This document shows, in pieces, positions 1-64,000 of a stretch of 64,000 nt of DNA. This DNA is from a gamma proteobacterium HIMB55 (GTDB lineage Bacteria; Pseudomonadota; Gammaproteobacteria; Pseudomonadales; Halieaceae), in assembly GCA_000227505.4 (NCBI GenBank), contig AGIF02000001.1:826035-890034 (forward strand), given 5' to 3'. Within the stretch, counting starts at the first letter, position 1; every line of letters starts with the position of its first letter. Made by a program: the position numbers and the translations under genes. The notes under the pieces are model-generated. The model did no database searches. It was not told where the DNA came from and worked only from the letters and a program-made list of their open reading frames with translations.

Positions 1-1323
1 TTGCTCTAGCGCTGCCTTCCCCGAAAGGCGATAAATGAGGATCGCCGCACGTTTGATAGCGAGCGCCATCGAATCAAGCTCAAGACTTTCGTTAGGCGTA
101 TGGCCACCTTTTCCGAGAGCGCCCATGCCGGCGAGGGCATCGGTGTAGGGCGCAACAAATGAAATATCCGCTGCACCGCGTCGCAAGGGATCCCATGTTT
201 TCATAGCGCCACGACCTAGTGCCTGGTTCACCTCCGATAGTTCATCTGCGAGAGAACGATTACCCGCTGAGGGAGCCATGGGTGGATAGCTATCAGCGAA
301 ACTGATCGACGCCGACGTTTGCGGTAAGTGATTGGCAACAATGGTATGCATCTTGGCTTTTGCTCGCGCCAATTGTTCGACCGACAACGCGCGAATGCCA
401 CCGTGTACCACTGCTGTGTTGGGCACAACGTTGGTCTTTCCGAAGGTGGTGCCTCGGTTCTGGCCCGGGTCGTAGTTGACGGCTGTACCACCTTGGATGG
501 TCCCAGCATTGAACGTCAGTCCGTAATCGCCCCGAACGTCAGTGTAGAACTCACTCAGAATACGCGAGGCCTCGTTGATGGCACCTGCGCCGGTTGATTC
601 GCTGAAAATACTCGAAGAGTGCGCTTGCTTACCCTCAACCTCGAGCATCCAACTACTTGAGCTGCGTCGTGCCACGGTCGCCCAGTCGAAGCCCTCAGAG
701 GTAATAGCGCCTTCGAACCCAAGTGCGATATCAGCCCATTTGCCAGCCTCGATAAGGTCCCGACGGCTGATCGACAAAGGTCGTCCCGATTTCTCCTCGT
801 CACCCGTGTAAGCCACAGTGATGGGAATGCCATCGAGCGCACCAATGTGCTGAAGTGCTTTTAGGGCATAGACGATGACCGCGTTGCCGTCTTTCATGTC
901 GGCAATACCGGGGCCGGTGGCGATGTTCCCGTCGCGGGTGAAAGCTTGGAAGTCGTCGTCAGCCTCGAACACGGTGTCGAGATGGCCAATCAGTAAGAAA
1001 CGCTGACCTTGGCCTTTCTTAGTGGCGAATAAATGCCCCGCACGATTCATTTCCTTGGGCATGTCAATCCAGCGCGTCTCCAGCCCCAACGCATCGAGCT
1101 CCCCAGCCATCACATCGCCAACCGCACGAACACCGGCATGATTCATGGTGCCGCTGCCAATATTGACGGTCTTCTCAAGCAACGCGATGGCCTCGTCCTG
1201 ATGCGCATCAACCCACGCAACCATGGCTTTTTCGTTTTCGGAGAGTTGCAAGCCTTGGGCGGATACGCCAAAAGACGTAGCGAGCAAAACCGCACTGGCG
1301 AGAATGTTTTTGAATGAAGTCAT
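1..1323 (-). CDS. Exported M20-family metallopeptidase (carboxypeptidase G2-like), 3' end cut by window edge
   Basis: The frame starts at ATG 1321-1323 on the minus strand and stays open for 441 codons to base 1, so the C-terminus lies outside the window. A signal peptide is visible (MTSFKNILASAVLLATSFGVSAQ). Zinc-site motifs of M20 peptidases follow: GHLDTVFE (about residue 110), DMKDG (about 142) and GDEEKSG (about 175), and a late GGHTPNESLE. This is the family of glutamate carboxypeptidase / carboxypeptidase G2, which cleaves C-terminal residues from peptides or N-acyl amino acids in the periplasm; the actual substrate is unknown. It lies 15 bp downstream of the large amidohydrolase on the same strand, so the two are probably co-transcribed. 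Confidence 0.9.
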   Translation of the reverse strand, partial: MTSFKNILASAVLLATSFGVSAQGLQLSENEKAMVAWVDAHQDEAIALLEKTVNIGSGTMNHAGVRAVGDVMAGELDALGLETRWIDMPKEMNRAGHLFATKKGQGQRFLLIGHLDTVFEADDDFQAFTRDGNIATGPGIADMKDGNAVIVYALKALQHIGALDGIPITVAYTGDEEKSGRPLSISRRDLIEAGKWADIALGFEGAITSEGFDWATVARRSSSSWMLEVEGKQAHSSSIFSESTGAGAINEASRILSEFYTDVRGDYGLTFNAGTIQGGTAVNYDPGQNRGTTFGKTNVVPNTAVVHGGIRALSVEQLARAKAKMHTIVANHLPQTSASISFADSYPPMAPSAGNRSLADELSEVNQALGRGAMKTWDPLRRGAADISFVAPYTDALAGMGALGKGGHTPNESLELDSMALAIKRAAILIYRLSGKAALEQ

Positions 1324-1338
1324 GAAGGGCATCCCTGC

Positions 1339-4300
1339 TTATCGAATTTCGTGTTGTGGTTGACCGTGCCACCAAAGTTTGGGGGCAGGCGCATCGCCTG
1401 TCACTTCCTCAGAGAGGTCGCCTGCGCGATAGAGACGTCCGTTGACCATAACGTGCGTAATTTGGTCGGTGGCTTTAACGTCCTTGAGCGGGTTCCCGTC
1501 AACAACCTGTAGGTCGGCTAGCTTGCCGATCTCAATCGAGCCCAGGTCTTTATCCATACCCAGGTATTTGGCAGGGTTAATGGTCGCCGTTGAAAGCATT
1601 TGCATGGGACTCATGCCACCCTCCGCAAAGCTCCACATCTCCCAGTGAGTCGCCAAACCCTCGCGCTGACCATGAGCGCCGGTATTTACAATGACGCCAA
1701 GCTCCATGAGCTCTTTTGCTGCCGCGGCCGCGTCGTCATCCCTGAAGTCTGGCTCAGGTGATGTCACACGACGCACAGACCGAGGCTGAAGAACCGTTGG
1801 TGGCACAAACTGTGAGAGGAGGGGGTGCTTCCAGACCTCAGTATCTCGATAAAAGCGATCCTCTGATGTGAGTCCACCATACGTAACCACCAAGGTGGGC
1901 GTGTATCCCACGTTGGTCTGCGACCAAAAATCACGGACATCATCGTAGATTGTGAGGGTGGGGATATTGTGCTCGATGCCTGTTGATCCGTCGGCAACGA
2001 GGTTCATATCCAGGTTGTATAGCGAGCCACCCTCTGCAACGACGAGCATACCCGCATCGCGTGCGGCTTCGATGACCATCTGACGTTGCGCACGACGTGG
2101 TTGGTTGTAGTTCTTAACACTGATGGCCCCTTGGGCTTTCAGCCTTTCGACCACAGCCTTTGCATCATCGAGCGATTCGATAGGGTCAAAACCTGTGCTT
2201 TTTGCCCCGTAAATGATCTCGCCGGTCGAAAAAATCCTAGGGCCAAGCGTTACACCTGCACGCTGGTACTCGGCCGCTGGAAAGACCTGTGCGGCTCGGC
2301 TGGATGGATTGTGCACTGTCGTTACGCCCAGGGCTAAGTGCGCGAGGAGCGACCAGTTGTTTTGGGGGATGATATCGTCGCGCGCGTAGGGTCCGTGTGC
2401 GTGCGCGTCGATATAGCCTGGCAACAACGTTTTTCCTGTGAGATCGACAACCTTCGCACCCTCGGGTATCGAAACGCTGCCCATTTCGCCCACTGCCGTG
2501 ATGCGGTTCTCGGTGACAATCACTACACCATTCTCAATGGTTTCACGGGCGCCATTCATCGTCACAACATGCGCGTTGGTGAATGCAATCGTGCCGTCGG
2601 GGCGATCGGATTCAACTGACAGGCTTAGGTCTGCCACTTCCATGGCCTGGTTAGTGCTGGTGCCCAGTGACTCATCAACTTTGTAGGACATGAGCTTGGG
2701 TCCCACGCTCCATGAAACCTGGGTACTGTCGGCGCTCCAGCTAATAAATTCACCGCCCGGCGCGCTGACACGCTCGGTGGCATAGGCTGCGGCTCCAGAT
2801 GCGTTGTTCGCGATACTCGATAAATCGATTGATCGTCCTGTCATTGGCAGGGCCGCAACGTACAAGCGTCCTGCTTCTCGATAGGCTACATGCTGTCCGT
2901 CGGGAGAGATCAGAATCACGGTAGCGAGTGGGCTACTAGCGTGTTGTTTAACGTCTTCACCCGCTCGATTCATTGAGATCAAGGCGCTAGAGGCGTCGTC
3001 ACTGCCACGACCCACGGCAGAGCTGACGCGCTCTGTCGCGTAGATGCGGCCCTCAGGTCCGAAATGTGGAGATCGTCCACGTTTACTGACAAATTTTGCT
3101 GCCGCTTCGGCCAAGGTATAGGTGTAAATACCTGGTTTTTTGCCCCAATAGGGATTTGTCAGAGAGCTACCACTCAGCTTCGCGAAAAGGAGGGTTTGTC
3201 CATCGCTGGAAACGCTCAAATCCACATAGTGACCGGGTGTGCTCACTACGGCTTTAGAGCGGCCACCCGAAGCACTGACTTTGCGAATTGAGCCAAGGCC
3301 GGAATCGGTCCACGAAATAAAGAAAACACTTTTGCCATCGGGTGAAAAGGCGGGCGAGTATTCGCGGTTGTCGCCCTTATCGCGTGTTAGGCGTTTTGCT
3401 GCACCGTCGGCAGTTTTTCGATACAGCTTACCCATCGACTCAAAAACAATGGTATTTCCCGTTGGGCTCGCAGTTGCAAAGCGAGGCATTGACGTCTTCA
3501 GCGTGTCAGGTGCGACGTCTACCGCGACTTGAACCGCAGGGTAAGCAGAGCGCTCGTCGACGACCTTGAAAGGAATGTTTACAGATACCTTGGTGTCGAC
3601 GTTGACGCGCCAGATCTTACCCTTGGACCAGTAAACGATTTCGCTACTGTCAGGCAGCCAGGCCATTGTGGGGTAGGCGCCTTGAACTGCCCATGTCTCC
3701 TGCATATCCGGATCGAGATCATCGACCAGCATGGTTTGCTCACCCGATTCGAGGTTCAAAACAAAGAGGCGCGATGCGGCTCTCACCCGTTTCACAAAGG
3801 CGAGGGACTTGCCGTCGGGGGAGGGTGTTGGCCTTACGGCACCGCCAGCGCCACCAACGACTTTGCTGATTTCACCTTGCTCTAAGTCATAGCGTTTGAT
3901 GGCCATGACCTCTCCGTTGCTGTCCTCGTGGTAAATGAAGGTATTACCGGGGGTTGTGTTCTGAATGTAGAAAACAGATTTGCCGTCGGCGCTGAACGTG
4001 GGTTCGCCCAACTCCTTTTGGAAGGCGGGACTGGGGCGCTCGACCAACACTGACCCGGAGAGATTTGCGCGGGCCACATTCGCGTCGAGATTGGCGTCAT
4101 AAAGCCAAACTTCCCCGGTGCCAAGCGATCGCGACGTGGTGAAGTGCTTTTTCGCGACGAGGTAGTCACCCGATGGATGCCAGCTAGGGTTGTTAAGTAA
4201 GCGAAATGTCTCGTGGGTGATTTGCTGCTTGTTGTCCGGATTCGCGAGTTCCATCACCCAGATGTTATCTGCGCCGTTTCTATCGGATGTAAAGGCGAGG

Positions 4301-4635
4301 AAGCGTCCGTCAGGGCTGTATTGGGGCTGGATCTCCCAAGCGTGACCGCTCAATAGGGGAGATGCTTTGCCGCCAGTGATCGGTATTTCATAGATGTCTC
4401 CCAGTAGGTCGAAGGCAATTCGACTCCCGTCGGGAGAGACATCAAGGTTCATCCAGGTCCCCTCGTTAACGCTCAACGGAATGGTTTGCGCCTCGACCGA
4501 GTAGTCCGGCGCAGAAACATCCCACACCTCAGTTTCCATTGCCTCGTCAGCGGCATAACTCAGGCCTGAATAAGCGGCGCCCGCAACGAATATTGAAGCA
4601 GCCAAAAGTGAACGAGAGGACAGTGATTTCGACAT
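1339..4635 (-). CDS. Exported amidohydrolase with N-terminal TolB/WD40-like beta-propeller
   Basis: The 1098-residue product has a signal peptide (about 1-28, ending ...SGLSYAA). Residues about 50-660 hold repeated propeller blades of the TolB/PD40 type (many SPDG or SADG turns: NVSPDGSRIAF, YSPDGRFLAF, PSPDGKSLAF). Residues about 690-1080 form an amidohydrolase-superfamily barrel: DAHAHG supplies the HxH metal pair, SVKNYNQP a lysine, GIEHN a histidine, and GKLADLQVVDGNPL is the usual C-terminal beta-sandwich segment. Families with this layout are periplasmic imidazolonepropionase/dipeptidase-like hydrolases; the substrate is not known. The usual final Asp ligand position reads NTGAHGQ, which appears to be a family feature. 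It is divergent from the lipoprotein amidohydrolase at 4857. Confidence 0.9.
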   Translation of the reverse strand: MSKSLSSRSLLAASIFVAGAAYSGLSYAADEAMETEVWDVSAPDYSVEAQTIPLSVNEGTWMNLDVSPDGSRIAFDLLGDIYEIPITGGKASPLLSGHAWEIQPQYSPDGRFLAFTSDRNGADNIWVMELANPDNKQQITHETFRLLNNPSWHPSGDYLVAKKHFTTSRSLGTGEVWLYDANLDANVARANLSGSVLVERPSPAFQKELGEPTFSADGKSVFYIQNTTPGNTFIYHEDSNGEVMAIKRYDLEQGEISKVVGGAGGAVRPTPSPDGKSLAFVKRVRAASRLFVLNLESGEQTMLVDDLDPDMQETWAVQGAYPTMAWLPDSSEIVYWSKGKIWRVNVDTKVSVNIPFKVVDERSAYPAVQVAVDVAPDTLKTSMPRFATASPTGNTIVFESMGKLYRKTADGAAKRLTRDKGDNREYSPAFSPDGKSVFFISWTDSGLGSIRKVSASGGRSKAVVSTPGHYVDLSVSSDGQTLLFAKLSGSSLTNPYWGKKPGIYTYTLAEAAAKFVSKRGRSPHFGPEGRIYATERVSSAVGRGSDDASSALISMNRAGEDVKQHASSPLATVILISPDGQHVAYREAGRLYVAALPMTGRSIDLSSIANNASGAAAYATERVSAPGGEFISWSADSTQVSWSVGPKLMSYKVDESLGTSTNQAMEVADLSLSVESDRPDGTIAFTNAHVVTMNGARETIENGVVIVTENRITAVGEMGSVSIPEGAKVVDLTGKTLLPGYIDAHAHGPYARDDIIPQNNWSLLAHLALGVTTVHNPSSRAAQVFPAAEYQRAGVTLGPRIFSTGEIIYGAKSTGFDPIESLDDAKAVVERLKAQGAISVKNYNQPRRAQRQMVIEAARDAGMLVVAEGGSLYNLDMNLVADGSTGIEHNIPTLTIYDDVRDFWSQTNVGYTPTLVVTYGGLTSEDRFYRDTEVWKHPLLSQFVPPTVLQPRSVRRVTSPEPDFRDDDAAAAAKELMELGVIVNTGAHGQREGLATHWEMWSFAEGGMSPMQMLSTATINPAKYLGMDKDLGSIEIGKLADLQVVDGNPLKDVKATDQITHVMVNGRLYRAGDLSEEVTGDAPAPKLWWHGQPQHEIR

Positions 4636-4779
4636 AGGTTTAAACCCTATTTATATTTGATGTTAGAACTGAATTGTTATCACACTGGGACAGGGTTTTC
4701 GACCTGCATCTGATCGTGGAGCGCAGTCAGCTCGGACGAGAAAGGAAGTAAGTAGGGACCAGATGGCAAGCGAGCAAGA

Positions 4780-4851
4780 GTGAGCGCAAAAGCGAGAGTA
4801 CAGGTGAGCGTAAAAGTGAGCCTAGAAGCGAGAGCAAAAGAGAGGGGTGCG
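4780..4851. repeat. Three degenerate 24-bp tandem units
   Basis: Units at 4780-4803, 4804-4827 and 4828-4851 share the pattern GTGAGCGYAAAAGYGAG, with the last unit more divergent. They sit in the purine-rich leader just upstream of the lipoprotein gene start at 4857 and include its ribosome binding region. Read directly from the sequence; function unknown. Confidence 0.6.
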
Positions 4852-4856
4852 GAGCG

Positions 4857-6344
4857 ATGTTGAGACTGAAGTACTTATTAGCAATCATGCTGAGTTTCTG
4901 CCTGTTGGGGATGATGGCCTGCTCACGCTCTACGACATCACCACAACCTGAGGATGTCGATTTACTGGTATCGAACGTCACGGTTATCGACAGTGCAACT
5001 GGGCCTCAGGTCGCCAGCGTGCTGGTTGATCATGGAGAAATCGTCGATGTTATACCTCGTGAGGTTGCTGATAGCCCGACTACTCAATTCTTGATTGATC
5101 GAGCTGAACGCCATATCGATGGTGCTGGCAAGTACCTCATCCCAGGGCTTTGGGATTTCCACGTTCACTTCACCTACGATGGACGATTTTCCGACAGCAT
5201 GGGCGATCTCTTTTTGTATCACGGCATTACCAGCGTGCGTGATACCGGCGGTCTGTTAGACGAGCTCCTACCCGTCGTCGATGAGCTTCGTAACAACAGT
5301 CGTGCTAGTCCTGACGTGTGGTTTTCAGGGCCGCTATTGGATGGCCCAAGCGTGGTGTATGACGGCGACCATAGACCCGGGCTCGGAATTGCCAACGCAA
5401 CACCCGCCGAGGCTCGAGCGAATATTGCTGAGATACACGCGGCCGGTGCGAGCTTTCTTAAAATCTACGAGATGGTGTCTCCAGACATTTTTGCGGCCAT
5501 TGTCGAGGAGGCGAGCCAGCGTAACTTGCCAATCGACGCCCATGTTCCGCTGACAATGTTGGCTCGGGAGGTTGCGCTCAACGTTCAGTCGCTAGAGCAC
5601 CTCCGCAATTATGAACTCGACTGTATTACTGACCTTGAAGCCAAGAGAAATGAGCGGGTCAGCATCATGCAAAACGCAGGTGACACACCCGGCGCGAATT
5701 TGCGATCACAGCTGCACGGACTTCAACGCATCGCCTCCATCGAGGCAGAGGATACTAATGTCTGCGCTCAAAGTACTGAAGCCCTGACAAACACGATGTC
5801 GGTCCCAACACTCCGACTCAATACGTTGCGAACCATGCCACCTATGCAACGTGCGGACTTTGAACCGGCGCTCTCGCTTATACCCCCAAGGGTTCGCGAA
5901 GAATGGCTGATGCTGATTGCCTCTCTCAATAACGAAACGCAGCAGCCAGACACCACGATGACCGATTGGAGTCTGCGGCGCACTGGAGAGCTTCACAGAG
6001 CGGGAGCCCCTATTGCGGCAGGTACTGACACGCCGATAGGGCTTAGCATTCCCGGTTACAGTTTGCACACAGAACTCGAGCGTTTGGTAGCTGCAGGTTT
6101 GAGCCCGCAAGAGGCACTCGATTCGGCAACTTTGCGCCCGGCTGAGTTTTTCTCTATCGAGGATAAACTTGGGCGTATTCGTCCAGGTTACACGGCCGAT
6201 CTCATTTTGCTTTCGGCGAATCCGCTCGAGAATATCGCCAATACCCGCGCGGTTGAGCTTGTGTTGAAAGGGGGGAAAGTTGTTAATCGTCAGCAGTTGC
6301 ACCAGTGGCTGTCTCAGCCACCGTTGATCGCGGATGACATGTGA
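4857..6344 (+). CDS. Amidohydrolase-family lipoprotein
   Basis: The 495-residue product begins with a lipoprotein signal peptide; lipobox LGMMAC places the acylated cysteine at residue 22, so the enzyme is probably membrane-anchored facing the periplasm. The barrel has a full set of amidohydrolase ligands: DFHVHF (H102, H104), FLKIYEM (bridging lysine), DAHVPL, LEHLRNY and AAGTDTP (final Asp). The C-terminus has the typical GYTADLILLSANPL segment. Such proteins are imidazolonepropionase-like or prolidase-like cyclic amidases/peptidases; the substrate cannot be read from sequence. The start ATG 4857 follows a GAGGGG stretch about 10 nt upstream. It precedes a solute symporter gene by 135 bp and could supply it with product. 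Confidence 0.88.
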   Translation: MLRLKYLLAIMLSFCLLGMMACSRSTTSPQPEDVDLLVSNVTVIDSATGPQVASVLVDHGEIVDVIPREVADSPTTQFLIDRAERHIDGAGKYLIPGLWDFHVHFTYDGRFSDSMGDLFLYHGITSVRDTGGLLDELLPVVDELRNNSRASPDVWFSGPLLDGPSVVYDGDHRPGLGIANATPAEARANIAEIHAAGASFLKIYEMVSPDIFAAIVEEASQRNLPIDAHVPLTMLAREVALNVQSLEHLRNYELDCITDLEAKRNERVSIMQNAGDTPGANLRSQLHGLQRIASIEAEDTNVCAQSTEALTNTMSVPTLRLNTLRTMPPMQRADFEPALSLIPPRVREEWLMLIASLNNETQQPDTTMTDWSLRRTGELHRAGAPIAAGTDTPIGLSIPGYSLHTELERLVAAGLSPQEALDSATLRPAEFFSIEDKLGRIRPGYTADLILLSANPLENIANTRAVELVLKGGKVVNRQQLHQWLSQPPLIADDM

Positions 6345-6479
6345 ATCTCGCGCCTCGATAGGGTGTTCACATACGGGGTTCGCCGGCCTTGTGAAGTTGT
6401 TACTGAAAATTTTTTCAATTATGACTGTCTTCATATGCTTTTAGTGCAAAGCCGATGAAGCCAGCGGGAGTATCGTTCA

Positions 6480-8090
6480 TTGTTATCGACCATTGATTGG
6501 GCTGTAGTAACGCTCTACCTCCTCGGTCTGGTGGCGGTGAGTGTGTATCTATCCCGGCAACAGCGATCCGCCGAGGACTACTTCGTCGCTTCCAACAGTG
6601 GAAACGCCTTCAGTATTGCTTTGTCGGTGATGGCGACTCAATGCTCGACCAACAGTATTCTGGGAGCCCCAGCCTTTGTTGCGTTCGTTGTAGGTGGCGG
6701 ATTGGTTTGGCTTCAGTACGAGCTCGCTCTACCGCTGGCCATGATCTTTATTGCGGTATTTTTGATCCCCGTTTTCCATCAACAGCGCCTGGTCTCTGTG
6801 TATCTCTATCTCGGTCGACGCTTTGACGATAAAACGCAGTGGCTTATCAGCGGCATGTTTCAACTTTCGAGGGCAGCCGTAGCTGGAATCACGGTTTACG
6901 GTGTCGCAAGTATGGTCTCGATCGTTACTGGACTCTCCTTTGCGCAATCGGTGCTGCTCTTTGGCGCGATAACCATTGTCTATGACGTGCTGGGTGGCAT
7001 CAGGGCGGTGATTATTAGTGATGTTGCTCAAATGGTGATTTTGACAAGTGTCCTTGCCTATCTCGCTTACCTGTTAATCGGTAGTGCCGGTGGTCTGAGT
7101 GAGATGTTGTCGCAGTTACCCAATGATCGGACCGCTGCCTTGTCTTTCAACCACCACGGCCTTGGTGATGGCCATGATTTTGCGTTCTTGCCGATGTTGA
7201 TCGGTGGTTTCTTCTTGTATGTGGCTTATTACGGCTGTGACCAGAGTCAGGTCCAGCGTCAGTTGTGTGCGGCTTCTCAGGATGACGCACAAAAGGTTCT
7301 ACTGATCAACGGTTTCTTGAGGTTTCCACTCGTTTTGCTCTATTGCTTGATTGGTGCAGGTCTCGCGGTTTACGCGATATCTGAGCCTGATTTCATTGGC
7401 TCGCTGCCCGTGGTTAACGAGGCGCCTAATTACAATATGGCTCTGCCCGCGCTGATCAGTCGTGAATTACCGCCAGGCTTGGTAGGACTGGCCGTTGTCG
7501 CTTTACTCGCGGCGGCTATGTCCTCGCTCGACTCGGTCATCAACAGCTTGTCTGCAACGACACTCAAAGATTTCATTAAGCCCATGATGGCGCATCGAAT
7601 TGTGACGCCAGAGCAAGAGCTGCAATGGGGAAGGGCACTCACCATTTTCTGGGGTCTGTTTGCGCTTCTAACCGCATTTTATGTCGACGACATCGCATCG
7701 ACGGTGATCGTGGCGGTCAATAAGGTGGGCTCACTGATTAATGGACCGATTCTTGGCGTGTTTATGCTCGGTCTGTTCACAAAAAGCACAACCGGTGGCG
7801 GCGCACGATGGGGCTTTGTCGCCGGGCTTTTGATAAATGCGGTGCTCTGGAAGTGGGCGCCGGGTGTGTCTTGGCTCTGGTGGAACGTCATAGGCTTGAG
7901 TGTGACGATCTTGGTCGGGATTGCGCTCAGTGCTCGTCCTGATGAACGTACAATTGATGAGAACTTGGTATGGAGCAAAGCGTTCTATCGTAAAGCGGGC
8001 TTTTGTCCAGCTTGGTTGCGCGGTTATCTAGGTTTAGCAGTATGGACGGTATTTTTGTTCGCTGTGCTGCTGATATTCGGAGCGCGCTAG
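6480..8090 (+). CDS. Sodium:solute symporter (SSS family)
   Basis: The 536-residue protein is strongly hydrophobic with about 13 predicted membrane segments and the SSS-type N-terminal core (ATQCSTNSILGAPAF after TM1, then a GGGLVWLQYE segment) and the conserved AAAMSSLDSVINSLSATT stretch near residue 345, which contains the sodium-site serines of the LeuT fold. It would import an organic solute with Na+; the substrate is unknown. I take the TTG at 6480 as the start because GGGAG lies at 6466-6470, 9 nt upstream, and the first helix starts at once. A 9-bp hairpin with a T run overlaps the stop codon (8080-8121). Confidence 0.88.
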   Translation: MLSTIDWAVVTLYLLGLVAVSVYLSRQQRSAEDYFVASNSGNAFSIALSVMATQCSTNSILGAPAFVAFVVGGGLVWLQYELALPLAMIFIAVFLIPVFHQQRLVSVYLYLGRRFDDKTQWLISGMFQLSRAAVAGITVYGVASMVSIVTGLSFAQSVLLFGAITIVYDVLGGIRAVIISDVAQMVILTSVLAYLAYLLIGSAGGLSEMLSQLPNDRTAALSFNHHGLGDGHDFAFLPMLIGGFFLYVAYYGCDQSQVQRQLCAASQDDAQKVLLINGFLRFPLVLLYCLIGAGLAVYAISEPDFIGSLPVVNEAPNYNMALPALISRELPPGLVGLAVVALLAAAMSSLDSVINSLSATTLKDFIKPMMAHRIVTPEQELQWGRALTIFWGLFALLTAFYVDDIASTVIVAVNKVGSLINGPILGVFMLGLFTKSTTGGGARWGFVAGLLINAVLWKWAPGVSWLWWNVIGLSVTILVGIALSARPDERTIDENLVWSKAFYRKAGFCPAWLRGYLGLAVWTVFLFAVLLIFGAR

Positions 8091-8121
8091 GGATTTACTG
8101 ATGCAAGCGCGCTCAATTTTT
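8080..8121 (+). terminator. Intrinsic terminator of the symporter gene
   Basis: GAGCGCGCT (8080-8088) pairs with AGCGCGCTC (8106-8114) across a 17-nt loop and is followed by AATTTTTC. The left arm overlaps the TAG stop of the symporter gene. Confidence 0.65.
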
Positions 8122-8188
8122 CTAGCAGTTTCCGAGGGTAGTAGGCTTGTAAGCCTTTCACATTTTTAATCGACGCTAAGGTGGTGCT

Positions 8189-8587
8189 ATGGCAATCGCA
8201 GGACTCAACCATTTCAATATCATGGGCTCGCAATCACTTATCGACGAGGTGCGCGACTTTTATGTTGACGTGATAGGGCTCAGCGAAGGGTGGCGTCCCG
8301 ACTTTGATTTTGATGGTCATTGGCTTTATGCGGGAGCTGCGCCGATTCTTCATCTAATGGTTTCAGAGGAAGGCTCTGATACAGATGACGGCGGCATAAG
8401 CTCGACGACAGGACACCTCGATCACATCGCTTTGACTGCGGCTGACCTAACCGCCGTAGAGTCGAGGCTCATTGAGCTTGGTCAGGTTTATAAGAAAAAG
8501 GTGATACCCGGGTTCAATGTCACGCAGCTTTTCTTACACGACCCAATTGGCTTGGGCGTTGAGCTGAATTTTTCCGAGAGCAGCTGA
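8189..8587 (+). CDS. VOC-superfamily (glyoxalase/dioxygenase fold) protein
   Basis: The 132-residue product is a single vicinal-oxygen-chelate unit pair: NHFNIMGSQSLIDEVRDFY at the N-terminus, HWLYAGAAPILHLMV in the first half, and TGHLDHIALTAADL and DPIGLGVELNF in the second. The His in NHF, the His of HIAL and the Glu of VELNF are the usual metal ligands. Members include glyoxalase I, extradiol dioxygenases and epimerases; no specific reaction can be assigned. The start ATG 8189 follows a short leader with AAGGTGG upstream. Its stop codon is immediately followed by the truncated copy of the tRNA-tail repeat. Confidence 0.85.
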   Translation: MAIAGLNHFNIMGSQSLIDEVRDFYVDVIGLSEGWRPDFDFDGHWLYAGAAPILHLMVSEEGSDTDDGGISSTTGHLDHIALTAADLTAVESRLIELGQVYKKKVIPGFNVTQLFLHDPIGLGVELNFSESS

Positions 8588-8684
8588 TCGAACGGGTACG
8601 TCGCCTCGACTGGACCCACCGGATAAAAAAAAAGCCCCATCCGTTGGATGAGGCTCTTTTTATATGTGGCGCGCCCGGTACGAT
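8588..8684. repeat. Distal copy of a 178-bp-spaced direct repeat carrying a tRNA-Arg 3' tail and terminator
   Basis: This 97-bp stretch matches 8767-8862 almost base for base (one indel in the A run, a few substitutions). It contains the last 18 nt of the tRNA-Arg gene including CCA (8667-8684 on the minus strand) followed by the same terminator hairpin. The tRNA match ends abruptly at 8684, so this is not a full tRNA gene. It begins right after the VOC stop codon. Confidence 0.9.
8625..8659 (-). terminator. Intrinsic terminator hairpin, distal repeat copy
   Basis: On the minus strand AGCCTCATCC, loop AAC, GGATGGGGCT is followed by nine T. The stem has one mismatch. On the plus strand the same hairpin is followed by CTTTTT, so it may also terminate the VOC transcript. 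Confidence 0.8.
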
Positions 8685-8766
8685 GACTAAAAGCGCCGTT
8701 GCTTCCGGCGCTTTAACCCTCTGGGCTCGTCGTTTCACGACTCGGTGCTCACTGCTGCGCAGTGAG

Positions 8767-8862
8767 TCGAACGAGTACGTCGCCTCGACTGGACCCACCG
8801 GATACAAAAAAGCCCCATCCGTTGGATGAGGCTCTTTATGTATGTGGCGCGCCCGGTACGAT
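8767..8862. repeat. Proximal copy of the tRNA-tail/terminator repeat
   Basis: This copy includes the true 3' end of tRNA-Arg (8845-8862) plus terminator and 40 bp beyond. The offset to the distal copy is 178 bp (179 beyond the A-run indel). The 82-bp spacer 8685-8766 carries two more hairpins, around 8691-8715 (AAGCGCCG / CGGCGCTT) and 8749-8763 (CACTGC / GCAGTG). Confidence 0.9.
8805..8834 (-). terminator. Intrinsic terminator of tRNA-Arg
   Basis: Minus strand: AGCCTCATCC (8833-8824), loop AAC, GGATGGGGCT (8820-8811), then six T. It lies about 10 nt past the tRNA CCA end. Confidence 0.85.
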
Positions 8863-8921
8863 TCGAACGTACGACCGCCTGATTCGTAGTCAGGTACTCT
8901 ATCCAGCTGAGCTACGGGCGC
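8845..8921 (-). tRNA. tRNA-Arg (anticodon ACG)
   Basis: On the minus strand a 77-nt cloverleaf runs from 8921 to 8845. Acceptor arm GCGCCCG pairs with CGGGCGC, discriminator G, and CCA is encoded. The D arm is GCTCAGCTGGATAGAGT, the anticodon arm CCTGA-CTACGAA-TCAGG gives anticodon ACG, and the T arm contains GTTCGAATC. ACG (A34 becoming inosine) reads CGU/CGC/CGA codons. It has its own promoter and terminator. Confidence 0.97.
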
Positions 8922-8931
8922 GAAGGGGTGC

Positions 8932-8959
8932 ATCATACTCCAGAGCTTCTGATTTTCAA
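8932..8959 (-). promoter_or_regulatory. Sigma70-type promoter of tRNA-Arg
   Basis: Minus strand: -35 TTGAAA (8959-8954), 16-bp spacer, -10 TATGAT (8937-8932), followed by a GC-rich discriminator GCACCCC typical of stringently controlled stable-RNA promoters. The tRNA 5' end is 10 nt beyond the -10 box. Confidence 0.75.
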
Positions 8960-9099
8960 GCCTGCGGTGTGTTTAAAACCGTAAATTTCAGCTCTGGCAA
9001 GAAGCTTATTAAACATTTTTCTACTCAGAGCTCGATAAGCTTGCTCCTAGTGGAGACTGTGACTAACGTGCAGAGATAACGATACTAGGAGTACGCCCC

Positions 9100-10095
9100 A
9101 TGCCCGTAATGAGCTTGTCAGAAATCGAATCTGTTTGCCGCACGGCACTTTTAAACGTGGGTGCCAGCGCTGAACAGGCGGACATTGTTGCCGCTGAAAT
9201 CGCTGACGCAGAAGCTGAGGGGATTAGGAATGTCGGGCTGGGGTACATGCATCTCTACCTCAAGCACTTAAAGGTCGGGAAGGTAAAGCCAGGTGCCTCA
9301 CCCAAGATAGTGAAGACGTCCTCCTCAACGACCGTTATCGACGCTGATTTCGGGTTTTGTCACCACGCCTACATGATTGGAGAGTCGCGCCTTATCGAGA
9401 GCACTCGCGATCAAGGAGTGGGGCTTATGTCGATTCATCAATCCTCATCAGCGGGCGTTCTGGGGTGGTTTGTCCGTAGGCTGGCAAAGCAGGGATTGGT
9501 CTCGCTCATGTTTGCCAACAGCTCCAAGGCCGTTGCAGCACACGGAGGCAAGGTGCCCTTTTTCGGAACCAACCCCTTTGCGTTCGGCGCGCCCCGAGCA
9601 ACAGAAGAGCCGCTGGTTGTCGATATGGCCACCGCATCCACAGCAAGGGTCAATTTAGTCAAAGCGGCTGCAGAGGGCCGTGAAATTGAACCGGGACACG
9701 CCATCGATGTGGATGGTAATCCAACGACTGATCCCGCAGCGGGATTGAAAGGCGCTCAGCTGCCTGTTGGTGGGCCTAAGGGTTTTGGTCTTGGACTCAT
9801 GGTCGATGTGCTTGGCGGCGTGCTTACAGGTAGTAATTGCTCGTACGAGGCATCAATGTTTGCCACAACCGAAGGGGGCCCGCCCAACGTCGGTCAAACC
9901 ATTATCGCCATGGATCCTGCATTCTTCAGTGGTGGCTTTGTGGCGCACTTAGAATCCATGTTCACCGATTTAACGAGAGACAATGAGGTGAGAATACCGG
10001 GTGAGCGCCGAGCTGAATTGCGGCGCTTACACGAAGCGCAGGGTGTTGAGGTGCCTGACAGTCTTCTCGCGCAGATTGCTGAGCTGTCCTCATAA
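9100..10095 (+). CDS. Ldh-family malate/L-lactate-type NAD(P) dehydrogenase
   Basis: The 331-residue product belongs to the Ldh_2 family (malate, sulfolactate, ureidoglycolate and delta1-piperideine-2-carboxylate reductases), unrelated to Rossmann-type LDH. Diagnostic stretches are NVGLGYMHLYLKHL, GFCHHAYMIGE, GLMSIHQSSSAGVLGWF, FGTNPFAFGAPR and GPKGFGLGLMVDVLGGVL. It reduces or oxidises a 2-keto/2-hydroxy acid (or cyclic imino acid) in the cytosol. AGGAG at 9087-9091 sets the ATG 9100 start. It converges on the sarcosine oxidase genes, so a role with N-methyl amino acid or imino acid breakdown is possible but not shown. Confidence 0.85.
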   Translation: MPVMSLSEIESVCRTALLNVGASAEQADIVAAEIADAEAEGIRNVGLGYMHLYLKHLKVGKVKPGASPKIVKTSSSTTVIDADFGFCHHAYMIGESRLIESTRDQGVGLMSIHQSSSAGVLGWFVRRLAKQGLVSLMFANSSKAVAAHGGKVPFFGTNPFAFGAPRATEEPLVVDMATASTARVNLVKAAAEGREIEPGHAIDVDGNPTTDPAAGLKGAQLPVGGPKGFGLGLMVDVLGGVLTGSNCSYEASMFATTEGGPPNVGQTIIAMDPAFFSGGFVAHLESMFTDLTRDNEVRIPGERRAELRRLHEAQGVEVPDSLLAQIAELSS

Positions 10096-10141
10096 CCATC
10101 GATACTCCTGAGTCAGCGACTTTCTAGAGTCGCACAGTGGC

Positions 10142-10702
10142 TCATAGATATTCCGTTCGCGCATCCAATAGCGCTTCAAGCGCATACTCAGCGTATGACT
10201 GATCTACGAGGAGAGAGAATACGTCTTCTCCATCGAGTTCATGTCGCGTGACGATACAGTTGATCAGTGCCATTTGGGTTTGTGCGACATCCCCAACTTT
10301 GAAGGCATCGGACGATAAGTCCACACCGCAGAGTTTCGCCATCATTTCAGACTTTTGATCGCCATTCACAACAAACCAGGCATGGCTGCTCTGGCAGAAG
10401 AGCGGATACATTCCGTCGGTAAAGACATCATCCCTCGCGTCTTTAGATAGCGCCTCTGTACGCGCATCAAGAAACCAAAACTCACGTTGGCTAAGAGTCA
10501 TGACAAGCGTTTGTTCACTGGCCAAAACAACTTGATTGGGCGCGTCCGGCAGCCTCCAACCCTCGGCTCTAAGAGCAGCAGCTGCGTCTTTACCTCTAAA
10601 GCCCCATCGCTGTTTGTTTGTGTAATCCTTTATCGAAATCGCACCTTCGTAGGTCGCGCCGTCTAAAGGTGATTCAAAGAGGTTATCGCTTTGCCCGCTC
10701 AT
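10142..10702 (-). CDS. soxG: Sarcosine oxidase gamma subunit
   Basis: The 186-residue product fits the gamma subunit of heterotetrameric sarcosine oxidase in size and position (last gene of soxBDAG). Gamma is folded like part of the T-protein/GcvT C-terminal region and packs against alpha; it binds no cofactor. Visible features are the central QREFWFLDARTEA stretch and the C-terminal HELDGEDVFSLLVDQSYAEY, which is characteristic. The start ATG 10702 overlaps the soxA stop by 4 nt, implying translational coupling. Confidence 0.85.
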   Translation of the reverse strand: MSGQSDNLFESPLDGATYEGAISIKDYTNKQRWGFRGKDAAAALRAEGWRLPDAPNQVVLASEQTLVMTLSQREFWFLDARTEALSKDARDDVFTDGMYPLFCQSSHAWFVVNGDQKSEMMAKLCGVDLSSDAFKVGDVAQTQMALINCIVTRHELDGEDVFSLLVDQSYAEYALEALLDARTEYL

Positions 10703-13674
10703 AGCGCTTGCCTCGTATTTTCGGGATCGTAAAACGGCGTATCTGCAACGTGAGCATGCACATGTACCGCATTATCCGTCCGTATTAGGACTTCCGCGCC
10801 TGATGCTGAATCAGCAGGGTGAACGTAAGCTAAGCCAATAATTTTATTAAGGGTTGGTGAGTACTCGCAGGAGGTGACGGAGCCGACAATGTCGCCGTCT
10901 CGAATGACGAGATGGCCCTCTTTGGGTTGCGGGGCGCTCGCCCCAAGTTCAAATCCAACGAGCTTGCGCTCAAGCGGTGCTTTGGAGAGTATTTCCACGC
11001 TTTTCGCACCGACGAAGAACGGTTTCTTTTTGGCGATCGCCCAGCGCAGAGAAACCTCATCGGGTTGCGTCATTCCGTCAGTATCCTGTCCTACGATGAT
11101 GTGACCTTTTTCTAGCCGCAGAAGCCGTTGCGCTTCCACGCCAAAAGCGCGTATTCCAAATCCTTGACCCGCTTCCATCAGTCGATCCCAAAGGACCCCG
11201 ATAAAAGGGGACGGGACGTGTAATTCGTAGCCAAGCTCACCGACAAAACCTACACGCATCATACGCGCGGGTACGCCGACAAGTATCGCTTCGCGATAGG
11301 CGAGATAAGGAAAATCATCGGCCTCCAGACTGATATCACAACCCAGCGCTGTGAGGACATCACGTGACTTCGGGCCTGCGATATTCACTGCACTAAAGGC
11401 GCTAGTCACGTTGGCGATATCTACATCGAGTCGCCACTGCGCATTCCACTTGAGCATGTCGCGATAAACGCGATCAACGCCGCTGGTGGTGGCGGTCACA
11501 TAGTAATGATTTTCGCCAATCCTGGCGGCCACGCCGTCGTCGGCAACCACCCCTAGTTCGTTTGTCAGCACGGCGTATCGCGTTTTTCCAATGGGTTGTT
11601 TGGCAAAGCCGAAGGTATACAACCTATTCATGAATTCTGCTGCGTCAGGCCCGCGCAGCTCAATGCCGCCGAGCGTGCTGACGTCGATAATGCCCACCTC
11701 TGTTCGCACTGCGTTGACCTCCGCCTGAATTGCGGTAGCTCGCTGCTCTTGGGGGCCATAAAACGCGGGTCGCTGCCAATTACCTGCAGGCATCATCTGT
11801 GCGTTCAGTCCTAAATGTCGATCGTGTAGGGGCGTGCGCCGCAGTGGATGGAATCTTCTGCCAGCAAGGAGTCCCATGGGTTCGGGTGTCAACGGTGGAC
11901 GAGCCGTAGTGACACCGGTCTCATTGACGGATCTATTAGTGGCTTTGGCCACTAAACGCGCTGTTGGTAGCGCTGAGTGACGCCCTTGTGATGGCCCCAT
12001 GCCTACCGTAGAAAAACGCTTGACCAATTGAATGTCTCGGTAACCCATTCGGGTGGCGTTTACGATGTCCTTTATCTGAAGATCTTCGTCAAAATCGACA
12101 AACTCACGACCTTTGGGGTGCTTAACAAAGGGCCAGGGATGATTGACCTGCTCATTGCAGGTGACGTTTTCGGCTTTGTCTTTAGCGATCTCGGCATCAA
12201 GGTTACTCAATGCTTGGCGTGCAGCATTTCGTCCGCTGGCTTCGACCGAAGCGAAGGAGAAAACACTATCGACACTGCCTGCGAGGTGCATGCCCGCGGG
12301 GAGGTTGGACAGCTGGAATTGGGCCGTCTCATCGTCATAACTCAAGACCGCTCCCGCTTGGCAGGCTAGTTGATAGGCGGGCATGAATCCGGCCGACATT
12401 GCGAGCACACCACACTCGAGTGTTGCGACTTTCTCACTTGCTTCACCGTCGCTATCAAAGCGGTGGACAATGACCTTCGACAGTGCATGCCCTGTGGCAC
12501 TACTCGTGGCTTCATAAACCGTACAACCTGCGTATAGGGTGATGCCTCTTGCCTGCGCGGCGCCAGACAGCGCAGGGTCATCACAGCGATCACGCAGGTC
12601 GATGATTGCCGTAACGTTTGCGCCGCCATCGTGGCTACTGAGCGCGGTACGATACGCATGATCGTTACCGGCGAGCACGACAACGGGAGTTGAGGGAATG
12701 ACTCCGTAGAGGCGCGTAAGGCGATCTAGTGCGCTGCACATAACCACGCCCGGAAGATCATTGTTGCGAAAGACAACGTGTTGCTCGCTGGATCCAGTAG
12801 CAAGAATGGTTTGTCTCGCTCGAAGCTTGATGAGTCGCGTGCCTTGTAAGACCGGTAGATAGTGGTCGGTAAACCATGCATTGCAGGTGGCAGAGCGAAG
12901 AACACGGATGTTCGGGTGCGACTCGATAGCGTTCACGAGACTGTTGCGCTGTGCTGCTGCGGTCGAGAACGGTTCGGCTATTTCGGATTTCATACTAGCG
13001 GCAGAATTTTCGTCATTGAGCGTGGTGGCACCTGCCGATAATGAATATCCAAACCCGTGGTAGTTAAGGGATCCCCCCAAGTGCGGTTCTCGTTCGATCA
13101 AGACCACTTTTGCACCCGAATTGGCAGCATGCAGCGCTGCGTTTAATCCTGCAGGCCCAGCACCGACGACAGCGATATCACAAAAAACATAGGTTTTATC
13201 GTTATAGGGCGCCTTTACGTTGAGGTTACTAACTCCCAACCCCGCCGCTTTTCTGACAATAGGCTCCCAATAGGCCCAGATACCTCGTGGTTTGAAGAAC
13301 GCTTTGTAATAGAAGCCGACGGGTAAGAAGCGTCCAAACCAGTCGAGCACTCTAGAAAGGTCAAAATTCAGGCTGCCCGTGTAGTTTTGTGCTGATACGG
13401 CGAGGTGATCTTCCGCCCGAAGGTGATCGGCCAGAAGATTGGGTGTAGTTGGTGTCTGAATAAGGGTGTTTGCGTCATGGCCACAGAGCGTGAGTGGGCC
13501 TCTAGGACGGTGGTATTTAAAAGACCGTGACTGCAACCATTGATTGTTGGCGACTAAGGCGGAGGCTACTGAGTCTCCTGCGAGCCCATTTATCTTTTTA
13601 CCTTCAAAGGTGAAGCGCACTTTTTCGTCAGCGTTCACCCATTGGCCGAAGTATTCATTACTGACACGTTTCAT
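10699..13674 (-). CDS. soxA: Sarcosine oxidase alpha subunit (FAD/NAD-binding and GcvT-like)
   Basis: The 991-residue protein has the layout of the alpha subunit: a ferredoxin-like N-terminal segment (about 1-90, FTFEGKKINGLAGDSVASAL and SFKYHRPRG), a two-dinucleotide oxidoreductase core starting at CDIAVVGAGPAGLNAALHAA (about 170), and a C-terminal aminomethyltransferase/GcvT-like half from about 610 (GIIDVSTLGGIELRGPDAAE, RVGFVGELGYELHVPS, LRLEKGHIIVGQDTDG). The enzyme oxidises N-methyl amino acids and passes the methylene group to tetrahydrofolate in the GcvT-like domain. It overlaps soxD and soxG by 4 nt each. Confidence 0.95.
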   Translation of the reverse strand: MKRVSNEYFGQWVNADEKVRFTFEGKKINGLAGDSVASALVANNQWLQSRSFKYHRPRGPLTLCGHDANTLIQTPTTPNLLADHLRAEDHLAVSAQNYTGSLNFDLSRVLDWFGRFLPVGFYYKAFFKPRGIWAYWEPIVRKAAGLGVSNLNVKAPYNDKTYVFCDIAVVGAGPAGLNAALHAANSGAKVVLIEREPHLGGSLNYHGFGYSLSAGATTLNDENSAASMKSEIAEPFSTAAAQRNSLVNAIESHPNIRVLRSATCNAWFTDHYLPVLQGTRLIKLRARQTILATGSSEQHVVFRNNDLPGVVMCSALDRLTRLYGVIPSTPVVVLAGNDHAYRTALSSHDGGANVTAIIDLRDRCDDPALSGAAQARGITLYAGCTVYEATSSATGHALSKVIVHRFDSDGEASEKVATLECGVLAMSAGFMPAYQLACQAGAVLSYDDETAQFQLSNLPAGMHLAGSVDSVFSFASVEASGRNAARQALSNLDAEIAKDKAENVTCNEQVNHPWPFVKHPKGREFVDFDEDLQIKDIVNATRMGYRDIQLVKRFSTVGMGPSQGRHSALPTARLVAKATNRSVNETGVTTARPPLTPEPMGLLAGRRFHPLRRTPLHDRHLGLNAQMMPAGNWQRPAFYGPQEQRATAIQAEVNAVRTEVGIIDVSTLGGIELRGPDAAEFMNRLYTFGFAKQPIGKTRYAVLTNELGVVADDGVAARIGENHYYVTATTSGVDRVYRDMLKWNAQWRLDVDIANVTSAFSAVNIAGPKSRDVLTALGCDISLEADDFPYLAYREAILVGVPARMMRVGFVGELGYELHVPSPFIGVLWDRLMEAGQGFGIRAFGVEAQRLLRLEKGHIIVGQDTDGMTQPDEVSLRWAIAKKKPFFVGAKSVEILSKAPLERKLVGFELGASAPQPKEGHLVIRDGDIVGSVTSCEYSPTLNKIIGLAYVHPADSASGAEVLIRTDNAVHVHAHVADTPFYDPENTRQAL

Positions 13675-13967
13675 CCGTCAGCCTCGCTGGCAGCGAAATC
13701 AATCCGCTCTTTGAATAGCTCATCGGCAGGGTAGGTCCGAAGGATCTCGTCGCTGGCGTTGTGACGCTCGGCAATGAACCAATAGCTACTTGGGCTATGT
13801 AGCCACCACTCCAGGACGACCCCAATATCGTTTTGTTCGTAAAACACGTAATTTGCCCAGGCTTCGTCCGACACGCTGTTAATGTCAGGCATGGTTTTCA
13901 CCTGACCACCGTAGACAAATTCGCTGATATTTCGAGGCCCGTTTAATGGGCAGTTCATGATCTTCAT
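13671..13967 (-). CDS. soxD: Sarcosine oxidase delta subunit, zinc ligands partly lost
   Basis: The 98-residue product occupies the soxD slot and keeps the fold markers CPLNGPRNISEFVYGG and VLEWWLHSPSSYWF. Typical delta subunits bind zinc through a CxxC near the N-terminus and an HxxxC later. Here the first pair reads C6-P-L-N9 and the second H57-S-P-S-S61, so one cysteine of each pair is missing. The subunit probably keeps a structural role without zinc. It overlaps soxA by 4 nt and lies 8 bp after soxB. Confidence 0.85.
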   Translation of the reverse strand: MKIMNCPLNGPRNISEFVYGGQVKTMPDINSVSDEAWANYVFYEQNDIGVVLEWWLHSPSSYWFIAERHNASDEILRTYPADELFKERIDFAASEADG

Positions 13968-13975
13968 GCGCTACC

Positions 13976-15223
13976 TCAATGACTCGCTGCTGTTGCGCCC
14001 ATTTCATTGACCTGCTTAAAGCGATCAAAACGGGCGAGCTCGAAAGGTTGAATGAGTTCGGGGACTTTGCCGCCACTGGCAACCAGTTCGGCCATGGTCT
14101 TGCCGCAAATGGGGGTGGCTTTGAAGCCCCAAGTGCCCCATCCCGCGTCGATGTAATAATTCTTTATTGGGCTCAAGCCCATGATAGGGCTGTAATCCGT
14201 CGTCATATCGGTGATGCCCGCCCATTGGCGAAGGAGCCGCATTTCGCTCAAGAAAGGGAACATCTCAACCGCACTCGATATCAGGCTCTCTTTTAATGGG
14301 AGAGAGGCGCGGCTGTTGTAGAGCGGGTAGGGATCTGAACCACCACCGATTACGATCTCACCACGCGATGTTTGCTGAACATAGCAATGGAGCGCTGAGG
14401 AGCTGACCAAGGGCGTGAGGAAGGGTTTGACAGGCAGCGTCACCATGGCCTGGAGAGGGTAGGCGACAAGTGGTAATTCGAATCCCGCTTTACGCGCCGT
14501 GGGAGCGCTGTGTCCCGCAACAGCTTGGATAACAACGCCAGCCTCTACGTTGCCGCGATTGGTTTTTACCCCCGTCACTCGACCCTCGCTAACCACAACA
14601 TCGGTTACTTCCGTGAGTTGATGGAGTTCTACGCCACGTTGCGTCGCGCCTTTAGCATAGCCCCAGGCAACTGCGTCGTGTCGCGCTGTCGCACCGTCCT
14701 TGTGCCATAGACCCGCGAGCACGGGTAAGTTCGCCGGGTTTAGATTTAGCGTTGGGACGAGCTCGGCAATATCAGACGGATCGATAAGCTCGGTTCGCCC
14801 ACCAAAATGCTTGTTGACCTCTGCGCGTTGCCGGAAGGCTCTAACGGTAGCGTCGGTATGCGCGAGGGTCAGTTGTCCTCGCTGCGAATACATAATGTTG
14901 AAATCAAATTCGTTGGAGAGGTCCTCATACAACTTGACCGAGGCGCTGTAGAACTTAACGCCCTCAGGCGTTAAATAGTTCGAACGAATAACAGCGGTAT
15001 TCCTCGCTGTATTGCCGCCACCCAAGTAACCCTTCTCCAATACAGCGACGTTGGTGATGCCATGGTATTTGGCAAGGTAGTAGGCCGTAGCAACGCCATG
15101 ACCGCCGCCACCAATGATCACCACATCGTAGTGACGTTTCAGGTCTTTGGGCGCAGGTAAGTCCGCTTCATTTTCAAAGGGGAAGTCCTTCGATAACCCG
15201 TATTTCAGTAGACCCAATGGCAT
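13976..15223 (-). CDS. soxB: Sarcosine oxidase beta subunit (flavin amine oxidase)
   Basis: The 415-residue protein is a DAO-family flavoprotein: the FAD-binding GGGGHGVATAYYLAK motif lies at about 38-52, with YLGGGNTARNTAVIRSNY after it. The beta subunit holds the substrate-oxidising FAD and the covalent FMN at the alpha/beta interface; candidate FMN-linked histidines lie in LWHKDGATARHDAV (H174, H182). GWGTWGFKATPICGKTMAEL near the C-terminus is the typical DAO ending. First gene of the soxBDAG set; a 171-bp gap separates it from the upstream block, so a separate promoter is possible. Confidence 0.95.
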   Translation of the reverse strand: MPLGLLKYGLSKDFPFENEADLPAPKDLKRHYDVVIIGGGGHGVATAYYLAKYHGITNVAVLEKGYLGGGNTARNTAVIRSNYLTPEGVKFYSASVKLYEDLSNEFDFNIMYSQRGQLTLAHTDATVRAFRQRAEVNKHFGGRTELIDPSDIAELVPTLNLNPANLPVLAGLWHKDGATARHDAVAWGYAKGATQRGVELHQLTEVTDVVVSEGRVTGVKTNRGNVEAGVVIQAVAGHSAPTARKAGFELPLVAYPLQAMVTLPVKPFLTPLVSSSALHCYVQQTSRGEIVIGGGSDPYPLYNSRASLPLKESLISSAVEMFPFLSEMRLLRQWAGITDMTTDYSPIMGLSPIKNYYIDAGWGTWGFKATPICGKTMAELVASGGKVPELIQPFELARFDRFKQVNEMGATAASH

Positions 15224-15394
15224 GAAAACCGTCTCTCGCTGTTTGTCGCGTCCACCGTGTCAACGGGTGGTTCGTCGGATACAGAAAACTGCTGCCTGCC
15301 GATATCCTTGCGCGTATTTTTATTGTGTTAGCCAGTGGCGAAAGCTAGCAGAATTACGCCGCTTGGTGGCAGTCATTTTTAGTCCAGATGGCAA

Positions 15395-16201
15395 TTAATC
15401 TGAGGGCCCCGCGCCGGATCGAGATTGCTCATCAGCTTCAACCAGTGTTGCCGTCCCGTGATGCTTAAGTTCTTCCCATAACTCACGGCTTATCTCGATC
15501 CCACTGGATAAATGTTCGTCGTGAGATTTCAGAAGATCCTCGCTTGTTTTGTGGTAGATCGCCGCCGCAATTTTAACGTCAAATTCCTCAAAAACTTTTT
15601 CAAATGAGCCCTGACCAACTGGGCTCAATACCAATTGGAGCGTGGACTCTGATGGAGGTCGTGCGACAGACCATGCCTCTGTTACAGCTTTTGACGCGTC
15701 GAATTTGAAAACCATTGCCGTGGATTCGTTGGGACGTTGCGCATAGCCACAGACGTAAATACCTGCGCTCACGAATTTGGCTAAGTAACCCACTGCCAAA
15801 AATGCGTCGGGTGCTTTTCTCACATCGACTGTGATCGCTCCGTGTTGCGCACTGAGTGATCGCGCATACTCGAGCCATAAATTGCTGTAGGAGAGAGTGC
15901 TGGAGCCTCGAGCATCGCAAACCAGCGTTTTCTCCTCGGGTTGCCAGTGTAAGTACGACAGTGGTGAGGCATCACTCAGGTCGGTCTGGTCTCGCGTTGT
16001 CAGCAACTCGAGTGTTTGAGGCAACAGGGGGATGACGTCGAAACCATGGAGTTCTAACCAGCAAATCATGTCACTGGAATCTGCGGCCGCGGCAGTACTC
16101 AGACCGAGCCCTAAAAAGGCTTTGTTGAGTTGTGCTTGGAGTTCGTTAGCCGAGACTTTCACGAGGCGTTTGTTTCGGAGCGAGCGCGAAGCTCCAGTCA
16201 T
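15395..16201 (-). CDS. Uncharacterised protein, DUF3726-like
   Basis: The frame is open from 16357, but the upstream part overlaps the preceding gene deeply and reads as out-of-frame arginine-rich sequence, so I start at ATG 16201 (56-nt overlap; a GTG at 16162 would cut it to 17 nt). The product is about 268 aa. The N-terminal SANELQAQLNKAFLGLGLS followed by an acidic helix, CWLELHGFD, and the C-terminal ADEQSRSGAGPSD tail resemble the DUF3726 family as I remember it. No catalytic motif is evident. It appears translationally linked to the 590-aa protein and sits between sarcosine oxidase and an M19 dipeptidase. Confidence 0.6.
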   Translation of the reverse strand: MTGASRSLRNKRLVKVSANELQAQLNKAFLGLGLSTAAAADSSDMICWLELHGFDVIPLLPQTLELLTTRDQTDLSDASPLSYLHWQPEEKTLVCDARGSSTLSYSNLWLEYARSLSAQHGAITVDVRKAPDAFLAVGYLAKFVSAGIYVCGYAQRPNESTAMVFKFDASKAVTEAWSVARPPSESTLQLVLSPVGQGSFEKVFEEFDVKIAAAIYHKTSEDLLKSHDEHLSSGIEISRELWEELKHHGTATLVEADEQSRSGAGPSD

Positions 16202-17918
16202 CAGTCCAGCTTGAATCACGGCCCTCAGTTGAACGCTGAGATGTATCCTGACTTGGGTCCTGAGCCATGTCTTGGCGAAGATCCTCAATAAGCGGGGACC
16301 CCTGGAAGAAGGTAACCCGTACCCAGAGGTCGCCCTTCGGGTCAAAACGGTTCGCACCCAAAAAAGACAGTTTTGCCCGCAGTAAGTGCATGGGTTTCAT
16401 CGACTCTGCCCATAAATTACTGCGGATTTCTCCGTAGTTCGTATCCGCCATTGTTTGTGCGCGCCGAACCGTGGCCATAAGCGCAGGGTGCTCTAACAGG
16501 AAGTCGATAACCGTCGAACTTGGGTTCGACACAGCAAACTGGACCAGTGACTCGTGCAACCGCTTGAGCGACGGGCCAATGGCGAGCGGCAGCTCTTTTT
16601 CCAATCCCGAGTCGACGCCGCGTCTGCCGAGGCGCGGCTCTTCTTTCTCAGCCGACTTGTACCAAAACCAATGCTGGGCTTGAGGCGATTCGTAGTCTTC
16701 AGAGAGCGCCCACGCGTATCGCGTTTCGAGCAGCGATGTAAGGTCGTCCAAGGACATTTCTGGGACGAGTATCATTTGCTCATCTACGGACATCGCATCT
16801 TCTAGACCCATCGTTGAACTGGGGTGCAGATCAATGAGCAGTCCGTTAATAAGCTCTTGGGCCTCCAAGGATGCATGGTTAGCGAGATATGAGGTGAGTT
16901 CCCCCCAGTCGCTACAAGTTTGGCCGGACGCTTCGAGAAAAGTGAGGCAATCATCAAGTTCGGAAACCACCGTTTTGTTGCGCGCGGCTTGCCCGGCATT
17001 CTCGATCCACGTCTCCTCAAAGTACTGCCGCGCTCTTTTCAGAGAGAGTGATAGCTGGCGTATGGACGTCTCGGTAGGACTCTCCGATAGCGCTAGGGCG
17101 AGTGCCTGCTCGCGCTGCTGTACCCAGCGATCGATCAGCTGTGGGTGCAATATCAAAAAGGGCGCCATCCCCAACCCCGTGGAGTTGCCTATCCCAAGAT
17201 AGCGTTTTATCGATTTATCGAGATTAACTGCAGTGTCAGGAGCCCTTCGATGAGCAATATGCTCTGCTTGATCAATTGAAAACTGCCGCAGGACATAGAC
17301 CGCCGCCATTTGCGCAGAAAACGGTCGGCCAAAGTCAGGATTGGACTTAATGCGACCGTAATCAGCAATACCGAATTTACCGTTACCGTAGACCGCTGTG
17401 GTTCGATAGATATAGCCCGCGCGCTTCAGATAATTCACATCAGGCTGGTTTCCCGATGAGAGCGCGTCGATGAAGTGATCGAAGTTTCTAACGCTTTTAT
17501 TTGCACGCGAAATCACCAACAGGTTGGGGTGCTGACGACCTGCTTCTTGGAGTGGAACATTCAGCGCCATTGATCGGCGAAGCTCATCAGTAACATCACC
17601 CTCGATTAAGCAAAAGGTGACATCCCATGCCTCGGCAATAACGCGATCAGAGCGAAGCTCGTCGTCCAACGCCTGAGCAAAAATAACCACATGGTAATGC
17701 CGGGTGGGTGTGGTGATTCGATAGATGGTTTCACCGTGCCCATGAGCGTCGAGGTTGAACTCTACTCGTTCAACTGACCACTGTTCTTCTCGCATATGTC
17801 GTAGAAGCGTTCTGGCAAAGCTCAAGCGACTTGGCGATAGCGAACCAAGGCGCTCGAGGTTCATCACGACCTCGGGCGGTCTGCCTGCAACGGCCGTATT
17901 GTTTGCTGCAATGGTCAT
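16146..17918 (-). CDS. Uncharacterised 590-aa protein in the N-methyl amino acid catabolic block
   Basis: I do not recognise this protein. It is soluble, without signal peptide or membrane segment. The first part is RETIYRITT-like strand-rich sequence (FNLDAHGHGETIYRITT, HYHVVIFAQALDDELRSDRVIAEAWDVTF), the middle has GYIYRTTAVYGNGKFGIADY and YLGIGNSTGLGMAPF, and the C-terminal part has several Trp-rich helices (YAWALSEDYESPQAQHWFWY). ATG 17918 has no clear Shine-Dalgarno; ATG 17864 with GAGG upstream is an alternative. Its 3' end overlaps the DUF3726-like gene and it follows the dipeptidase by 61 bp, so the four genes from 20429 to 15395 look co-transcribed. Confidence 0.7.
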   Translation of the reverse strand: MTIAANNTAVAGRPPEVVMNLERLGSLSPSRLSFARTLLRHMREEQWSVERVEFNLDAHGHGETIYRITTPTRHYHVVIFAQALDDELRSDRVIAEAWDVTFCLIEGDVTDELRRSMALNVPLQEAGRQHPNLLVISRANKSVRNFDHFIDALSSGNQPDVNYLKRAGYIYRTTAVYGNGKFGIADYGRIKSNPDFGRPFSAQMAAVYVLRQFSIDQAEHIAHRRAPDTAVNLDKSIKRYLGIGNSTGLGMAPFLILHPQLIDRWVQQREQALALALSESPTETSIRQLSLSLKRARQYFEETWIENAGQAARNKTVVSELDDCLTFLEASGQTCSDWGELTSYLANHASLEAQELINGLLIDLHPSSTMGLEDAMSVDEQMILVPEMSLDDLTSLLETRYAWALSEDYESPQAQHWFWYKSAEKEEPRLGRRGVDSGLEKELPLAIGPSLKRLHESLVQFAVSNPSSTVIDFLLEHPALMATVRRAQTMADTNYGEIRSNLWAESMKPMHLLRAKLSFLGANRFDPKGDLWVRVTFFQGSPLIEDLRQDMAQDPSQDTSQRSTEGRDSSWTDDWSFALAPKQTPRESLG

Positions 17919-17979
17919 GATGCGTTTAAGACTCTATCCGGGTGCTTTCGCTGTTAACGGGTCAAGAACTATGCGCTTG

Positions 17980-18972
17980 CTAGGTGCTTTGCGGGACCGC
18001 TGTGCGCTCGAGTAGATCAACCCAATTTCCGCCCATGATTTTACCCAATTCAGCGTCGGAAAACCCACGCTGAGATAGGGCCCGTGCAATACCGGGAAAG
18101 TCACGATTGTCAGCAAACCAGGTCAGGCTATCGGGCCAGCCCGCGTTGTCTGACGAACCCTCGCCGTAATCCATAACTTTGGACCACCGGCCAGTTCGCA
18201 TCCACTCCAAGACACTCTGTGGCTGGCTCTGACAAAGGTCTGAACCGAGACCAATACGATCAATGCCCATACGCTCTGCGGTCCAAACGACCATGTCACA
18301 AAAATCATCGAGCGTGCACTTGGGCCCATTTTTGAGATGGAAGGGGTAGAGCGAGAAGCCAAGAATGCCCTCATTGGCTGCTACCGCGTCGATCACCTTG
18401 TTGGACTTGTTTCGAAGCGCTGGGTGGAAGTGGCTCGGGTTCGCGTGCGAAACGATCACAGGGCGCTCTGAATAATCTATGGCTTCTAGGGTCGAGCGCT
18501 CAGCACTGTGCGACATGTCGATCACCATGCCAACGCGGTTCATCTCTTTGATGACCTGCTTGCCAAAGCGAGTGAGCCCGCTGTCTTCGTCCTCATAACA
18601 GCCACAGGCGAGGAGACTCTGGTTGTTATAGGTGAGCTGCATGATCATAAGGCCAAGGCGACGCATGACCTCGACCAACCGAATCTCATCTTCTATCGGT
18701 GAGCAGTTCTGTGCCCCGAAAATGATACCAATCCGGCCCTCAGCTTTTGCCTTGGCTATATCGCTGGGTTCGAAGACAGGACGGATAAGGTCTGGCATCG
18801 ACTCGAATCGCTGGTTCCATTCGCCAATTCGCGTCAACGTTTCACGGGTGTTCTCGTGATAGGCAATGGTGACGTGCACGCAGTTGAGACCACCCGCATG
18901 CATCTGCTCGAATATCTCCCTAGACCAGGCTGAATACTGAAGCCCGTCAATGACTGTCCACTCTGAATTCAC
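17980..18972 (-). CDS. M19 membrane-dipeptidase-family protein of the betaine-cluster subtype
   Basis: The 330-residue product matches renal-dipeptidase-type M19 proteins: GIIFGAQNCSPIEDE (Glu ligand), MQLTYNNQSLLACGCY, GMVIDMSHSAERST, VIVSHANPSHFHPALRNKS and IGLGSDLC. The canonical N-terminal HxD metal pair is replaced by IDGLQYSAWSREIF, as in the dipeptidase-like protein that flanks glycine betaine/dimethylglycine genes in Pseudomonas (PA5396), recalled from knowledge. Its substrate is unknown. The start is GTG 18972 with GGAG 8 nt upstream; the aldehyde dehydrogenase stop is 14 bp before. No signal peptide, so it acts in the cytosol. Confidence 0.85.
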   Translation of the reverse strand: MNSEWTVIDGLQYSAWSREIFEQMHAGGLNCVHVTIAYHENTRETLTRIGEWNQRFESMPDLIRPVFEPSDIAKAKAEGRIGIIFGAQNCSPIEDEIRLVEVMRRLGLMIMQLTYNNQSLLACGCYEDEDSGLTRFGKQVIKEMNRVGMVIDMSHSAERSTLEAIDYSERPVIVSHANPSHFHPALRNKSNKVIDAVAANEGILGFSLYPFHLKNGPKCTLDDFCDMVVWTAERMGIDRIGLGSDLCQSQPQSVLEWMRTGRWSKVMDYGEGSSDNAGWPDSLTWFADNRDFPGIARALSQRGFSDAELGKIMGGNWVDLLERTAVPQST

Positions 18973-18986
18973 GGTGTCGCTCCGAT

Positions 18987-20429
18987 TTAGGCCTGTACGT
19001 AGCTGGTTTTGACGGTTGTGTAGAACTCTCTTGCGTATTGACCTTGTTCTCGCGGGCCAAAGCTGGAGTTTTTACGGCCACCAAACGGGACGTGATAGTC
19101 GGTACCCGCGGTAGGCAGGTTAACCATGACGCAGCCCGCTACTGCCCGCTGCTTAAAGTCTGACGCGGTTTTGAGGCTTTGAGTGATAATGCCAGCCGTT
19201 AGGCCAAACTCAGTGTCATTCAGTATCGAAAGCGCATGCTCGTAATTATCAGCTTTAATCACACAGGCTATTGGCGCGAATAGCTCCTCACGGTTGATGC
19301 TCATCTCATTACTGGTATCAACAAAAAGCGTTGGCTCCATGTAATACCCATCGGTTGCGGCGTCGATACGGTTCCCGCCAAAGGCTAGCGTTGCGCCTTC
19401 TGCTTTGCCTTTCTCAATCCAGGCCAAGTTTTCATTAAGCTGGACTTCGGAGGCAACCGGGCCGATATCAACGCCCTCACCGAGTGCGTGACCGACGGTT
19501 ACTGTCTCGAGCTTAGCTATGAGCTTTGCTACAAATTCATCGTGTACGCTGGCATCGACAATGAGTCGAGATGACGCCGTGCATTTTTGTCCCGTACCGC
19601 TATAAGCACCGACAAACGCAGCGTTTACGGCAACATCGAGATCGGCGTCCCCCGCAACGATCAAGGCGTTCTTTGATCCCATCTCAAGCTGGCATTTCAC
19701 CAAGTTTGCTGCAGTTGCTTTAGCAACCTCCCGACCGACTGGGAGCGACCCTGTGAACGATACCGCATGGATGTCAGGACTGTTGATGATCGCATCTCCG
19801 ACGGCACCGCCCGAGCCCATTACCAAGTTAAATGTTCCGGCAGGCAGGGCGCTTTGACGCGAAATGATTTCAGTCAGTGCCCAGGCACTGGCAGGCACTA
19901 GATTCGCGGGCTTGAAGATTACCGAGTTACCAAAGGCGAGGGCAGGCGCGATTTTCCAGACGGCAGTTGCCATGGGAAAGTTCCATGGGCTGATGATAGC
20001 AACCACACCGACCGGCTCCCGGCGTGTGTCGATTTCAATGCCAGGTCGCACAGACTCCGCGCGATCGTCGATCTGACGGTGGACCTCAGCAGCAAAGTAG
20101 TGGAAGAACTGTCCAGATCGATAGACCTCACCAACACCCTCAGCGCGCGTTTTTCCCTCTTCGCGGGCGAGCAGTTCGCCCAATTCGCCGCTGCGCGTAA
20201 TGAGCTCATTGCCGATATCCATTAACAGGGTGTATCGCGTTTCGAGAGCAGACTGACCCCACTCGGCAACTGCCGTGTTTGCCGCAGCAATTGCCGCTTG
20301 GACTTGAGCCGCAGAAGCTTGTGCATACTGCCCAATAACGTCGTTGGTGTCCGAAGGGCTGACATTAGCCACCGAGGCTTCGGTCTGAATCCACTCTCCG
20401 TTGATGTAAAGCTTGTTTTGGTCGCTCAT
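18987..20429 (-). CDS. NAD(P)-dependent aldehyde dehydrogenase, alpha-ketoglutarate semialdehyde type
   Basis: The 480-residue ALDH has IISPWNFPMATAVWKIAPAL, the nucleotide-binding FTGSLPVGREV, the general base in LEMGSKN (about 254) and the catalytic cysteine in GQKCTASS (about 288). The C-terminal NLPTAGTDYHVPFGGRKNSS and FGPREQGQYAREFYTTVKT closely follow alpha-ketoglutarate semialdehyde (2,5-dioxopentanoate) dehydrogenases, which close hydroxyproline, arabinose and glucarate breakdown. Other semialdehydes are possible. It is the first gene of the leftward block; a dyad at 20461-20514 lies in its upstream region. Confidence 0.9.
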   Translation of the reverse strand: MSDQNKLYINGEWIQTEASVANVSPSDTNDVIGQYAQASAAQVQAAIAAANTAVAEWGQSALETRYTLLMDIGNELITRSGELGELLAREEGKTRAEGVGEVYRSGQFFHYFAAEVHRQIDDRAESVRPGIEIDTRREPVGVVAIISPWNFPMATAVWKIAPALAFGNSVIFKPANLVPASAWALTEIISRQSALPAGTFNLVMGSGGAVGDAIINSPDIHAVSFTGSLPVGREVAKATAANLVKCQLEMGSKNALIVAGDADLDVAVNAAFVGAYSGTGQKCTASSRLIVDASVHDEFVAKLIAKLETVTVGHALGEGVDIGPVASEVQLNENLAWIEKGKAEGATLAFGGNRIDAATDGYYMEPTLFVDTSNEMSINREELFAPIACVIKADNYEHALSILNDTEFGLTAGIITQSLKTASDFKQRAVAGCVMVNLPTAGTDYHVPFGGRKNSSFGPREQGQYAREFYTTVKTSYVQA

Positions 20430-20460
20430 GGCTTTGTCCTTACGCGGCTGCGCGGGTTAA

Positions 20461-20514
20461 GTATGGACTTAACTTTTTGGCTTATTTTGTGTCGCCATAC
20501 TAAAGGCTTAAGTC
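20461..20514. promoter_or_regulatory. Interlocked inverted repeats in the divergent aldehyde dehydrogenase / pseudouridine synthase region
   Basis: GTATGG (20461-20466) is inverted as CCATAC (20495-20500), and GACTTAA (20466-20472) is inverted as TTAAGTC (20508-20514). The larger half-sites GACTTAACTTTTTGG and, on the other strand, GACTTAAGCCTTTAGT agree in 12 positions. It lies 32-85 bp upstream of the aldehyde dehydrogenase start, where an operator would be expected. Confidence 0.45.
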
Positions 20515-20666
20515 TTGGGAATACATTGTAAAAAACAACACCTCAGCGTGATTGGGGCGCTACACTTACTGCGTTTGGAGGTGGGCAGGTGCCTTGGTGT
20601 GACGTGGTCGTTCCATGAGGACGGACAATCATCCTTTAACCTCGTATTTCAAGGGTGATAAACGCG

Positions 20667-21461
20667 ATGACTGAAGATCGGGCTGATTTGGATACGTTGA
20701 TTTCCTGTGATTTCGATTCAATGACTGGGGCGCCCGAGCTTGAGATTTGTTACCTCGATGACGTGCTGGTGGTTGTTAATAAGCCAGCGGGCATGCTGGT
20801 ACACCGAAGCGGCATTGATGCACGGGAGACCGTCTTTTTGATGCAAACCCTACGAGATCAATTGGGGCAGCACGTGTTTCCTATTCATCGACTCGATAAG
20901 CCAACATCAGGCCTCGTCATATTTGCATTGAGTTCCGAGATCGCGCACGAACTGTCGCTTATGTTTGAGCGAGGGGTGGTAGATAAATCCTATCTCGCAT
21001 TTGTGAGAGGCCACACATCTCCGAGTCTGAGCATTGACCATCCGCTGCGTGATGAAGTCGACAGTAAGGGGCGAAAAACCAAAAAAGGCGTAGTTAGGGA
21101 GGCCGCAACGGAGCTGACAACGCTAGCTGCCTGGACAATACCGGAACCTGTCGATCGCTATCCAGAAGCGCGTTATTCCAAAGTTCAGCTCAAGCCTATC
21201 ACCGGGCGATATCGCCAATTGAGGCGACATATGAAACACATCTCTCACCCCATTTTGGGCGATGTTCGGTACGGCAAGGGAACACATAACCGCTTCATCG
21301 AGGCGCGAGTCGGTGTGAAGCGGCTGTGGCTGCACGCTTATTCGTTAGCGTTTAGCCACCCCAATACACAGGAGATTTTGACGATTCAGTCGGAGATGCC
21401 TCAAGACTTCAGCCATATGGAAACGTGGTTGGAGCAGGTATCCTCGGAAAGTGCTGCTTAG
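20667..21461 (+). CDS. truC: RluA-family tRNA pseudouridine synthase (TruC-like)
   Basis: The 264-residue protein isomerises a uridine to pseudouridine. The catalytic aspartate lies in HRLDKPTSGL, preceded by VVVNKPAGMLVHRSGID, with ITGRYRQLRRHMKHISHPILGDVRYG near the C-terminus. There is no S4 domain, and the short single-domain form with this N-terminus (LEICYLDDVLVVVNKP) fits TruC, which acts on U65 of tRNA. The frame opens at GTG 20655, but AAGGG at 20651-20655 sits correctly for ATG 20667, which I use. Confidence 0.88.
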   Translation: MTEDRADLDTLISCDFDSMTGAPELEICYLDDVLVVVNKPAGMLVHRSGIDARETVFLMQTLRDQLGQHVFPIHRLDKPTSGLVIFALSSEIAHELSLMFERGVVDKSYLAFVRGHTSPSLSIDHPLRDEVDSKGRKTKKGVVREAATELTTLAAWTIPEPVDRYPEARYSKVQLKPITGRYRQLRRHMKHISHPILGDVRYGKGTHNRFIEARVGVKRLWLHAYSLAFSHPNTQEILTIQSEMPQDFSHMETWLEQVSSESAA

Positions 21462-21573
21462 ACGTCACTTAAGGATGCTTTTTTGTTTCTACTTGGTGCC
21501 AGTAGCTCTTAACGATCGCTAAATGAGCGTCCATGGACTTGCAGGTGTCGTCTCGCGAGTAAGCATCTTCCTC

Positions 21574-21601
21574 AGCACTCAGCACTCAGCACTCAGCACT
21601 C
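21574..21601. repeat. Heptanucleotide tandem repeat, 4 x AGCACTC
   Basis: Four perfect copies of AGCACTC run from 21574 to 21601 and overlap the stop codon and last codons of the serine dehydratase gene. A change in copy number would keep or shift only the last residue, since TGA recurs in each unit. Confidence 0.9.
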
Positions 21602-22993
21602 AACGGCGGTGACAGGGATTTTGAGGCCATGAATGGCGAGGCCACCGCGAGCTGTTTCCTTGTAACGGCTATCCATGTCTTTACCTGTCTCGCGGACGGT
21701 ATCGATGACTTGATCGAGCGAAATCATAAATTGGCCATCCCCGGCGAGGGCGAGATCTGATGCGGCTATGGCTTTTACGGCGCCCATGCCATTGCGCTCA
21801 ATGCAGGGTACTTGCACTAGGCCACCAATCGGGTCACAGGTCAGTCCAAGGCAATGCTCGACCGCAATCTCGGCAGCATTCTCGATTTGACGTGGGCTTC
21901 CGCCCATAGCGGCGGTGAGCCCCGCAGCGGCCATCGATGCCGCGGCACCCACTTCACCCTGGCAACCTACCTCAGCGCCCGAGATCGACGCATTCATCTT
22001 GAATAAGCCGCCGATGGCCGTCGCCGTTCGCAAGAAACGGCTTACGTGCCGGTTAACACCCGCTTCATTGAGCTTGTATTCGTCCAAATGTGCGCGAAGT
22101 ACCGCAGGGACAATACCTGCTGCGCCATTGGTCGGTGCTGTCACCAATCGACCGCCGGCGGCGTTTTCCTCGTTGACCGCCATCGCGTAGACCATAGCGC
22201 GCTGTGCCGCATTGGCTGGCGCCTTGTCACCATGAGAGTTATTCAAAAGCCGCTGCCATAATGTGGCTGCCCGTCGTTTTACCTTGAGGCCGCCGGGTAG
22301 CTCACCCCCTGCGGAGAGGCCGCGATCGATACAATCGCTCATCACGCTCCACAGTTTGTCCGACATCGGATCAAATTCTTCACGCCGCAAGCAAAGGTGC
22401 TCATTCCTCGCTTGGAGTTCTGCGATTGATAATTGCTCTCGCTCGCAGAGCGCTACCAACTCATCCATCGATTTGTAAGGGAAGGGAGCAGGGCCGTCAG
22501 CGACATAAGCTGTCGCCAGAGACACGCGATTATGATCCTCAACCATCCCTCCGCCTACGGAGAAGTACTGCGCATGAGCGATCTGCTCATTGCCTTTCCA
22601 AGCGACGAAGGTCATCCCGTTCGGATGTCCCGCCAGCGGGACGGTATCCCGAATCAATTCTTTCTCACCATTAAATTCAACAACGCAGCCGGAAAGCGAC
22701 ACCAAATGACCGTCGGTGGCGGACTTTATCCAAGCGGCCTCGATATCGGGAAGCGTTACCGTCTCGTAGTGATGACCCATTAAGCCTGCTGTGATTGCTC
22801 CGGGTGTTCCGTGTCCATCACCGGTGGCGGCCAATGAGCCGTGCAGAGTGACCTGCACTTTGAAAGGACCAGGCTCGGCTCGTGACTCGAGTTGTGAGAG
22901 AAAATGCTGCGCAGCATACATGGGTCCCATCGTATGACTCGACGACGGACCTATGCCGATTTTGAATATGTCGTTTAAAGCGAAACCTTGCAT
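21593..22993 (-). CDS. sdaA: L-serine ammonia-lyase (iron-sulfur type)
   Basis: The 466-residue protein is the single-chain bacterial L-serine dehydratase, converting L-serine to pyruvate and ammonia with a 4Fe-4S cluster. The beta-domain hallmark [16 protein letters not shown] is at the N-terminus; [10 protein letters not shown] follows; the alpha domain has [16 protein letters not shown] and [20 protein letters not shown], and cluster cysteines lie in GCQGEVG and [24 protein letters not shown] precedes ATG 22993. Its 3' end carries a heptamer repeat. Serine could come from glycine released by sarcosine oxidation. Confidence 0.95.
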
Positions 22994-23298
22994 TCTTCGC
23001 CCCTTATTTTTCGGTGCAAACGTATATGAAACCCTTTACGCAGAATATTAATTTTCAGCTTTTTGACTAACGACTTTGGGGTAGTTTGACGCGATGGAGC
23101 CTCACTGTGTGATTGAGACCATCATTTGTTGTCATCGGGCAGGGTGACCCCCTTCAATTTGCATGAGGCTTTTCGAGGTTAGCGGGTCTTTCATGGTTTG
23201 CGGAGACACTGATCCATGGGGCGTGAGTCCTGCATAGTCATGTCTCATGATGCTAGTTACACGGATTTCATTTGATGAGCACAGGGCTGCTCGTGTTG
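22994..23298. other. Intergenic region without recognisable gene
   Basis: These 305 bp separate sdaA from apt, both leftward. The sdaA-proximal part is AT-rich and presumably holds its promoter. I find no tRNA, clear terminator hairpin or convincing reading frame in the rest. Confidence 0.5.
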
Positions 23299-23841
23299 TT
23301 AGTAATTAAGTAGAGAGGTAACGGGCAAACCAGCAAGCCGAGATCGGCCATCGAGGAAATTCAATTCGATTAATACCGCAACACCTATCGCCTTGCCGCC
23401 AGCGGCGCTTATCAGTTCAGCCGTTGCTCTTGCTGTGCCGCCCGTGGCGAGCACGTCGTCGACAATAAGAACGTTTGGATTGGGTTTACCAGCGAAGGCA
23501 TCGACATGGATGCTCAACGCATCGCTGCCGTACTCGAGATCAAAGGTGTGCTTGATGGTGTCTGCAGGCAGTTTGCCTGGTTTACGTATCAACGTGATCC
23601 CAGCACCGAGTCGGTAAGCAAGCGGTGCCGCCCAAATAAAACCGCGTGCTTCAGGGCAGGCGATGAAGTCAATGTCAGAATCACGAAGGCGTTCGGCCAG
23701 CATATCGACTGCGAGGGTAAATGCGGCAGCGTTCGACAACAAAGGAGTAATGTCTTTGAAGATGATGCCCGGCTTGGGGAAGTCAGGGATGTCCCGAATA
23801 TGACTGTCGATGATCGCTAGTTGCTCGGAATTTGTGCTCAT
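23299..23841 (-). CDS. apt: Adenine phosphoribosyltransferase
   Basis: The 180-residue enzyme makes AMP from adenine and PRPP. Family marks are HIRDIPDFPKPGIIFKDITP at the N-terminus, FIACPEARGFIWAAPLAYRL, the RKPGKLP loop and the PRPP-binding VLIVDDVLATGGTARA (about residues 125-140). Length is normal. The start ATG 23841 overlaps the kynureninase stop by 4 nt, so purine salvage is translationally coupled to tryptophan breakdown here, which is an unusual pairing. Confidence 0.96.
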   Translation of the reverse strand: MSTNSEQLAIIDSHIRDIPDFPKPGIIFKDITPLLSNAAAFTLAVDMLAERLRDSDIDFIACPEARGFIWAAPLAYRLGAGITLIRKPGKLPADTIKHTFDLEYGSDALSIHVDAFAGKPNPNVLIVDDVLATGGTARATAELISAAGGKAIGVAVLIELNFLDGRSRLAGLPVTSLLNY

Positions 23842-25043
23842 GTAACCTTGGATTTCACGTTGTACTTTGGATCTTCGTACCGCTTTTCTCTCACAATATC
23901 CTCGAGGACTTGAACCGCAGCTATTGCCTCTGCCTGAGTGTTGTACAGCGGCGAAAATCCAAAACGAATAATATTTGGGGCTCGAAAATCTACAATAACG
24001 CCGCTATCGATCAGTGCTTGGCTTATAGGAAATGCATGCTCAAGCGTCACACTAACCTGAGAACCACGCTCGTGGTCAGATCTGGGTGTGATGACTGCGA
24101 TCGCTGATGCGACCGAGCTTTCATCTAAGCAGTCGATGAATTGTCGGGTTAATAGGAGGCTTCGTGCTCTTATGTCGCTTACAGCGACTGCATCGAAGAC
24201 TGCAAGCCCTGAGCTAACAGCGCTGAGTGAGATCACACTCTGTGTCCCGGTAAGAAATCTCCGAATTCCCTGCGCGGGTCTGTAGGACGACTCGAAGTCG
24301 AACATCGCCGCATGGCCCATCCAACCGGGTATCGCATTGCTTGCTGACTGATGCTTGGGGTCAACATATAGATAACCCGGAGCGCCCGGGCCGCCATTGA
24401 GAAATTTATAGGTACAGCCGACTGCCAAATCGACTTCACAGGCAGTCAGATCGATATCAACAACGCCTGCGCTGTGGGCTAAATCCCAAACGACGAGGGC
24501 CCCTGCAGCATGCGCATTTGCGGTGATTTGCGCCATGTCTCTCAAGCTGCCGGTTTTGTAATCGACATGGGAGAGCACAACTACTGCCGCATCACTCAAC
24601 TGTTCGGGCGTTATATGCTCAATGCTCAACGCGTTTATCGAGCATCTGTCGTTTCCAAGTAGCCCTGAAATCCCTGCGGCGATGTAGTTGTCGCTAGGAA
24701 ATTGCTGTTTTTCCACGCATATGGATGTGCGTGTCGGATTTAACTCAAGGGCTGCGAGTATCGCTTTGTAGAGGTTGACCGAAAGGTTGTCGCAACACAC
24801 GACGGTGTCGTCGGCTGCGCCAATAAGCTTGCCAATTTGGTTACCAACGGCGAGTGGAAGGTCGATCCAGTCATGCGTATTCCAGCTGGCGATTAAGTCT
24901 TTTCCCCACTGTTTTTCAACAGTGTCGGCTACGGTAGGAAGAGTAGTCTTTGGTAGCGCACCCAGCGAGTTGCCATCGAGATAGATTTTGCCCTCAGGTA
25001 ACTGGAATTGCGCCCTGAGCTGGTCGAAGAGAGCATCACTCAT
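23838..25043 (-). CDS. kynU: Kynureninase
   Basis: The 401-residue PLP enzyme cleaves kynurenine to anthranilate and alanine. IYLDGNSLGALPK starts the protein, SHVDYKTGSLRDM and VWDLAHSAGVVDIDL form the cofactor pocket, and the PLP lysine is in VGCTYKFLNGGPGAPGYLYV. The frame extends upstream to 25091 but ATG 25043 is preceded by GGAGG with 9-nt spacing and gives the normal N-terminus (MSDALFDQLRAQF), so I use it. It overlaps the upstream hydrolase gene by 8 nt and apt by 4 nt. Confidence 0.95.
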   Translation of the reverse strand: MSDALFDQLRAQFQLPEGKIYLDGNSLGALPKTTLPTVADTVEKQWGKDLIASWNTHDWIDLPLAVGNQIGKLIGAADDTVVCCDNLSVNLYKAILAALELNPTRTSICVEKQQFPSDNYIAAGISGLLGNDRCSINALSIEHITPEQLSDAAVVVLSHVDYKTGSLRDMAQITANAHAAGALVVWDLAHSAGVVDIDLTACEVDLAVGCTYKFLNGGPGAPGYLYVDPKHQSASNAIPGWMGHAAMFDFESSYRPAQGIRRFLTGTQSVISLSAVSSGLAVFDAVAVSDIRARSLLLTRQFIDCLDESSVASAIAVITPRSDHERGSQVSVTLEHAFPISQALIDSGVIVDFRAPNIIRFGFSPLYNTQAEAIAAVQVLEDIVREKRYEDPKYNVKSKVT

Positions 25044-25872
25044 CTCGTGCCGCCTCCGGACCGCTGATGGTTTCTTCAAGCAACTGTTCAACGGTTGATT
25101 TAACGACGTCGAAAGCGATGGTTTCGGGGTGAATCAGATCGAAATGACCGGCTTCTGGGATGGTCCGAAGCTGGTTTAAAGAAAACGATTCCACCTGATT
25201 GGCGCCCACAATTGGATCTGCATCGCCGATAACGACTTTGATCGGGACGGTGATATCTTCGATCCTGACCGAGGCCTCCCGATAGGCATCGCTAGGGCCG
25301 TAGCTATCGTCGCCCATGAACTTTGGCACCATAGATTGGCAGCTTCCTGTTTCTGCTCCGTAGCTGACAAGGTCGGTGATAGGCGCAAGGGCGACAACAC
25401 CGCTTATCGACAAATTAGGATCTTCAGCGGCCTTGAGAGCAAGGTGTCCACCTGCTGAGTGGCCTACCAATAAGGGAGCCTTACCCGTGATTTGGGTGAC
25501 GTAGCGCGCAACCGACTTAACATCTTCCAAACTACCCGGCCAACCTCCGCCTTCATCACCAACGCGCCGATACTCGGCGGCCCATACATCAAGCCCGATA
25601 CCGGAAAGCGCGGCTGCCATTGGTAGTGAGTGATTCACACTGTAGGCATTCGACCAGCACCCTCCATGAATGACTAGGACAGAGTCAGCATCGGTGGCGC
25701 CCACAGGAAAGTGAACCAGTGTTTGCTGATTCTGCGCACCATAAGGCAGTAAAACACGATCAGCCTCAACGCTAAGGTCTAGGACTTCAGAGAAGGATAC
25801 CGGTGACGCCATTGCATTGTTGAGGGCACAAAAAACGAAGGCGATGAGCGCTCTGAATTGAAAGCGGAACAT
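25036..25872 (-). CDS. Exported alpha/beta hydrolase, kynurenine-formamidase-like
   Basis: The 278-residue protein has a signal peptide (about 1-22, ending NAMAS). The oxyanion motif HGGCW (about 70), the nucleophile elbow GHSAGGH (about 144), and a C-terminal GDADPIV aspartate and EAGHFDLIHP histidine complete an alpha/beta-hydrolase triad. HGGxW is shared by arylformamidases such as the yeast and animal kynurenine formamidases. With kynU immediately downstream, N-formylkynurenine is a reasonable substrate, but a periplasmic formamidase would be unusual, so a general esterase remains possible. Confidence 0.8.
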   Translation of the reverse strand: MFRFQFRALIAFVFCALNNAMASPVSFSEVLDLSVEADRVLLPYGAQNQQTLVHFPVGATDADSVLVIHGGCWSNAYSVNHSLPMAAALSGIGLDVWAAEYRRVGDEGGGWPGSLEDVKSVARYVTQITGKAPLLVGHSAGGHLALKAAEDPNLSISGVVALAPITDLVSYGAETGSCQSMVPKFMGDDSYGPSDAYREASVRIEDITVPIKVVIGDADPIVGANQVESFSLNQLRTIPEAGHFDLIHPETIAFDVVKSTVEQLLEETISGPEAARDE

Positions 25873-25900
25873 GGGACCTGTAGGGCAAATTAAATTGTTG

Positions 25901-25934
25901 CCTCAGTCTAGCTGATTTTATTCAAGGACTGAGG
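25901..25934. promoter_or_regulatory. Perfect 8-bp inverted repeat upstream of the kynU operon
   Basis: CCTCAGTC (25901-25908) and GACTGAGG (25927-25934) flank an 18-bp spacer, 29-62 bp upstream of the alpha/beta hydrolase start. It lacks a T run, so an operator is more likely than a terminator of psiE. Confidence 0.4.
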
Positions 25935-25971
25935 AGTATAAAGGTGCGTTTTTAATTCGCCGTTAGACGAC

Positions 25972-26409
25972 TTAGTGCTTTCGGTTGCTCTTGAATTTAT
26001 TGGCAGACCAACTCAAAACGCCGTAGGCAACCGCCAGGAGTAAGACCGCGCCAGCTTCAAACATAAGCTTGGTAGGCTCTGAATCTTTGCTGAGTAGGAT
26101 GAGTCGCGTAATGCCTGTGATGGCAATGAGTACCGGCAGCGTTACTGGGACACTGTGCGTTGAGTAGTAGGCGTAGGCCATACCCAGCACTTCTAGGTAG
26201 ATAAACAGCAGCAGCAGGTCTGCAAGATTGATATCGCCCGTTGTCATAAAGTCTGCAAGTTCAAAGCCGACAGCGACAATCGCCAGGCCCCCGATTAGTA
26301 GCAGTAGCCCGCGCTCGGCAAAGGCGAAGAGTCCCAATACGACATCGTCAAAACGATCCACAAACTTGGGCGTGTCATTAACTTTCGGTTCTTCGTTTGA
26401 TGTACTCAC
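25972..26409 (-). CDS. psiE: PsiE-family membrane protein
   Basis: The product (145 aa from the GTG at 26409) has four membrane segments: ERGLLLLIGGLAIVAVGFEL, LADLLLLFIYLEVLGMAYAY, VTLPVLIAITGITRLIL and a last AGAVLLLAVAYGVLSW. This is the PsiE (phosphate-starvation-inducible E) family, whose function is unknown; E. coli PsiE is 136 aa. The frame opens at ATG 26499, but GGGGAG lies 6 nt before GTG 26409 and the shorter form matches the family, so I prefer it. It is divergent from the acyl-CoA synthetase gene. Confidence 0.85.
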   Translation of the reverse strand: MSTSNEEPKVNDTPKFVDRFDDVVLGLFAFAERGLLLLIGGLAIVAVGFELADFMTTGDINLADLLLLFIYLEVLGMAYAYYSTHSVPVTLPVLIAITGITRLILLSKDSEPTKLMFEAGAVLLLAVAYGVLSWSANKFKSNRKH

Positions 26410-26568
26410 AACATGCTCCCCAGTTACTGCTGCAACCCTTTTGGTACGAGAAAACAGCCACAACCGTTCAAATAAAGGAAAATCAGTTTGTGCGATCACC
26501 TAGCGCCAAAGCTCTGATATGGTCTCTTTGAAAAATAAAACCACTTAAGCCCTCGAGGAAGATCAATC

Positions 26569-28098
26569 GTGACCATTTCACTCTGTGAGCGCCTAGAAAG
26601 TCGTCGTCAGTCGAAGCCCAATAAGCTTGCCTACATCATCGACGGTGTTGAGCGTAGTAATAAAGCAAGCATCGATCATGTATTTCGGATTGCTAACGGC
26701 TTGATCGCAGCAGGTATTGGGAAGGGCGATCGTGTGGCGGTGTTATCGCGTAACAGCGTTGAATGTGCAGAGGCAATGACAGGCATCCTATGTTCTGGCG
26801 CAAGTATGGTTCCCGTACCCAACACCGCAACGCCTGAAGCGCAGCGGAACATGCTGCTAGACAGTGGTGTTAAGGGACTGTTTGTATCTGATCAGTATCG
26901 AGAGGCAGCGCTTACCCACTTTTCTGACTTGCCGACGATAAGAGATGACCTGCGTTTTGCTCTAGAGACGCCGTGTGATCAGTTTGCCGACCATGTAATC
27001 TGGGCTGCGCAGTTCTCCGTTGAATCTCCCGATATTCATATGTCGCTGGATGAGGAATACGACATTCTCTACAGCTCCGGGACGACGGGCACACCTAAAG
27101 GCATCATCCACAGTCACCTTGCGCGTAATCTTTTGATTTCTGGTACCCAAACGATGGCGTTTGATGAAGCTATCGTGCTCACCAGTACACCGCTTTACTC
27201 GAATACCACAATTACTACTTGGTGGCCGTCAGTCTGGATGGGGGCCACCCAAGTGATCATGCGTAAGTTCAATGCAGAACGCGCTAATGATCTGATCGCG
27301 GAATATGGCATTTCGCACGCAATGCTTGTGCCTGTGCAGTATCAGCGCATGTGGGCCGCCAATAATCACAGTCCCGATAAATGGGCGAGTGTTCAATGGC
27401 TGTTCTCAACCAGCGCGCCGCTCTCAGCGGTAATGAAGGAGAAGATTCTGCGAGATACCGATGCGCAGCTATTGGAGTTTTATGGGCTTACAGAGGGCGG
27501 TGTTGCTACAACATTAGTGGCTCGCAAGGCTGCGGAATTGGGCAAGCTGGGCTCAGTAGGGCAGGTCCAGCCCGGTGGTGAGCTCCGCATTTTAGGGGAG
27601 GATGGTGAGCTCTTGGGTCCGAATGAGCCGGGTGAAATTGTCGGTCGTACGGGCATCATGAGTGACGGCTACCTGAACCGCGAAGAAGCGACCAAGGCCA
27701 TGCATTGGTTCGACGAGGAGGGGCAATTATTCTATCGCTCCGGTGACGTGGGCTATCTCGATGAAGACGGTTGGCTTTTCCTGAGTGATCGGATCAAGGA
27801 TATGATTCTCTCGGGTGGCCAGAATATTTACGCCACTGATCTTGAGCAGGCATTGAACGCTATGCCCGAGATAATTGAATCGGCTGTGGTGGCAAAACCC
27901 TCAGACCATTGGGGGGAGACACCCTGGGCGTTTGTGGTTAAAAGATCTGAGAGTGAGCTCAGTGAGGAAGATATTCGGCTGGCAGCTAACGGCGCGCTGA
28001 GTCCTATTCAAGCGATTGCTGGCGTTACCTTCATGGATGAGCTGCCTCGAAGCGACATTGGGAAGATCCTCAAACGTCAGCTTCGAGACACTTTCTAA
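26569..28098 (+). CDS. Acyl-CoA synthetase (AMP-binding family)
   Basis: The 509-residue enzyme activates a carboxylic acid as acyl-AMP and transfers it to CoA. It has the P-loop-like YSSGTTGTPKGIIHSH (about 165-180), FYGLTEGG, the YRSGDVGYLDEDGWLFLSDR hinge region, KDMILSGGQNIYATDLE and the catalytic lysine in RSDIGKILKRQLRD at the C-terminus. The chain-length or substrate preference cannot be told. GTG 26569 is set by AGGAAG 7 nt upstream. It stands alone between psiE and a repeat-rich convergent region. Confidence 0.88.
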   Translation: MTISLCERLESRRQSKPNKLAYIIDGVERSNKASIDHVFRIANGLIAAGIGKGDRVAVLSRNSVECAEAMTGILCSGASMVPVPNTATPEAQRNMLLDSGVKGLFVSDQYREAALTHFSDLPTIRDDLRFALETPCDQFADHVIWAAQFSVESPDIHMSLDEEYDILYSSGTTGTPKGIIHSHLARNLLISGTQTMAFDEAIVLTSTPLYSNTTITTWWPSVWMGATQVIMRKFNAERANDLIAEYGISHAMLVPVQYQRMWAANNHSPDKWASVQWLFSTSAPLSAVMKEKILRDTDAQLLEFYGLTEGGVATTLVARKAAELGKLGSVGQVQPGGELRILGEDGELLGPNEPGEIVGRTGIMSDGYLNREEATKAMHWFDEEGQLFYRSGDVGYLDEDGWLFLSDRIKDMILSGGQNIYATDLEQALNAMPEIIESAVVAKPSDHWGETPWAFVVKRSESELSEEDIRLAANGALSPIQAIAGVTFMDELPRSDIGKILKRQLRDTF

Positions 28099-28103
28099 AG
28101 CTC

Positions 28104-28197
28104 GAGCTGAGGGGAACGCCGCTAGCTAAGGGAAGGGCAACGAGCTCAGGGAAGGCCGTGAGCTCTGACGTGAGGCGCGAGCGAGACGCTGGCGCCC
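28104..28197. repeat. Five degenerate 19-bp tandem units
   Basis: Units start at 28104, 28123, 28142 (18 bp), 28160 and 28179 and share a GAGCTnAGGGAAGG-like pattern, decaying towards the end. They fill the gap between the convergent acyl-CoA synthetase and M20 genes, where a terminator would be expected; none is obvious. Confidence 0.55.
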
Positions 28198-28219
28198 GAA
28201 CTGAAGGCTCAACCTCGAG

Positions 28220-29506
28220 CTAGGGGTTAGACACCATATAGTCGAGCGTCATCGAGGTTAGTGCTTCAACACCCACGGGAAGTGCCCTCTCGTCGGCGTA
28301 AAACCTAGGCGAGTGGTTCGGGTGGATCAGACTGGGGTCCTCTGGCGCGACCCCCAAAAATAGAAATAAGCCTGGCACCTCGTTGGCAAAATACGAGAAA
28401 TCTTCTGCGGTCGTTGTCTGGGTCGCTTCGATGAAACGATCGCCGGCAACCACTTCCAGCGTTGGCGCCATCTGTCGGTACAGGCTCGGATCGTTGCGCG
28501 TCACACCATAGCCTTGGTCAATAACAACATCTGCTGTTGCCCCTGCGGCTTCTGCAATGTTCTCCGCAGTACGTCTAATTCGCTTGTGGATGTCAGTGCG
28601 CGTAGCTGCATCGAAGGTTCTGATCGTCCCCTCTAGCTCAACCGACTCGGGGATGATGTTATTTCTAACCCCACCTTCGATGCGTCCCACAGTCACAATC
28701 GAGGGGGTGAGCGTCGCATCCAGTTGTCGCGAGACAATTGTTTGCAGCCCGAGCACCACTTGGCTGGCAGTAACGATTGGGTCAACGCCAGCCCAGGGCA
28801 CCGCACCGTGTGTCTGCTTACCCTTGATGGTGATTTGATGGCGATCCGAGGACGCCATAAGACCGCCCGGGCGGGTGGCGATGGTGCCGGCGGGGAAGGG
28901 GAAGACATGCAACCCAAAGACCACGTCTGGGCGCGGATTTTCAAAGGCGCCTTCCATCAGCATAAGCTCTGCACCGCCAACGGAGCCATCGGGTGTTCCT
29001 TCCTCAGCAGGCTGGAAAATAAACTTAACGGTTCCCGGAAGCTCATCACCCATGCCCGCAAGGACTTCGGCTACCCCCATCAAGATGGCGACGTGGTTGT
29101 CATGACCGCAGGCGTGCATAACGCCGACCTCACGCCCTTGGTAAGTGCCCTTTGCTTTTGATGCAAACGGTAGGTCTACGAGCTCTGTTACAGGCAGCGC
29201 GTCCATATCGGCTCGAAGCGCCACAACAGGACCATCACCACCTCGCAAGGTACCGACAACGCCTGTATGCGCAACTTCAGTCTCTACTTCCATACCCAGT
29301 GATCTCAGATGATCAGCGACGATTTTGGCCGTGCGGAACTCTTGATTGCTGAGTTCTGGATGTTGATGAAAGTCCCGTCGCCATGCTACGACACTGGGGA
29401 GGACTTTCTCGATTCTAGCGTCTAGGTCAGCGGGAAGCGCGACCGTAAGCTCGGTCGTCAGAAGGGCTAGGAGCCCCAAGAAAAGCTGTTTTTCGAAGCG
29501 GAACAT
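28220..29506 (-). CDS. Exported M20D-type amidohydrolase/peptidase (HipO-like)
   Basis: The 428-residue protein has a signal peptide (about 1-23, ending TVALP). The hippurate-hydrolase/IAA-amino-acid-hydrolase marks are RRDFHQHPELSNQE, ALRADMDALPV, MHACGHDNHVAILMG (Cys/His/Asp metal site), IFQPAEEG (Glu pair) and TTAEDFSYFANEVPGLFLFLG. It cleaves an N-acyl amino acid or a peptide in the periplasm. Fifteen-base AT-rich repeats lie just upstream (29524-29553). The next gene upstream is a GPH transporter on the same strand, 119 bp away. Confidence 0.92.
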   Translation of the reverse strand: MFRFEKQLFLGLLALLTTELTVALPADLDARIEKVLPSVVAWRRDFHQHPELSNQEFRTAKIVADHLRSLGMEVETEVAHTGVVGTLRGGDGPVVALRADMDALPVTELVDLPFASKAKGTYQGREVGVMHACGHDNHVAILMGVAEVLAGMGDELPGTVKFIFQPAEEGTPDGSVGGAELMLMEGAFENPRPDVVFGLHVFPFPAGTIATRPGGLMASSDRHQITIKGKQTHGAVPWAGVDPIVTASQVVLGLQTIVSRQLDATLTPSIVTVGRIEGGVRNNIIPESVELEGTIRTFDAATRTDIHKRIRRTAENIAEAAGATADVVIDQGYGVTRNDPSLYRQMAPTLEVVAGDRFIEATQTTTAEDFSYFANEVPGLFLFLGVAPEDPSLIHPNHSPRFYADERALPVGVEALTSMTLDYMVSNP

Positions 29507-29523
29507 GGCCTATTTCCTTACGG

Positions 29524-29553
29524 TTATTGCCTTTGCGTTTATTGCTTTTGCAT
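29524..29553. repeat. Two 15-bp tandem units upstream of the M20 gene
   Basis: TTATTGCCTTTGCGT (29524-29538) and TTATTGCTTTTGCAT (29539-29553) differ at three positions, and a third partial unit TTATTGA follows. They lie 18-47 bp upstream of the M20 start. Confidence 0.5.
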
Positions 29554-29625
29554 TTATTGATGAAAGCTACGTTGAGCTCATATTAGACCAAATGAGCCTG
29601 AGTGCAGTTATTGCTTATTTTGACC

Positions 29626-31077
29626 TCAGGCTTCTTGCGCTTTGGATGTCAGGCCAGACAGACGCTCCGCATGCGCTTCCCGGTTTTCTCGTACCTTGGC
29701 GATAAAATATAGGCCAAGGAGCCAAAGCGTGGCTGAGGCCAGTACGGTATAGATCCCTACGGTATCGAGCGTTTCCTGAGATACCAGCCCCGGCTTCGCG
29801 TCCTCGGGCCAAGCCGCGAAGCTCAGGATAAGACCTGCGGAGAAGGCTCCCACACCTGCCATACATTTTTCAGCAAACGAGCGTGCCGCTAGGAGGGTAC
29901 CTTCCATGCGCTTTTGCGTAGCGGCTTCAACTTCTTCAACGGTATCGAACACCATTGATCCAACTGCAGTACTTGCAACGATGATGCTGCAGATCGCAGC
30001 GAGGTGGCAGAACAAGACTGAGCCCAAAATGATGGGTGATTCATTCGAGGGCAATAGATCTAGTACCCGCAGCGAAATAAGCACATTTTCGAGCACCATC
30101 GCAAGCGCGAAAAAGCCAATCGCAGTGTCGCGTTTACCAAATAGGCGCGTGCACATCGGCGCCAGCTTGAGCCCCAAAACGGGTGCAATGAACAGCGTCA
30201 TACCAATAGTAAGGATGTCTGAGGGTTCGAACTCCCAGTAGTAGCTGTAGTAGAACAAGGTCAGATTAGTGAAGAGTCCTGACGCAGCCTTGCAAACGAT
30301 ATAGGCGATGAACAAGATGCGGTAGTTCTGGCTGACGTTGAGTGTCGTCCAGATATCCCTCAAGACATCCATCACCGCTGATCGTTTACTGTCAGGCTTG
30401 GCCAGCTCTGGCATGTGCAGATCGGGTATGTGGCGGTGCGTACCAATCCCTGTAACTAGGATTGCGATGACCATGACAATGCCACAGGCGATACCGTAGA
30501 CCACCCAGGTCTCAGCGTTATAGCGCGCGTCCTCGGTACCATTGATACTGCTGTAAACCACGAAAAGCCAGAGTAGATTCCACATCACCAAGCCGCCCCA
30601 CCAGCCAAACCACATACGAAAGGCGATGAGCGAGCTGCGCTCAACATAGTCTTGTGTGAGCTCTGGACCTAGCGCGGTGCTAGGAATCTCGTAGAGAGTA
30701 ATGGTGGTGCGGATCCCAATACCCATTAACAGCAGATACCAGAATAGTCCCTGATCACTGATTCCTGCGGGTGGATCCCAAATGAGGAAGAAGGTTAGCG
30801 CCACGGGAATGGCAGAGCCGTAAATGAAAGGGTGACGTCGCCCCCAGCGTGAGCGCGTGTTATCCGATAGATATCCGATCAGAGGATCAGAAATCGCATC
30901 GAAAATCAGCATGATCAGAATCGCGAGGCCGGCAAGATCTGGCGCCAGACCGAAGACCTGGACATAGACGAATAAGAGAAAGTAGGCGAATGCGTTGTCT
31001 TTGATTCCGTAGGCTATCGAACCGAAGCCGTACAAGAATTTGGTGCTAAAGGGGAGTGCTGAACCGCCTTCTGTCAT
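29626..31077 (-). CDS. GPH-family sugar:cation symporter (MFS)
   Basis: The 483-residue protein has about 12 membrane segments and the glycoside-pentoside-hexuronide signature: YGFGSIAYGIKDNAFAYF at the N-terminus, DAISDPLIGYLSDNTRSRWG in the TM2-3 loop, GRRHPFIYGSAIPVALTFF, and EIPSTALGPELTQDYVERSS. Transporters of this family move glycosides or related solutes with Na+ or H+. The substrate is unknown; the neighbouring exported hydrolase could feed it but nothing proves this. Start is ATG 31077. Confidence 0.88.
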   Translation of the reverse strand: MTEGGSALPFSTKFLYGFGSIAYGIKDNAFAYFLLFVYVQVFGLAPDLAGLAILIMLIFDAISDPLIGYLSDNTRSRWGRRHPFIYGSAIPVALTFFLIWDPPAGISDQGLFWYLLLMGIGIRTTITLYEIPSTALGPELTQDYVERSSLIAFRMWFGWWGGLVMWNLLWLFVVYSSINGTEDARYNAETWVVYGIACGIVMVIAILVTGIGTHRHIPDLHMPELAKPDSKRSAVMDVLRDIWTTLNVSQNYRILFIAYIVCKAASGLFTNLTLFYYSYYWEFEPSDILTIGMTLFIAPVLGLKLAPMCTRLFGKRDTAIGFFALAMVLENVLISLRVLDLLPSNESPIILGSVLFCHLAAICSIIVASTAVGSMVFDTVEEVEAATQKRMEGTLLAARSFAEKCMAGVGAFSAGLILSFAAWPEDAKPGLVSQETLDTVGIYTVLASATLWLLGLYFIAKVRENREAHAERLSGLTSKAQEA

Positions 31078-31162
31078 TCGTTATTTCTTTTTTATTAGTG
31101 TCACTTGAGACTACTCACAAAGCGCTTGCGGTGCAAAGAAATGTGACAAGCAAAAAATGGAC

Positions 31163-31191
31163 AAAAAAAACCGGGGCATAGCCCCGGTTTT
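31163..31191 (-). terminator. Strong intrinsic terminator of the pcs-mcr operon
   Basis: CCGGGGC (31171-31177), loop ATA, GCCCCGG (31181-31187); on the minus strand it is followed by eight T. It lies 20 bp past the malonyl-CoA reductase stop. Confidence 0.92.
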
Positions 31192-31211
31192 GGTGATCAC
31201 CCTGCCCTGAG

Positions 31212-34200
31212 TTACACCGTAACTGCGTTCCCGCGGAAGATCTTCGAGAGGTAGCGGCTGTCCGAGGGTGCCGGTGCGGGCACCGAGCACTGAAGGACCG
31301 CGTGAACCAGACGAGTCATTTCTTCCTCGAGTTCCTGATCATTAGAAGGCTCCTCTGTGTGAGCGCGACGCGTCAGCTGCACCTGGTTGATGGCTGGCAC
31401 GGTTGGAAGTCGCTCACCCTCTACACCCAGTGTCACTGTGAAGGCGTGGAGTGAGTTCTTTACGAAGAGTGCCAGTGCAAACTCTTCCCGCGTTGATGCC
31501 AATGATGTGTCAGGCGTGATCAATACGATCTGACAGTTCGGCACCAGTGCCGATGTGCGTGCAACGCGGAAGTGGTGTGTAAGTTGATCGTGAACAAGCT
31601 TTCTGAACTCGTGATCACTCAGTACCCGATCCCATGGCTCATTAGCGTTGGCAGCGAGTGCATTCAACGGGAGACGTTCGAATGGGCTGCTCACCACAAC
31701 ATCGTATCCGCCATCGTTGCGGAGGATGTCGTCTAAGCTGCTCTCGAGATCATCACCAATCGCACGGCACTCGATATCGATACCATGAGGATTATCCACA
31801 CTGTGCGTCATCGCATTAGCGGAGTCCTCGGTCTTGGTGAGTACCCACAGTTTCTCAACGTTTTGCGCGAGGAAGCCATTGGCGATATGCGTCAGCTCAT
31901 TACGCATCGAGTCACCGATCAAAACAATGCGCTTGCCCTTAAGCTTTGCAACCTCTGTCTCGTTGGGTGGTAGTAGAAGCTCACCCTCGGTGACTGAACG
32001 ATCGAACTTGAGACCACCGGATGGGTGGAAGGTCTCACCACTCACAATGTCATCGGCGAGGTGGAAGACGGTTGAGAGTCCGACCTGCTCGTCAGTTGGC
32101 ATCTTGTGAAGGTGGAGGCGGTTAAGAATGCCCGTTTCAATCTGCTCAGCCTGCTTTGACGTCTCTGAGAAATCAAAGAAGGGGGCTGGGGCGTCAATAA
32201 AGGTTCCCAAGAATTGCTCGCGCTGCTCATCGCTCAGGATTCCGGCACGCACAAGACGGGTCATGAGCTTCGCTGCGATACCCATATGCATTAGGTAATG
32301 CGATGAGTTACCCATGCCACCTGAGTCCCGGATCTTGAGCACGAGACGTGCAACCGGCTTGGGTAGCGAATCGATGTCGATACTGTCGACAGCATTGCTC
32401 GCAAGCGACATAACGCCGTCAGCATCAAAGCCTGATGACATTCCAGCCAAGATTGCCTTGTGAACTTCGTTCAAACGCTTGTTTTCAAGTACCAGGCGGC
32501 CGCGACGATCGAAGAGTCCAGGCGCTTCGGCTGAGCCCCTCAAGCGCGCACCGTCCACAGGGCCGGGAGCTAGAGCGTTAATCTGAATTTCCGGACCAAG
32601 ATGGCGAGACAGAATTTCGGCCAATACACGCTGCCCCGCTTTAGAGACTGCGTAGTCAGCACGGTTGGGGTAGGCCACAGCGACGTATTTTTCGCCACCG
32701 AAGTAGCTTGATACGTTCAAAATAGAGCCCTTGCCGCCCGCTTTCATCGCAGGACTGAATTTGCGGATAAGCGAGTAGTTCGAGATCAGGTTGGCTTCCA
32801 TGGTGCGATCCCAGTCCGCACGCGTCATATCAACCACCATCTCTTCAGCACCAGAGATACCGGCGTTGTTGATGAGGAAGTCAACATGACCTAATTCAGC
32901 AACTGCATGGTCGTGGAGACGGTCAAGCGCGTCGGGATCACCAACGTCGATACCGCCGAGAATGGTGACTCGTGACTCGGGACGTGGGTAGCCAATATTG
33001 CGCAACTCATCGACGATCTCGTCACGAGCCTCGGCAAGCTTGCCTTCGCTTCGCGCGCTCAAGAGAACACGTGCGCCGGCGATCGCGAGGAAGCGACCCA
33101 ATTGAAGGCCGATGCCCAAGCTGCCGCCTGTGATAACCGCAGTTCGCCCTTTGTGCAGACCCGGAAGTACACGCGAAATAGAGGAGGGCATCGAGCTCTT
33201 ACCCGTTGATCGCTTGATGCTTCGGGGTAGCCAAAGGTTGATCGAGTCCATCTTTCGGACGCGGTTAGTCAGTGTTGCCGCCCAGTCAGCGGCGAAGGTG
33301 AGAGCCTCGCGATCCTCTGTGTCGTAGCGCACCATCTGGTTGGGCTGTACTGCCCATGGAAGTTCGCCGGTATTCGCCAAAGTCTCATCTTCGTGACGCC
33401 AGCCACGAATTAGGGCTTCGACCGAGGCACGAATGATTTCGTTCATCAGGTTGCCATGGCGGTCTGATGGGTTGGTGACGTAGACGATGGCTGGCGGCTC
33501 GCCCTCGGCGAACAGTTGATCCATGTTTCGAGCAAAGGCCGATGCGAAGGCAACAGGCGCAACGACTTCGTCGCGCACAAAGTTGGCCACGTCCTCATCA
33601 TTTGCCGTGGTCAGCGAGTAGCCGTACTCACCGTTTGGCTTCTGTGGGAGCAAAATAACCCCATCGAGACGACCAAAATGATCAGCGATGAGTTGCATTG
33701 AACGATCAACGGACTCACGACGGAGTGGATCAAGATGCGATAGCTGTACGTCGCCAAGATTGCGCGACTGCACTAGTGAGCGTGCATGACCGACCGTATT
33801 CAAATTGCGGAAAGCGAGCATGACTCGCGCGCCACTTTGAATCTGACGTTCTGCAAAGGTGACTGCCTCTTGGTAGTCGTCACCGCCGAGAATCAAAACG
33901 ACCTGACCTGACAGATCCTCTAGACGCTTATCGGGCCATGACACCAGCTGTGAGCGACTCTGCGCTGGCACCTGCATGCCGTTGGTGACCTCGATGTGGT
34001 GACCAGACAGGGCAGACGATTCGTCTGAGGCTAACCAGACGATACCGGAGGCGACGTCAGTCGGGGTTGGGTACTTGTACTCAAGGCCTCCATCAGAAGT
34101 GCGCGTGGTAATCATAAGATCGCGGAATTCTTTACCTGTGCTCCCGGGCTCAACACCCTGTAGCTCGTCCATTCGCGCAAATACGCTCTCGATGCGCTCA

Positions 34201-34862
34201 GACTCGATGGGACCAGGGAAGAGGGTGTTCACACGAATACCTTGCTTCTCACCCAACTCGAGTGCCAGGCCTTTACCCAGCGCGTTGAGGCCCGACTTTG
34301 GCACAACGTATGGGATACGGCCGTAGTAGTGTGTTCGGGAGAAAATCGTGGAAACGTTGATGATGCTGGCGCCCGCAGACATGTGCGGCGCGGCGGCTCT
34401 CGCCATATTCCAGGGAGCACCGAGTAGGTTCATCGCAGAGTCGAACATGGTCTGATCAGAATCCGCAGCGCGCTGCTCTGCTTCTGTGAACGGAATGTCT
34501 CTCAGCGTGAATTTGGGACCAGCCGCACCTGCATTGTTCACTAAGACGTCGATCGGACCGAATGCGGCGACAGTTTTCGCAACGATCTCTCGACAGACCT
34601 CAGGGTCGGCACAGTCACCGGTCGCGCTGACCATGAAGGTTTCCTCGAAACCTTCGCTGACCAGGTCACCTATGAAATCATCGAGTTTGCTCTGATCTCG
34701 ACCAGTCAGCATGACACGAGCACCTTCTCTGAGAAGTTGGCGCGTGATAAAGCTACCAATTGAGCCTGCAGCACCCGTAAGGATGATGCATTTGTTGTCG
34801 AGTCGACGCCCAGCGATGGACTGCGTTAGCAGATCCTGGGGAATATCGCTCATGTCATTCAT
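31212..34862 (-). CDS. mcr: Malonyl-CoA reductase (bifunctional, 3-hydroxypropionate-forming)
   Basis: The 1216-residue protein has two short-chain-dehydrogenase halves in the order of Chloroflexus malonyl-CoA reductase (about 1220 aa). The N-terminal half has TGAAGSIGSF (about 27) and YYGRIPYVVPKSG (YxxxK, about 184); in the family it reduces malonate semialdehyde to 3-hydroxypropionate. The C-terminal half has ITGGSLGIGLQLGR (about 573), NVSSYFGGEKYVAVAYPNRA then DYAVSK (about 736), and makes the semialdehyde from malonyl-CoA with NADPH. The tail HQLTHHFRVAR ... INQVQLTRRA ... FRGNAVTV is characteristic. ATG 34862 overlaps the upstream stop as ATGA, with AGGAG 7 nt before; the frame upstream to 34937 is spurious. 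Confidence 0.96.
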   Translation of the reverse strand: MNDMSDIPQDLLTQSIAGRRLDNKCIILTGAAGSIGSFITRQLLREGARVMLTGRDQSKLDDFIGDLVSEGFEETFMVSATGDCADPEVCREIVAKTVAAFGPIDVLVNNAGAAGPKFTLRDIPFTEAEQRAADSDQTMFDSAMNLLGAPWNMARAAAPHMSAGASIINVSTIFSRTHYYGRIPYVVPKSGLNALGKGLALELGEKQGIRVNTLFPGPIESERIESVFARMDELQGVEPGSTGKEFRDLMITTRTSDGGLEYKYPTPTDVASGIVWLASDESSALSGHHIEVTNGMQVPAQSRSQLVSWPDKRLEDLSGQVVLILGGDDYQEAVTFAERQIQSGARVMLAFRNLNTVGHARSLVQSRNLGDVQLSHLDPLRRESVDRSMQLIADHFGRLDGVILLPQKPNGEYGYSLTTANDEDVANFVRDEVVAPVAFASAFARNMDQLFAEGEPPAIVYVTNPSDRHGNLMNEIIRASVEALIRGWRHEDETLANTGELPWAVQPNQMVRYDTEDREALTFAADWAATLTNRVRKMDSINLWLPRSIKRSTGKSSMPSSISRVLPGLHKGRTAVITGGSLGIGLQLGRFLAIAGARVLLSARSEGKLAEARDEIVDELRNIGYPRPESRVTILGGIDVGDPDALDRLHDHAVAELGHVDFLINNAGISGAEEMVVDMTRADWDRTMEANLISNYSLIRKFSPAMKAGGKGSILNVSSYFGGEKYVAVAYPNRADYAVSKAGQRVLAEILSRHLGPEIQINALAPGPVDGARLRGSAEAPGLFDRRGRLVLENKRLNEVHKAILAGMSSGFDADGVMSLASNAVDSIDIDSLPKPVARLVLKIRDSGGMGNSSHYLMHMGIAAKLMTRLVRAGILSDEQREQFLGTFIDAPAPFFDFSETSKQAEQIETGILNRLHLHKMPTDEQVGLSTVFHLADDIVSGETFHPSGGLKFDRSVTEGELLLPPNETEVAKLKGKRIVLIGDSMRNELTHIANGFLAQNVEKLWVLTKTEDSANAMTHSVDNPHGIDIECRAIGDDLESSLDDILRNDGGYDVVVSSPFERLPLNALAANANEPWDRVLSDHEFRKLVHDQLTHHFRVARTSALVPNCQIVLITPDTSLASTREEFALALFVKNSLHAFTVTLGVEGERLPTVPAINQVQLTRRAHTEEPSNDQELEEEMTRLVHAVLQCSVPAPAPSDSRYLSKIFRGNAVTV

Positions 34863-37800
34863 TGGAGTGCTCCTGCTGATCCTGTATCTACTTTTGTGAG
34901 TGTCTCGCCACGCTCCATCGCGTCGCGAATAGCCCAAGCGCGATAGAGTTCATCGCGAGACTTGAGGTTGGTGCGTGGAAGGGCGTGCATGGCAACGTAA
35001 TTTGCGCCTGCATGACGGTTCTCCCACATTGCTTGGTGCGCCTCAGGTACGCCTTCCATCGGAATGATGGTGGGTGGCAATACACTGATATGTCCTGCCG
35101 CGATGCGCTCCTGCATCTCAGCAAACTCGCGCGCTGTATTGAGGTGTGTTCCGCGAATCTCAGCCGTTGGCATCAGAATGCGTCGCTGACGCATCCAAAC
35201 CTGCGGTGCGTAGAAGCTGAAACGTGCACCTTTCAGATCCTCGGAGTACACGATCTTGCCGACGTTAGGCTTAACCAAAGAGGTCGCCAAGGCCAAACCG
35301 TCGCGCCCTGCGCGTTCAAAGACAACATCGGGAAGTCCTCGCTTATCCAAGGTGTTGCGCAGAAGAGGTGCGATAGCTGAGCCGATGGGCTTCAATGTGC
35401 GATCTGAGAAAGCTCGAACCGATTCTTTGAACGCCGCTGACTCCGTGAATGGGTTAGGCATCTTTTGGAAGGGGCCAGGTGGATCGAATTCATCACCCAG
35501 TCGACGCTCGATTTCCTCGAGGCTGACCACGCCTTTCATCTGCGCCCCGAAACCGAGCGAGGTAACAAACTCACGCTGGGATACGGTGTCGACGAGTACC
35601 GCTACCTGCGCGCCGCGTTGACAGCCCACTTCGATGGCTTCAATGGCAACAGGATCGACAATGCCGTCTTCAGCGCCTGGGCCATAGACCACAAGAAGCG
35701 ATTGACCTGCGCGCAGGCCTGCCTTGGAGAATTGTGCAGCGGGCGAAGAAGCACCAGCCTTACCCATGAAGGTAAAGCGATATCCCGATGAGGCGCCGTA
35801 GAAAGTGAGTACGCCGTTCTCACCGAGTAGCTGGAATGAGCGAGGGAACGCTGTTTCGCCAGCGTGCGAGACCGAGTAGTCAATTTGTCCGCCGACTTGC
35901 TTTTCAGCTTCGGCAACAAAAGGTTCGCCGGCTGCTTCCCATGCGGCCCACTCGTTGGGGTCGTCGGGGACTGCGGTGAATATATCGGCCCAGCGGCTGT
36001 CCTTTCGGTTGATCGCATGGCCACCTACTGCCTCAACGCGTTCACCGCGATCCGCGCTCGACACCATACCCAACGCTGCACAGCTGGAGGATAGGGCGCT
36101 TCGCAAACAGTCGTAACCGGTACCGGTAGACGCACCCTCCACAAAGAGTCGCTTACCGGGCTCGATTGCGAGCGTGTTGTAGAGTGCTCGGTGAATGGTA
36201 CCCATGGTCAGGCCGTAAGAGCCTGCCTCTTCGATGCTGATCCCTGGCAATTTTGCGTGTAGCTGTGGGCCTTGAACTGTAAGGAACTGAGCGTGGCTTC
36301 CGTCGTTACGCTCGTAACCTTGAATACGGAAATCCGCGGCCATCGGGTCGAGACCTTGATCAGGAGCCATGAGCTCGCTTTGTCCTGAGTAAATAGTGAC
36401 GATGTCGCCGACAGAGAGTCGACCTTCACGGACCAAATCTTGGCCGAGCTGAGCAACAATACCGACACCGCCCGAGCCTGTGACCTGAACGTCCGCATCG
36501 CGTGCATCGAACGGCGATACTGGAATGCCTGTAATCGCCCAGATGTCGTTGAAGTTCATCTCTGACGCGAGGATGTAAACCAGCGCTTCGTTTGCACTGG
36601 GCGAAGGTGTGGGGAATACCAGTTCCTTCTCAGCCACTTCTGGGTCACCGTGAAGTGGAGTACCGTCGTCATGCGATCGCATCACGCCATAACCCAATTG
36701 GTACTCGGGAATTGGGGTAATACCCGGGAAGAAGCTCGCGCCCATTGGCAATAGTTTGCCCTCACCAATAAGCGTTGCACGCTCCTCTGCTGATGCGTCG
36801 GGTTGTACCGATTTTGGCTTCGGTGGGAGAGGTGCACTTCGCTTTTCGAGGAAGGCCGAGATGCCGTCAGGACCACATTCTGGGTCGCAAACACCTTGAG
36901 CGAATAGCTCAGCCTCACGTCGCAAGCCAGCCGCCTGACCGTCGCGGGCGCCTGTGAGCATGGCGTCGATGATGAAGTCGACCGGCTTGTTTCGGCCGCT
37001 AGCACGAATTTGCGCGAGTGCTGAAGCCACACCAGGATGAGACAGCAGAGATTCATCGATGGCAACGGCTTGTTCACGCTGCTGTTTGAGCTTCTTCCTG
37101 CGCGCCATTGACACTTTCAGCGAGTCGCCCCCTGCAAAGTGATCTCTCAACGCAGCCATAGCCGCCTCTACGGTTGAGAGACCTTCGGTGTTGACAATGT
37201 CGTCGATCAAGCCGATTTCAAGCGCTTTCTCTGCGTCGATGGTGCGACCATCGAGCATCATTCGCAGCGCTTCCGCAGCGCCATCGGTACCGTGAGCGTC
37301 GAACAACTTTCGTGTGAGGCGCTGTGTTCCACCGTAACCGGGGAGAAGATTCAGATTGATCTCTGGCTGGCCGAATTCGGCGTGTTTTGCTGCGATAACA
37401 TGCGAGCAAGCGAGTACCAGCTCGTTACCACCACCCAGTGCAGGGCCGTTAACCGCTGCGATAATGGGAATATCGAGATTTTCAAGCGTTGCAAATGCTG
37501 TCTGAGCGGCGTTTGGCAGAGTTTGAGCCGACTCAAGATCGCCTTTCTCACCGATTTTCAGAAGCTCTTTAACGTCAGCACCGGCAACAAACGTGTTTCG
37601 TGCGCCTGTTACGACCATCGCAGACAGGTCGTCCTGGTGCGCTAGCTGGGTCAGTGCTGTGTGTAGCTCATCGAGCGTACGCTCACTGAGTGCGTTTACG
37701 GGTGGGCTTGATATCACGACGAGCGCAACAAGGTGTCCCGGTGCGATTTCGTGTGTCTCAACCCTTAGGTACCGCCATGTCTGAACAACGCGACGCGCTT

Positions 37801-40270
37801 CGGTTAAGCGACCAAAGTCTTTCCACTGTGCGACAGCGTTACGGATTTCCTCTACGGATTCGGGATTCTTGAGTGTCGAGATATCACCGAGAGGCTGATC
37901 GAGAAGGATCGATCGCAAGGTCCGTCGCATGTACTTACCTGATCGGGTCTCGGGGAAAGCAGAGACAACGAGGAAGTCAGAAGGTACAGCGGTTGCGCCT
38001 TTCTCTGATCGCACCAAAGACTGCAGTCTTGCAAGATCGTCATCAGAAAGCTTGCGCCCCGCAGCCGCGACCAAGAATGCGACCGGCGTTTCGCCTTTTT
38101 CATCGTGCGGTGCACCGACGACAACAACGTTACCGACCGGGGAGTCCTCGCGCAGTGTCTTGTCGCGCAAGATGGCGCCCTCGATTTCTTCGGTACCGAT
38201 TCGGTGACCTGAAACATTGATAACGTCATCGGAGCGGCCGTGCAGCGTAAACGCGCCATCATCGTGCTGACGGGCGTAATCGCCCTGTGTGTAGGTCAGC
38301 TCGCCATCCCATCGATTAAAATAGACTTCACTGAAACGCTCGATATCGCCGCGCCAGCTGTCCTCAAATAAGTTGCTTGCGTCGCCCCACAGTGTTCGTG
38401 CGAGATAAGGGTAGGGCTGGGTGATGACCAGCTCGCCTTTTTCGCCCGAGTCCGCTGTGCGCCACTGAGTCACTGTGCCGTCGGCAGCTGTTGTCTCAGC
38501 AACACGCACTTCCGCCTGCACCCAGGGAAGTGGCCAGGTCTTTGCGTCAGCAGCAAGCGGCTTGTAACCACCCCAAGGACAACTGAACACGATGCCGCCG
38601 TGTTCCGTCGCCCAGTACGAGTTGATGTAATGCTTGCAGATGTTATCCATCGCGAACTGTTGAACAGCAGGCGATACAGGTTCTGCACAGAAGGTTCCGA
38701 CGCGAAGGGTCGACATATCAAAGTCAGCCATTTCGCGCGCACTGGCTGGATCTGTCATCACAGCCTTCAGGAAAGTCGATCCCGCCTTGAAGAGCGTGAC
38801 CTTGTACCGTTCGATAATCGACGAGAAGCGACCCGCATGGGGGAATAGCGGTGATCCCTCGGCAATCACAGTCGTCATACCTTGCACGAGCGGTGCGGCA
38901 ATGAGATAGCTCTGTCCGGTGATCCAACCGGGATCGCCGATTACGTAAAGAGTGTCATCTTCGGTCGCGTTGAAGACGGTTCGCATTGTGTGGCTCACGC
39001 CGCTTAACCAGCTACCGTGGGTGTGGACCACGCCCTTGGGCTTGCCGGTGGAGCCGGAGGTGTAAATGATGAAAAGCGGGAAGTTGGAATCGACGCTCAC
39101 CACGGGTAGCACTGCATTAAGCTTGGACCAAACATCGGTTGCGCTATCGGTAGACAAATCATCAAATGACGAAAGTCCTAAATGACCTGCAATCGTTGCT
39201 TTTGCAGCATCAACTAAGTCGTTCGACCACTTATCTCGGCTATGCTCGACAATCTCCTGACCGGTGTACTCAACGACAATCACGTTTTCAACGTTGTGCT
39301 TAGCATCTGCTAGCTGGCGCGCTACTGCGGTGCGCAGTTCGGCCGTCATTTCTGCAGCGATCGCATTTTGGCGTGCTAATGAGGCACCCAGCTCGCGCAT
39401 GACGTCTGAACGCTCGAGCGTTATTTCGCCTGCGAGTGCTTCAGAGACATCGCCATAGAGTGTGTCGGCCAAGTCACCCAAGTCATAAGTGGCGAGCACT
39501 GCTTTGAGCGTCTCGAGGGCTGTTTCTCTTGGAATGTAGTTATCGAGCGCAGGATCTGCGTAAGTACCCTTGTAGGCGACAACTTCGGCATTTCGGTAGC
39601 CGCCGTCCGCTGTGATGACCAACTTGGCGCCTGCGTCGTGGATGCGGTCTGACAGGGTCTTCGCTGAGAAACCGCCAAAAACCGGCGTGTAAACAACGCC
39701 CATACGCTGTGCAGCCAGCATGTAGAAAATTTGCTCTGGGATGTTCGGAAGGTTGAACGCGATGCGGTCGCCTGTCACCAGACCGAGGTCTTTGAGTACC
39801 TGCATGCGTGCCACAACTTCCTGAAACAGCACGCGGTAGCTGAAATGCTGCTCGGTTACCGGACCACCGCGCCCATCGTTTTTGGAGGGATCCCAACGAT
39901 CCCCCTCGAAGATGATCGCAGTCTTATCGGCGCGGCCTTGGAGAAGGTGCCGGTCTACAAGGTTGAAGCAAGCATTGGTTTGACCACCTGTGAACCAGCG
40001 GTAGTAGGGTGCTGCGGATTGATCAAGAACAGTTGACCATGGAGTCCATTCGCCGCCCTCGAGTGATGCATTCCCGCCGCGAGAGTCCCAGCCCACCCAG
40101 TCGTCGTCGCTGCCTCTAGCGAGCCATGCACCGCTGGACGGGTTCTGCCAATGAATCTCACGTGACGCAACGTCAGCGTGGAACTGATCGGCGGCGGCTG
40201 TAATGTTACCTCTAAGCGCATCCTCATCGGACTGTGACGCTAATACGCCCCAGGTACGGTCATCGCTCAT
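34859..40270 (-). CDS. pcs: Propionyl-CoA synthase (trifunctional)
   Basis: The 1803-residue protein matches propionyl-CoA synthase of the 3-hydroxypropionate bicycle (about 1820 aa in Chloroflexus). Acyl-CoA synthetase domain about 70-820: FIIYTSGSTGKPKG (about 400), INSYWATEHGG, SDDVINVSGHRIGTEEIEG, ETRSGKYMRR. Enoyl-CoA hydratase domain about 850-1110: FVAGADVKELL, NGPALGGGNELVLACSH, FGQPEINLNLLPGYGGTQR. Enoyl-CoA reductase domain about 1180-1803 (MDR type): ASEMNFNDIWAITGIPVS, VTGSGGVGIV, VSHAGETAFPRSFQLLGE. It turns 3-hydroxypropionate, ATP, CoA and NADPH into propionyl-CoA without releasing intermediates. First gene of the operon with mcr; AGGGAG precedes ATG 40270. Confidence 0.97.
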   Translation of the reverse strand: MSDDRTWGVLASQSDEDALRGNITAAADQFHADVASREIHWQNPSSGAWLARGSDDDWVGWDSRGGNASLEGGEWTPWSTVLDQSAAPYYRWFTGGQTNACFNLVDRHLLQGRADKTAIIFEGDRWDPSKNDGRGGPVTEQHFSYRVLFQEVVARMQVLKDLGLVTGDRIAFNLPNIPEQIFYMLAAQRMGVVYTPVFGGFSAKTLSDRIHDAGAKLVITADGGYRNAEVVAYKGTYADPALDNYIPRETALETLKAVLATYDLGDLADTLYGDVSEALAGEITLERSDVMRELGASLARQNAIAAEMTAELRTAVARQLADAKHNVENVIVVEYTGQEIVEHSRDKWSNDLVDAAKATIAGHLGLSSFDDLSTDSATDVWSKLNAVLPVVSVDSNFPLFIIYTSGSTGKPKGVVHTHGSWLSGVSHTMRTVFNATEDDTLYVIGDPGWITGQSYLIAAPLVQGMTTVIAEGSPLFPHAGRFSSIIERYKVTLFKAGSTFLKAVMTDPASAREMADFDMSTLRVGTFCAEPVSPAVQQFAMDNICKHYINSYWATEHGGIVFSCPWGGYKPLAADAKTWPLPWVQAEVRVAETTAADGTVTQWRTADSGEKGELVITQPYPYLARTLWGDASNLFEDSWRGDIERFSEVYFNRWDGELTYTQGDYARQHDDGAFTLHGRSDDVINVSGHRIGTEEIEGAILRDKTLREDSPVGNVVVVGAPHDEKGETPVAFLVAAAGRKLSDDDLARLQSLVRSEKGATAVPSDFLVVSAFPETRSGKYMRRTLRSILLDQPLGDISTLKNPESVEEIRNAVAQWKDFGRLTEARRVVQTWRYLRVETHEIAPGHLVALVVISSPPVNALSERTLDELHTALTQLAHQDDLSAMVVTGARNTFVAGADVKELLKIGEKGDLESAQTLPNAAQTAFATLENLDIPIIAAVNGPALGGGNELVLACSHVIAAKHAEFGQPEINLNLLPGYGGTQRLTRKLFDAHGTDGAAEALRMMLDGRTIDAEKALEIGLIDDIVNTEGLSTVEAAMAALRDHFAGGDSLKVSMARRKKLKQQREQAVAIDESLLSHPGVASALAQIRASGRNKPVDFIIDAMLTGARDGQAAGLRREAELFAQGVCDPECGPDGISAFLEKRSAPLPPKPKSVQPDASAEERATLIGEGKLLPMGASFFPGITPIPEYQLGYGVMRSHDDGTPLHGDPEVAEKELVFPTPSPSANEALVYILASEMNFNDIWAITGIPVSPFDARDADVQVTGSGGVGIVAQLGQDLVREGRLSVGDIVTIYSGQSELMAPDQGLDPMAADFRIQGYERNDGSHAQFLTVQGPQLHAKLPGISIEEAGSYGLTMGTIHRALYNTLAIEPGKRLFVEGASTGTGYDCLRSALSSSCAALGMVSSADRGERVEAVGGHAINRKDSRWADIFTAVPDDPNEWAAWEAAGEPFVAEAEKQVGGQIDYSVSHAGETAFPRSFQLLGENGVLTFYGASSGYRFTFMGKAGASSPAAQFSKAGLRAGQSLLVVYGPGAEDGIVDPVAIEAIEVGCQRGAQVAVLVDTVSQREFVTSLGFGAQMKGVVSLEEIERRLGDEFDPPGPFQKMPNPFTESAAFKESVRAFSDRTLKPIGSAIAPLLRNTLDKRGLPDVVFERAGRDGLALATSLVKPNVGKIVYSEDLKGARFSFYAPQVWMRQRRILMPTAEIRGTHLNTAREFAEMQERIAAGHISVLPPTIIPMEGVPEAHQAMWENRHAGANYVAMHALPRTNLKSRDELYRAWAIRDAMERGETLTKVDTGSAGALQ

Positions 40271-40363
40271 GCTGTTCTCCCTGTCGAAAAATCGTTGACG
40301 GAGGAGGCTGACTTAGCACGCGTCTGAGCGAAATGCGTTTTGCACTCCGATCGCGTTTGCTAA

Positions 40364-40397
40364 CAAGCACCGGAACCCCGGTTCTCCCCACCGCTTG
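40364..40397. promoter_or_regulatory. Compact stem-loop in the pcs leader/promoter region
   Basis: CAAGC-ACCGG (40364-40373), loop AACC, CCGGT (40378-40382), a 10-nt one-sided bulge, then GCTTG (40393-40397). It is 94-127 bp upstream of the pcs start and could be a leader RNA structure or a protein site. Nothing known was recognised in it. Confidence 0.35.
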
Positions 40398-40479
40398 ATT
40401 ACGCCCAAGGTACGTTTGTCGGTAGGTGCTAGATCACTGAAATTGGTAATTTGCCACATGCCATATGGCGAGTATTTAG

Positions 40480-41454
40480 CTATGAAATTATGAGTGCCTG
40501 TTGGAATAACGCCTGATCGACGTTGCCGCCGGAAAGAATGACGATGAGTTCTTTTTCATCGGGTAGGTTTTGAGGATCTAGCGCAGCGGCAAGTGCGACT
40601 GCACCGCCGGGTTCAACTACCACTTTGAGTGTGTCGAAGGCGGTTTTCATGGCATCCAGGACTGAGTCATCAGATACGGCGAAGCCAGGGCCAGCGTGCT
40701 TTTGTAGTAGGGGAAAGGTCAATTTGCCGGGTGTGGGCGTGACAATGGCATCACAGATCGAGCCTTGCTCCGTCGGGTTGCTGATGCGCTCACCGAGCGC
40801 CAATGACCTAGCCGTATCGTCGAAGCCGTCAGGCTCTACGGTATGAACTCTGATCTCGGGTCGTAACTCGCTGAGCGCCACAGCGATCCCCGAACTCAAA
40901 CCGCCGCCTCCACAACAGCAAAGTAACGCCGTGGCTCGCGCACCCACGTCCGTCATTTGCTCGGCGAGCTCCAAGCCCACGGTGCCCTGTCCCGCAATAA
41001 CGTTTGCATCGTCGTAGGGCTTGATGAGGTGCAGTCCATGCGCCTGCGCCAACCGCTCACCAATCGCCTCGCGACTCTCGACACCGCGCTTGTAATGAAC
41101 CACTGTCGCGCCATAGGCCTTGGTGTTGGCAACTTTATTGGCCGGTGCGTCGTGCGGCATGATGATCGTCGCTTGTGTACCAAAAACTTTGGCAGCCAGC
41201 GCTACCCCTTGTGCGTGATTTCCCGATGAATACGCCACAACGCCACGTTTAAGGGCTTCATTGGGTAGAGCGCTAATCGCCGAACATGCGCCTCTGAATT
41301 TGAAACTTCCAGTCACTTGCAGTGGCTCGGCTTTAATCCAGAGCTTTCGATCTGCGATTGCATCGAGTCTGGGCGAGTTGAGTAGCGGCGTTCTCGCGAT
41401 TTTTCCCTCAATGCGTTGATAAGCACGCTGTATGTCGTTCAAGGTGATGGTCAC
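40480..41454 (-). CDS. Threonine/serine dehydratase (PLP fold type II)
   Basis: The 324-residue enzyme is a catabolic threonine dehydratase/serine racemase type protein without the ACT regulatory domain of biosynthetic IlvA. The PLP lysine lies in GSFKFRGA (about 53), with SSGNHAQGVALAAK (about 77) and the phosphate-binding CCGGGGLSSGIA (about 180). It deaminates threonine to 2-oxobutyrate or serine to pyruvate; racemisation is an alternative. 2-Oxobutyrate would lead to propionyl-CoA, the product of the neighbouring pcs. It is 209 bp downstream in map order but on the same strand as pcs; likely a separate transcript. Confidence 0.9.
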   Translation of the reverse strand: MTITLNDIQRAYQRIEGKIARTPLLNSPRLDAIADRKLWIKAEPLQVTGSFKFRGACSAISALPNEALKRGVVAYSSGNHAQGVALAAKVFGTQATIIMPHDAPANKVANTKAYGATVVHYKRGVESREAIGERLAQAHGLHLIKPYDDANVIAGQGTVGLELAEQMTDVGARATALLCCCGGGGLSSGIAVALSELRPEIRVHTVEPDGFDDTARSLALGERISNPTEQGSICDAIVTPTPGKLTFPLLQKHAGPGFAVSDDSVLDAMKTAFDTLKVVVEPGGAVALAAALDPQNLPDEKELIVILSGGNVDQALFQQALIIS

Positions 41455-41525
41455 GAGTTGTCCTCAGCTACTAATGGGAGCAATCTTGCGTACGCTTGAA
41501 CGATGTCAGGATTGATCCGGTTGCA

Positions 41526-41984
41526 ATGATATTTCGAACTAAGACTAATACACACGGTGGGGCGCGTGCAGTGTTGGATTATCTGCAACACGACGGGGGG
41601 CGAGAAGATGCTGGATTTCGGGGCAGGGCTGACTGCGTCGTTCGGGCCATATGCCTTATCACCGGCGAGTCCTATACCCACGTAAGGCAAGACCTCTCCT
41701 ACTTACAAAAGAAGATGACTGGCGGGCTATACCCATCGATTGCTGACGGGGTCATGACACCCGTTCACTACCTCTACTTAACAAGCAAGGGCTGGGAACT
41801 CACACTGACCAAGGGTACGTATCTCACCGATATTCCGAGAGAGGGAGATCATATCGCGGTGATCCCTCGGCATATGATGGCTGTCCGTGATGGCACAGTA
41901 TGGGATTCGTGGGATTCTCGCTTCAGTCGACGCACAAAAAATGGATACCCTCGGCTTCTGGGCTACTACACACCACCTCAATGA
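41526..41984 (+). CDS. Small protein with papain/C39-like Cys-His-Asp arrangement, function unknown
   Basis: The frame opens at TTG 41496; I choose ATG 41526 (152 aa), though neither start has a well-placed ribosome site. The layout HDGGREDAGFRGRADCVVRAICL (cysteine about 37 from my start), then IPRHMMAVRDGTVWDSWDS (His, Asp) and a final GYPRLLGYY tail is that of a widespread family of uncharacterised proteins, seen in phages and bacterial chromosomes, which I recall as papain-like-fold. Cys, His and Asp are in catalytic order, so peptidase or amidase activity is plausible but unproven. It stands alone, divergent from the threonine dehydratase. Confidence 0.72.
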   Translation: MIFRTKTNTHGGARAVLDYLQHDGGREDAGFRGRADCVVRAICLITGESYTHVRQDLSYLQKKMTGGLYPSIADGVMTPVHYLYLTSKGWELTLTKGTYLTDIPREGDHIAVIPRHMMAVRDGTVWDSWDSRFSRRTKNGYPRLLGYYTPPQ

Positions 41985-42018
41985 GGCCCGAGGCGATTGA
42001 GCCCAGAGGTGCTTTTTC
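41974..42018 (+). terminator. Possible terminator after the papain-like gene
   Basis: CACC-TCAAT (41974-41982) can pair with ATTGA (41996-42000) and GGTG (42008-42011) with a bulge, followed by CTTTTTCTC. The stem is interrupted, so this is tentative. Confidence 0.35.
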
Positions 42019-42042
42019 TCTTTCCAGAGCCGATGTGCCAAC

Positions 42043-42492
42043 TCAGGCGTCGATCCAGCGGATGATGTAATCCTCCAGATCTTCAGGATTTACTTTGGTC
42101 TCTGAAATTACCTTGCCTCTGACGCCCCGAGGGTCTTTTTTAACGGACGAGACATGCCCTGTTATAAGCGGATGCCAGACCGGTAGCGCTTTATCCTCGG
42201 CTCGCAGTCGGTAGGCGCAGGAGGCTGGAAGCCACTTCATTTGATCGCTGGTCATGGTCGAGACATCCATGCAATCCCGCACACGTTCGAATCGATTTTT
42301 ATAATCTCGACAGCTGCCCCCTTTGAGATCGAGGAGTTCGCAGGCGACTCGTGTGTAAAAGACCTCGTCGGTATCTTCGTCTTGCAGTTTATGTAAGCAG
42401 CACTTCCCACATCCGTCGCATAGCATTTCCCACTCGTCGTGACTCAAATCACCCAAGGGTGTTGTGTTCCAGTATTCAGCGCTGCGTGACAC
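42043..42492 (-). CDS. YcgN-family cysteine-cluster protein (UPF0260)
   Basis: The 149-residue product has the cysteine pattern of the UPF0260/YcgN family: CDGCGKCCLHKL at residues about 28-39, then CELLDLKGGSCRDYKNRF and RDCMDVS, and the C-terminal RLRAEDKALPVWHPL. These cysteines probably bind zinc or an iron-sulfur cluster; the role is unknown. Length is standard. Start ATG 42492. The next gene upstream on the same strand, the dehydrogenase-GFA fusion, ends 58 bp away, so the two may share a transcript. Confidence 0.9.
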   Translation of the reverse strand: MSRSAEYWNTTPLGDLSHDEWEMLCDGCGKCCLHKLQDEDTDEVFYTRVACELLDLKGGSCRDYKNRFERVRDCMDVSTMTSDQMKWLPASCAYRLRAEDKALPVWHPLITGHVSSVKKDPRGVRGKVISETKVNPEDLEDYIIRWIDA

Positions 42493-42550
42493 TGTCTTTT
42501 CCCTCTCAGTTTTTCCTGCTGGTCGCTACCTTTTGCCGACTTGAGATAGC

Positions 42551-43852
42551 TTATTCATTCACCTTTGAAAGATGCGCCAACGAACCTGCATTTTTCTCCC
42601 AATTTCGGCCATCAAAGGGCTTGTCATAAACCGTTTCGATTGTCTCTGGTTTGATGCAACGCGCATTGACGCTTACGCCATCGGGGTTAGACCGTGGGAC
42701 ATAAAACGACTTAACGCCGCATTGCTTGCAGAAATAATGCTTTGCGAGGCCACTACCGAAGGTATAGAGCGACAGCGAGTCTTGGCCCTTGGTTAACGAG
42801 AACCGACTCTCGGGCACGAGTAGGTGTTGATAGTGATTGATGTTGCAGATGCTGCAGTTACAGGTGTGCGTATCCAGCACAGCAGGGGCTTCGACGGTCC
42901 ATTCGACGCTACCGCAATGGCATCCTCCAGTGTGGGTTACACGGGGCACGTCTTTCGACGCCGCGACTTTCTCGCCTCTGATACGGATCTGCTCAATCAG
43001 CCCCGAAGTATCCCATCGACCACCGCCGTTTTCTTGCACATTGGCGTACTGAGCATCGACCATTGTCGCGATTGGTAGATGAAGACCAAGCCGCTCGGCG
43101 ACGTCGAGCGCAAAACCGAGATCCTTGCGCATCCAGTCGATGGCAAAGCCAAAGTCATACGCTCGCTTTGCCATTGTCGATGCGCGGTTATTCATCTGCC
43201 ATGATTGCGCGGCACCGCCCTGAATTGCCTTTGTGACTTCATCAATATCGAGCCCGGCACACTCGGCAAAATGCAGTGCCTCAGATAGACCCCCGAGAAT
43301 GCCTGCAATGGCCAATTGATTCACCATCTTCGTGGTCTGTCCGCTGCCGACGTCGCCCATTAGCTGAACGTGCTTCGCAAACGAGCGCATGATGGGTTCG
43401 ACGCAATCAAAATGCGCTTGCTTACCACCTACCATGACCGTCAGAACACCGTTCTCGGCGCCGGCTTGCCCCCCTGATACGGGCGCATCCAAGAACTGGA
43501 CACCAATCGCATCGCAGGCGTTGTCGAGTTCGACCGCAAGCTCTCTCGATGTGGTTGTGTGGTCCACCAGAGTGGCACCCTGCGTCATCGTGGACAAAAC
43601 ACCTTCAGAGTCGGACGCGACTGCCCGTACATCGCTATCATTGCCTACGCATAGAAACACAACACTGGCGTCAACAGCGGCCTCGGCAGGTGTCGGTGCT
43701 GAAGTGCCGCCGAACTCGTCGACCCAGGCAAATGCTTTGGCTTCGGTACGGTTGTAAACGCAGACGTCAAAGCCGTTGCGCTGCAGGTGTCCGGCCATGG
43801 GGTAGCCCATGGCACCAAGCCCGATAAAGGCAACTTTTTGCTGACTCGACAT
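42551..43852 (-). CDS. Fusion of beta-hydroxyacid dehydrogenase (HIBADH family) and GFA zinc domain
   Basis: Residues 1-290 are a complete 3-hydroxyisobutyrate-dehydrogenase-family enzyme: FIGLGAMGYPMAGHLQRNGF (NAD site), the substrate motif LDAPVSGGQAGAENG, the catalytic lysine in GSGQTTKMVNQ (about 171) and DWMRKDLGFAL. From about residue 305 the same frame continues into a glutathione-dependent-formaldehyde-activating-like domain with zinc cysteines GGCHCGSVEW (about 310), CNCSICN (about 334) and FCKQCG (about 378). No stop or start separates them. The dehydrogenase half may oxidise 3-hydroxypropionate, 3-hydroxyisobutyrate or a similar acid; the GFA half has no clear reaction. Confidence 0.92.
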   Translation of the reverse strand: MSSQQKVAFIGLGAMGYPMAGHLQRNGFDVCVYNRTEAKAFAWVDEFGGTSAPTPAEAAVDASVVFLCVGNDSDVRAVASDSEGVLSTMTQGATLVDHTTTSRELAVELDNACDAIGVQFLDAPVSGGQAGAENGVLTVMVGGKQAHFDCVEPIMRSFAKHVQLMGDVGSGQTTKMVNQLAIAGILGGLSEALHFAECAGLDIDEVTKAIQGGAAQSWQMNNRASTMAKRAYDFGFAIDWMRKDLGFALDVAERLGLHLPIATMVDAQYANVQENGGGRWDTSGLIEQIRIRGEKVAASKDVPRVTHTGGCHCGSVEWTVEAPAVLDTHTCNCSICNINHYQHLLVPESRFSLTKGQDSLSLYTFGSGLAKHYFCKQCGVKSFYVPRSNPDGVSVNARCIKPETIETVYDKPFDGRNWEKNAGSLAHLSKVNE

Positions 43853-43903
43853 GGGATGTTTCCTGATGCACTGTTTTAGAACTATTTCGAGAGTGAGTTG
43901 ACC

Positions 43904-45685
43904 ATGAAAACAATGATAAGGCGATGCCTCGCAACGTTATCGACCACTATTTTGGCGCTAAGTGTCGCTGCACAGGACTTAGGTCCCGGTGCGCGGCCCG
44001 TCGGTGAGAACTGGTCGCGCAGTCCCGTAATGGCCGTCAATGGCATGGCAGCGACTGCACAGCCACTCGCGTCTTCTATTGCCGTTGATGTTCTTAAACA
44101 GGGCGGCTCGGCGGTGGATGCCGCGATTGCTGCCAATGCGGCTCTCGGATTGATGGAACCTACCGGCAACGGGATCGGCGGTGATTTGTTTGCGATCGTC
44201 TGGGATCCAAAATCAAAACAACTTTATGGCTACAACGGATCGGGGCGATCGCCTAAGGGACGGTCATTGGCCCAGCTAAAAAGCGCAATTGCTGCGATGA
44301 AACAAAAGGGAGTGCTGGCCGCGGACTACGTAGGTATACCCTCGCACGGATCTTTGTCTGTGACAGTGCCAGGTGCTGTCGATGGCTGGTTTGCACTGCA
44401 CGAGCGTTGGGGGCGATTAACGATTGGCGAAGTTCTCGAACAACCCATACGCTACGCGAATGAGGGTTTTCCCCTGTCGCCTGTTATCGCAGCAGGTTTT
44501 GCGGCTAATCAGCGCCGTTTCCAAAGTGTTGCGCCCATGATCGAAGAGCAGGCTAATGCTAATGCCACCTATTTTGCAGGTGGTGTCGCGCCGAGAGCTG
44601 GCGACGTCTTTAAGAATCCAGATCTCGGATCAACACTCGCCGCGATCGCAAAAGATGGGCGCAAGGCTTTTTACAGCGGCAGTGTCGCTCAGAAAATGGC
44701 TGCCTATTTTGAAGAGGTTGGCGCGGATCTGACACTCGAAGATTTACAGGATCACACGGGCGAGTGGGTTGAGCCGCGAGGTGTCGAGTATCACGGCTAT
44801 ACGCTGTTTGAACTACCGCCTAACGGACAGGGATTCGCGGCGCTGATGATGCTCAACATTTTGAAGAACGTTGACTTGCGCGATTTTGACCGAGGGTCGC
44901 CCGAGATTTTTCACTACATGGTTGAGGCGAAACGGCTAGCGTTCGAGGCGATGGCGGGCACTTTTGCGGATCCGGCGTTTGCAGATATCCCTATCGACGA
45001 GCTACTCAGTGAGAAGTTTGCGCGGCGTCAGTTTGCTCGTATTACGAGTGAAGGCGTTATTTCACCAGCGCAGTTAGCGGTCGAGTTAGAGGGTGAGGGC
45101 GATACAACCTACCTAACCGTTGTCGACGGCGAGGGGATGATGGTGTCGCTTATTCAGTCTAACTACCGCGGTATGGGATCCGGACTCGTCCCTACTGGCC
45201 TTGGTTTTATGCTGCAAGATCGTGGCGAGTTGTTCTCCTTGGAGGAGGGGCATCCCAATGTCTACGCCCCGGGTAAACGACCTTTCCACACCATCATTCC
45301 GGCCTTTTTGTTCAAAGACGGAAAGCCGTTCATGAGCTACGGACTGATGGGAGGCGGTATGCAGCCGCAGGGTCACGTGCAGGTTCTGGTTAACATCGCC
45401 GATTTTGGAATGAACCTTCAGGAAGCGGGCGATGCGGCTCGATTCCTCCACGACGGTGGTTCGAGTCCTGATGAGGGTATTGCGACTGACTACGGGACGC
45501 TATTTGTTGAACCGGGTGTGCCAGAGAGCACGGTAAATGCGCTCATGAAGATGGGTCACATTGTCGAAGTTGACGATACCGCAGGAAAGTTTGGCGGCTA
45601 TCAGGCTATTAGTCGTGACCTTGAGACCGGTGTTCTGACGGGTGCCACGGAAATGCGTAAGGACGGCACTGTCGTTGGCTACTGA
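43904..45685 (+). CDS. ggt: Exported gamma-glutamyltransferase-family hydrolase
   Basis: The 593-residue precursor has a signal peptide (about 1-22, ending SVAAQ) and the N-terminal-nucleophile hydrolase layout of gamma-glutamyltranspeptidase: GGSAVDAAIAANAALGLMEP, GNGIGGDLFAIVW, then the autocleavage site GDTTYLTVVD (about 400), where the second subunit would begin with threonine. GMGSGLVPTGLGFMLQDRG and GLMGGGMQPQGHVQVL complete it. The usual TTHxSV reads TTYLTV here, as in many GGT-like proteins, so hydrolysis of gamma-glutamyl compounds is likely but transfer uncertain. I use ATG 43904 rather than the upstream TTG 43898. Confidence 0.9.
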   Translation: MKTMIRRCLATLSTTILALSVAAQDLGPGARPVGENWSRSPVMAVNGMAATAQPLASSIAVDVLKQGGSAVDAAIAANAALGLMEPTGNGIGGDLFAIVWDPKSKQLYGYNGSGRSPKGRSLAQLKSAIAAMKQKGVLAADYVGIPSHGSLSVTVPGAVDGWFALHERWGRLTIGEVLEQPIRYANEGFPLSPVIAAGFAANQRRFQSVAPMIEEQANANATYFAGGVAPRAGDVFKNPDLGSTLAAIAKDGRKAFYSGSVAQKMAAYFEEVGADLTLEDLQDHTGEWVEPRGVEYHGYTLFELPPNGQGFAALMMLNILKNVDLRDFDRGSPEIFHYMVEAKRLAFEAMAGTFADPAFADIPIDELLSEKFARRQFARITSEGVISPAQLAVELEGEGDTTYLTVVDGEGMMVSLIQSNYRGMGSGLVPTGLGFMLQDRGELFSLEEGHPNVYAPGKRPFHTIIPAFLFKDGKPFMSYGLMGGGMQPQGHVQVLVNIADFGMNLQEAGDAARFLHDGGSSPDEGIATDYGTLFVEPGVPESTVNALMKMGHIVEVDDTAGKFGGYQAISRDLETGVLTGATEMRKDGTVVGY

Positions 45686-46397
45686 AACGCGACCGCTTGC
45701 CATTGTGGTGGGGAGTGGCGGTGCGATTGCACGTTCGCTCCTCGACCTTTGGACTCAGTCGGGTCGCTACGACGTGGTTGCGATTGGGCGTGTGCACTGC
45801 GATATCGAAAACGTACAGTCATTGATAACCGACTACAGCGAAACCTCTCTCGCTCAGGTTGCCGCGTCGGTGGCCACACGAGGCACAAATCTCGAACGTC
45901 TCGTCATCACCAACGGCGTGTTGTCGGGCGAGGACTTTGGTCCCGAGCGCAAAGTCGGTGATATCAAAGCGTCCGCATGGCATCACGTTATGAATGTGAA
46001 TGCGCTGACGCCAATGCTAGTGCTCTCAGCGTTCTGGGGGCTCATACGTAAATCAGATCAGCCACGCATAGCTGCGTTGACGGCACGTGTCGGCAGCTTG
46101 TCGGACAACGGTCTGGGTGGTTGGTATAGCTACCGTGCGAGCAAGGCTGCCTTAAACATGATGCTTAAATGTGCCGCCATTGAGGCCAAGCGAGTAAACA
46201 AGAACGCCAAACTCATTGCCTATCACCCAGGGACTGTTGACTCGCCCTTATCAAAACCTTTTCAACGATCGGTGCCTGAGGGAAAGTTATTTACCCCTGA
46301 GTTTTCGGCCCAACAACTCGAAGGGCTTATGAGTTCGGCGATCCCCGATGGGGAACTCTCTTACTTGGATTGGGCTGGCGAACCGATCGATTGGTAA
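45642..46397 (+). CDS. Short-chain dehydrogenase/reductase
   Basis: The product (251 aa from ATG 45642) has a Rossmann start IVVGSGGAIARSLL, LVITNGVLSG in place of NNAG, NVNALTPMLVLSAFW, and the active-site YRASKAALNM (YxxxK), like C-factor/CsgA-type SDRs. The substrate is unknown. The start overlaps ggt by 44 nt; a TTG at 45675 (11-nt overlap) gives a more natural N-terminus MATETRPLAIVVG and is an equally good choice. The gene is almost certainly translated with ggt. Confidence 0.85.
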   Translation: MPRKCVRTALSLATETRPLAIVVGSGGAIARSLLDLWTQSGRYDVVAIGRVHCDIENVQSLITDYSETSLAQVAASVATRGTNLERLVITNGVLSGEDFGPERKVGDIKASAWHHVMNVNALTPMLVLSAFWGLIRKSDQPRIAALTARVGSLSDNGLGGWYSYRASKAALNMMLKCAAIEAKRVNKNAKLIAYHPGTVDSPLSKPFQRSVPEGKLFTPEFSAQQLEGLMSSAIPDGELSYLDWAGEPIDW

Positions 46398-46491
46398 ACG
46401 GAATAGTCAGGTGGCAAGCCTGTTGAGGGACTTTAAGAACCAAGCTAGCCCGACCGAACAATCGAGCAGGCTTGTTTTAGTGTGAAGAGAC

Positions 46492-47175
46492 TCAGGCCAA
46501 AAATTCAGCACGAGAGGCTGGGTCCGTCTTGAATACGCCCCCAAGGGAGGTTGTGCGAGTCGAGGAATTACCATCTTTAACGCCGCGCGCTTTCACGCAG
46601 TAATGCACAGCGGTCATCGTCACCGCGACGTCGTCTGTGCCCAACAGCGTCTGGAGAGCCACTAAGATTTGCTGAGTGAGACGTTCCTGAACTTGTGGGC
46701 GCTGCGCGAAGAAGCGCACAAGACGGTTGATCTTAGAGAGGCCAATCACTTTTTCGTTGGGAATGTAAGCGACTTTCGCGAAGCCATCGATCGTCACGAA
46801 GTGGTGCTCGCAGGTACTTGTGAGATCAATCTTGTCGACGCAGACCATCTCTTCGACGTTCATTTTATTGTCGATAACGGTGATCTTGGGAAATTTGGAA
46901 TAATCGAGTCCCGAAAAAATCTCATCGACATACATCTTTGCGATTCTGTGTGGGGTTTCTTCGAGGCTGTCATCGCTGAGGTCAAGACCCAATGTGTTCA
47001 TGATGGTCTCGAACGATTCGCGAATACGATCATATTTCTGATCTCGCGAGAGGTTGTTTACTACCATCGGAGTTTCAAGACCGCGCTCAAGCAGCGCCCC
47101 GCGCACAGCGATCGCCTCATCAGAGAGGGAGCCCGGCAGCGTCGTAGTCTTTGCTTTAGTTTGAACTTGATGCAT
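46492..47175 (-). CDS. folE: GTP cyclohydrolase I
   Basis: The 227-residue enzyme makes 7,8-dihydroneopterin triphosphate from GTP, the first step to tetrahydrofolate. Type I markers are [20 protein letters not shown], the zinc site [38 protein letters not shown] and [11 protein letters not shown] with the second zinc cysteine. Length is normal. Start ATG 47175. An interrupted 64-bp inverted repeat lies just upstream. Folate is the acceptor of the one-carbon unit from sarcosine oxidase, though the genes are not linked. Confidence 0.96.
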
Positions 47176-47189
47176 CGTCCGTTGTCCTT

Positions 47190-47253
47190 AAATTAGGTGT
47201 AAACTTGGTACGGTAGTGTTTTGGACGCGGATGCTACCGCCAAGTCGTAATTT
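47190..47253. promoter_or_regulatory. 64-bp interrupted inverted repeat between folE and the SYLF gene
   Basis: AAATTA (47190-47195), ACTTGG (47203-47208) and GGTAG (47212-47216) are mirrored in order by CTACC (47234-47238), CCAAGT (47240-47245) and TAATTT (47248-47253): 17 paired bases. It begins 15 bp upstream of folE and sits in the divergent promoter region. Confidence 0.5.
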
Positions 47254-47306
47254 GAATTTTGTTTGCGTTTGTAGATGTTTTGCATAGGTGTAATGGGTGT
47301 AAAGAT

Positions 47307-47879
47307 ATGTTGACACGTTTTTCATGGTTTTTCTTGGTCATCGCGCTAATTTCGTCGTCGTCGTCTCTCGCTGCCGATAAAAATGAGGTCGCGATTCAGG
47401 CATTTCGGGATGCGGGTGCGGGTTCGTATATAGATGCCTCCTATGGCTATGCGGTATTCCCCAGTATCGGCAAAGCAGGCTTGCTTGTGGGCGGCGCGCA
47501 CGGTAAGGGCGCGGTCTACCGTGAGGGCACCATGATCGGTAAGTCTACGATGACGCAAGTCAGCTTGGGCATTCAGTTCGGTGGTCAGGTATACAAGCAA
47601 ATCGTGTTCTTTGAAGACGCCCGCTCGATGCGAGAGTTTACGTCAGGAGATTTTGAGTTTAGTGGTCAGGCAGCAGCTGTGGCACTGAATTCTGGTGCTT
47701 CCGCAGAGATTAGCACCGGTGGCGGTGGACGTGTTTCTGTCACTGCAGCCAACGGTGAGAGCACGGAAGTGGACAGCGCTGGCTTCGTCGACGGTATGGC
47801 GGTGTTCACACTGTCTCAAGGTGGTTTCATGGTCGAGGTGTCAATTGGTGGTCAAAGGTTCAGCTACGAGCCTCTTTAA
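47307..47879 (+). CDS. SYLF/Ysc84-domain lipid-binding exported protein
   Basis: The 190-residue product (from ATG 47307; the frame opens at 47259 but the upstream part is not signal-like) has a signal peptide ending SSSSLAA. The rest is one SYLF domain: SYGYAVFPSIGKAGLLVGGAHGKG, STMTQVSLGIQFGGQVYKQI, VFFEDARSMREF, and a C-terminal GGFMVEVSIGGQRFSYEP. SYLF proteins bind phospholipids; bacterial members are periplasmic and poorly characterised. A clear terminator follows at 47920-47945. Confidence 0.88.
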   Translation: MLTRFSWFFLVIALISSSSSLAADKNEVAIQAFRDAGAGSYIDASYGYAVFPSIGKAGLLVGGAHGKGAVYREGTMIGKSTMTQVSLGIQFGGQVYKQIVFFEDARSMREFTSGDFEFSGQAAAVALNSGASAEISTGGGGRVSVTAANGESTEVDSAGFVDGMAVFTLSQGGFMVEVSIGGQRFSYEPL

Positions 47880-47919
47880 TGACCTCTTGCTAAACGTCTC
47901 GAGTCCTTTTTCGGTGAAC

Positions 47920-47945
47920 AGCCCTCAGTCGAGGGCTTTCTTTTA
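47920..47945 (+). terminator. Intrinsic terminator of the SYLF gene
   Basis: AGCCCTC (47920-47926), loop AGTC, GAGGGCT (47931-47937), followed by TTCTTTT. Confidence 0.88.
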
Positions 47946-48108
47946 GGTGTCTCTGCTACGAGCTAGTTCGCTGTTAGCGTTTTACAAGCGTCGGGGAAAA
48001 ACGGGGCGCAAGGGATCACAATGGCCGCCTTCGCCGCTTAGCACGTTTAATCCCAAGGTCAGCGCTGGTGGACGAGCGCCACCGCATGATGATTAAGGGC
48101 TCTAGGGA

Positions 48109-49350
48109 TCAGAGCGCTATTTCATCAAACGTGATATCGACCTGAGCAAGACGGTCAACCAAATGCTGACCCAAGGCTGAAGCGGGCGTCCATATGCCCC
48201 CCTCAACGTCAAGTTCGTCAAAGGCCAGAGAAAGCCCCGCTTGAGCTAACATTCTCGACGTGGCGCCATAGCCGGGATCGCGCTTTCCCTTCACGCAGAT
48301 ACGAACGTCGTTCTCGCGATCAGTTGGATGATGCGCGTGAACAAAGAATTCGAAGAAGCCATTCTCACGCTCTGAGAGAGAAGGGCCGTCGCCAGGCTGA
48401 GGCAGGCGCTTGGAAATAAATCTGCGTAAAGGCCCAATTGCCAAGGCAATCATTCCTAGTGACATACTTCCCGATAGCAATAAGCCCGATCGTCGATTCT
48501 CAACAAGCATCGACTCGTCATAAGAAAAGTCCGCTCCGTAGACCAGACTGGCCAGGGCATTCGAGCGACGCACGACCTTGCCGTTAATGGCCGCCATCAC
48601 AAAGGGTCCCGTCCAACTCTCAAAGTTCTCGTCCCAGCGAACACCCCGTTGATCTGGACCGTCAGGCCCGGGGCTCAGTTCTGAGGGGTAGAGGCCGTAG
48701 GGATCATTAAGCACTTTTCGGGCGACCGGATCAGTAATACCTTGCTCAACCGCAAGCAGCATGCTCGCAACCGTACCGCCGCTAACAGCACCTTTAGACT
48801 TGCCCATTCGGCCACTTACCTTGGTCGCAAATACTCCGTGTTTATTCATCATGGTTTGTTGGGCAATGAAGACCCCAAGATCTGAGGGTATGCTGTCGAA
48901 TCCACAGCAATGGACCAGGCGTGCACCCGTTTCCTCTGCCGTCGCACTCACTTTTTCGAAAATCGAAGCCATCCACTGGGGTTCGCCCGTAAGGTCGCAG
49001 TAGTGGGTTCCTTCTGCGGCGCAGGCTTCAACCAACGGTGTTCCGAAACGCGCATAGGGGCCGACGGTGCTAATAATGACTCTCGCGGAGGCGGCTAGTC
49101 GCCGCATATCATCTGCACTGCTGCTGTCCGCGACAAGGGTAGCCAAATCAGGTGCATTGAGCGTTCTTTTTAAGTCATCGAGCTTTGTCTGAGATCTTCC
49201 AGCTATCGCCCACGAAAGCCCCGATTGATTCTCGTGCAAATACTCTGCAACCAGCGCTCCGGTAAATCCAGTAGCACCATAGACCACAATATCGAAGTCT
49301 CGCTGTGTGTTCTCGCTCATATCAAATTCACTGTAGTCGCTATCGTTCAT
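48109..49350 (-). CDS. Saccharopine dehydrogenase-family NADP-dependent reductase
   Basis: The 413-residue protein has the Rossmann motif VVYGATGFTGALVAEYL and AIAGRSQTKL of the saccharopine-dehydrogenase/trans-acting enoyl reductase family, followed by IISTVGPYARFGTPLVEACA, GTHYCDLTGEPQW and HCCGFDSIPSDLG. Relatives act on polyketide or lipid precursors, and most bacterial members have no assigned substrate. A weak membrane-like stretch (GLLLSGSMSLGMIALAIGPL) lies in the C-terminal half. ATG 49350 follows AAGGGGG. It is divergent from the RND efflux operon with a shared 80-bp inverted repeat. Confidence 0.86.
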   Translation of the reverse strand: MNDSDYSEFDMSENTQRDFDIVVYGATGFTGALVAEYLHENQSGLSWAIAGRSQTKLDDLKRTLNAPDLATLVADSSSADDMRRLAASARVIISTVGPYARFGTPLVEACAAEGTHYCDLTGEPQWMASIFEKVSATAEETGARLVHCCGFDSIPSDLGVFIAQQTMMNKHGVFATKVSGRMGKSKGAVSGGTVASMLLAVEQGITDPVARKVLNDPYGLYPSELSPGPDGPDQRGVRWDENFESWTGPFVMAAINGKVVRRSNALASLVYGADFSYDESMLVENRRSGLLLSGSMSLGMIALAIGPLRRFISKRLPQPGDGPSLSERENGFFEFFVHAHHPTDRENDVRICVKGKRDPGYGATSRMLAQAGLSLAFDELDVEGGIWTPASALGQHLVDRLAQVDITFDEIAL

Positions 49351-49382
49351 AAAGCCCCCTTGTTTGTAGAGTGAGTGTAGCA

Positions 49383-49462
49383 GTGTGACGAAAAATGGCG
49401 GGTATTAATCACGTTGGATCCCAGCAATGTGGTAGTCTTTCGCCATTAGAAATCCGTCACAC
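49383..49462. promoter_or_regulatory. 80-bp interrupted inverted repeat in the divergent RND / reductase promoter region
   Basis: GTGTGACG (49383-49390) and ATGGCG (49395-49400) are mirrored by CGCCAT (49441-49446) and CGTCACAC (49455-49462): 14 paired bases with a 40-nt centre. The right arm abuts the ribosome binding site of the RND adaptor gene. Candidate operator for a dimeric or tetrameric regulator encoded elsewhere. Confidence 0.5.
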
Positions 49463-49474
49463 AGGGGGTTGATA

Positions 49475-50653
49475 GTGGTTTCGGTTCTCAAGCGGATGAT
49501 TGGGCCTTTCGTAGTTATTGCGCTCACTGCGCTAATGGTGGGTGTGCTGGTGAAAAACGCGCCCCAGCCGGAGGTGGGTGAGCCTGAAACCGTGCGCATC
49601 GGCGTCTACACCGAATCGGCAACACGTACGGGTGCCTCTGCCGAGGTGACGGTGTACGGTGAGGTTCGGCCGAGAGTTCAGATCGACGTTATAAGCGAAG
49701 TCGCCGGGCGAATCACTGCCGTATCTCCAAGTTTCGCCGAAGGCGGAAGTATTTCAGCCGGAGAACCGCTTATTGTTATTGAGCAGCGTGATTACCTCGT
49801 TGCCGTATCGGAAGCCAAGGCACGTGTCGCCGCCAGGAAGTTGGAACTTGCGCAGGCGTTAGCTGACGCCGATGTGGCGAAAAAGCAGCTGGCCAACGAG
49901 AAAAACCCTTCAGATCTCGCACTCAAGCTGCCGCAGATTGCTCAGGCTCGCGCCGCACTGGAGGCTGCTGAAATTGGTCTCGAGCGGGCGCAGTCAGATC
50001 TTGAGCGAACGCAGATAACACTCCCCTTTGATGCACGGATCACGCAGACATCTGTCGATGAAGGTCAGTATCTAGGGCTAGGTCGAACCATTGCCTCTGT
50101 ATTCTCAACCGATATCGCTGAGGTGCGTTTGCCGTTTACTGACACCGATATCGCCGCTTTAGGTATTCCGATTGGTTACGAAGCTGAGGAAGGGCAGGGC
50201 TTGCGAGTCAGGCTCAACGCTGAGGTTGCAGGTGCTACTCGTCAGTGGCAGGGCCAGCTTGTGCGGCTTGATGCCTCGCTCGATCCGCGAACGCGCACGA
50301 CCTTTGGTACGGCGGAGGTGCGCGAGCCATTTGCTGACTCCGAAGGTGCGATGCCCATGGCGCCCGGTCTTTTTGTTTCGGCCAGTGTTGAGGGACGATC
50401 ACTTACGGATGTCTTGGCAATTCCTGCAGCAGGTCTTCGCGCAGGTGGACGAGTTTTCATTATGAACGATGAGAATTTGCTTGAGGTCCGCAGTGTGCGC
50501 GTTGCCCATGCAACCAACGAAATGGCCTATTTGAGCAGTGGTATCAGCGAAGGTGACCGGGTCATCGTCTCACCGATTCGCAACCCTGTTCCTGGAATGG
50601 CGCTATCGGCTATTCAGGATGCTGTGGATCCCGTGCAGCTGAATGCGGGTTAA
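49475..50653 (+). CDS. RND efflux periplasmic adaptor (membrane fusion protein)
   Basis: The product (392 aa) has an N-terminal membrane anchor (MIGPFVVIALTALMVGVLV), a lipoyl-like half GEVRPRVQIDVISEVAGRI, an alpha-helical hairpin rich in Ala, Glu and Arg (about 110-180: AKARVAARKLELAQALADAD), the matching lipoyl half ERTQITLPFDARI and a beta-barrel domain. It links the inner membrane pump to an outer membrane channel. The frame opens at TTG 49469, but GGGGG at 49464-49468 sits 6 nt before GTG 49475, which I use. The pump gene follows after 3 bp. Confidence 0.9.
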   Translation: MVSVLKRMIGPFVVIALTALMVGVLVKNAPQPEVGEPETVRIGVYTESATRTGASAEVTVYGEVRPRVQIDVISEVAGRITAVSPSFAEGGSISAGEPLIVIEQRDYLVAVSEAKARVAARKLELAQALADADVAKKQLANEKNPSDLALKLPQIAQARAALEAAEIGLERAQSDLERTQITLPFDARITQTSVDEGQYLGLGRTIASVFSTDIAEVRLPFTDTDIAALGIPIGYEAEEGQGLRVRLNAEVAGATRQWQGQLVRLDASLDPRTRTTFGTAEVREPFADSEGAMPMAPGLFVSASVEGRSLTDVLAIPAAGLRAGGRVFIMNDENLLEVRSVRVAHATNEMAYLSSGISEGDRVIVSPIRNPVPGMALSAIQDAVDPVQLNAG

Positions 50654-50656
50654 GCC

Positions 50657-53600
50657 ATGAATGGAATCATCGCGTGGTGGGTTAGAAATGCGGTTGCCGC
50701 TAATCTGCTGATGACCTTTATTTTTGTCTCCGGCTTAATTGCTTGGGGCACGATTGAAAAAGAAGTTCAGCCGATCGTAAAACTTCCGCTGGTCCAAGTG
50801 TCTCTCACCTGGCCAGGCGCTTCGCCGAAGGAGATTGAACAGCAGGTCATCCAGCGCGTTGAAGCCGCCGTTAAGAACCTCGATAACGTCCGTCGCTATA
50901 ACTCCAACGCCAGTGAGGGATTCGGGAGCGTCAGGCTCGAGGCAGCGCCTCGTGCTGATATGACGAAGTTCAAGGAAGACGTACGTGACGCCGTAGATGC
51001 TATCAACTCATTCCCGCGTGACCTCGAGCCACCAAGGATTCGGCTGCTTGAATGGAAAGAGACGATCCACTACCTGACCGTGATGGGTGACGTCGGTGAG
51101 CGTGAGCTGGGACGCTTAGCGGAGGAGTTTCGTGACGAACTTCTCGGCCTCAGTCAGGTGAGTGATGTTGATATTAGTGGCGCTCGCAACGAGGAAGTAA
51201 CCATCGAGGTTTCCGAGGAGGCTTTGCAGCGTTATCAACTCAGCTTTGCCGAGCTATCGGCGGCGATCCGTGCCTCATCGATCAACTTGTCGTCGGGTGA
51301 TGTGAAGACGCCCACGGGCCGAGTTCAGTTACGTGCTGAAAATCTGGCTGACAATCAGACCGACTTCGAGGACATCGTTATCCGAGAGTTACCGACCGGT
51401 GCACAACTCAAGCTCGGCGATGTGGCAACGGTTATCGATGGTTTTGAGGATTTCGACATCACGGCTTCTACCGACGGAATTCCAGCGGTCATGTTGCAGA
51501 TCGAGCCATCCGACCGTTTGTTCATAACGAAAACGTCAAAACAGGTGAATGATTGGATTGAGTCGAAGCGACCTGAGCTTCCGCAAGGCGTCGAGATCAT
51601 GAGTCTTGCTGATATGGCAGACGCCTACGATTCGCGTATGTCTCTCATATTCGACGCAGCTTGGATGGGACTTTTGCTCGTTATGGCAATCCTCCTTCTG
51701 ACGCTACGCTTTACAGTAGCGCTGTGGGTTACCGTTGGTATCGCAATCTCTTTCGTCGGCGCGTTCATCTTCCTTCCCGCGGCAGATGTATCGATTAACT
51801 TTCTCTCTACTTTCGCCTTTTTGTTGGTGTTGGGCATTGTGGTTGATGACGCGATTGTTGTTGGGGAGAGTATCCACCACCATCGCGACGACTTGGGTCT
51901 GCCGGCGGAAGAGGCAGCTATTCGGGGTGCTACCTCGGTTGCGAGGCCGGTTATTTTTGCCGTGCTGACCACTGTCGTTGCGTTTGCGCCCTGGGCCTTT
52001 CTGACAGGGCCACAAAGCGAATTTTTGCGTCACCTTTCAGCAGTTATCGCCTTTGCTCTGGCCTTCTCACTCATCGAGGCTTTCTTTATCCTCCCCGCGC
52101 ACCTCCGGAAGCTGCCCGCTCGACAGGAGGCAACAAGAGGGTTTGCGCTGCAGCGAAGGATTGCAAATGGCATCACATCATTTGCGGCTAACACCTACGC
52201 ACCTCTTTTAGAGCGGGCGCTCAAGATTCGCTACACCGTGAGTGCCGTTTTCCTGGCGGGCTTCGTAATCGCACTGACTCTGGCGACAACAGGTTGGGTG
52301 CGATTCTATTTCTTCCCTCAGTTGGAAAGTGAAACACTTGTAGTGAACGTGGGACTACCCACAGGTGTGCCCTTTGATCGGACTGAGGCGGTTATGAATC
52401 AACTCAATCGCACGAGTGAGGGCCTAAAGGATAATTATCCCGTCATTGGGTCCTTTACCTTCGCTTACGAGAACGAGCTCGAGCAATACATCCAAATGCC
52501 CCCGCCAGATGAGAGCAACGTTTCAATGCGGGAGGTGGCACAAACCTATCTTGAGACAATGGGAGAAATCCCCGACGCGGAAAATATCAATGTTCAGTAC
52601 ACCGCGAACCAAGGCGAGGCGATTCTTACGTTCGTCTTGGCGCATTCAAGTGAGGAACGATTGAAGGAGGCGGCGGCTGAACTTAGAAATTATCTGGTGA
52701 CCTTTAAGGATGTCTTTTTCGTTCGCGATAATCAGCGCGGTGAGATCGATGAGCTCAATATTCAACTGAAGCCGGGTGCTCAAACCCTGGGCGTATCTCT
52801 TGCAGATGTATCCCGTCAGATACGTCAGTCCTATTACGGTGAGGAGGTCCAGCGACTGCCTCGCCAGTACGGTGACGTGAAAGTTATGCTTCGTTACCCG
52901 GAAAGCGATCGAGAGTCGTTAAATTCGTTGCGCGAGCTCAATATTCGAACCGACGATGGTCGTCTCGTCCCGCTCGCGACGGTGGCTGATATCGAGGTTC
53001 GAAAGGCGTCACAGCAAATTGTTCGACGCGACGGTCAGCGCATTTTTGAGGTCTATGCAGTCGTGACACCCGACACCATGGGTGACATCAACGATACGGT
53101 GAGAGACGAGTTTATGCCTGAGCTCCAGGAAAGGTATCCGTCGCTTCAAATCATCAAAGGTGGTTGGGAAGAGCAGCAGGCAGAGTTTTTTGCAGAGGTC
53201 ACGCGCTTGTTTACCTTGGCAATGCTAACCATATACGCATTGCTCGCAGTGGCGTTTAGATCCTACTCGCTGCCTACCATCATCATGTCGGCGATCCCCT
53301 TTGCTTACATGGGCGCTATTTTCGGGCATCAGATGCTCGGCATTCCGCTTGATATGTTCTCATTCTTTGGAATGGGGGCGGCTGCCGGTGTGGTTGTAAA
53401 TGATAATTTGGTGCTTATCGACTACATCCTCAAGCGCGAGGAACAAGGCGACGATCGCTTTACGGCAATTATAAACGCTGCAAAAAATCGGTTCAGACCA
53501 ATACTGCTCACGACACTGACCACGTTTGTGGGGCTATTCCCCATCATTATTGAGACCTCACAGGCCGCAGCCTTCCTGAAGCCCTCGGTGATATCGCTCG

Positions 53601-53734
53601 CGTTTGGCGTGTTCTTTGCCTTCTTCGTGAGTTTGATCTTGGTGCCTGCGCTTTACCTAATAGGTGATGATTGGGGACGGATGAAAAAAGGCGTTTCTGG
53701 TTTCTTTCCGCGCTTGCCACGCTTTTCACGGTAA
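50657..53734 (+). CDS. RND-family efflux pump inner-membrane transporter (AcrB-like)
   Basis: The 1025-residue protein has the 12-helix RND layout with two large periplasmic loops (about 30-330 and 560-850). TM1 begins ...NAVAANLLMTFIFVSGLIAW; the first loop has SLTWPGASPKEIEQQVIQRVE; the proton-relay aspartates sit in GIVVDDAIVVGESIHHH (TM4). The second half has GMGAAAGVVVNDNLVLIDYI. It expels hydrophobic compounds by proton antiport together with the adaptor; the substrate is unknown and no outer-membrane channel gene is next to it. Confidence 0.94.
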   Translation: MNGIIAWWVRNAVAANLLMTFIFVSGLIAWGTIEKEVQPIVKLPLVQVSLTWPGASPKEIEQQVIQRVEAAVKNLDNVRRYNSNASEGFGSVRLEAAPRADMTKFKEDVRDAVDAINSFPRDLEPPRIRLLEWKETIHYLTVMGDVGERELGRLAEEFRDELLGLSQVSDVDISGARNEEVTIEVSEEALQRYQLSFAELSAAIRASSINLSSGDVKTPTGRVQLRAENLADNQTDFEDIVIRELPTGAQLKLGDVATVIDGFEDFDITASTDGIPAVMLQIEPSDRLFITKTSKQVNDWIESKRPELPQGVEIMSLADMADAYDSRMSLIFDAAWMGLLLVMAILLLTLRFTVALWVTVGIAISFVGAFIFLPAADVSINFLSTFAFLLVLGIVVDDAIVVGESIHHHRDDLGLPAEEAAIRGATSVARPVIFAVLTTVVAFAPWAFLTGPQSEFLRHLSAVIAFALAFSLIEAFFILPAHLRKLPARQEATRGFALQRRIANGITSFAANTYAPLLERALKIRYTVSAVFLAGFVIALTLATTGWVRFYFFPQLESETLVVNVGLPTGVPFDRTEAVMNQLNRTSEGLKDNYPVIGSFTFAYENELEQYIQMPPPDESNVSMREVAQTYLETMGEIPDAENINVQYTANQGEAILTFVLAHSSEERLKEAAAELRNYLVTFKDVFFVRDNQRGEIDELNIQLKPGAQTLGVSLADVSRQIRQSYYGEEVQRLPRQYGDVKVMLRYPESDRESLNSLRELNIRTDDGRLVPLATVADIEVRKASQQIVRRDGQRIFEVYAVVTPDTMGDINDTVRDEFMPELQERYPSLQIIKGGWEEQQAEFFAEVTRLFTLAMLTIYALLAVAFRSYSLPTIIMSAIPFAYMGAIFGHQMLGIPLDMFSFFGMGAAAGVVVNDNLVLIDYILKREEQGDDRFTAIINAAKNRFRPILLTTLTTFVGLFPIIIETSQAAAFLKPSVISLAFGVFFAFFVSLILVPALYLIGDDWGRMKKGVSGFFPRLPRFSR

Positions 53735-54002
53735 CGAGCAAGCCAGGAACTCGCGGAGGTTAGCCAGTCGCGCGAGGGCTCGATCCAAACCAGCGCGGTG
53801 ACCGTCTTTTAGTGCGAGGCGGTAACTTGTCGAAGGAAATCCAGCTTGCTGATCAAAGCTGCTCAACTCGGTGTTTCGGCTCGACTTGGACGCTGTAGGC
53901 GTCGTTACAACACCTTTTCGATCAAGAACACTTCTTTGGTGTCAGAGGCCTCGCGATCATAATGAGCCCTCTGAGAAGTGCTGTGGTGGCAGTACCACTA
54001 GA
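53735..54002. other. Convergent intergenic region, nothing recognised
   Basis: These 268 bp separate the RND pump from the convergent peptide transporter. There is a small hairpin GACGC / GCGTC near 53890 without a T run, and a 29-codon open stretch on the minus strand ending in KEVFLIEKVL without any start codon. No gene or strong terminator is supported. Confidence 0.4.
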
Positions 54003-55547
54003 TCAGTGCACATCCCGCATCATGCGTCTTACAAATGGTGATACAGCAAGTACCACCACGCCGACGCCCACGCCGTACAGCAACAGCTCGGTGAAGAGGG
54101 CGGTAAAGCCGTCTAGACCCAGCCGTCCATCGCCCGTGCCATCAATGCTAGAGAAGAAAATAGCGAGTTCAGAAGCGAGATAAGACCCGTAGGCACTCGC
54201 CAGGAACCAGGCACCCATCATGACGCCAACATATCGAGCAATCGAGAGTTTGGTGACTGCCGATAAGCCGATCGGGCTCAGGCAAAGTTCCGCTGAAGTG
54301 TGCAGGAAGTAGGCCAATACCAGCCACCAAGCGGAGACAAGTCCCGCTGAATCTGGGTTGTTTAAGCCAATGAGCAGGGCGCCAAATCCAAGGCCAACCT
54401 GAACAATACCGAAGCCAAATTTAGCAGGCGTTGATGGCTCGATATTATTTGATAGCAAGGCTGGCCACATTAAAGCAAATAGGGGCGAGAGCAGGATAAT
54501 AAATATTGCGTTGGCGGAGCCAAATTGTGCCGCAGTGAGTTTCGCACCAAATAGTGTCAGGTCAGTTGCTCGGTCGGCAAATAAAGTCATCGATCCACCT
54601 GACTGCTCGAACATTGACCAAAAGACGGTACTGATGACAATGAGGAAGAAGAGAGCGCCCATTTTGCCGCGCTCTTCAGAATTGCACTGTGTAGCGAGTA
54701 ACCATATGAACCAAGCGAGGAACAGTGCCGCCACCACAGGCAGCATGAGGCCTACTCCTCCCCTGCTTTGAAGCACGACCCACACGGCCAGAATAGATAA
54801 TAGGCTGTAGAGGACGATTGTGCGCTCCACGGTCAGGAGGCCCATTGCTGCGGGGGCTGGCTGTTTTAGGATCTCTGGGTTACTTGGATCACCATGCCCC
54901 TCTAGCCAATGTTGCCCCATAGAAAAAATGATCAAACCGATGAGCATGCCTATGCCTGCGGCACCAAAGCCATAGGCCCATCCGTAGGCACTCGCTAACC
55001 AACCGCAGAGCAGTGAAGCGCTCGCAGCACCGATGTTGATTCCCATGTAGAAAATGGTGAATCCACCATCACGGCGGGGATCATTTTCGCCGTACAGTCG
55101 GCCGACAACCGTTGAAATATTAGGTTTCAGGAGGCCGACGCCCACGACGATAAGCGCGAGGGCGAAATAGAAAACATTGATGGCTTGCTCGTCGCGAACG
55201 ACTTCGCCAGCGATACCCTCGGTCGCAGGCACACCCTCGAAAGCCATGGCGCAGTGCCCAAGGACCAGCAAGATTCCGCCTAACTTTACGGCTTTTGTTT
55301 GCCCTAAATAGCGGTCTGAAACGATGCCACCCAGCAGCGGCATCGCGTAAACCAATGCAGCATAGGCGCCGAGAATTCTCAGCGCCTCACCGTCTGTGAA
55401 TAAATGGTGTTGGACAAGAAAGAGGACCAGAAGGTATTTCATTCCATAGAACGAGAAACGCTCCCACATCTCGGTGGCGAAGCATACGAAGAGACCTCGC
55501 GGGTGGCCGAACCACTCGGGGCTAGAAGGTAGCGTCTGTGACGTCAT
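54003..55547 (-). CDS. POT-family proton-dependent oligopeptide transporter
   Basis: The 514-residue protein has about 14 membrane segments and the POT signature EMWERFSFYGMKYLLVLFL (the ExxERFxYY proton-coupling motif of TM1, here with FYG), GGIVSDRYLGQTKAV, GLLKPNISTVVGRLYGENDPRRDGGFTIFYMGINIGA and a late FLHTSAELCLSPIGLSAVTKL. It imports di- and tripeptides with protons at the inner membrane. It fits the abundance of exported peptidases in the window. Start ATG 55547. Confidence 0.95.
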   Translation of the reverse strand: MTSQTLPSSPEWFGHPRGLFVCFATEMWERFSFYGMKYLLVLFLVQHHLFTDGEALRILGAYAALVYAMPLLGGIVSDRYLGQTKAVKLGGILLVLGHCAMAFEGVPATEGIAGEVVRDEQAINVFYFALALIVVGVGLLKPNISTVVGRLYGENDPRRDGGFTIFYMGINIGAASASLLCGWLASAYGWAYGFGAAGIGMLIGLIIFSMGQHWLEGHGDPSNPEILKQPAPAAMGLLTVERTIVLYSLLSILAVWVVLQSRGGVGLMLPVVAALFLAWFIWLLATQCNSEERGKMGALFFLIVISTVFWSMFEQSGGSMTLFADRATDLTLFGAKLTAAQFGSANAIFIILLSPLFALMWPALLSNNIEPSTPAKFGFGIVQVGLGFGALLIGLNNPDSAGLVSAWWLVLAYFLHTSAELCLSPIGLSAVTKLSIARYVGVMMGAWFLASAYGSYLASELAIFFSSIDGTGDGRLGLDGFTALFTELLLYGVGVGVVVLAVSPFVRRMMRDVH

Positions 55548-55638
55548 GGTATTTCCTATTATTTGTCATGTATGAGCCTGTGACGCTCAGTTTTTCTCGC
55601 CCCGTCGTTGCGCACGCCTTGTAAAACGCGCATAGACA

Positions 55639-56625
55639 TCAAGCAGCGAGTGCTGCGGTTGCTCCCAGAAGCGCAACACGCATGTCGTCAGGATCGCGGA
55701 TTCGTTTCACTTGTGCAAATAGTGCTGCAGCCTGCGGGTAGCAATATTGAAGATAGACTAACCATTGCTTCAGTGGATTGATTGCATACTTGCGTTGGTA
55801 AAGCTCGCCATTAGCCTCAAAAAAATAGAGCAGCAATTCCGTGATTTCTTCCCAGCTCATAGGTTCTAGCTGTAAGCCCTCGGAATGCGCCTTAATGGCG
55901 CGGGCCAAGTCAGGTCTGCAAAGCGCACCACGCGCCAGCATGAAGGCGTCGCAACCGCTTTGCGCGCGACAATCGAATAGGTCACTCGGGGTCCAAATCT
56001 CGCCATTGGCGATGATTGGGGTTCGACTGGGATTGTCGATGTCACGAAGTCTCTGCCAGTGTGCAGGAGGTCTGTAGGCTTGAGATTTCGTCCTTGCATG
56101 GACGGTTAGCTCGCTGATTCCACTCCGTAATGCTTGTGCTGCGATCTCCTCAAACTGCGCATCAGAGTCAAAACCCAGGCGTATTTTTGCGGTGACTGGA
56201 ATAGAATGAGGCGTCGCATCTCTAACCGCTGCGCAAATCTCGAAAACAGCCTCAGGTGTCTTCAGCAGTGTGGCGCCGCCGCGCGATTTATTAACGGTCT
56301 TTGCTGGGCATCCGAAGTTAAGATCAATTCCCGGCGCGCCGAGCTTTGCGACAACTTTGGCATTTGATGCCATCAATGCAGGATCTGAACCCAGTAATTG
56401 AACGTACACCGGAGTACCGGCTGGCGTTTTACCGCCTTCTCTAAGCTCAGGACACAGTCGATAAAAAACTTTGGGTGGGAGTACCGTACTGGAAACACGA
56501 ACAAATTCAGTGACACAGCGCTCGTAACCACCGATTCGAGTCAGCATGTCTCGCATGACAGATTCCATGACGCCTTCCATAGGCGCCAGCAGAATTCTTG
56601 GTGTGGCGATAACTAATTTGCTCAT
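55639..56625 (-). CDS. dusC: tRNA-dihydrouridine synthase (DusC-type)
   Basis: The 328-residue flavoprotein reduces a uridine in tRNA to dihydrouridine. It has LLAPMEGVMESVMRDMLTRIGG (FMN pocket), PVYVQLLGSDP, the catalytic cysteine in NFGCPAKTVNKSRGGATLL (about 103), VTAKIRLGFD, ELTVHARTKSQ and IIANGEIWTPSD. The overall motif set (PMEGV rather than PMAGV, ARTKSQAYRPPAHW) fits DusC, which modifies U16. Start ATG 56625. It is divergent from accA. Confidence 0.92.
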   Translation of the reverse strand: MSKLVIATPRILLAPMEGVMESVMRDMLTRIGGYERCVTEFVRVSSTVLPPKVFYRLCPELREGGKTPAGTPVYVQLLGSDPALMASNAKVVAKLGAPGIDLNFGCPAKTVNKSRGGATLLKTPEAVFEICAAVRDATPHSIPVTAKIRLGFDSDAQFEEIAAQALRSGISELTVHARTKSQAYRPPAHWQRLRDIDNPSRTPIIANGEIWTPSDLFDCRAQSGCDAFMLARGALCRPDLARAIKAHSEGLQLEPMSWEEITELLLYFFEANGELYQRKYAINPLKQWLVYLQYCYPQAAALFAQVKRIRDPDDMRVALLGATAALAA

Positions 56626-56741
56626 AAGTTCCGTAAAAATGGGATAACTCGTAGCGTAAATCTTACAGATGACGCGATCGTTCTACGTTTGTAGACTGTG
56701 GTCCGTCGCAATATTAGCCGTTTGTAATAGGGCAAGTCACA

Positions 56742-57692
56742 ATGAATCCTAATTATTTGGATTTCGAGCAGCCGATCGCTGAGCTCGAGATGAAAATCGA
56801 AGAGCTAAAATCTGTCGTTGATGACTCTGAAATCAACATCAGTGACGAAATCGATCGCCTGAAATCTAAGAGCCATAAGCTGACACAGTCGATTTATCGC
56901 GAGCTTAGTCCTTGGGACATCGTGCGAGTCGCACGACATCCGCTGCGCCCCTATTCGCTAGATTACATTCCACTGGTCTTTGATGACTTTGATGAGCTTC
57001 ACGGCGATCGTCACTTTGGTGATGACAAGGCGATTGTCGGTGGTGTCGCTCGCCTGAATGGACGCCCAGTAATGGTCATTGGTCAGGAAAAGGGCAGAGC
57101 GGTAAAGGACAAAGTCCACCGTAACTTTGGCATGCCGAAGCCCGAGGGCTATCGCAAAGCGCTTCGTCTCATGGAAATGGCAGAGCGTTTCAATATGCCG
57201 GTAGTTACGCTTATCGATACTCCCGGTGCCTATCCTGGTATCGATTCTGAGGAGCGTGGTATTTCTGAGGCGATTGCACAGAACCTCGCTGTTATGTCAC
57301 GCCTGAGAACGCCCATTGTCTGCATCGTTATCGGCGAGGGATCATCGGGTGGTGCGCTGGGTATTGGCGTCGGCGATCATTTGGCAATGCTTCAGTACTC
57401 GACGTATTTCGTCATTTCACCCGAGGGATGTGCCAACATCATTTGGAAGAGCAGCGAGTTTGCGCCGCAGGCAGCAGAGGCAATGGGTGTTACGTCCTCC
57501 ACGCTCGAGGAGCTCGGCATAGTCGATACGACGATCCAAGAACCGATGGGCGGCGCCCACAGAGACGTTGAGGAAATGGCACGGCGAATTCGAGAACATG
57601 TCTCAGGTCAACTGGACCGTCTCTGTGGCACAGATATGGACGAGTTGGTCGAAGCGCGTTACCAGCGGCTGATGGCCTACGGTAGTCACTAA
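56742..57692 (+). CDS. accA: Acetyl-CoA carboxylase carboxyltransferase subunit alpha
   Basis: The 316-residue subunit transfers CO2 from carboxybiotin to acetyl-CoA together with AccD, giving malonyl-CoA. It starts with the standard [19 protein letters not shown], has a helical N-terminus, [66 protein letters not shown] and [13 protein letters not shown]. Its product is also the substrate of the malonyl-CoA reductase at 31212-34862. tilS starts 4 bp later. Confidence 0.98.
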
Positions 57693-57696
57693 TTCT

Positions 57697-58995
57697 ATGA
57701 ACTTGCCGTTGCTCGAAGCCCTACAAGAGCATGCGGCAACGCTTCGTAGAGCCAGTCATCTCTACGTGGGTTTCTCCGGTGGCAAAGACAGCCACAGCTT
57801 GCTTCATGCGCTAGTGGCCCTATCGCAGCGCTCAGCGCTCCCGCCTATTACCGCTCTCCACGTTAATCATGGCTTGCATCCAGATGCTGATTTATGGGAA
57901 CAGCATTGCCGTGATGTTGCGCAAGAACTGAACGTGGAGATCAAGGTTGATTCAGTCGTAGTTGGCTCAGATGCTTCACTGGAGGCGCAGGCCAGAAGTG
58001 CCCGGTACGCCGCCTTTGAGCGCTACATGGCGAAAGACGCATTACTGTTGCTCGCACATCATCTAGACGATCAAGTCGAAACCATAATTTTCAGGCTGAT
58101 TCGGGGAGCAGGCCCCGCGGGACTCAGTGGTATCCCAGAATCACGCGATCTTGGCACTGGGAAAATTCTCAGGCCGCTTTTAGGGGTTAGCCGATCCGAG
58201 ATTAAGGACTATGCTTCCGCACTCTCGCTCGAGAGTATCGAGGATCCCAGCAATGAGGATACGTCACTCGATCGTAATTTTTTACGGCACCAGGTTCTGC
58301 CATTGATCGCAAAGCGTTGGCCGGGTTATCGCTCGGGCATTGTCCGAACGGGTCGGATCATGGGTGCTATCGATACGACCTCTTCAGGCCACTGGTACGA
58401 GTGCTCATTGGGTGCCTTGAGCTTGGATGTTAATGATCTGGGGCTAGAGGCTTTGCACACGCAGATTCGTGGCAAGCTGGCCGCGCTAAGCCTTCAAGCG
58501 CCTGCGCACGACGCGCTGCAAGAGTTTTGTAGACAGTGCGTCGAATCACGCGCTGACAAGACGCCAAGTTTAAAGGTGAACTCATACGCACTGGTTTACT
58601 GGCGAAATAGGGTCCAGCTCATTTCAGCGGTGGCAGCAGACGTTGAATCTGAAGAGGTGCGAGTCGGCGACCCGATCGACCGACCCTGGGGACGTCTAAC
58701 CTGGGAGGCTAGTGATACAGGATTAGCACCAGATGCTGTGGTTGGCCTTCGGTCGATCACCTCGGGTGAGAAAGTAAAATTTTTGGGAAGACCACATCGA
58801 TCGCTTCGCGATTGCATGCAGGAAGCCAGCATAGCGCCATATTGGCGCGCCAGCGTGCCGATTGTTTGTAGCGGAGGACAGGTGATAGCGGTTCCCGGTA
58901 TTGGCTGCACTGACCATGAGGCGCTATTTTTCAATGGTAATTCAGAGGGATTAGTACCGGTCTGGAAACCACCAAAAATCCGCATTGGAAATTGA
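57697..58995 (+). CDS. tilS: tRNA(Ile)-lysidine synthase
   Basis: The 432-residue enzyme attaches lysine to C34 of tRNA-Ile(CAU) so it reads AUA. The PP-loop FSGGKDSHSLLHAL lies at about 28, with ALHVNHGLHPDADLWE, LAHHLDDQVETIIFRLIRGAGPAGLSGIP, and IEDPSNEDTSLDRNFLRHQVLPLI. The C-terminal TilS domains (GEKVKFLGRPHRSLRDCMQEA, PYWRASVPIV, GIGC) are present. Standard position between accA and pyrG. Confidence 0.97.
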   Translation: MNLPLLEALQEHAATLRRASHLYVGFSGGKDSHSLLHALVALSQRSALPPITALHVNHGLHPDADLWEQHCRDVAQELNVEIKVDSVVVGSDASLEAQARSARYAAFERYMAKDALLLLAHHLDDQVETIIFRLIRGAGPAGLSGIPESRDLGTGKILRPLLGVSRSEIKDYASALSLESIEDPSNEDTSLDRNFLRHQVLPLIAKRWPGYRSGIVRTGRIMGAIDTTSSGHWYECSLGALSLDVNDLGLEALHTQIRGKLAALSLQAPAHDALQEFCRQCVESRADKTPSLKVNSYALVYWRNRVQLISAVAADVESEEVRVGDPIDRPWGRLTWEASDTGLAPDAVVGLRSITSGEKVKFLGRPHRSLRDCMQEASIAPYWRASVPIVCSGGQVIAVPGIGCTDHEALFFNGNSEGLVPVWKPPKIRIGN

Positions 58996-59017
58996 GCCTA
59001 GGGATACTCTTTGTTAA

Positions 59018-61572
<2,555 letters not shown>

Positions 61573-61575
61573 TAG

Positions 61576-62883
<1,308 letters not shown>

Positions 62884-63180
62884 GTGCATCGCCCCATGCT
62901 GTTCGCACTGCTGGGGCTTCTAATGCTTCTGCAATACCGTTTGTGGTTTGGGGAGGGTGGCATTAATGAGCGCCAATTGCTCGAAGTACAGGTGGCCAAC
63001 GATAGCGCAGAGAATCAGCGACTAACGCAGCGAAACGAAGCTCTGGCAGACCGCGTTATTGAGCTTCAAAACGGCCAGGAAATGCTTGAGGCTGTCGCTA
63101 GGGAAGATCTGGGCTTGGTGCGCGAAGGAGAGGAATTTATCCTCTTCATTGATGAGAAGAGCGAGGAAAAATCGCCGTGA
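62884..63180 (+). CDS. ftsB: Cell division protein FtsB
   Basis: The 98-residue protein has one N-terminal membrane helix (PMLFALLGLLMLLQYRLWFG, the family motif), then a periplasmic coiled coil (about 28-65, NDSAENQRLTQRNEALADRV) and VAREDLGLVREGEEFI. FtsB joins FtsL and FtsQ in the divisome and relays activation to FtsW/FtsI. The start is GTG 62884, directly after the eno stop. It overlaps ispD by 4 nt. Confidence 0.95.
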   Translation: MHRPMLFALLGLLMLLQYRLWFGEGGINERQLLEVQVANDSAENQRLTQRNEALADRVIELQNGQEMLEAVAREDLGLVREGEEFILFIDEKSEEKSP

Positions 63181-63884
63181 GTAGTGTTTGGGCTGTGGTG
63201 CCTGCTGCTGGAAGCGGGCGTCGCATGGCCGCAGAGATTCCGAAGCAGTATTTGAAACTGAATGGTGTGCCAATACTCGAGCACACGCTCAGAGCTTTAC
63301 TTGCCTGCCCAGATATCCGCGGTGTGGTTGTTGTGCTTGATCCCAGTGATCGGCGCGCCGATGCCATACCCAGCCTCTCTGACCCTCGTGTATCGACTGC
63401 TGCCGGCGGCGCTGAACGTGCAGATTCCGTATTGGCCGGTTTACAGGCGATAGCCCCTGATGCAGGTGATCACGATTGGGTGTTGGTTCACGATGCGGCG
63501 CGGCCGTGTATTTCGGTCGCAGTCTTGCATTCGTTGATTACCGCTTGCATCTCTGAAGGTGTTGGGACTGTCATGGCACAGGCTTCGGTTGACACATTGA
63601 AACGTATCGCCGATGACAACCGCGTCGTTGAAACACTGGATCGAAAAGTGATTTGGCGGGCACAGACACCACAGATGTTCAAGCTTACTGAGCTAACATC
63701 AGCATTGTCATCGGCGCTCGCCAACGGCACCGCTATTACTGACGAGTCTATGGCAATGGAGCTAGCCGGTTATCCTGTGTCGATTCTCGAGGGACCTTCG
63801 ACCAACATAAAGATAACAGTGCCCGCTGATCTCGAAGTCGCAGAGATCGTTTTACGGCAGCTCAGTGAGGAGTCAAGGGTATGA
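63177..63884 (+). CDS. ispD: 2-C-methyl-D-erythritol 4-phosphate cytidylyltransferase
   Basis: The 235-residue enzyme forms CDP-methylerythritol in the MEP isoprenoid route. It has the nucleotide-binding [49 protein letters not shown], and [11 protein letters not shown]. The GTG start 63177 overlaps the ftsB stop as GTGA. ispF starts as its stop codon is reached (4-nt overlap). Confidence 0.97.
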
Positions 63885-64000
63885 CTGGACGGATACGAAT
63901 TGGTCATGGTTACGATGTCCACGCCTTTGGCGATGGAGATGGCATCGTTTTAGGGGGTGTTCAGATCCCTCATAGCAAAGCGTTGCTCGCACATTCAGAT
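63881..64000 (+). CDS. ispF: 2-C-methyl-D-erythritol 2,4-cyclodiphosphate synthase, 5' part
   Basis: The first 40 codons are present and the frame runs off the window. [18 protein letters not shown] carries the Asp and His metal ligands (DVH) of IspF, and [18 protein letters not shown] follows the family closely. ATG 63881 overlaps the ispD stop as ATGA with AAGGG before it. Confidence 0.95.

Follow-up and report, generated by a model that had tools for sequence, protein, structure and literature searches.

A propionyl-CoA synthase and malonyl-CoA reductase gene pair that co-occurs with the type-II reaction centre in Halieaceae

The window analyzed in this work, a stretch of 64,000 nucleotides from the genome of the Luminiphilus-type Halieaceae (OM60/NOR5) bacterium HIMB55, carries on its minus strand (31212-40270) adjacent genes for propionyl-CoA synthase (PCS) and malonyl-CoA reductase (MCR), and in this family the presence of both genes is linked to that of the type-II photosynthetic reaction centre. 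Such co-occurrence suggests a light-driven co-fixation of CO2 in cells thought to be without it. PCS and MCR are known kinds of enzyme, and the interesting part is their link to phototrophy, which is correlative. The HIMB55 genome, a single contig of 2,736,988 bases that is 98.5% complete, contains two type-II reaction-centre genes.

Organization of the PCS-MCR Pair and Conservation of Its Active Sites

A sequence-only reading of this DNA had described PCS and MCR as enzymes of 1803 and 1216 amino acids encoded in a tight operon, and the sizes, the coordinates and the minus strand given there proved to be correct. The features of the locus are the following.

34859..40270, minus strand: PCS, 1803 aa (domain search, match to 6eqo, catalytic Lys/Glu kept in 78 of 78)
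31212..34862, minus strand: bifunctional MCR, 1216 aa, two SDR halves (domains, matches to 8hi4 and 8hjw, both Tyr-x-x-x-Lys kept)
34859..34862, minus strand: ATGA start/stop overlap at the PCS/MCR junction (sequence)
31167..31191, minus strand: intrinsic-terminator-like stem-loop 3' of MCR, 11 pairs, 7 of them GC, followed by a T-run (terminator scan)

The MCR start was placed at the ATG at position 34862, which gives 1216 amino acids; the mechanically delimited ORF begins at a TTG and has 1241. The operon organization is supported by the ATGA overlap and by the stem 3' of MCR, which has the highest pair count among the 17 terminator-like sites seen in the scanned 13 kb, a loose scan in which 11.3 sites are expected by chance.

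PCS contains, in this order and fused at full length, an AMP-binding (CoA ligase) domain, an enoyl-CoA hydratase domain and a zinc-type enoyl reductase domain, and its residues 17-1790 align with the solved chain 6eqo (acetyl-CoA synthetase by its PDB file name), which we take to be the Erythrobacter PCS. From this architecture, 3-hydroxypropionyl-CoA ligase, dehydratase and acrylyl-CoA reductase activities are predicted to reside in one chain. Residues K779, K410, D664, E950 and E970 are identical in all 78 homologues aligned, and we assume catalytic roles for them, with K779 as the catalytic lysine of the ligase and E950 and E970 as the glutamates of the hydratase. Similarly, MCR aligns with 8hi4 over residues 19-1216 and with 8hjw over residues 20-1216, both deposited as SDR and both presumably malonyl-CoA reductases. 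The Ser, Tyr and Lys residues of its two SDR sites are invariant in 27 aligned rows (25 distinct), and one Asn of the second NNAG motif is variable among the homologues. Neither a dedicated PCS model nor a dedicated MCR model appeared among the best 25 NCBIfam matches listed. Taken together, the domains, the near-full-length structure matches and the kept catalytic motifs agree with the enzyme identities proposed earlier, and the loss of active-site residues, which had been named as an observation that would speak against them, was found in neither protein. The suggested OM60/NOR5 affinity of the pair also held; the closest PCS relatives are titled Halieaceae or Luminiphilus with few other titles; those of Pseudohaliea rubra and Chromatocurvus halotolerans are more distant.

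Co-occurrence of PCS and MCR with the Reaction Centre in Halieaceae

The distribution of the pair was analyzed in 140 Halieaceae genomes, that of HIMB55 included, of which 78 are of good quality. PCS was scored as present when a match reached at least 59% identity, because the raw tally (135 of 140) includes acetyl-CoA-synthetase matches; G025 and G053, whose PCS is 47-50% identical, were counted apart, and G096 was counted on a fragment. On this basis, PCS is present in 54 genomes, MCR in 47 and the reaction centre in 53. PCS was found in 44 of the 53 genomes with a reaction centre and in 10 of the 87 without it, and 77 genomes have neither. Among the good-quality genomes the separation is complete on one side, with PCS in 22 of 25 and MCR in 19 of 25 reaction-centre genomes versus none of 53 without a reaction centre for either gene. 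When genera were counted instead, PCS occurred in 5 of 6 with a reaction centre and in 0 of 22 without it (Fisher p 6e-5).

The exceptions run in both directions. A reaction centre without PCS was observed in 9 of the 53 genomes, three of them of good quality (G037, G038 and G086), and the 10 PCS genomes without a reaction-centre match are all only 54-87% complete. Genome G012, which is 99% complete and has a reaction centre, carries PCS and lacks an MCR match. The good-quality genome G025, which stands outside these counts, has a divergent PCS and matches neither MCR nor the reaction centre. A tree-aware test of MCR against the reaction centre yielded 3 independent contrasts on the PCS tree, a number with which the sign test is powerless, and the co-occurrence of PCS and the reaction centre may also come from shared descent with joint loss; descent alone could suffice. 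A search of the open-access literature by title and abstract opening returned no paper in which the PCS-MCR pair and the reaction centre are connected by a comparison of genomes.

Distribution of the Pair beyond the Family

A scan of named genomes revealed 183 PCS relatives, from which 80 loci were kept. MCR adjoins PCS in 54 of these loci (52 downstream, 2 upstream) and is missing from the PCS flanks in 14; the remaining 12 are at contig ends, where adjacency cannot be judged. The reaction centre was surveyed in the genomes of 45 of the 80 loci, i.e. the non-Luminiphilus ones plus four from Halieaceae (L144, L145, L168 and L171) that appear to repeat the family genomes G040, G039, G137 and G011, and it was detected in 35 of the 45 PCS genomes, across phyla. 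It accompanies 24 of the 25 genomes with MCR beside PCS, the exception being L161, a Myxococcales MAG, and 4 of the 6 with PCS at a contig end. When the PCS flanks contain no MCR, the reaction centre is present in 7 of 7 Chloroflexota and in 0 of 7 Pseudomonadota. The Chloroflexota were expected to score as unlinked because pcs (Caur_0613) and mcr (Caur_2614) of C. aurantiacus are reported at separate loci (PMC3150298).

All 11 Chloroflexota PCS genomes carry a reaction centre, and their PCS (L172-L174, L176, L177, L181, L182, L184-L186 and L203) is 49-52% identical to that of HIMB55. The HIMB55 PCS and MCR have the same fused domain architecture as the Chloroflexus-type enzymes; in contrast to C. 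aurantiacus, the two genes adjoin in HIMB55, and the genome has no match to a bicycle-type lyase. Erythrobacter-type aerobic phototrophs provide a second comparison; the HIMB55 PCS and 6eqo are homologues along almost the entire chain. A PCS of Erythrobacter sp. NAP1 is named in a Nat Commun paper (PMC11599936). The Erythrobacter-type loci L188 and L197 have MCR 3' of PCS and a reaction centre in both cases, but they differ from the HIMB55 pair in identity (PCS 49-50%, MCR 41%) and occupy a separate branch of the PCS tree. The lone PCS of the Azospirillum type is the same three-domain enzyme with its catalytic residues kept and forms a clade of 8; the flanks that are long enough, those of 6 named loci, contain no MCR, no reaction centre was matched in the 7 named genomes or in G025, and G025 has no MCR match either.

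In the PCS tree, which was built by a quick method and gave long-branch warnings, one group joins Chloroflexota and aerobic-phototroph-type lineages, a second consists of the lone PCS from genomes in which no reaction centre was matched, and a third unites Halieaceae with Woeseiaceae, Longimicrobiales and Myxococcales MAGs and others. PCS and MCR identities correlate (r 0.95 over 24 genomes). Independent events are few: the lone-PCS genomes amount to one clade plus L191, and the tree-aware test has no power.

A Likely Propionyl-CoA Outlet and a Proposed Linear Route to Succinyl-CoA

The earlier proposal that accA lies in the same window and that the cell could run from acetyl-CoA to propionyl-CoA was judged right.

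56742..57692, plus strand: accA, acetyl-CoA carboxylase carboxyltransferase alpha, which would supply malonyl-CoA (annotation; the next gene is tilS-like)

A propionyl-CoA-consuming route had been named as a further check, and a likely one was found at about 1.099-1.107 Mb, not neighbouring the MCR-PCS pair, in a cluster that encodes a 569-aa carboxyltransferase, a 924-aa biotin carboxylase/carrier protein, methylmalonyl-CoA epimerase, methylmalonyl-CoA mutase and MeaB. The epimerase, the mutase and MeaB exceed their NCBIfam cut-offs, but both carboxylase proteins score far below theirs, so that propionyl-CoA is assigned as their substrate from the neighbours in the cluster. The malyl-CoA lyase that had also been asked for was searched through the HpcH/HpaI family (PF03328), to which malyl-, methylmalyl- and citramalyl-CoA lyases presumably belong; the family gave 0 matches in the 98.5%-complete single-contig genome, whereas it was matched in 113 of the 140 genomes searched and in 10 of 14 control genomes. 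Hence no candidate is available for the lyase reactions of the Chloroflexus bicycle.

Intact MCR and PCS, a carboxylase/mutase cluster, a missing lyase and a reaction centre are most simply accounted for by a linear CO2 co-assimilation that turns acetyl-CoA plus two bicarbonate into succinyl-CoA and serves as a light-linked electron sink and not as an autotrophic bicycle, the reading that we tentatively favor. Acetyl-CoA carboxylase would convert acetyl-CoA and bicarbonate into malonyl-CoA, MCR would reduce this to 3-hydroxypropionate with 2 NADPH, PCS would form propionyl-CoA with ATP and 1 NADPH, and the cluster at about 1.10 Mb would take propionyl-CoA and bicarbonate through methylmalonyl-CoA to succinyl-CoA. 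The whole conversion would use three NADPH and ATP. Since the cell has a type-II reaction centre, light could supply the ATP and spare reductant, and the route would act both as an electron sink and as a light-fuelled C4 feed from substrates that yield acetyl-CoA. The genes, the outlet cluster and the co-occurrence are observations; the direction of the route, the carboxylase substrate, the light control and the flux are what we infer from them. A replacement for the glyoxylate shunt was also considered as an argument that would force such a route and was rejected, because isocitrate lyase is matched in 128 of the 140 Halieaceae genomes, HIMB55 included, and thus an anaplerotic need for PCS and MCR is not imposed.

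The published physiology of OM60/NOR5 phototrophs bears on the linear route in both directions. According to PMC3666943, Luminiphilus syltensis, C. halotolerans and P. rubra show a light-dependent gain in yield on malate; on pyruvate, light brought no gain to the two strains examined, and reduced substrates repress pigment in these phototrophs, two observations that argue against an effective sink. Spring and Riedel attributed them in the same source to the lack of a redox valve that fixes CO2 or nitrogen (PMC3666943). However, the records of C. halotolerans DSM 23344 (L171) and P. rubra DSM 19751 (L168) contain an adjacent PCS-MCR pair, and G112 carries the pair as well, which means either that a valve is present but weak or under a different kind of control, or that the pair has another role. 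All four strains tabulated in PMC3679898 are reported there to require biotin and B12, a requirement that is compatible with steps depending on these two cofactors but is no proof of them. If a light-linked sink does operate, CO2 fixation per organic carbon in coastal photoheterotrophs would be higher than has been assumed, and the conclusion of 2013 that OM60/NOR5 phototrophs have no CO2-fixing redox valve would have to be revised, since the pair is present in at least two of the three strains on which it is based. The question can be tested at once in deposited strains.

A Candidate 4-Hydroxybutyrate Branch in Part of the Genus

The first alternative, a chimeric 3-hydroxypropionate/4-hydroxybutyrate (3HP/4HB) cycle, would use the fused MCR and PCS for its first half and then reduce succinyl-CoA to 4-hydroxybutyrate, from which dehydration by a 4-hydroxybutyryl-CoA dehydratase would lead back to two acetyl-CoA; the HIMB55 subclade would thereby be autotrophic or fully mixotrophic. 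At about 2199547-2201070 the HIMB55 genome encodes a 507-aa candidate 4-hydroxybutyryl-CoA dehydratase whose best match among solved structures is 6vjr (1.5e-218), followed by 1u8v (1.2e-166), which we take to be the Nitrosopumilus and the clostridial enzyme, respectively; like 6vjr, it is one residue shorter than 1u8v before the last Cys. The CxxxC and His...Cys motifs, presumably the iron-sulfur ligands, are present in this protein and in the five relatives inspected, and the Cys ligands are absent from three weak homologues inspected in other members of the genus. A SucD-like CoA-acylating aldehyde dehydrogenase (about 599453-600871) has as its best PDB match 8cei (4.8e-98), by its record an acetylating succinate-semialdehyde dehydrogenase. 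In agreement with these candidates for the key enzymes in the HIMB55 subclade, a 3HP/4HB cycle has been proposed in what is, by record titles, the same genus-level group, for eight Luminiphilus MAGs, most of which are described as having bacteriochlorophyll genes (PMC9802188).

The distribution of the dehydratase restricts this proposal. With a threshold of at least 62% identity, 31 of the 52 genomes matched (140 searched) were scored as positive, some on partial matches, and the 21 weak matches (33-36%) were left out after the inspection of three. The enzyme is thus present in 31 of 140 Halieaceae genomes, and in only 13 of the 57 genomes of the Luminiphilus-type genus group. All 13 also carry PCS, and when the count is restricted to good-quality genomes the enzyme shows an association both with PCS (p 0.012) and with the reaction centre (p 0.0025), but over the 140 genomes its association with PCS is weak (p 0.099; by genera p 0.29) and 15 dehydratase genomes lack a PCS of the family type. 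Of the 47 PCS genomes of the genus, 34 have no dehydratase match at this threshold, as do 7 of the 16 of good quality, and the 3HP/4HB cycle was rejected on this ground as the role that the pair has in general. The SucD-like gene is matched in 97 of the 140 genomes and in NCBIfam comes closest, though with a score below the cut-off, to acylating sulfoacetaldehyde dehydrogenase, and the dehydratase gene adjoins genes for a Baeyer-Villiger-type oxygenase, an esterase-type hydrolase and a carboxyltransferase, neither of which favors a place in the cycle. Judged from these sequences, a chimeric cycle is possible in the HIMB55 subclade, and as an explanation of the pair we regard it as unlikely; the distribution narrows the claim made in 2022 of 3HP/4HB autotrophy in Luminiphilus to part of the genus.

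The linear sink and the 4-hydroxybutyrate branch can also be combined. MCR-PCS would then be a mobile accessory that belongs generally to phototrophs with a type-II reaction centre, in several phyla. In aerobic phototrophs, for which the lack of a CO2-fixing redox valve has been assumed, it would work as a light-driven sink that fixes two bicarbonate for each acetyl-CoA, and the HIMB55 subclade would have extended it to a complete chimeric 3HP/4HB cycle by means of a dehydratase that resembles 6vjr more than the clostridial enzyme. This broader proposal is speculative, and we place it on the unlikely side.

Other Possible Roles of the Pair

A quite improbable alternative is the assimilation of 3-hydroxypropionate: DMSP, beta-alanine or malonate semialdehyde would be its source, PCS would channel it towards succinyl-CoA, and MCR would run in reverse or serve as a valve. 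The divergent PCS that has no MCR in its flanks and occurs in genomes without a reaction-centre match (Azospirillum and others) is consistent with it, as is the PCS gene of G025, which lies about 12 bases after a gene for an iron-type alcohol dehydrogenase and fits the use of 3-hydroxypropionate; moreover, Luminiphilus is listed among predicted DMSP degraders (PMC13310141). Nevertheless, a co-transcribed MCR is not needed for such a role, yet MCR stands beside PCS in most of the 80 loci compared, and the neighbours that were annotated include no recognisable importer of 3-hydroxypropionate. L. syltensis is reported to use propionate but not acrylate (PMC3679898), which also makes unlikely the use of external acrylate that the sequence-only reading had considered.

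The supply of propionyl-CoA for odd-chain fatty acids or polyhydroxyalkanoate agrees with the storage of polyhydroxyalkanoates reported for C. halotolerans (PMC3679898), but it leaves the link to the reaction centre unexplained and the annotated neighbours in the window include no recognisable gene for polyhydroxyalkanoate, and we give it little credence. As for the complete Chloroflexus 3-hydroxypropionate bicycle, MCR, PCS and the carboxylase/mutase cluster are present, but with no HpcH/HpaI match in the genome it is ruled out here unless an unrelated lyase takes over these steps, and we consider its likelihood negligible. Of the interpretation put forward from the sequence, the enzymes, the operon, accA and the route stand, with a likely propionyl-CoA outlet now added, and the Chloroflexus bicycle is no longer tenable. 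The reaction centre, its co-occurrence with PCS and MCR, and the 4-hydroxybutyryl-CoA dehydratase had escaped that first reading.

Upstream Element and Neighboring Genes

The following features flank the operon.

40431..40458, minus strand: 28-base element upstream of PCS, consensus TGTGRCAAATTACCAAWTTYGGTGATCT (kept in upstream alignments of the subclade)
40480..41454, minus strand: serine/threonine-dehydratase-type gene upstream of PCS, a neighbour and at most a putative member (all family matches below cut-offs)
29626..31077, minus strand: GPH/MelB-type cation symporter beyond the terminator, a neighbour and at most a putative member (annotation)

The 28-base element was aligned in 17 rows, 11 of them distinct, with 0 or 1 mismatch in 10 of the 11 and 4 mismatches in L133, and it has a single match in the window, the next best having 9 mismatches, which equals the value of shuffled sequences. 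It is possibly a promoter or regulator site. Control shared with the photosynthesis genes was considered and found to be unsupported, because a sequence search did not find the element in the 60 kb around the reaction-centre genes, and no TGT-N12-ACA site lies within 200 bases upstream of PCS. A scan for sigma-70-like promoters gave 0 sites in 13 kb, and shuffled sequences gave 7.4.

Comparison of the PCS neighbours in nine other loci (20 proteins) revealed no common partner gene. The serine/threonine-dehydratase-type homologue adjoins PCS only in the loci of the HIMB55 subclade when the 80 loci are compared, and the GPH/MelB-type symporter is found at the same position, with 83-95% identity, in the loci of that subclade. 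A GPH symporter homologue of 36-38% identity is present in L158, L169 and L170 in the reverse orientation.

Neighbors and upstream element of the propionyl-CoA synthase-malonyl-CoA reductase pair

The following features accompany the pair in the window:

40431-40458, minus strand: 28-base element 5' of the propionyl-CoA synthase gene, conserved across 11 distinct sequences of the own subclade
42551-43852, minus strand: 3-hydroxyisobutyrate-dehydrogenase-type protein (PF03446 and PF14833) carrying a glutathione-dependent formaldehyde-activating (GFA) domain at its C-terminus
56742-62883, plus strand: accA, tilS-like and enolase genes, an ordinary housekeeping run

A second copy of the 28-base element was not found in the own-genome stretches searched, and no σ70-like sites were detected between positions 29000 and 42000, where shuffles of the same stretch gave a mean of 7.4. 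The location of the dehydrogenase-type/GFA gene close to the pair is conserved in the own-subclade loci.

Synthase without a reductase match in other Halieaceae

In the phototrophic genome G012 (single contig, 99% complete), the synthase is present at full length (locus L077), and the reductase gave no match at E 1e-100. The genome G025, in which the reaction center had no match, harbors a lone divergent synthase:

L082:7193-13828: iron-type alcohol dehydrogenase gene and, about 12 bases 3' of it, the synthase gene

This arrangement suggests the use of 3-hydroxypropionate or propanediol.

Other loci of the HIMB55 genome

Three further features were noted:

L004:1424-3109, minus strand: formate-tetrahydrofolate ligase, scoring above its cut-off
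L004:11557-16208 and L003:604-2127 (about 2.1946-2.2011 Mb): 4-hydroxybutyryl-CoA dehydratase and neighbors
C1:599453-600871 (L126): SucD-like acylating aldehyde dehydrogenase

For three other Halieaceae, a reductive glycine pathway is proposed in PMC10100682. Genes for an esterase-type hydrolase, a Baeyer-Villiger-type oxygenase and an acyl-CoA carboxyltransferase are oriented divergently to the dehydratase gene; alternatively, this locus might serve 4-hydroxybutyrate derived from a lactone or cyclic ketone. The subclade version of the SucD-like enzyme, whose gene is followed by that of a curcumin-reductase-type oxidoreductase, resembles that of genus g19 (75%) more than those of most own-genus members (64-68%), a pattern that hints at replacement through transfer.
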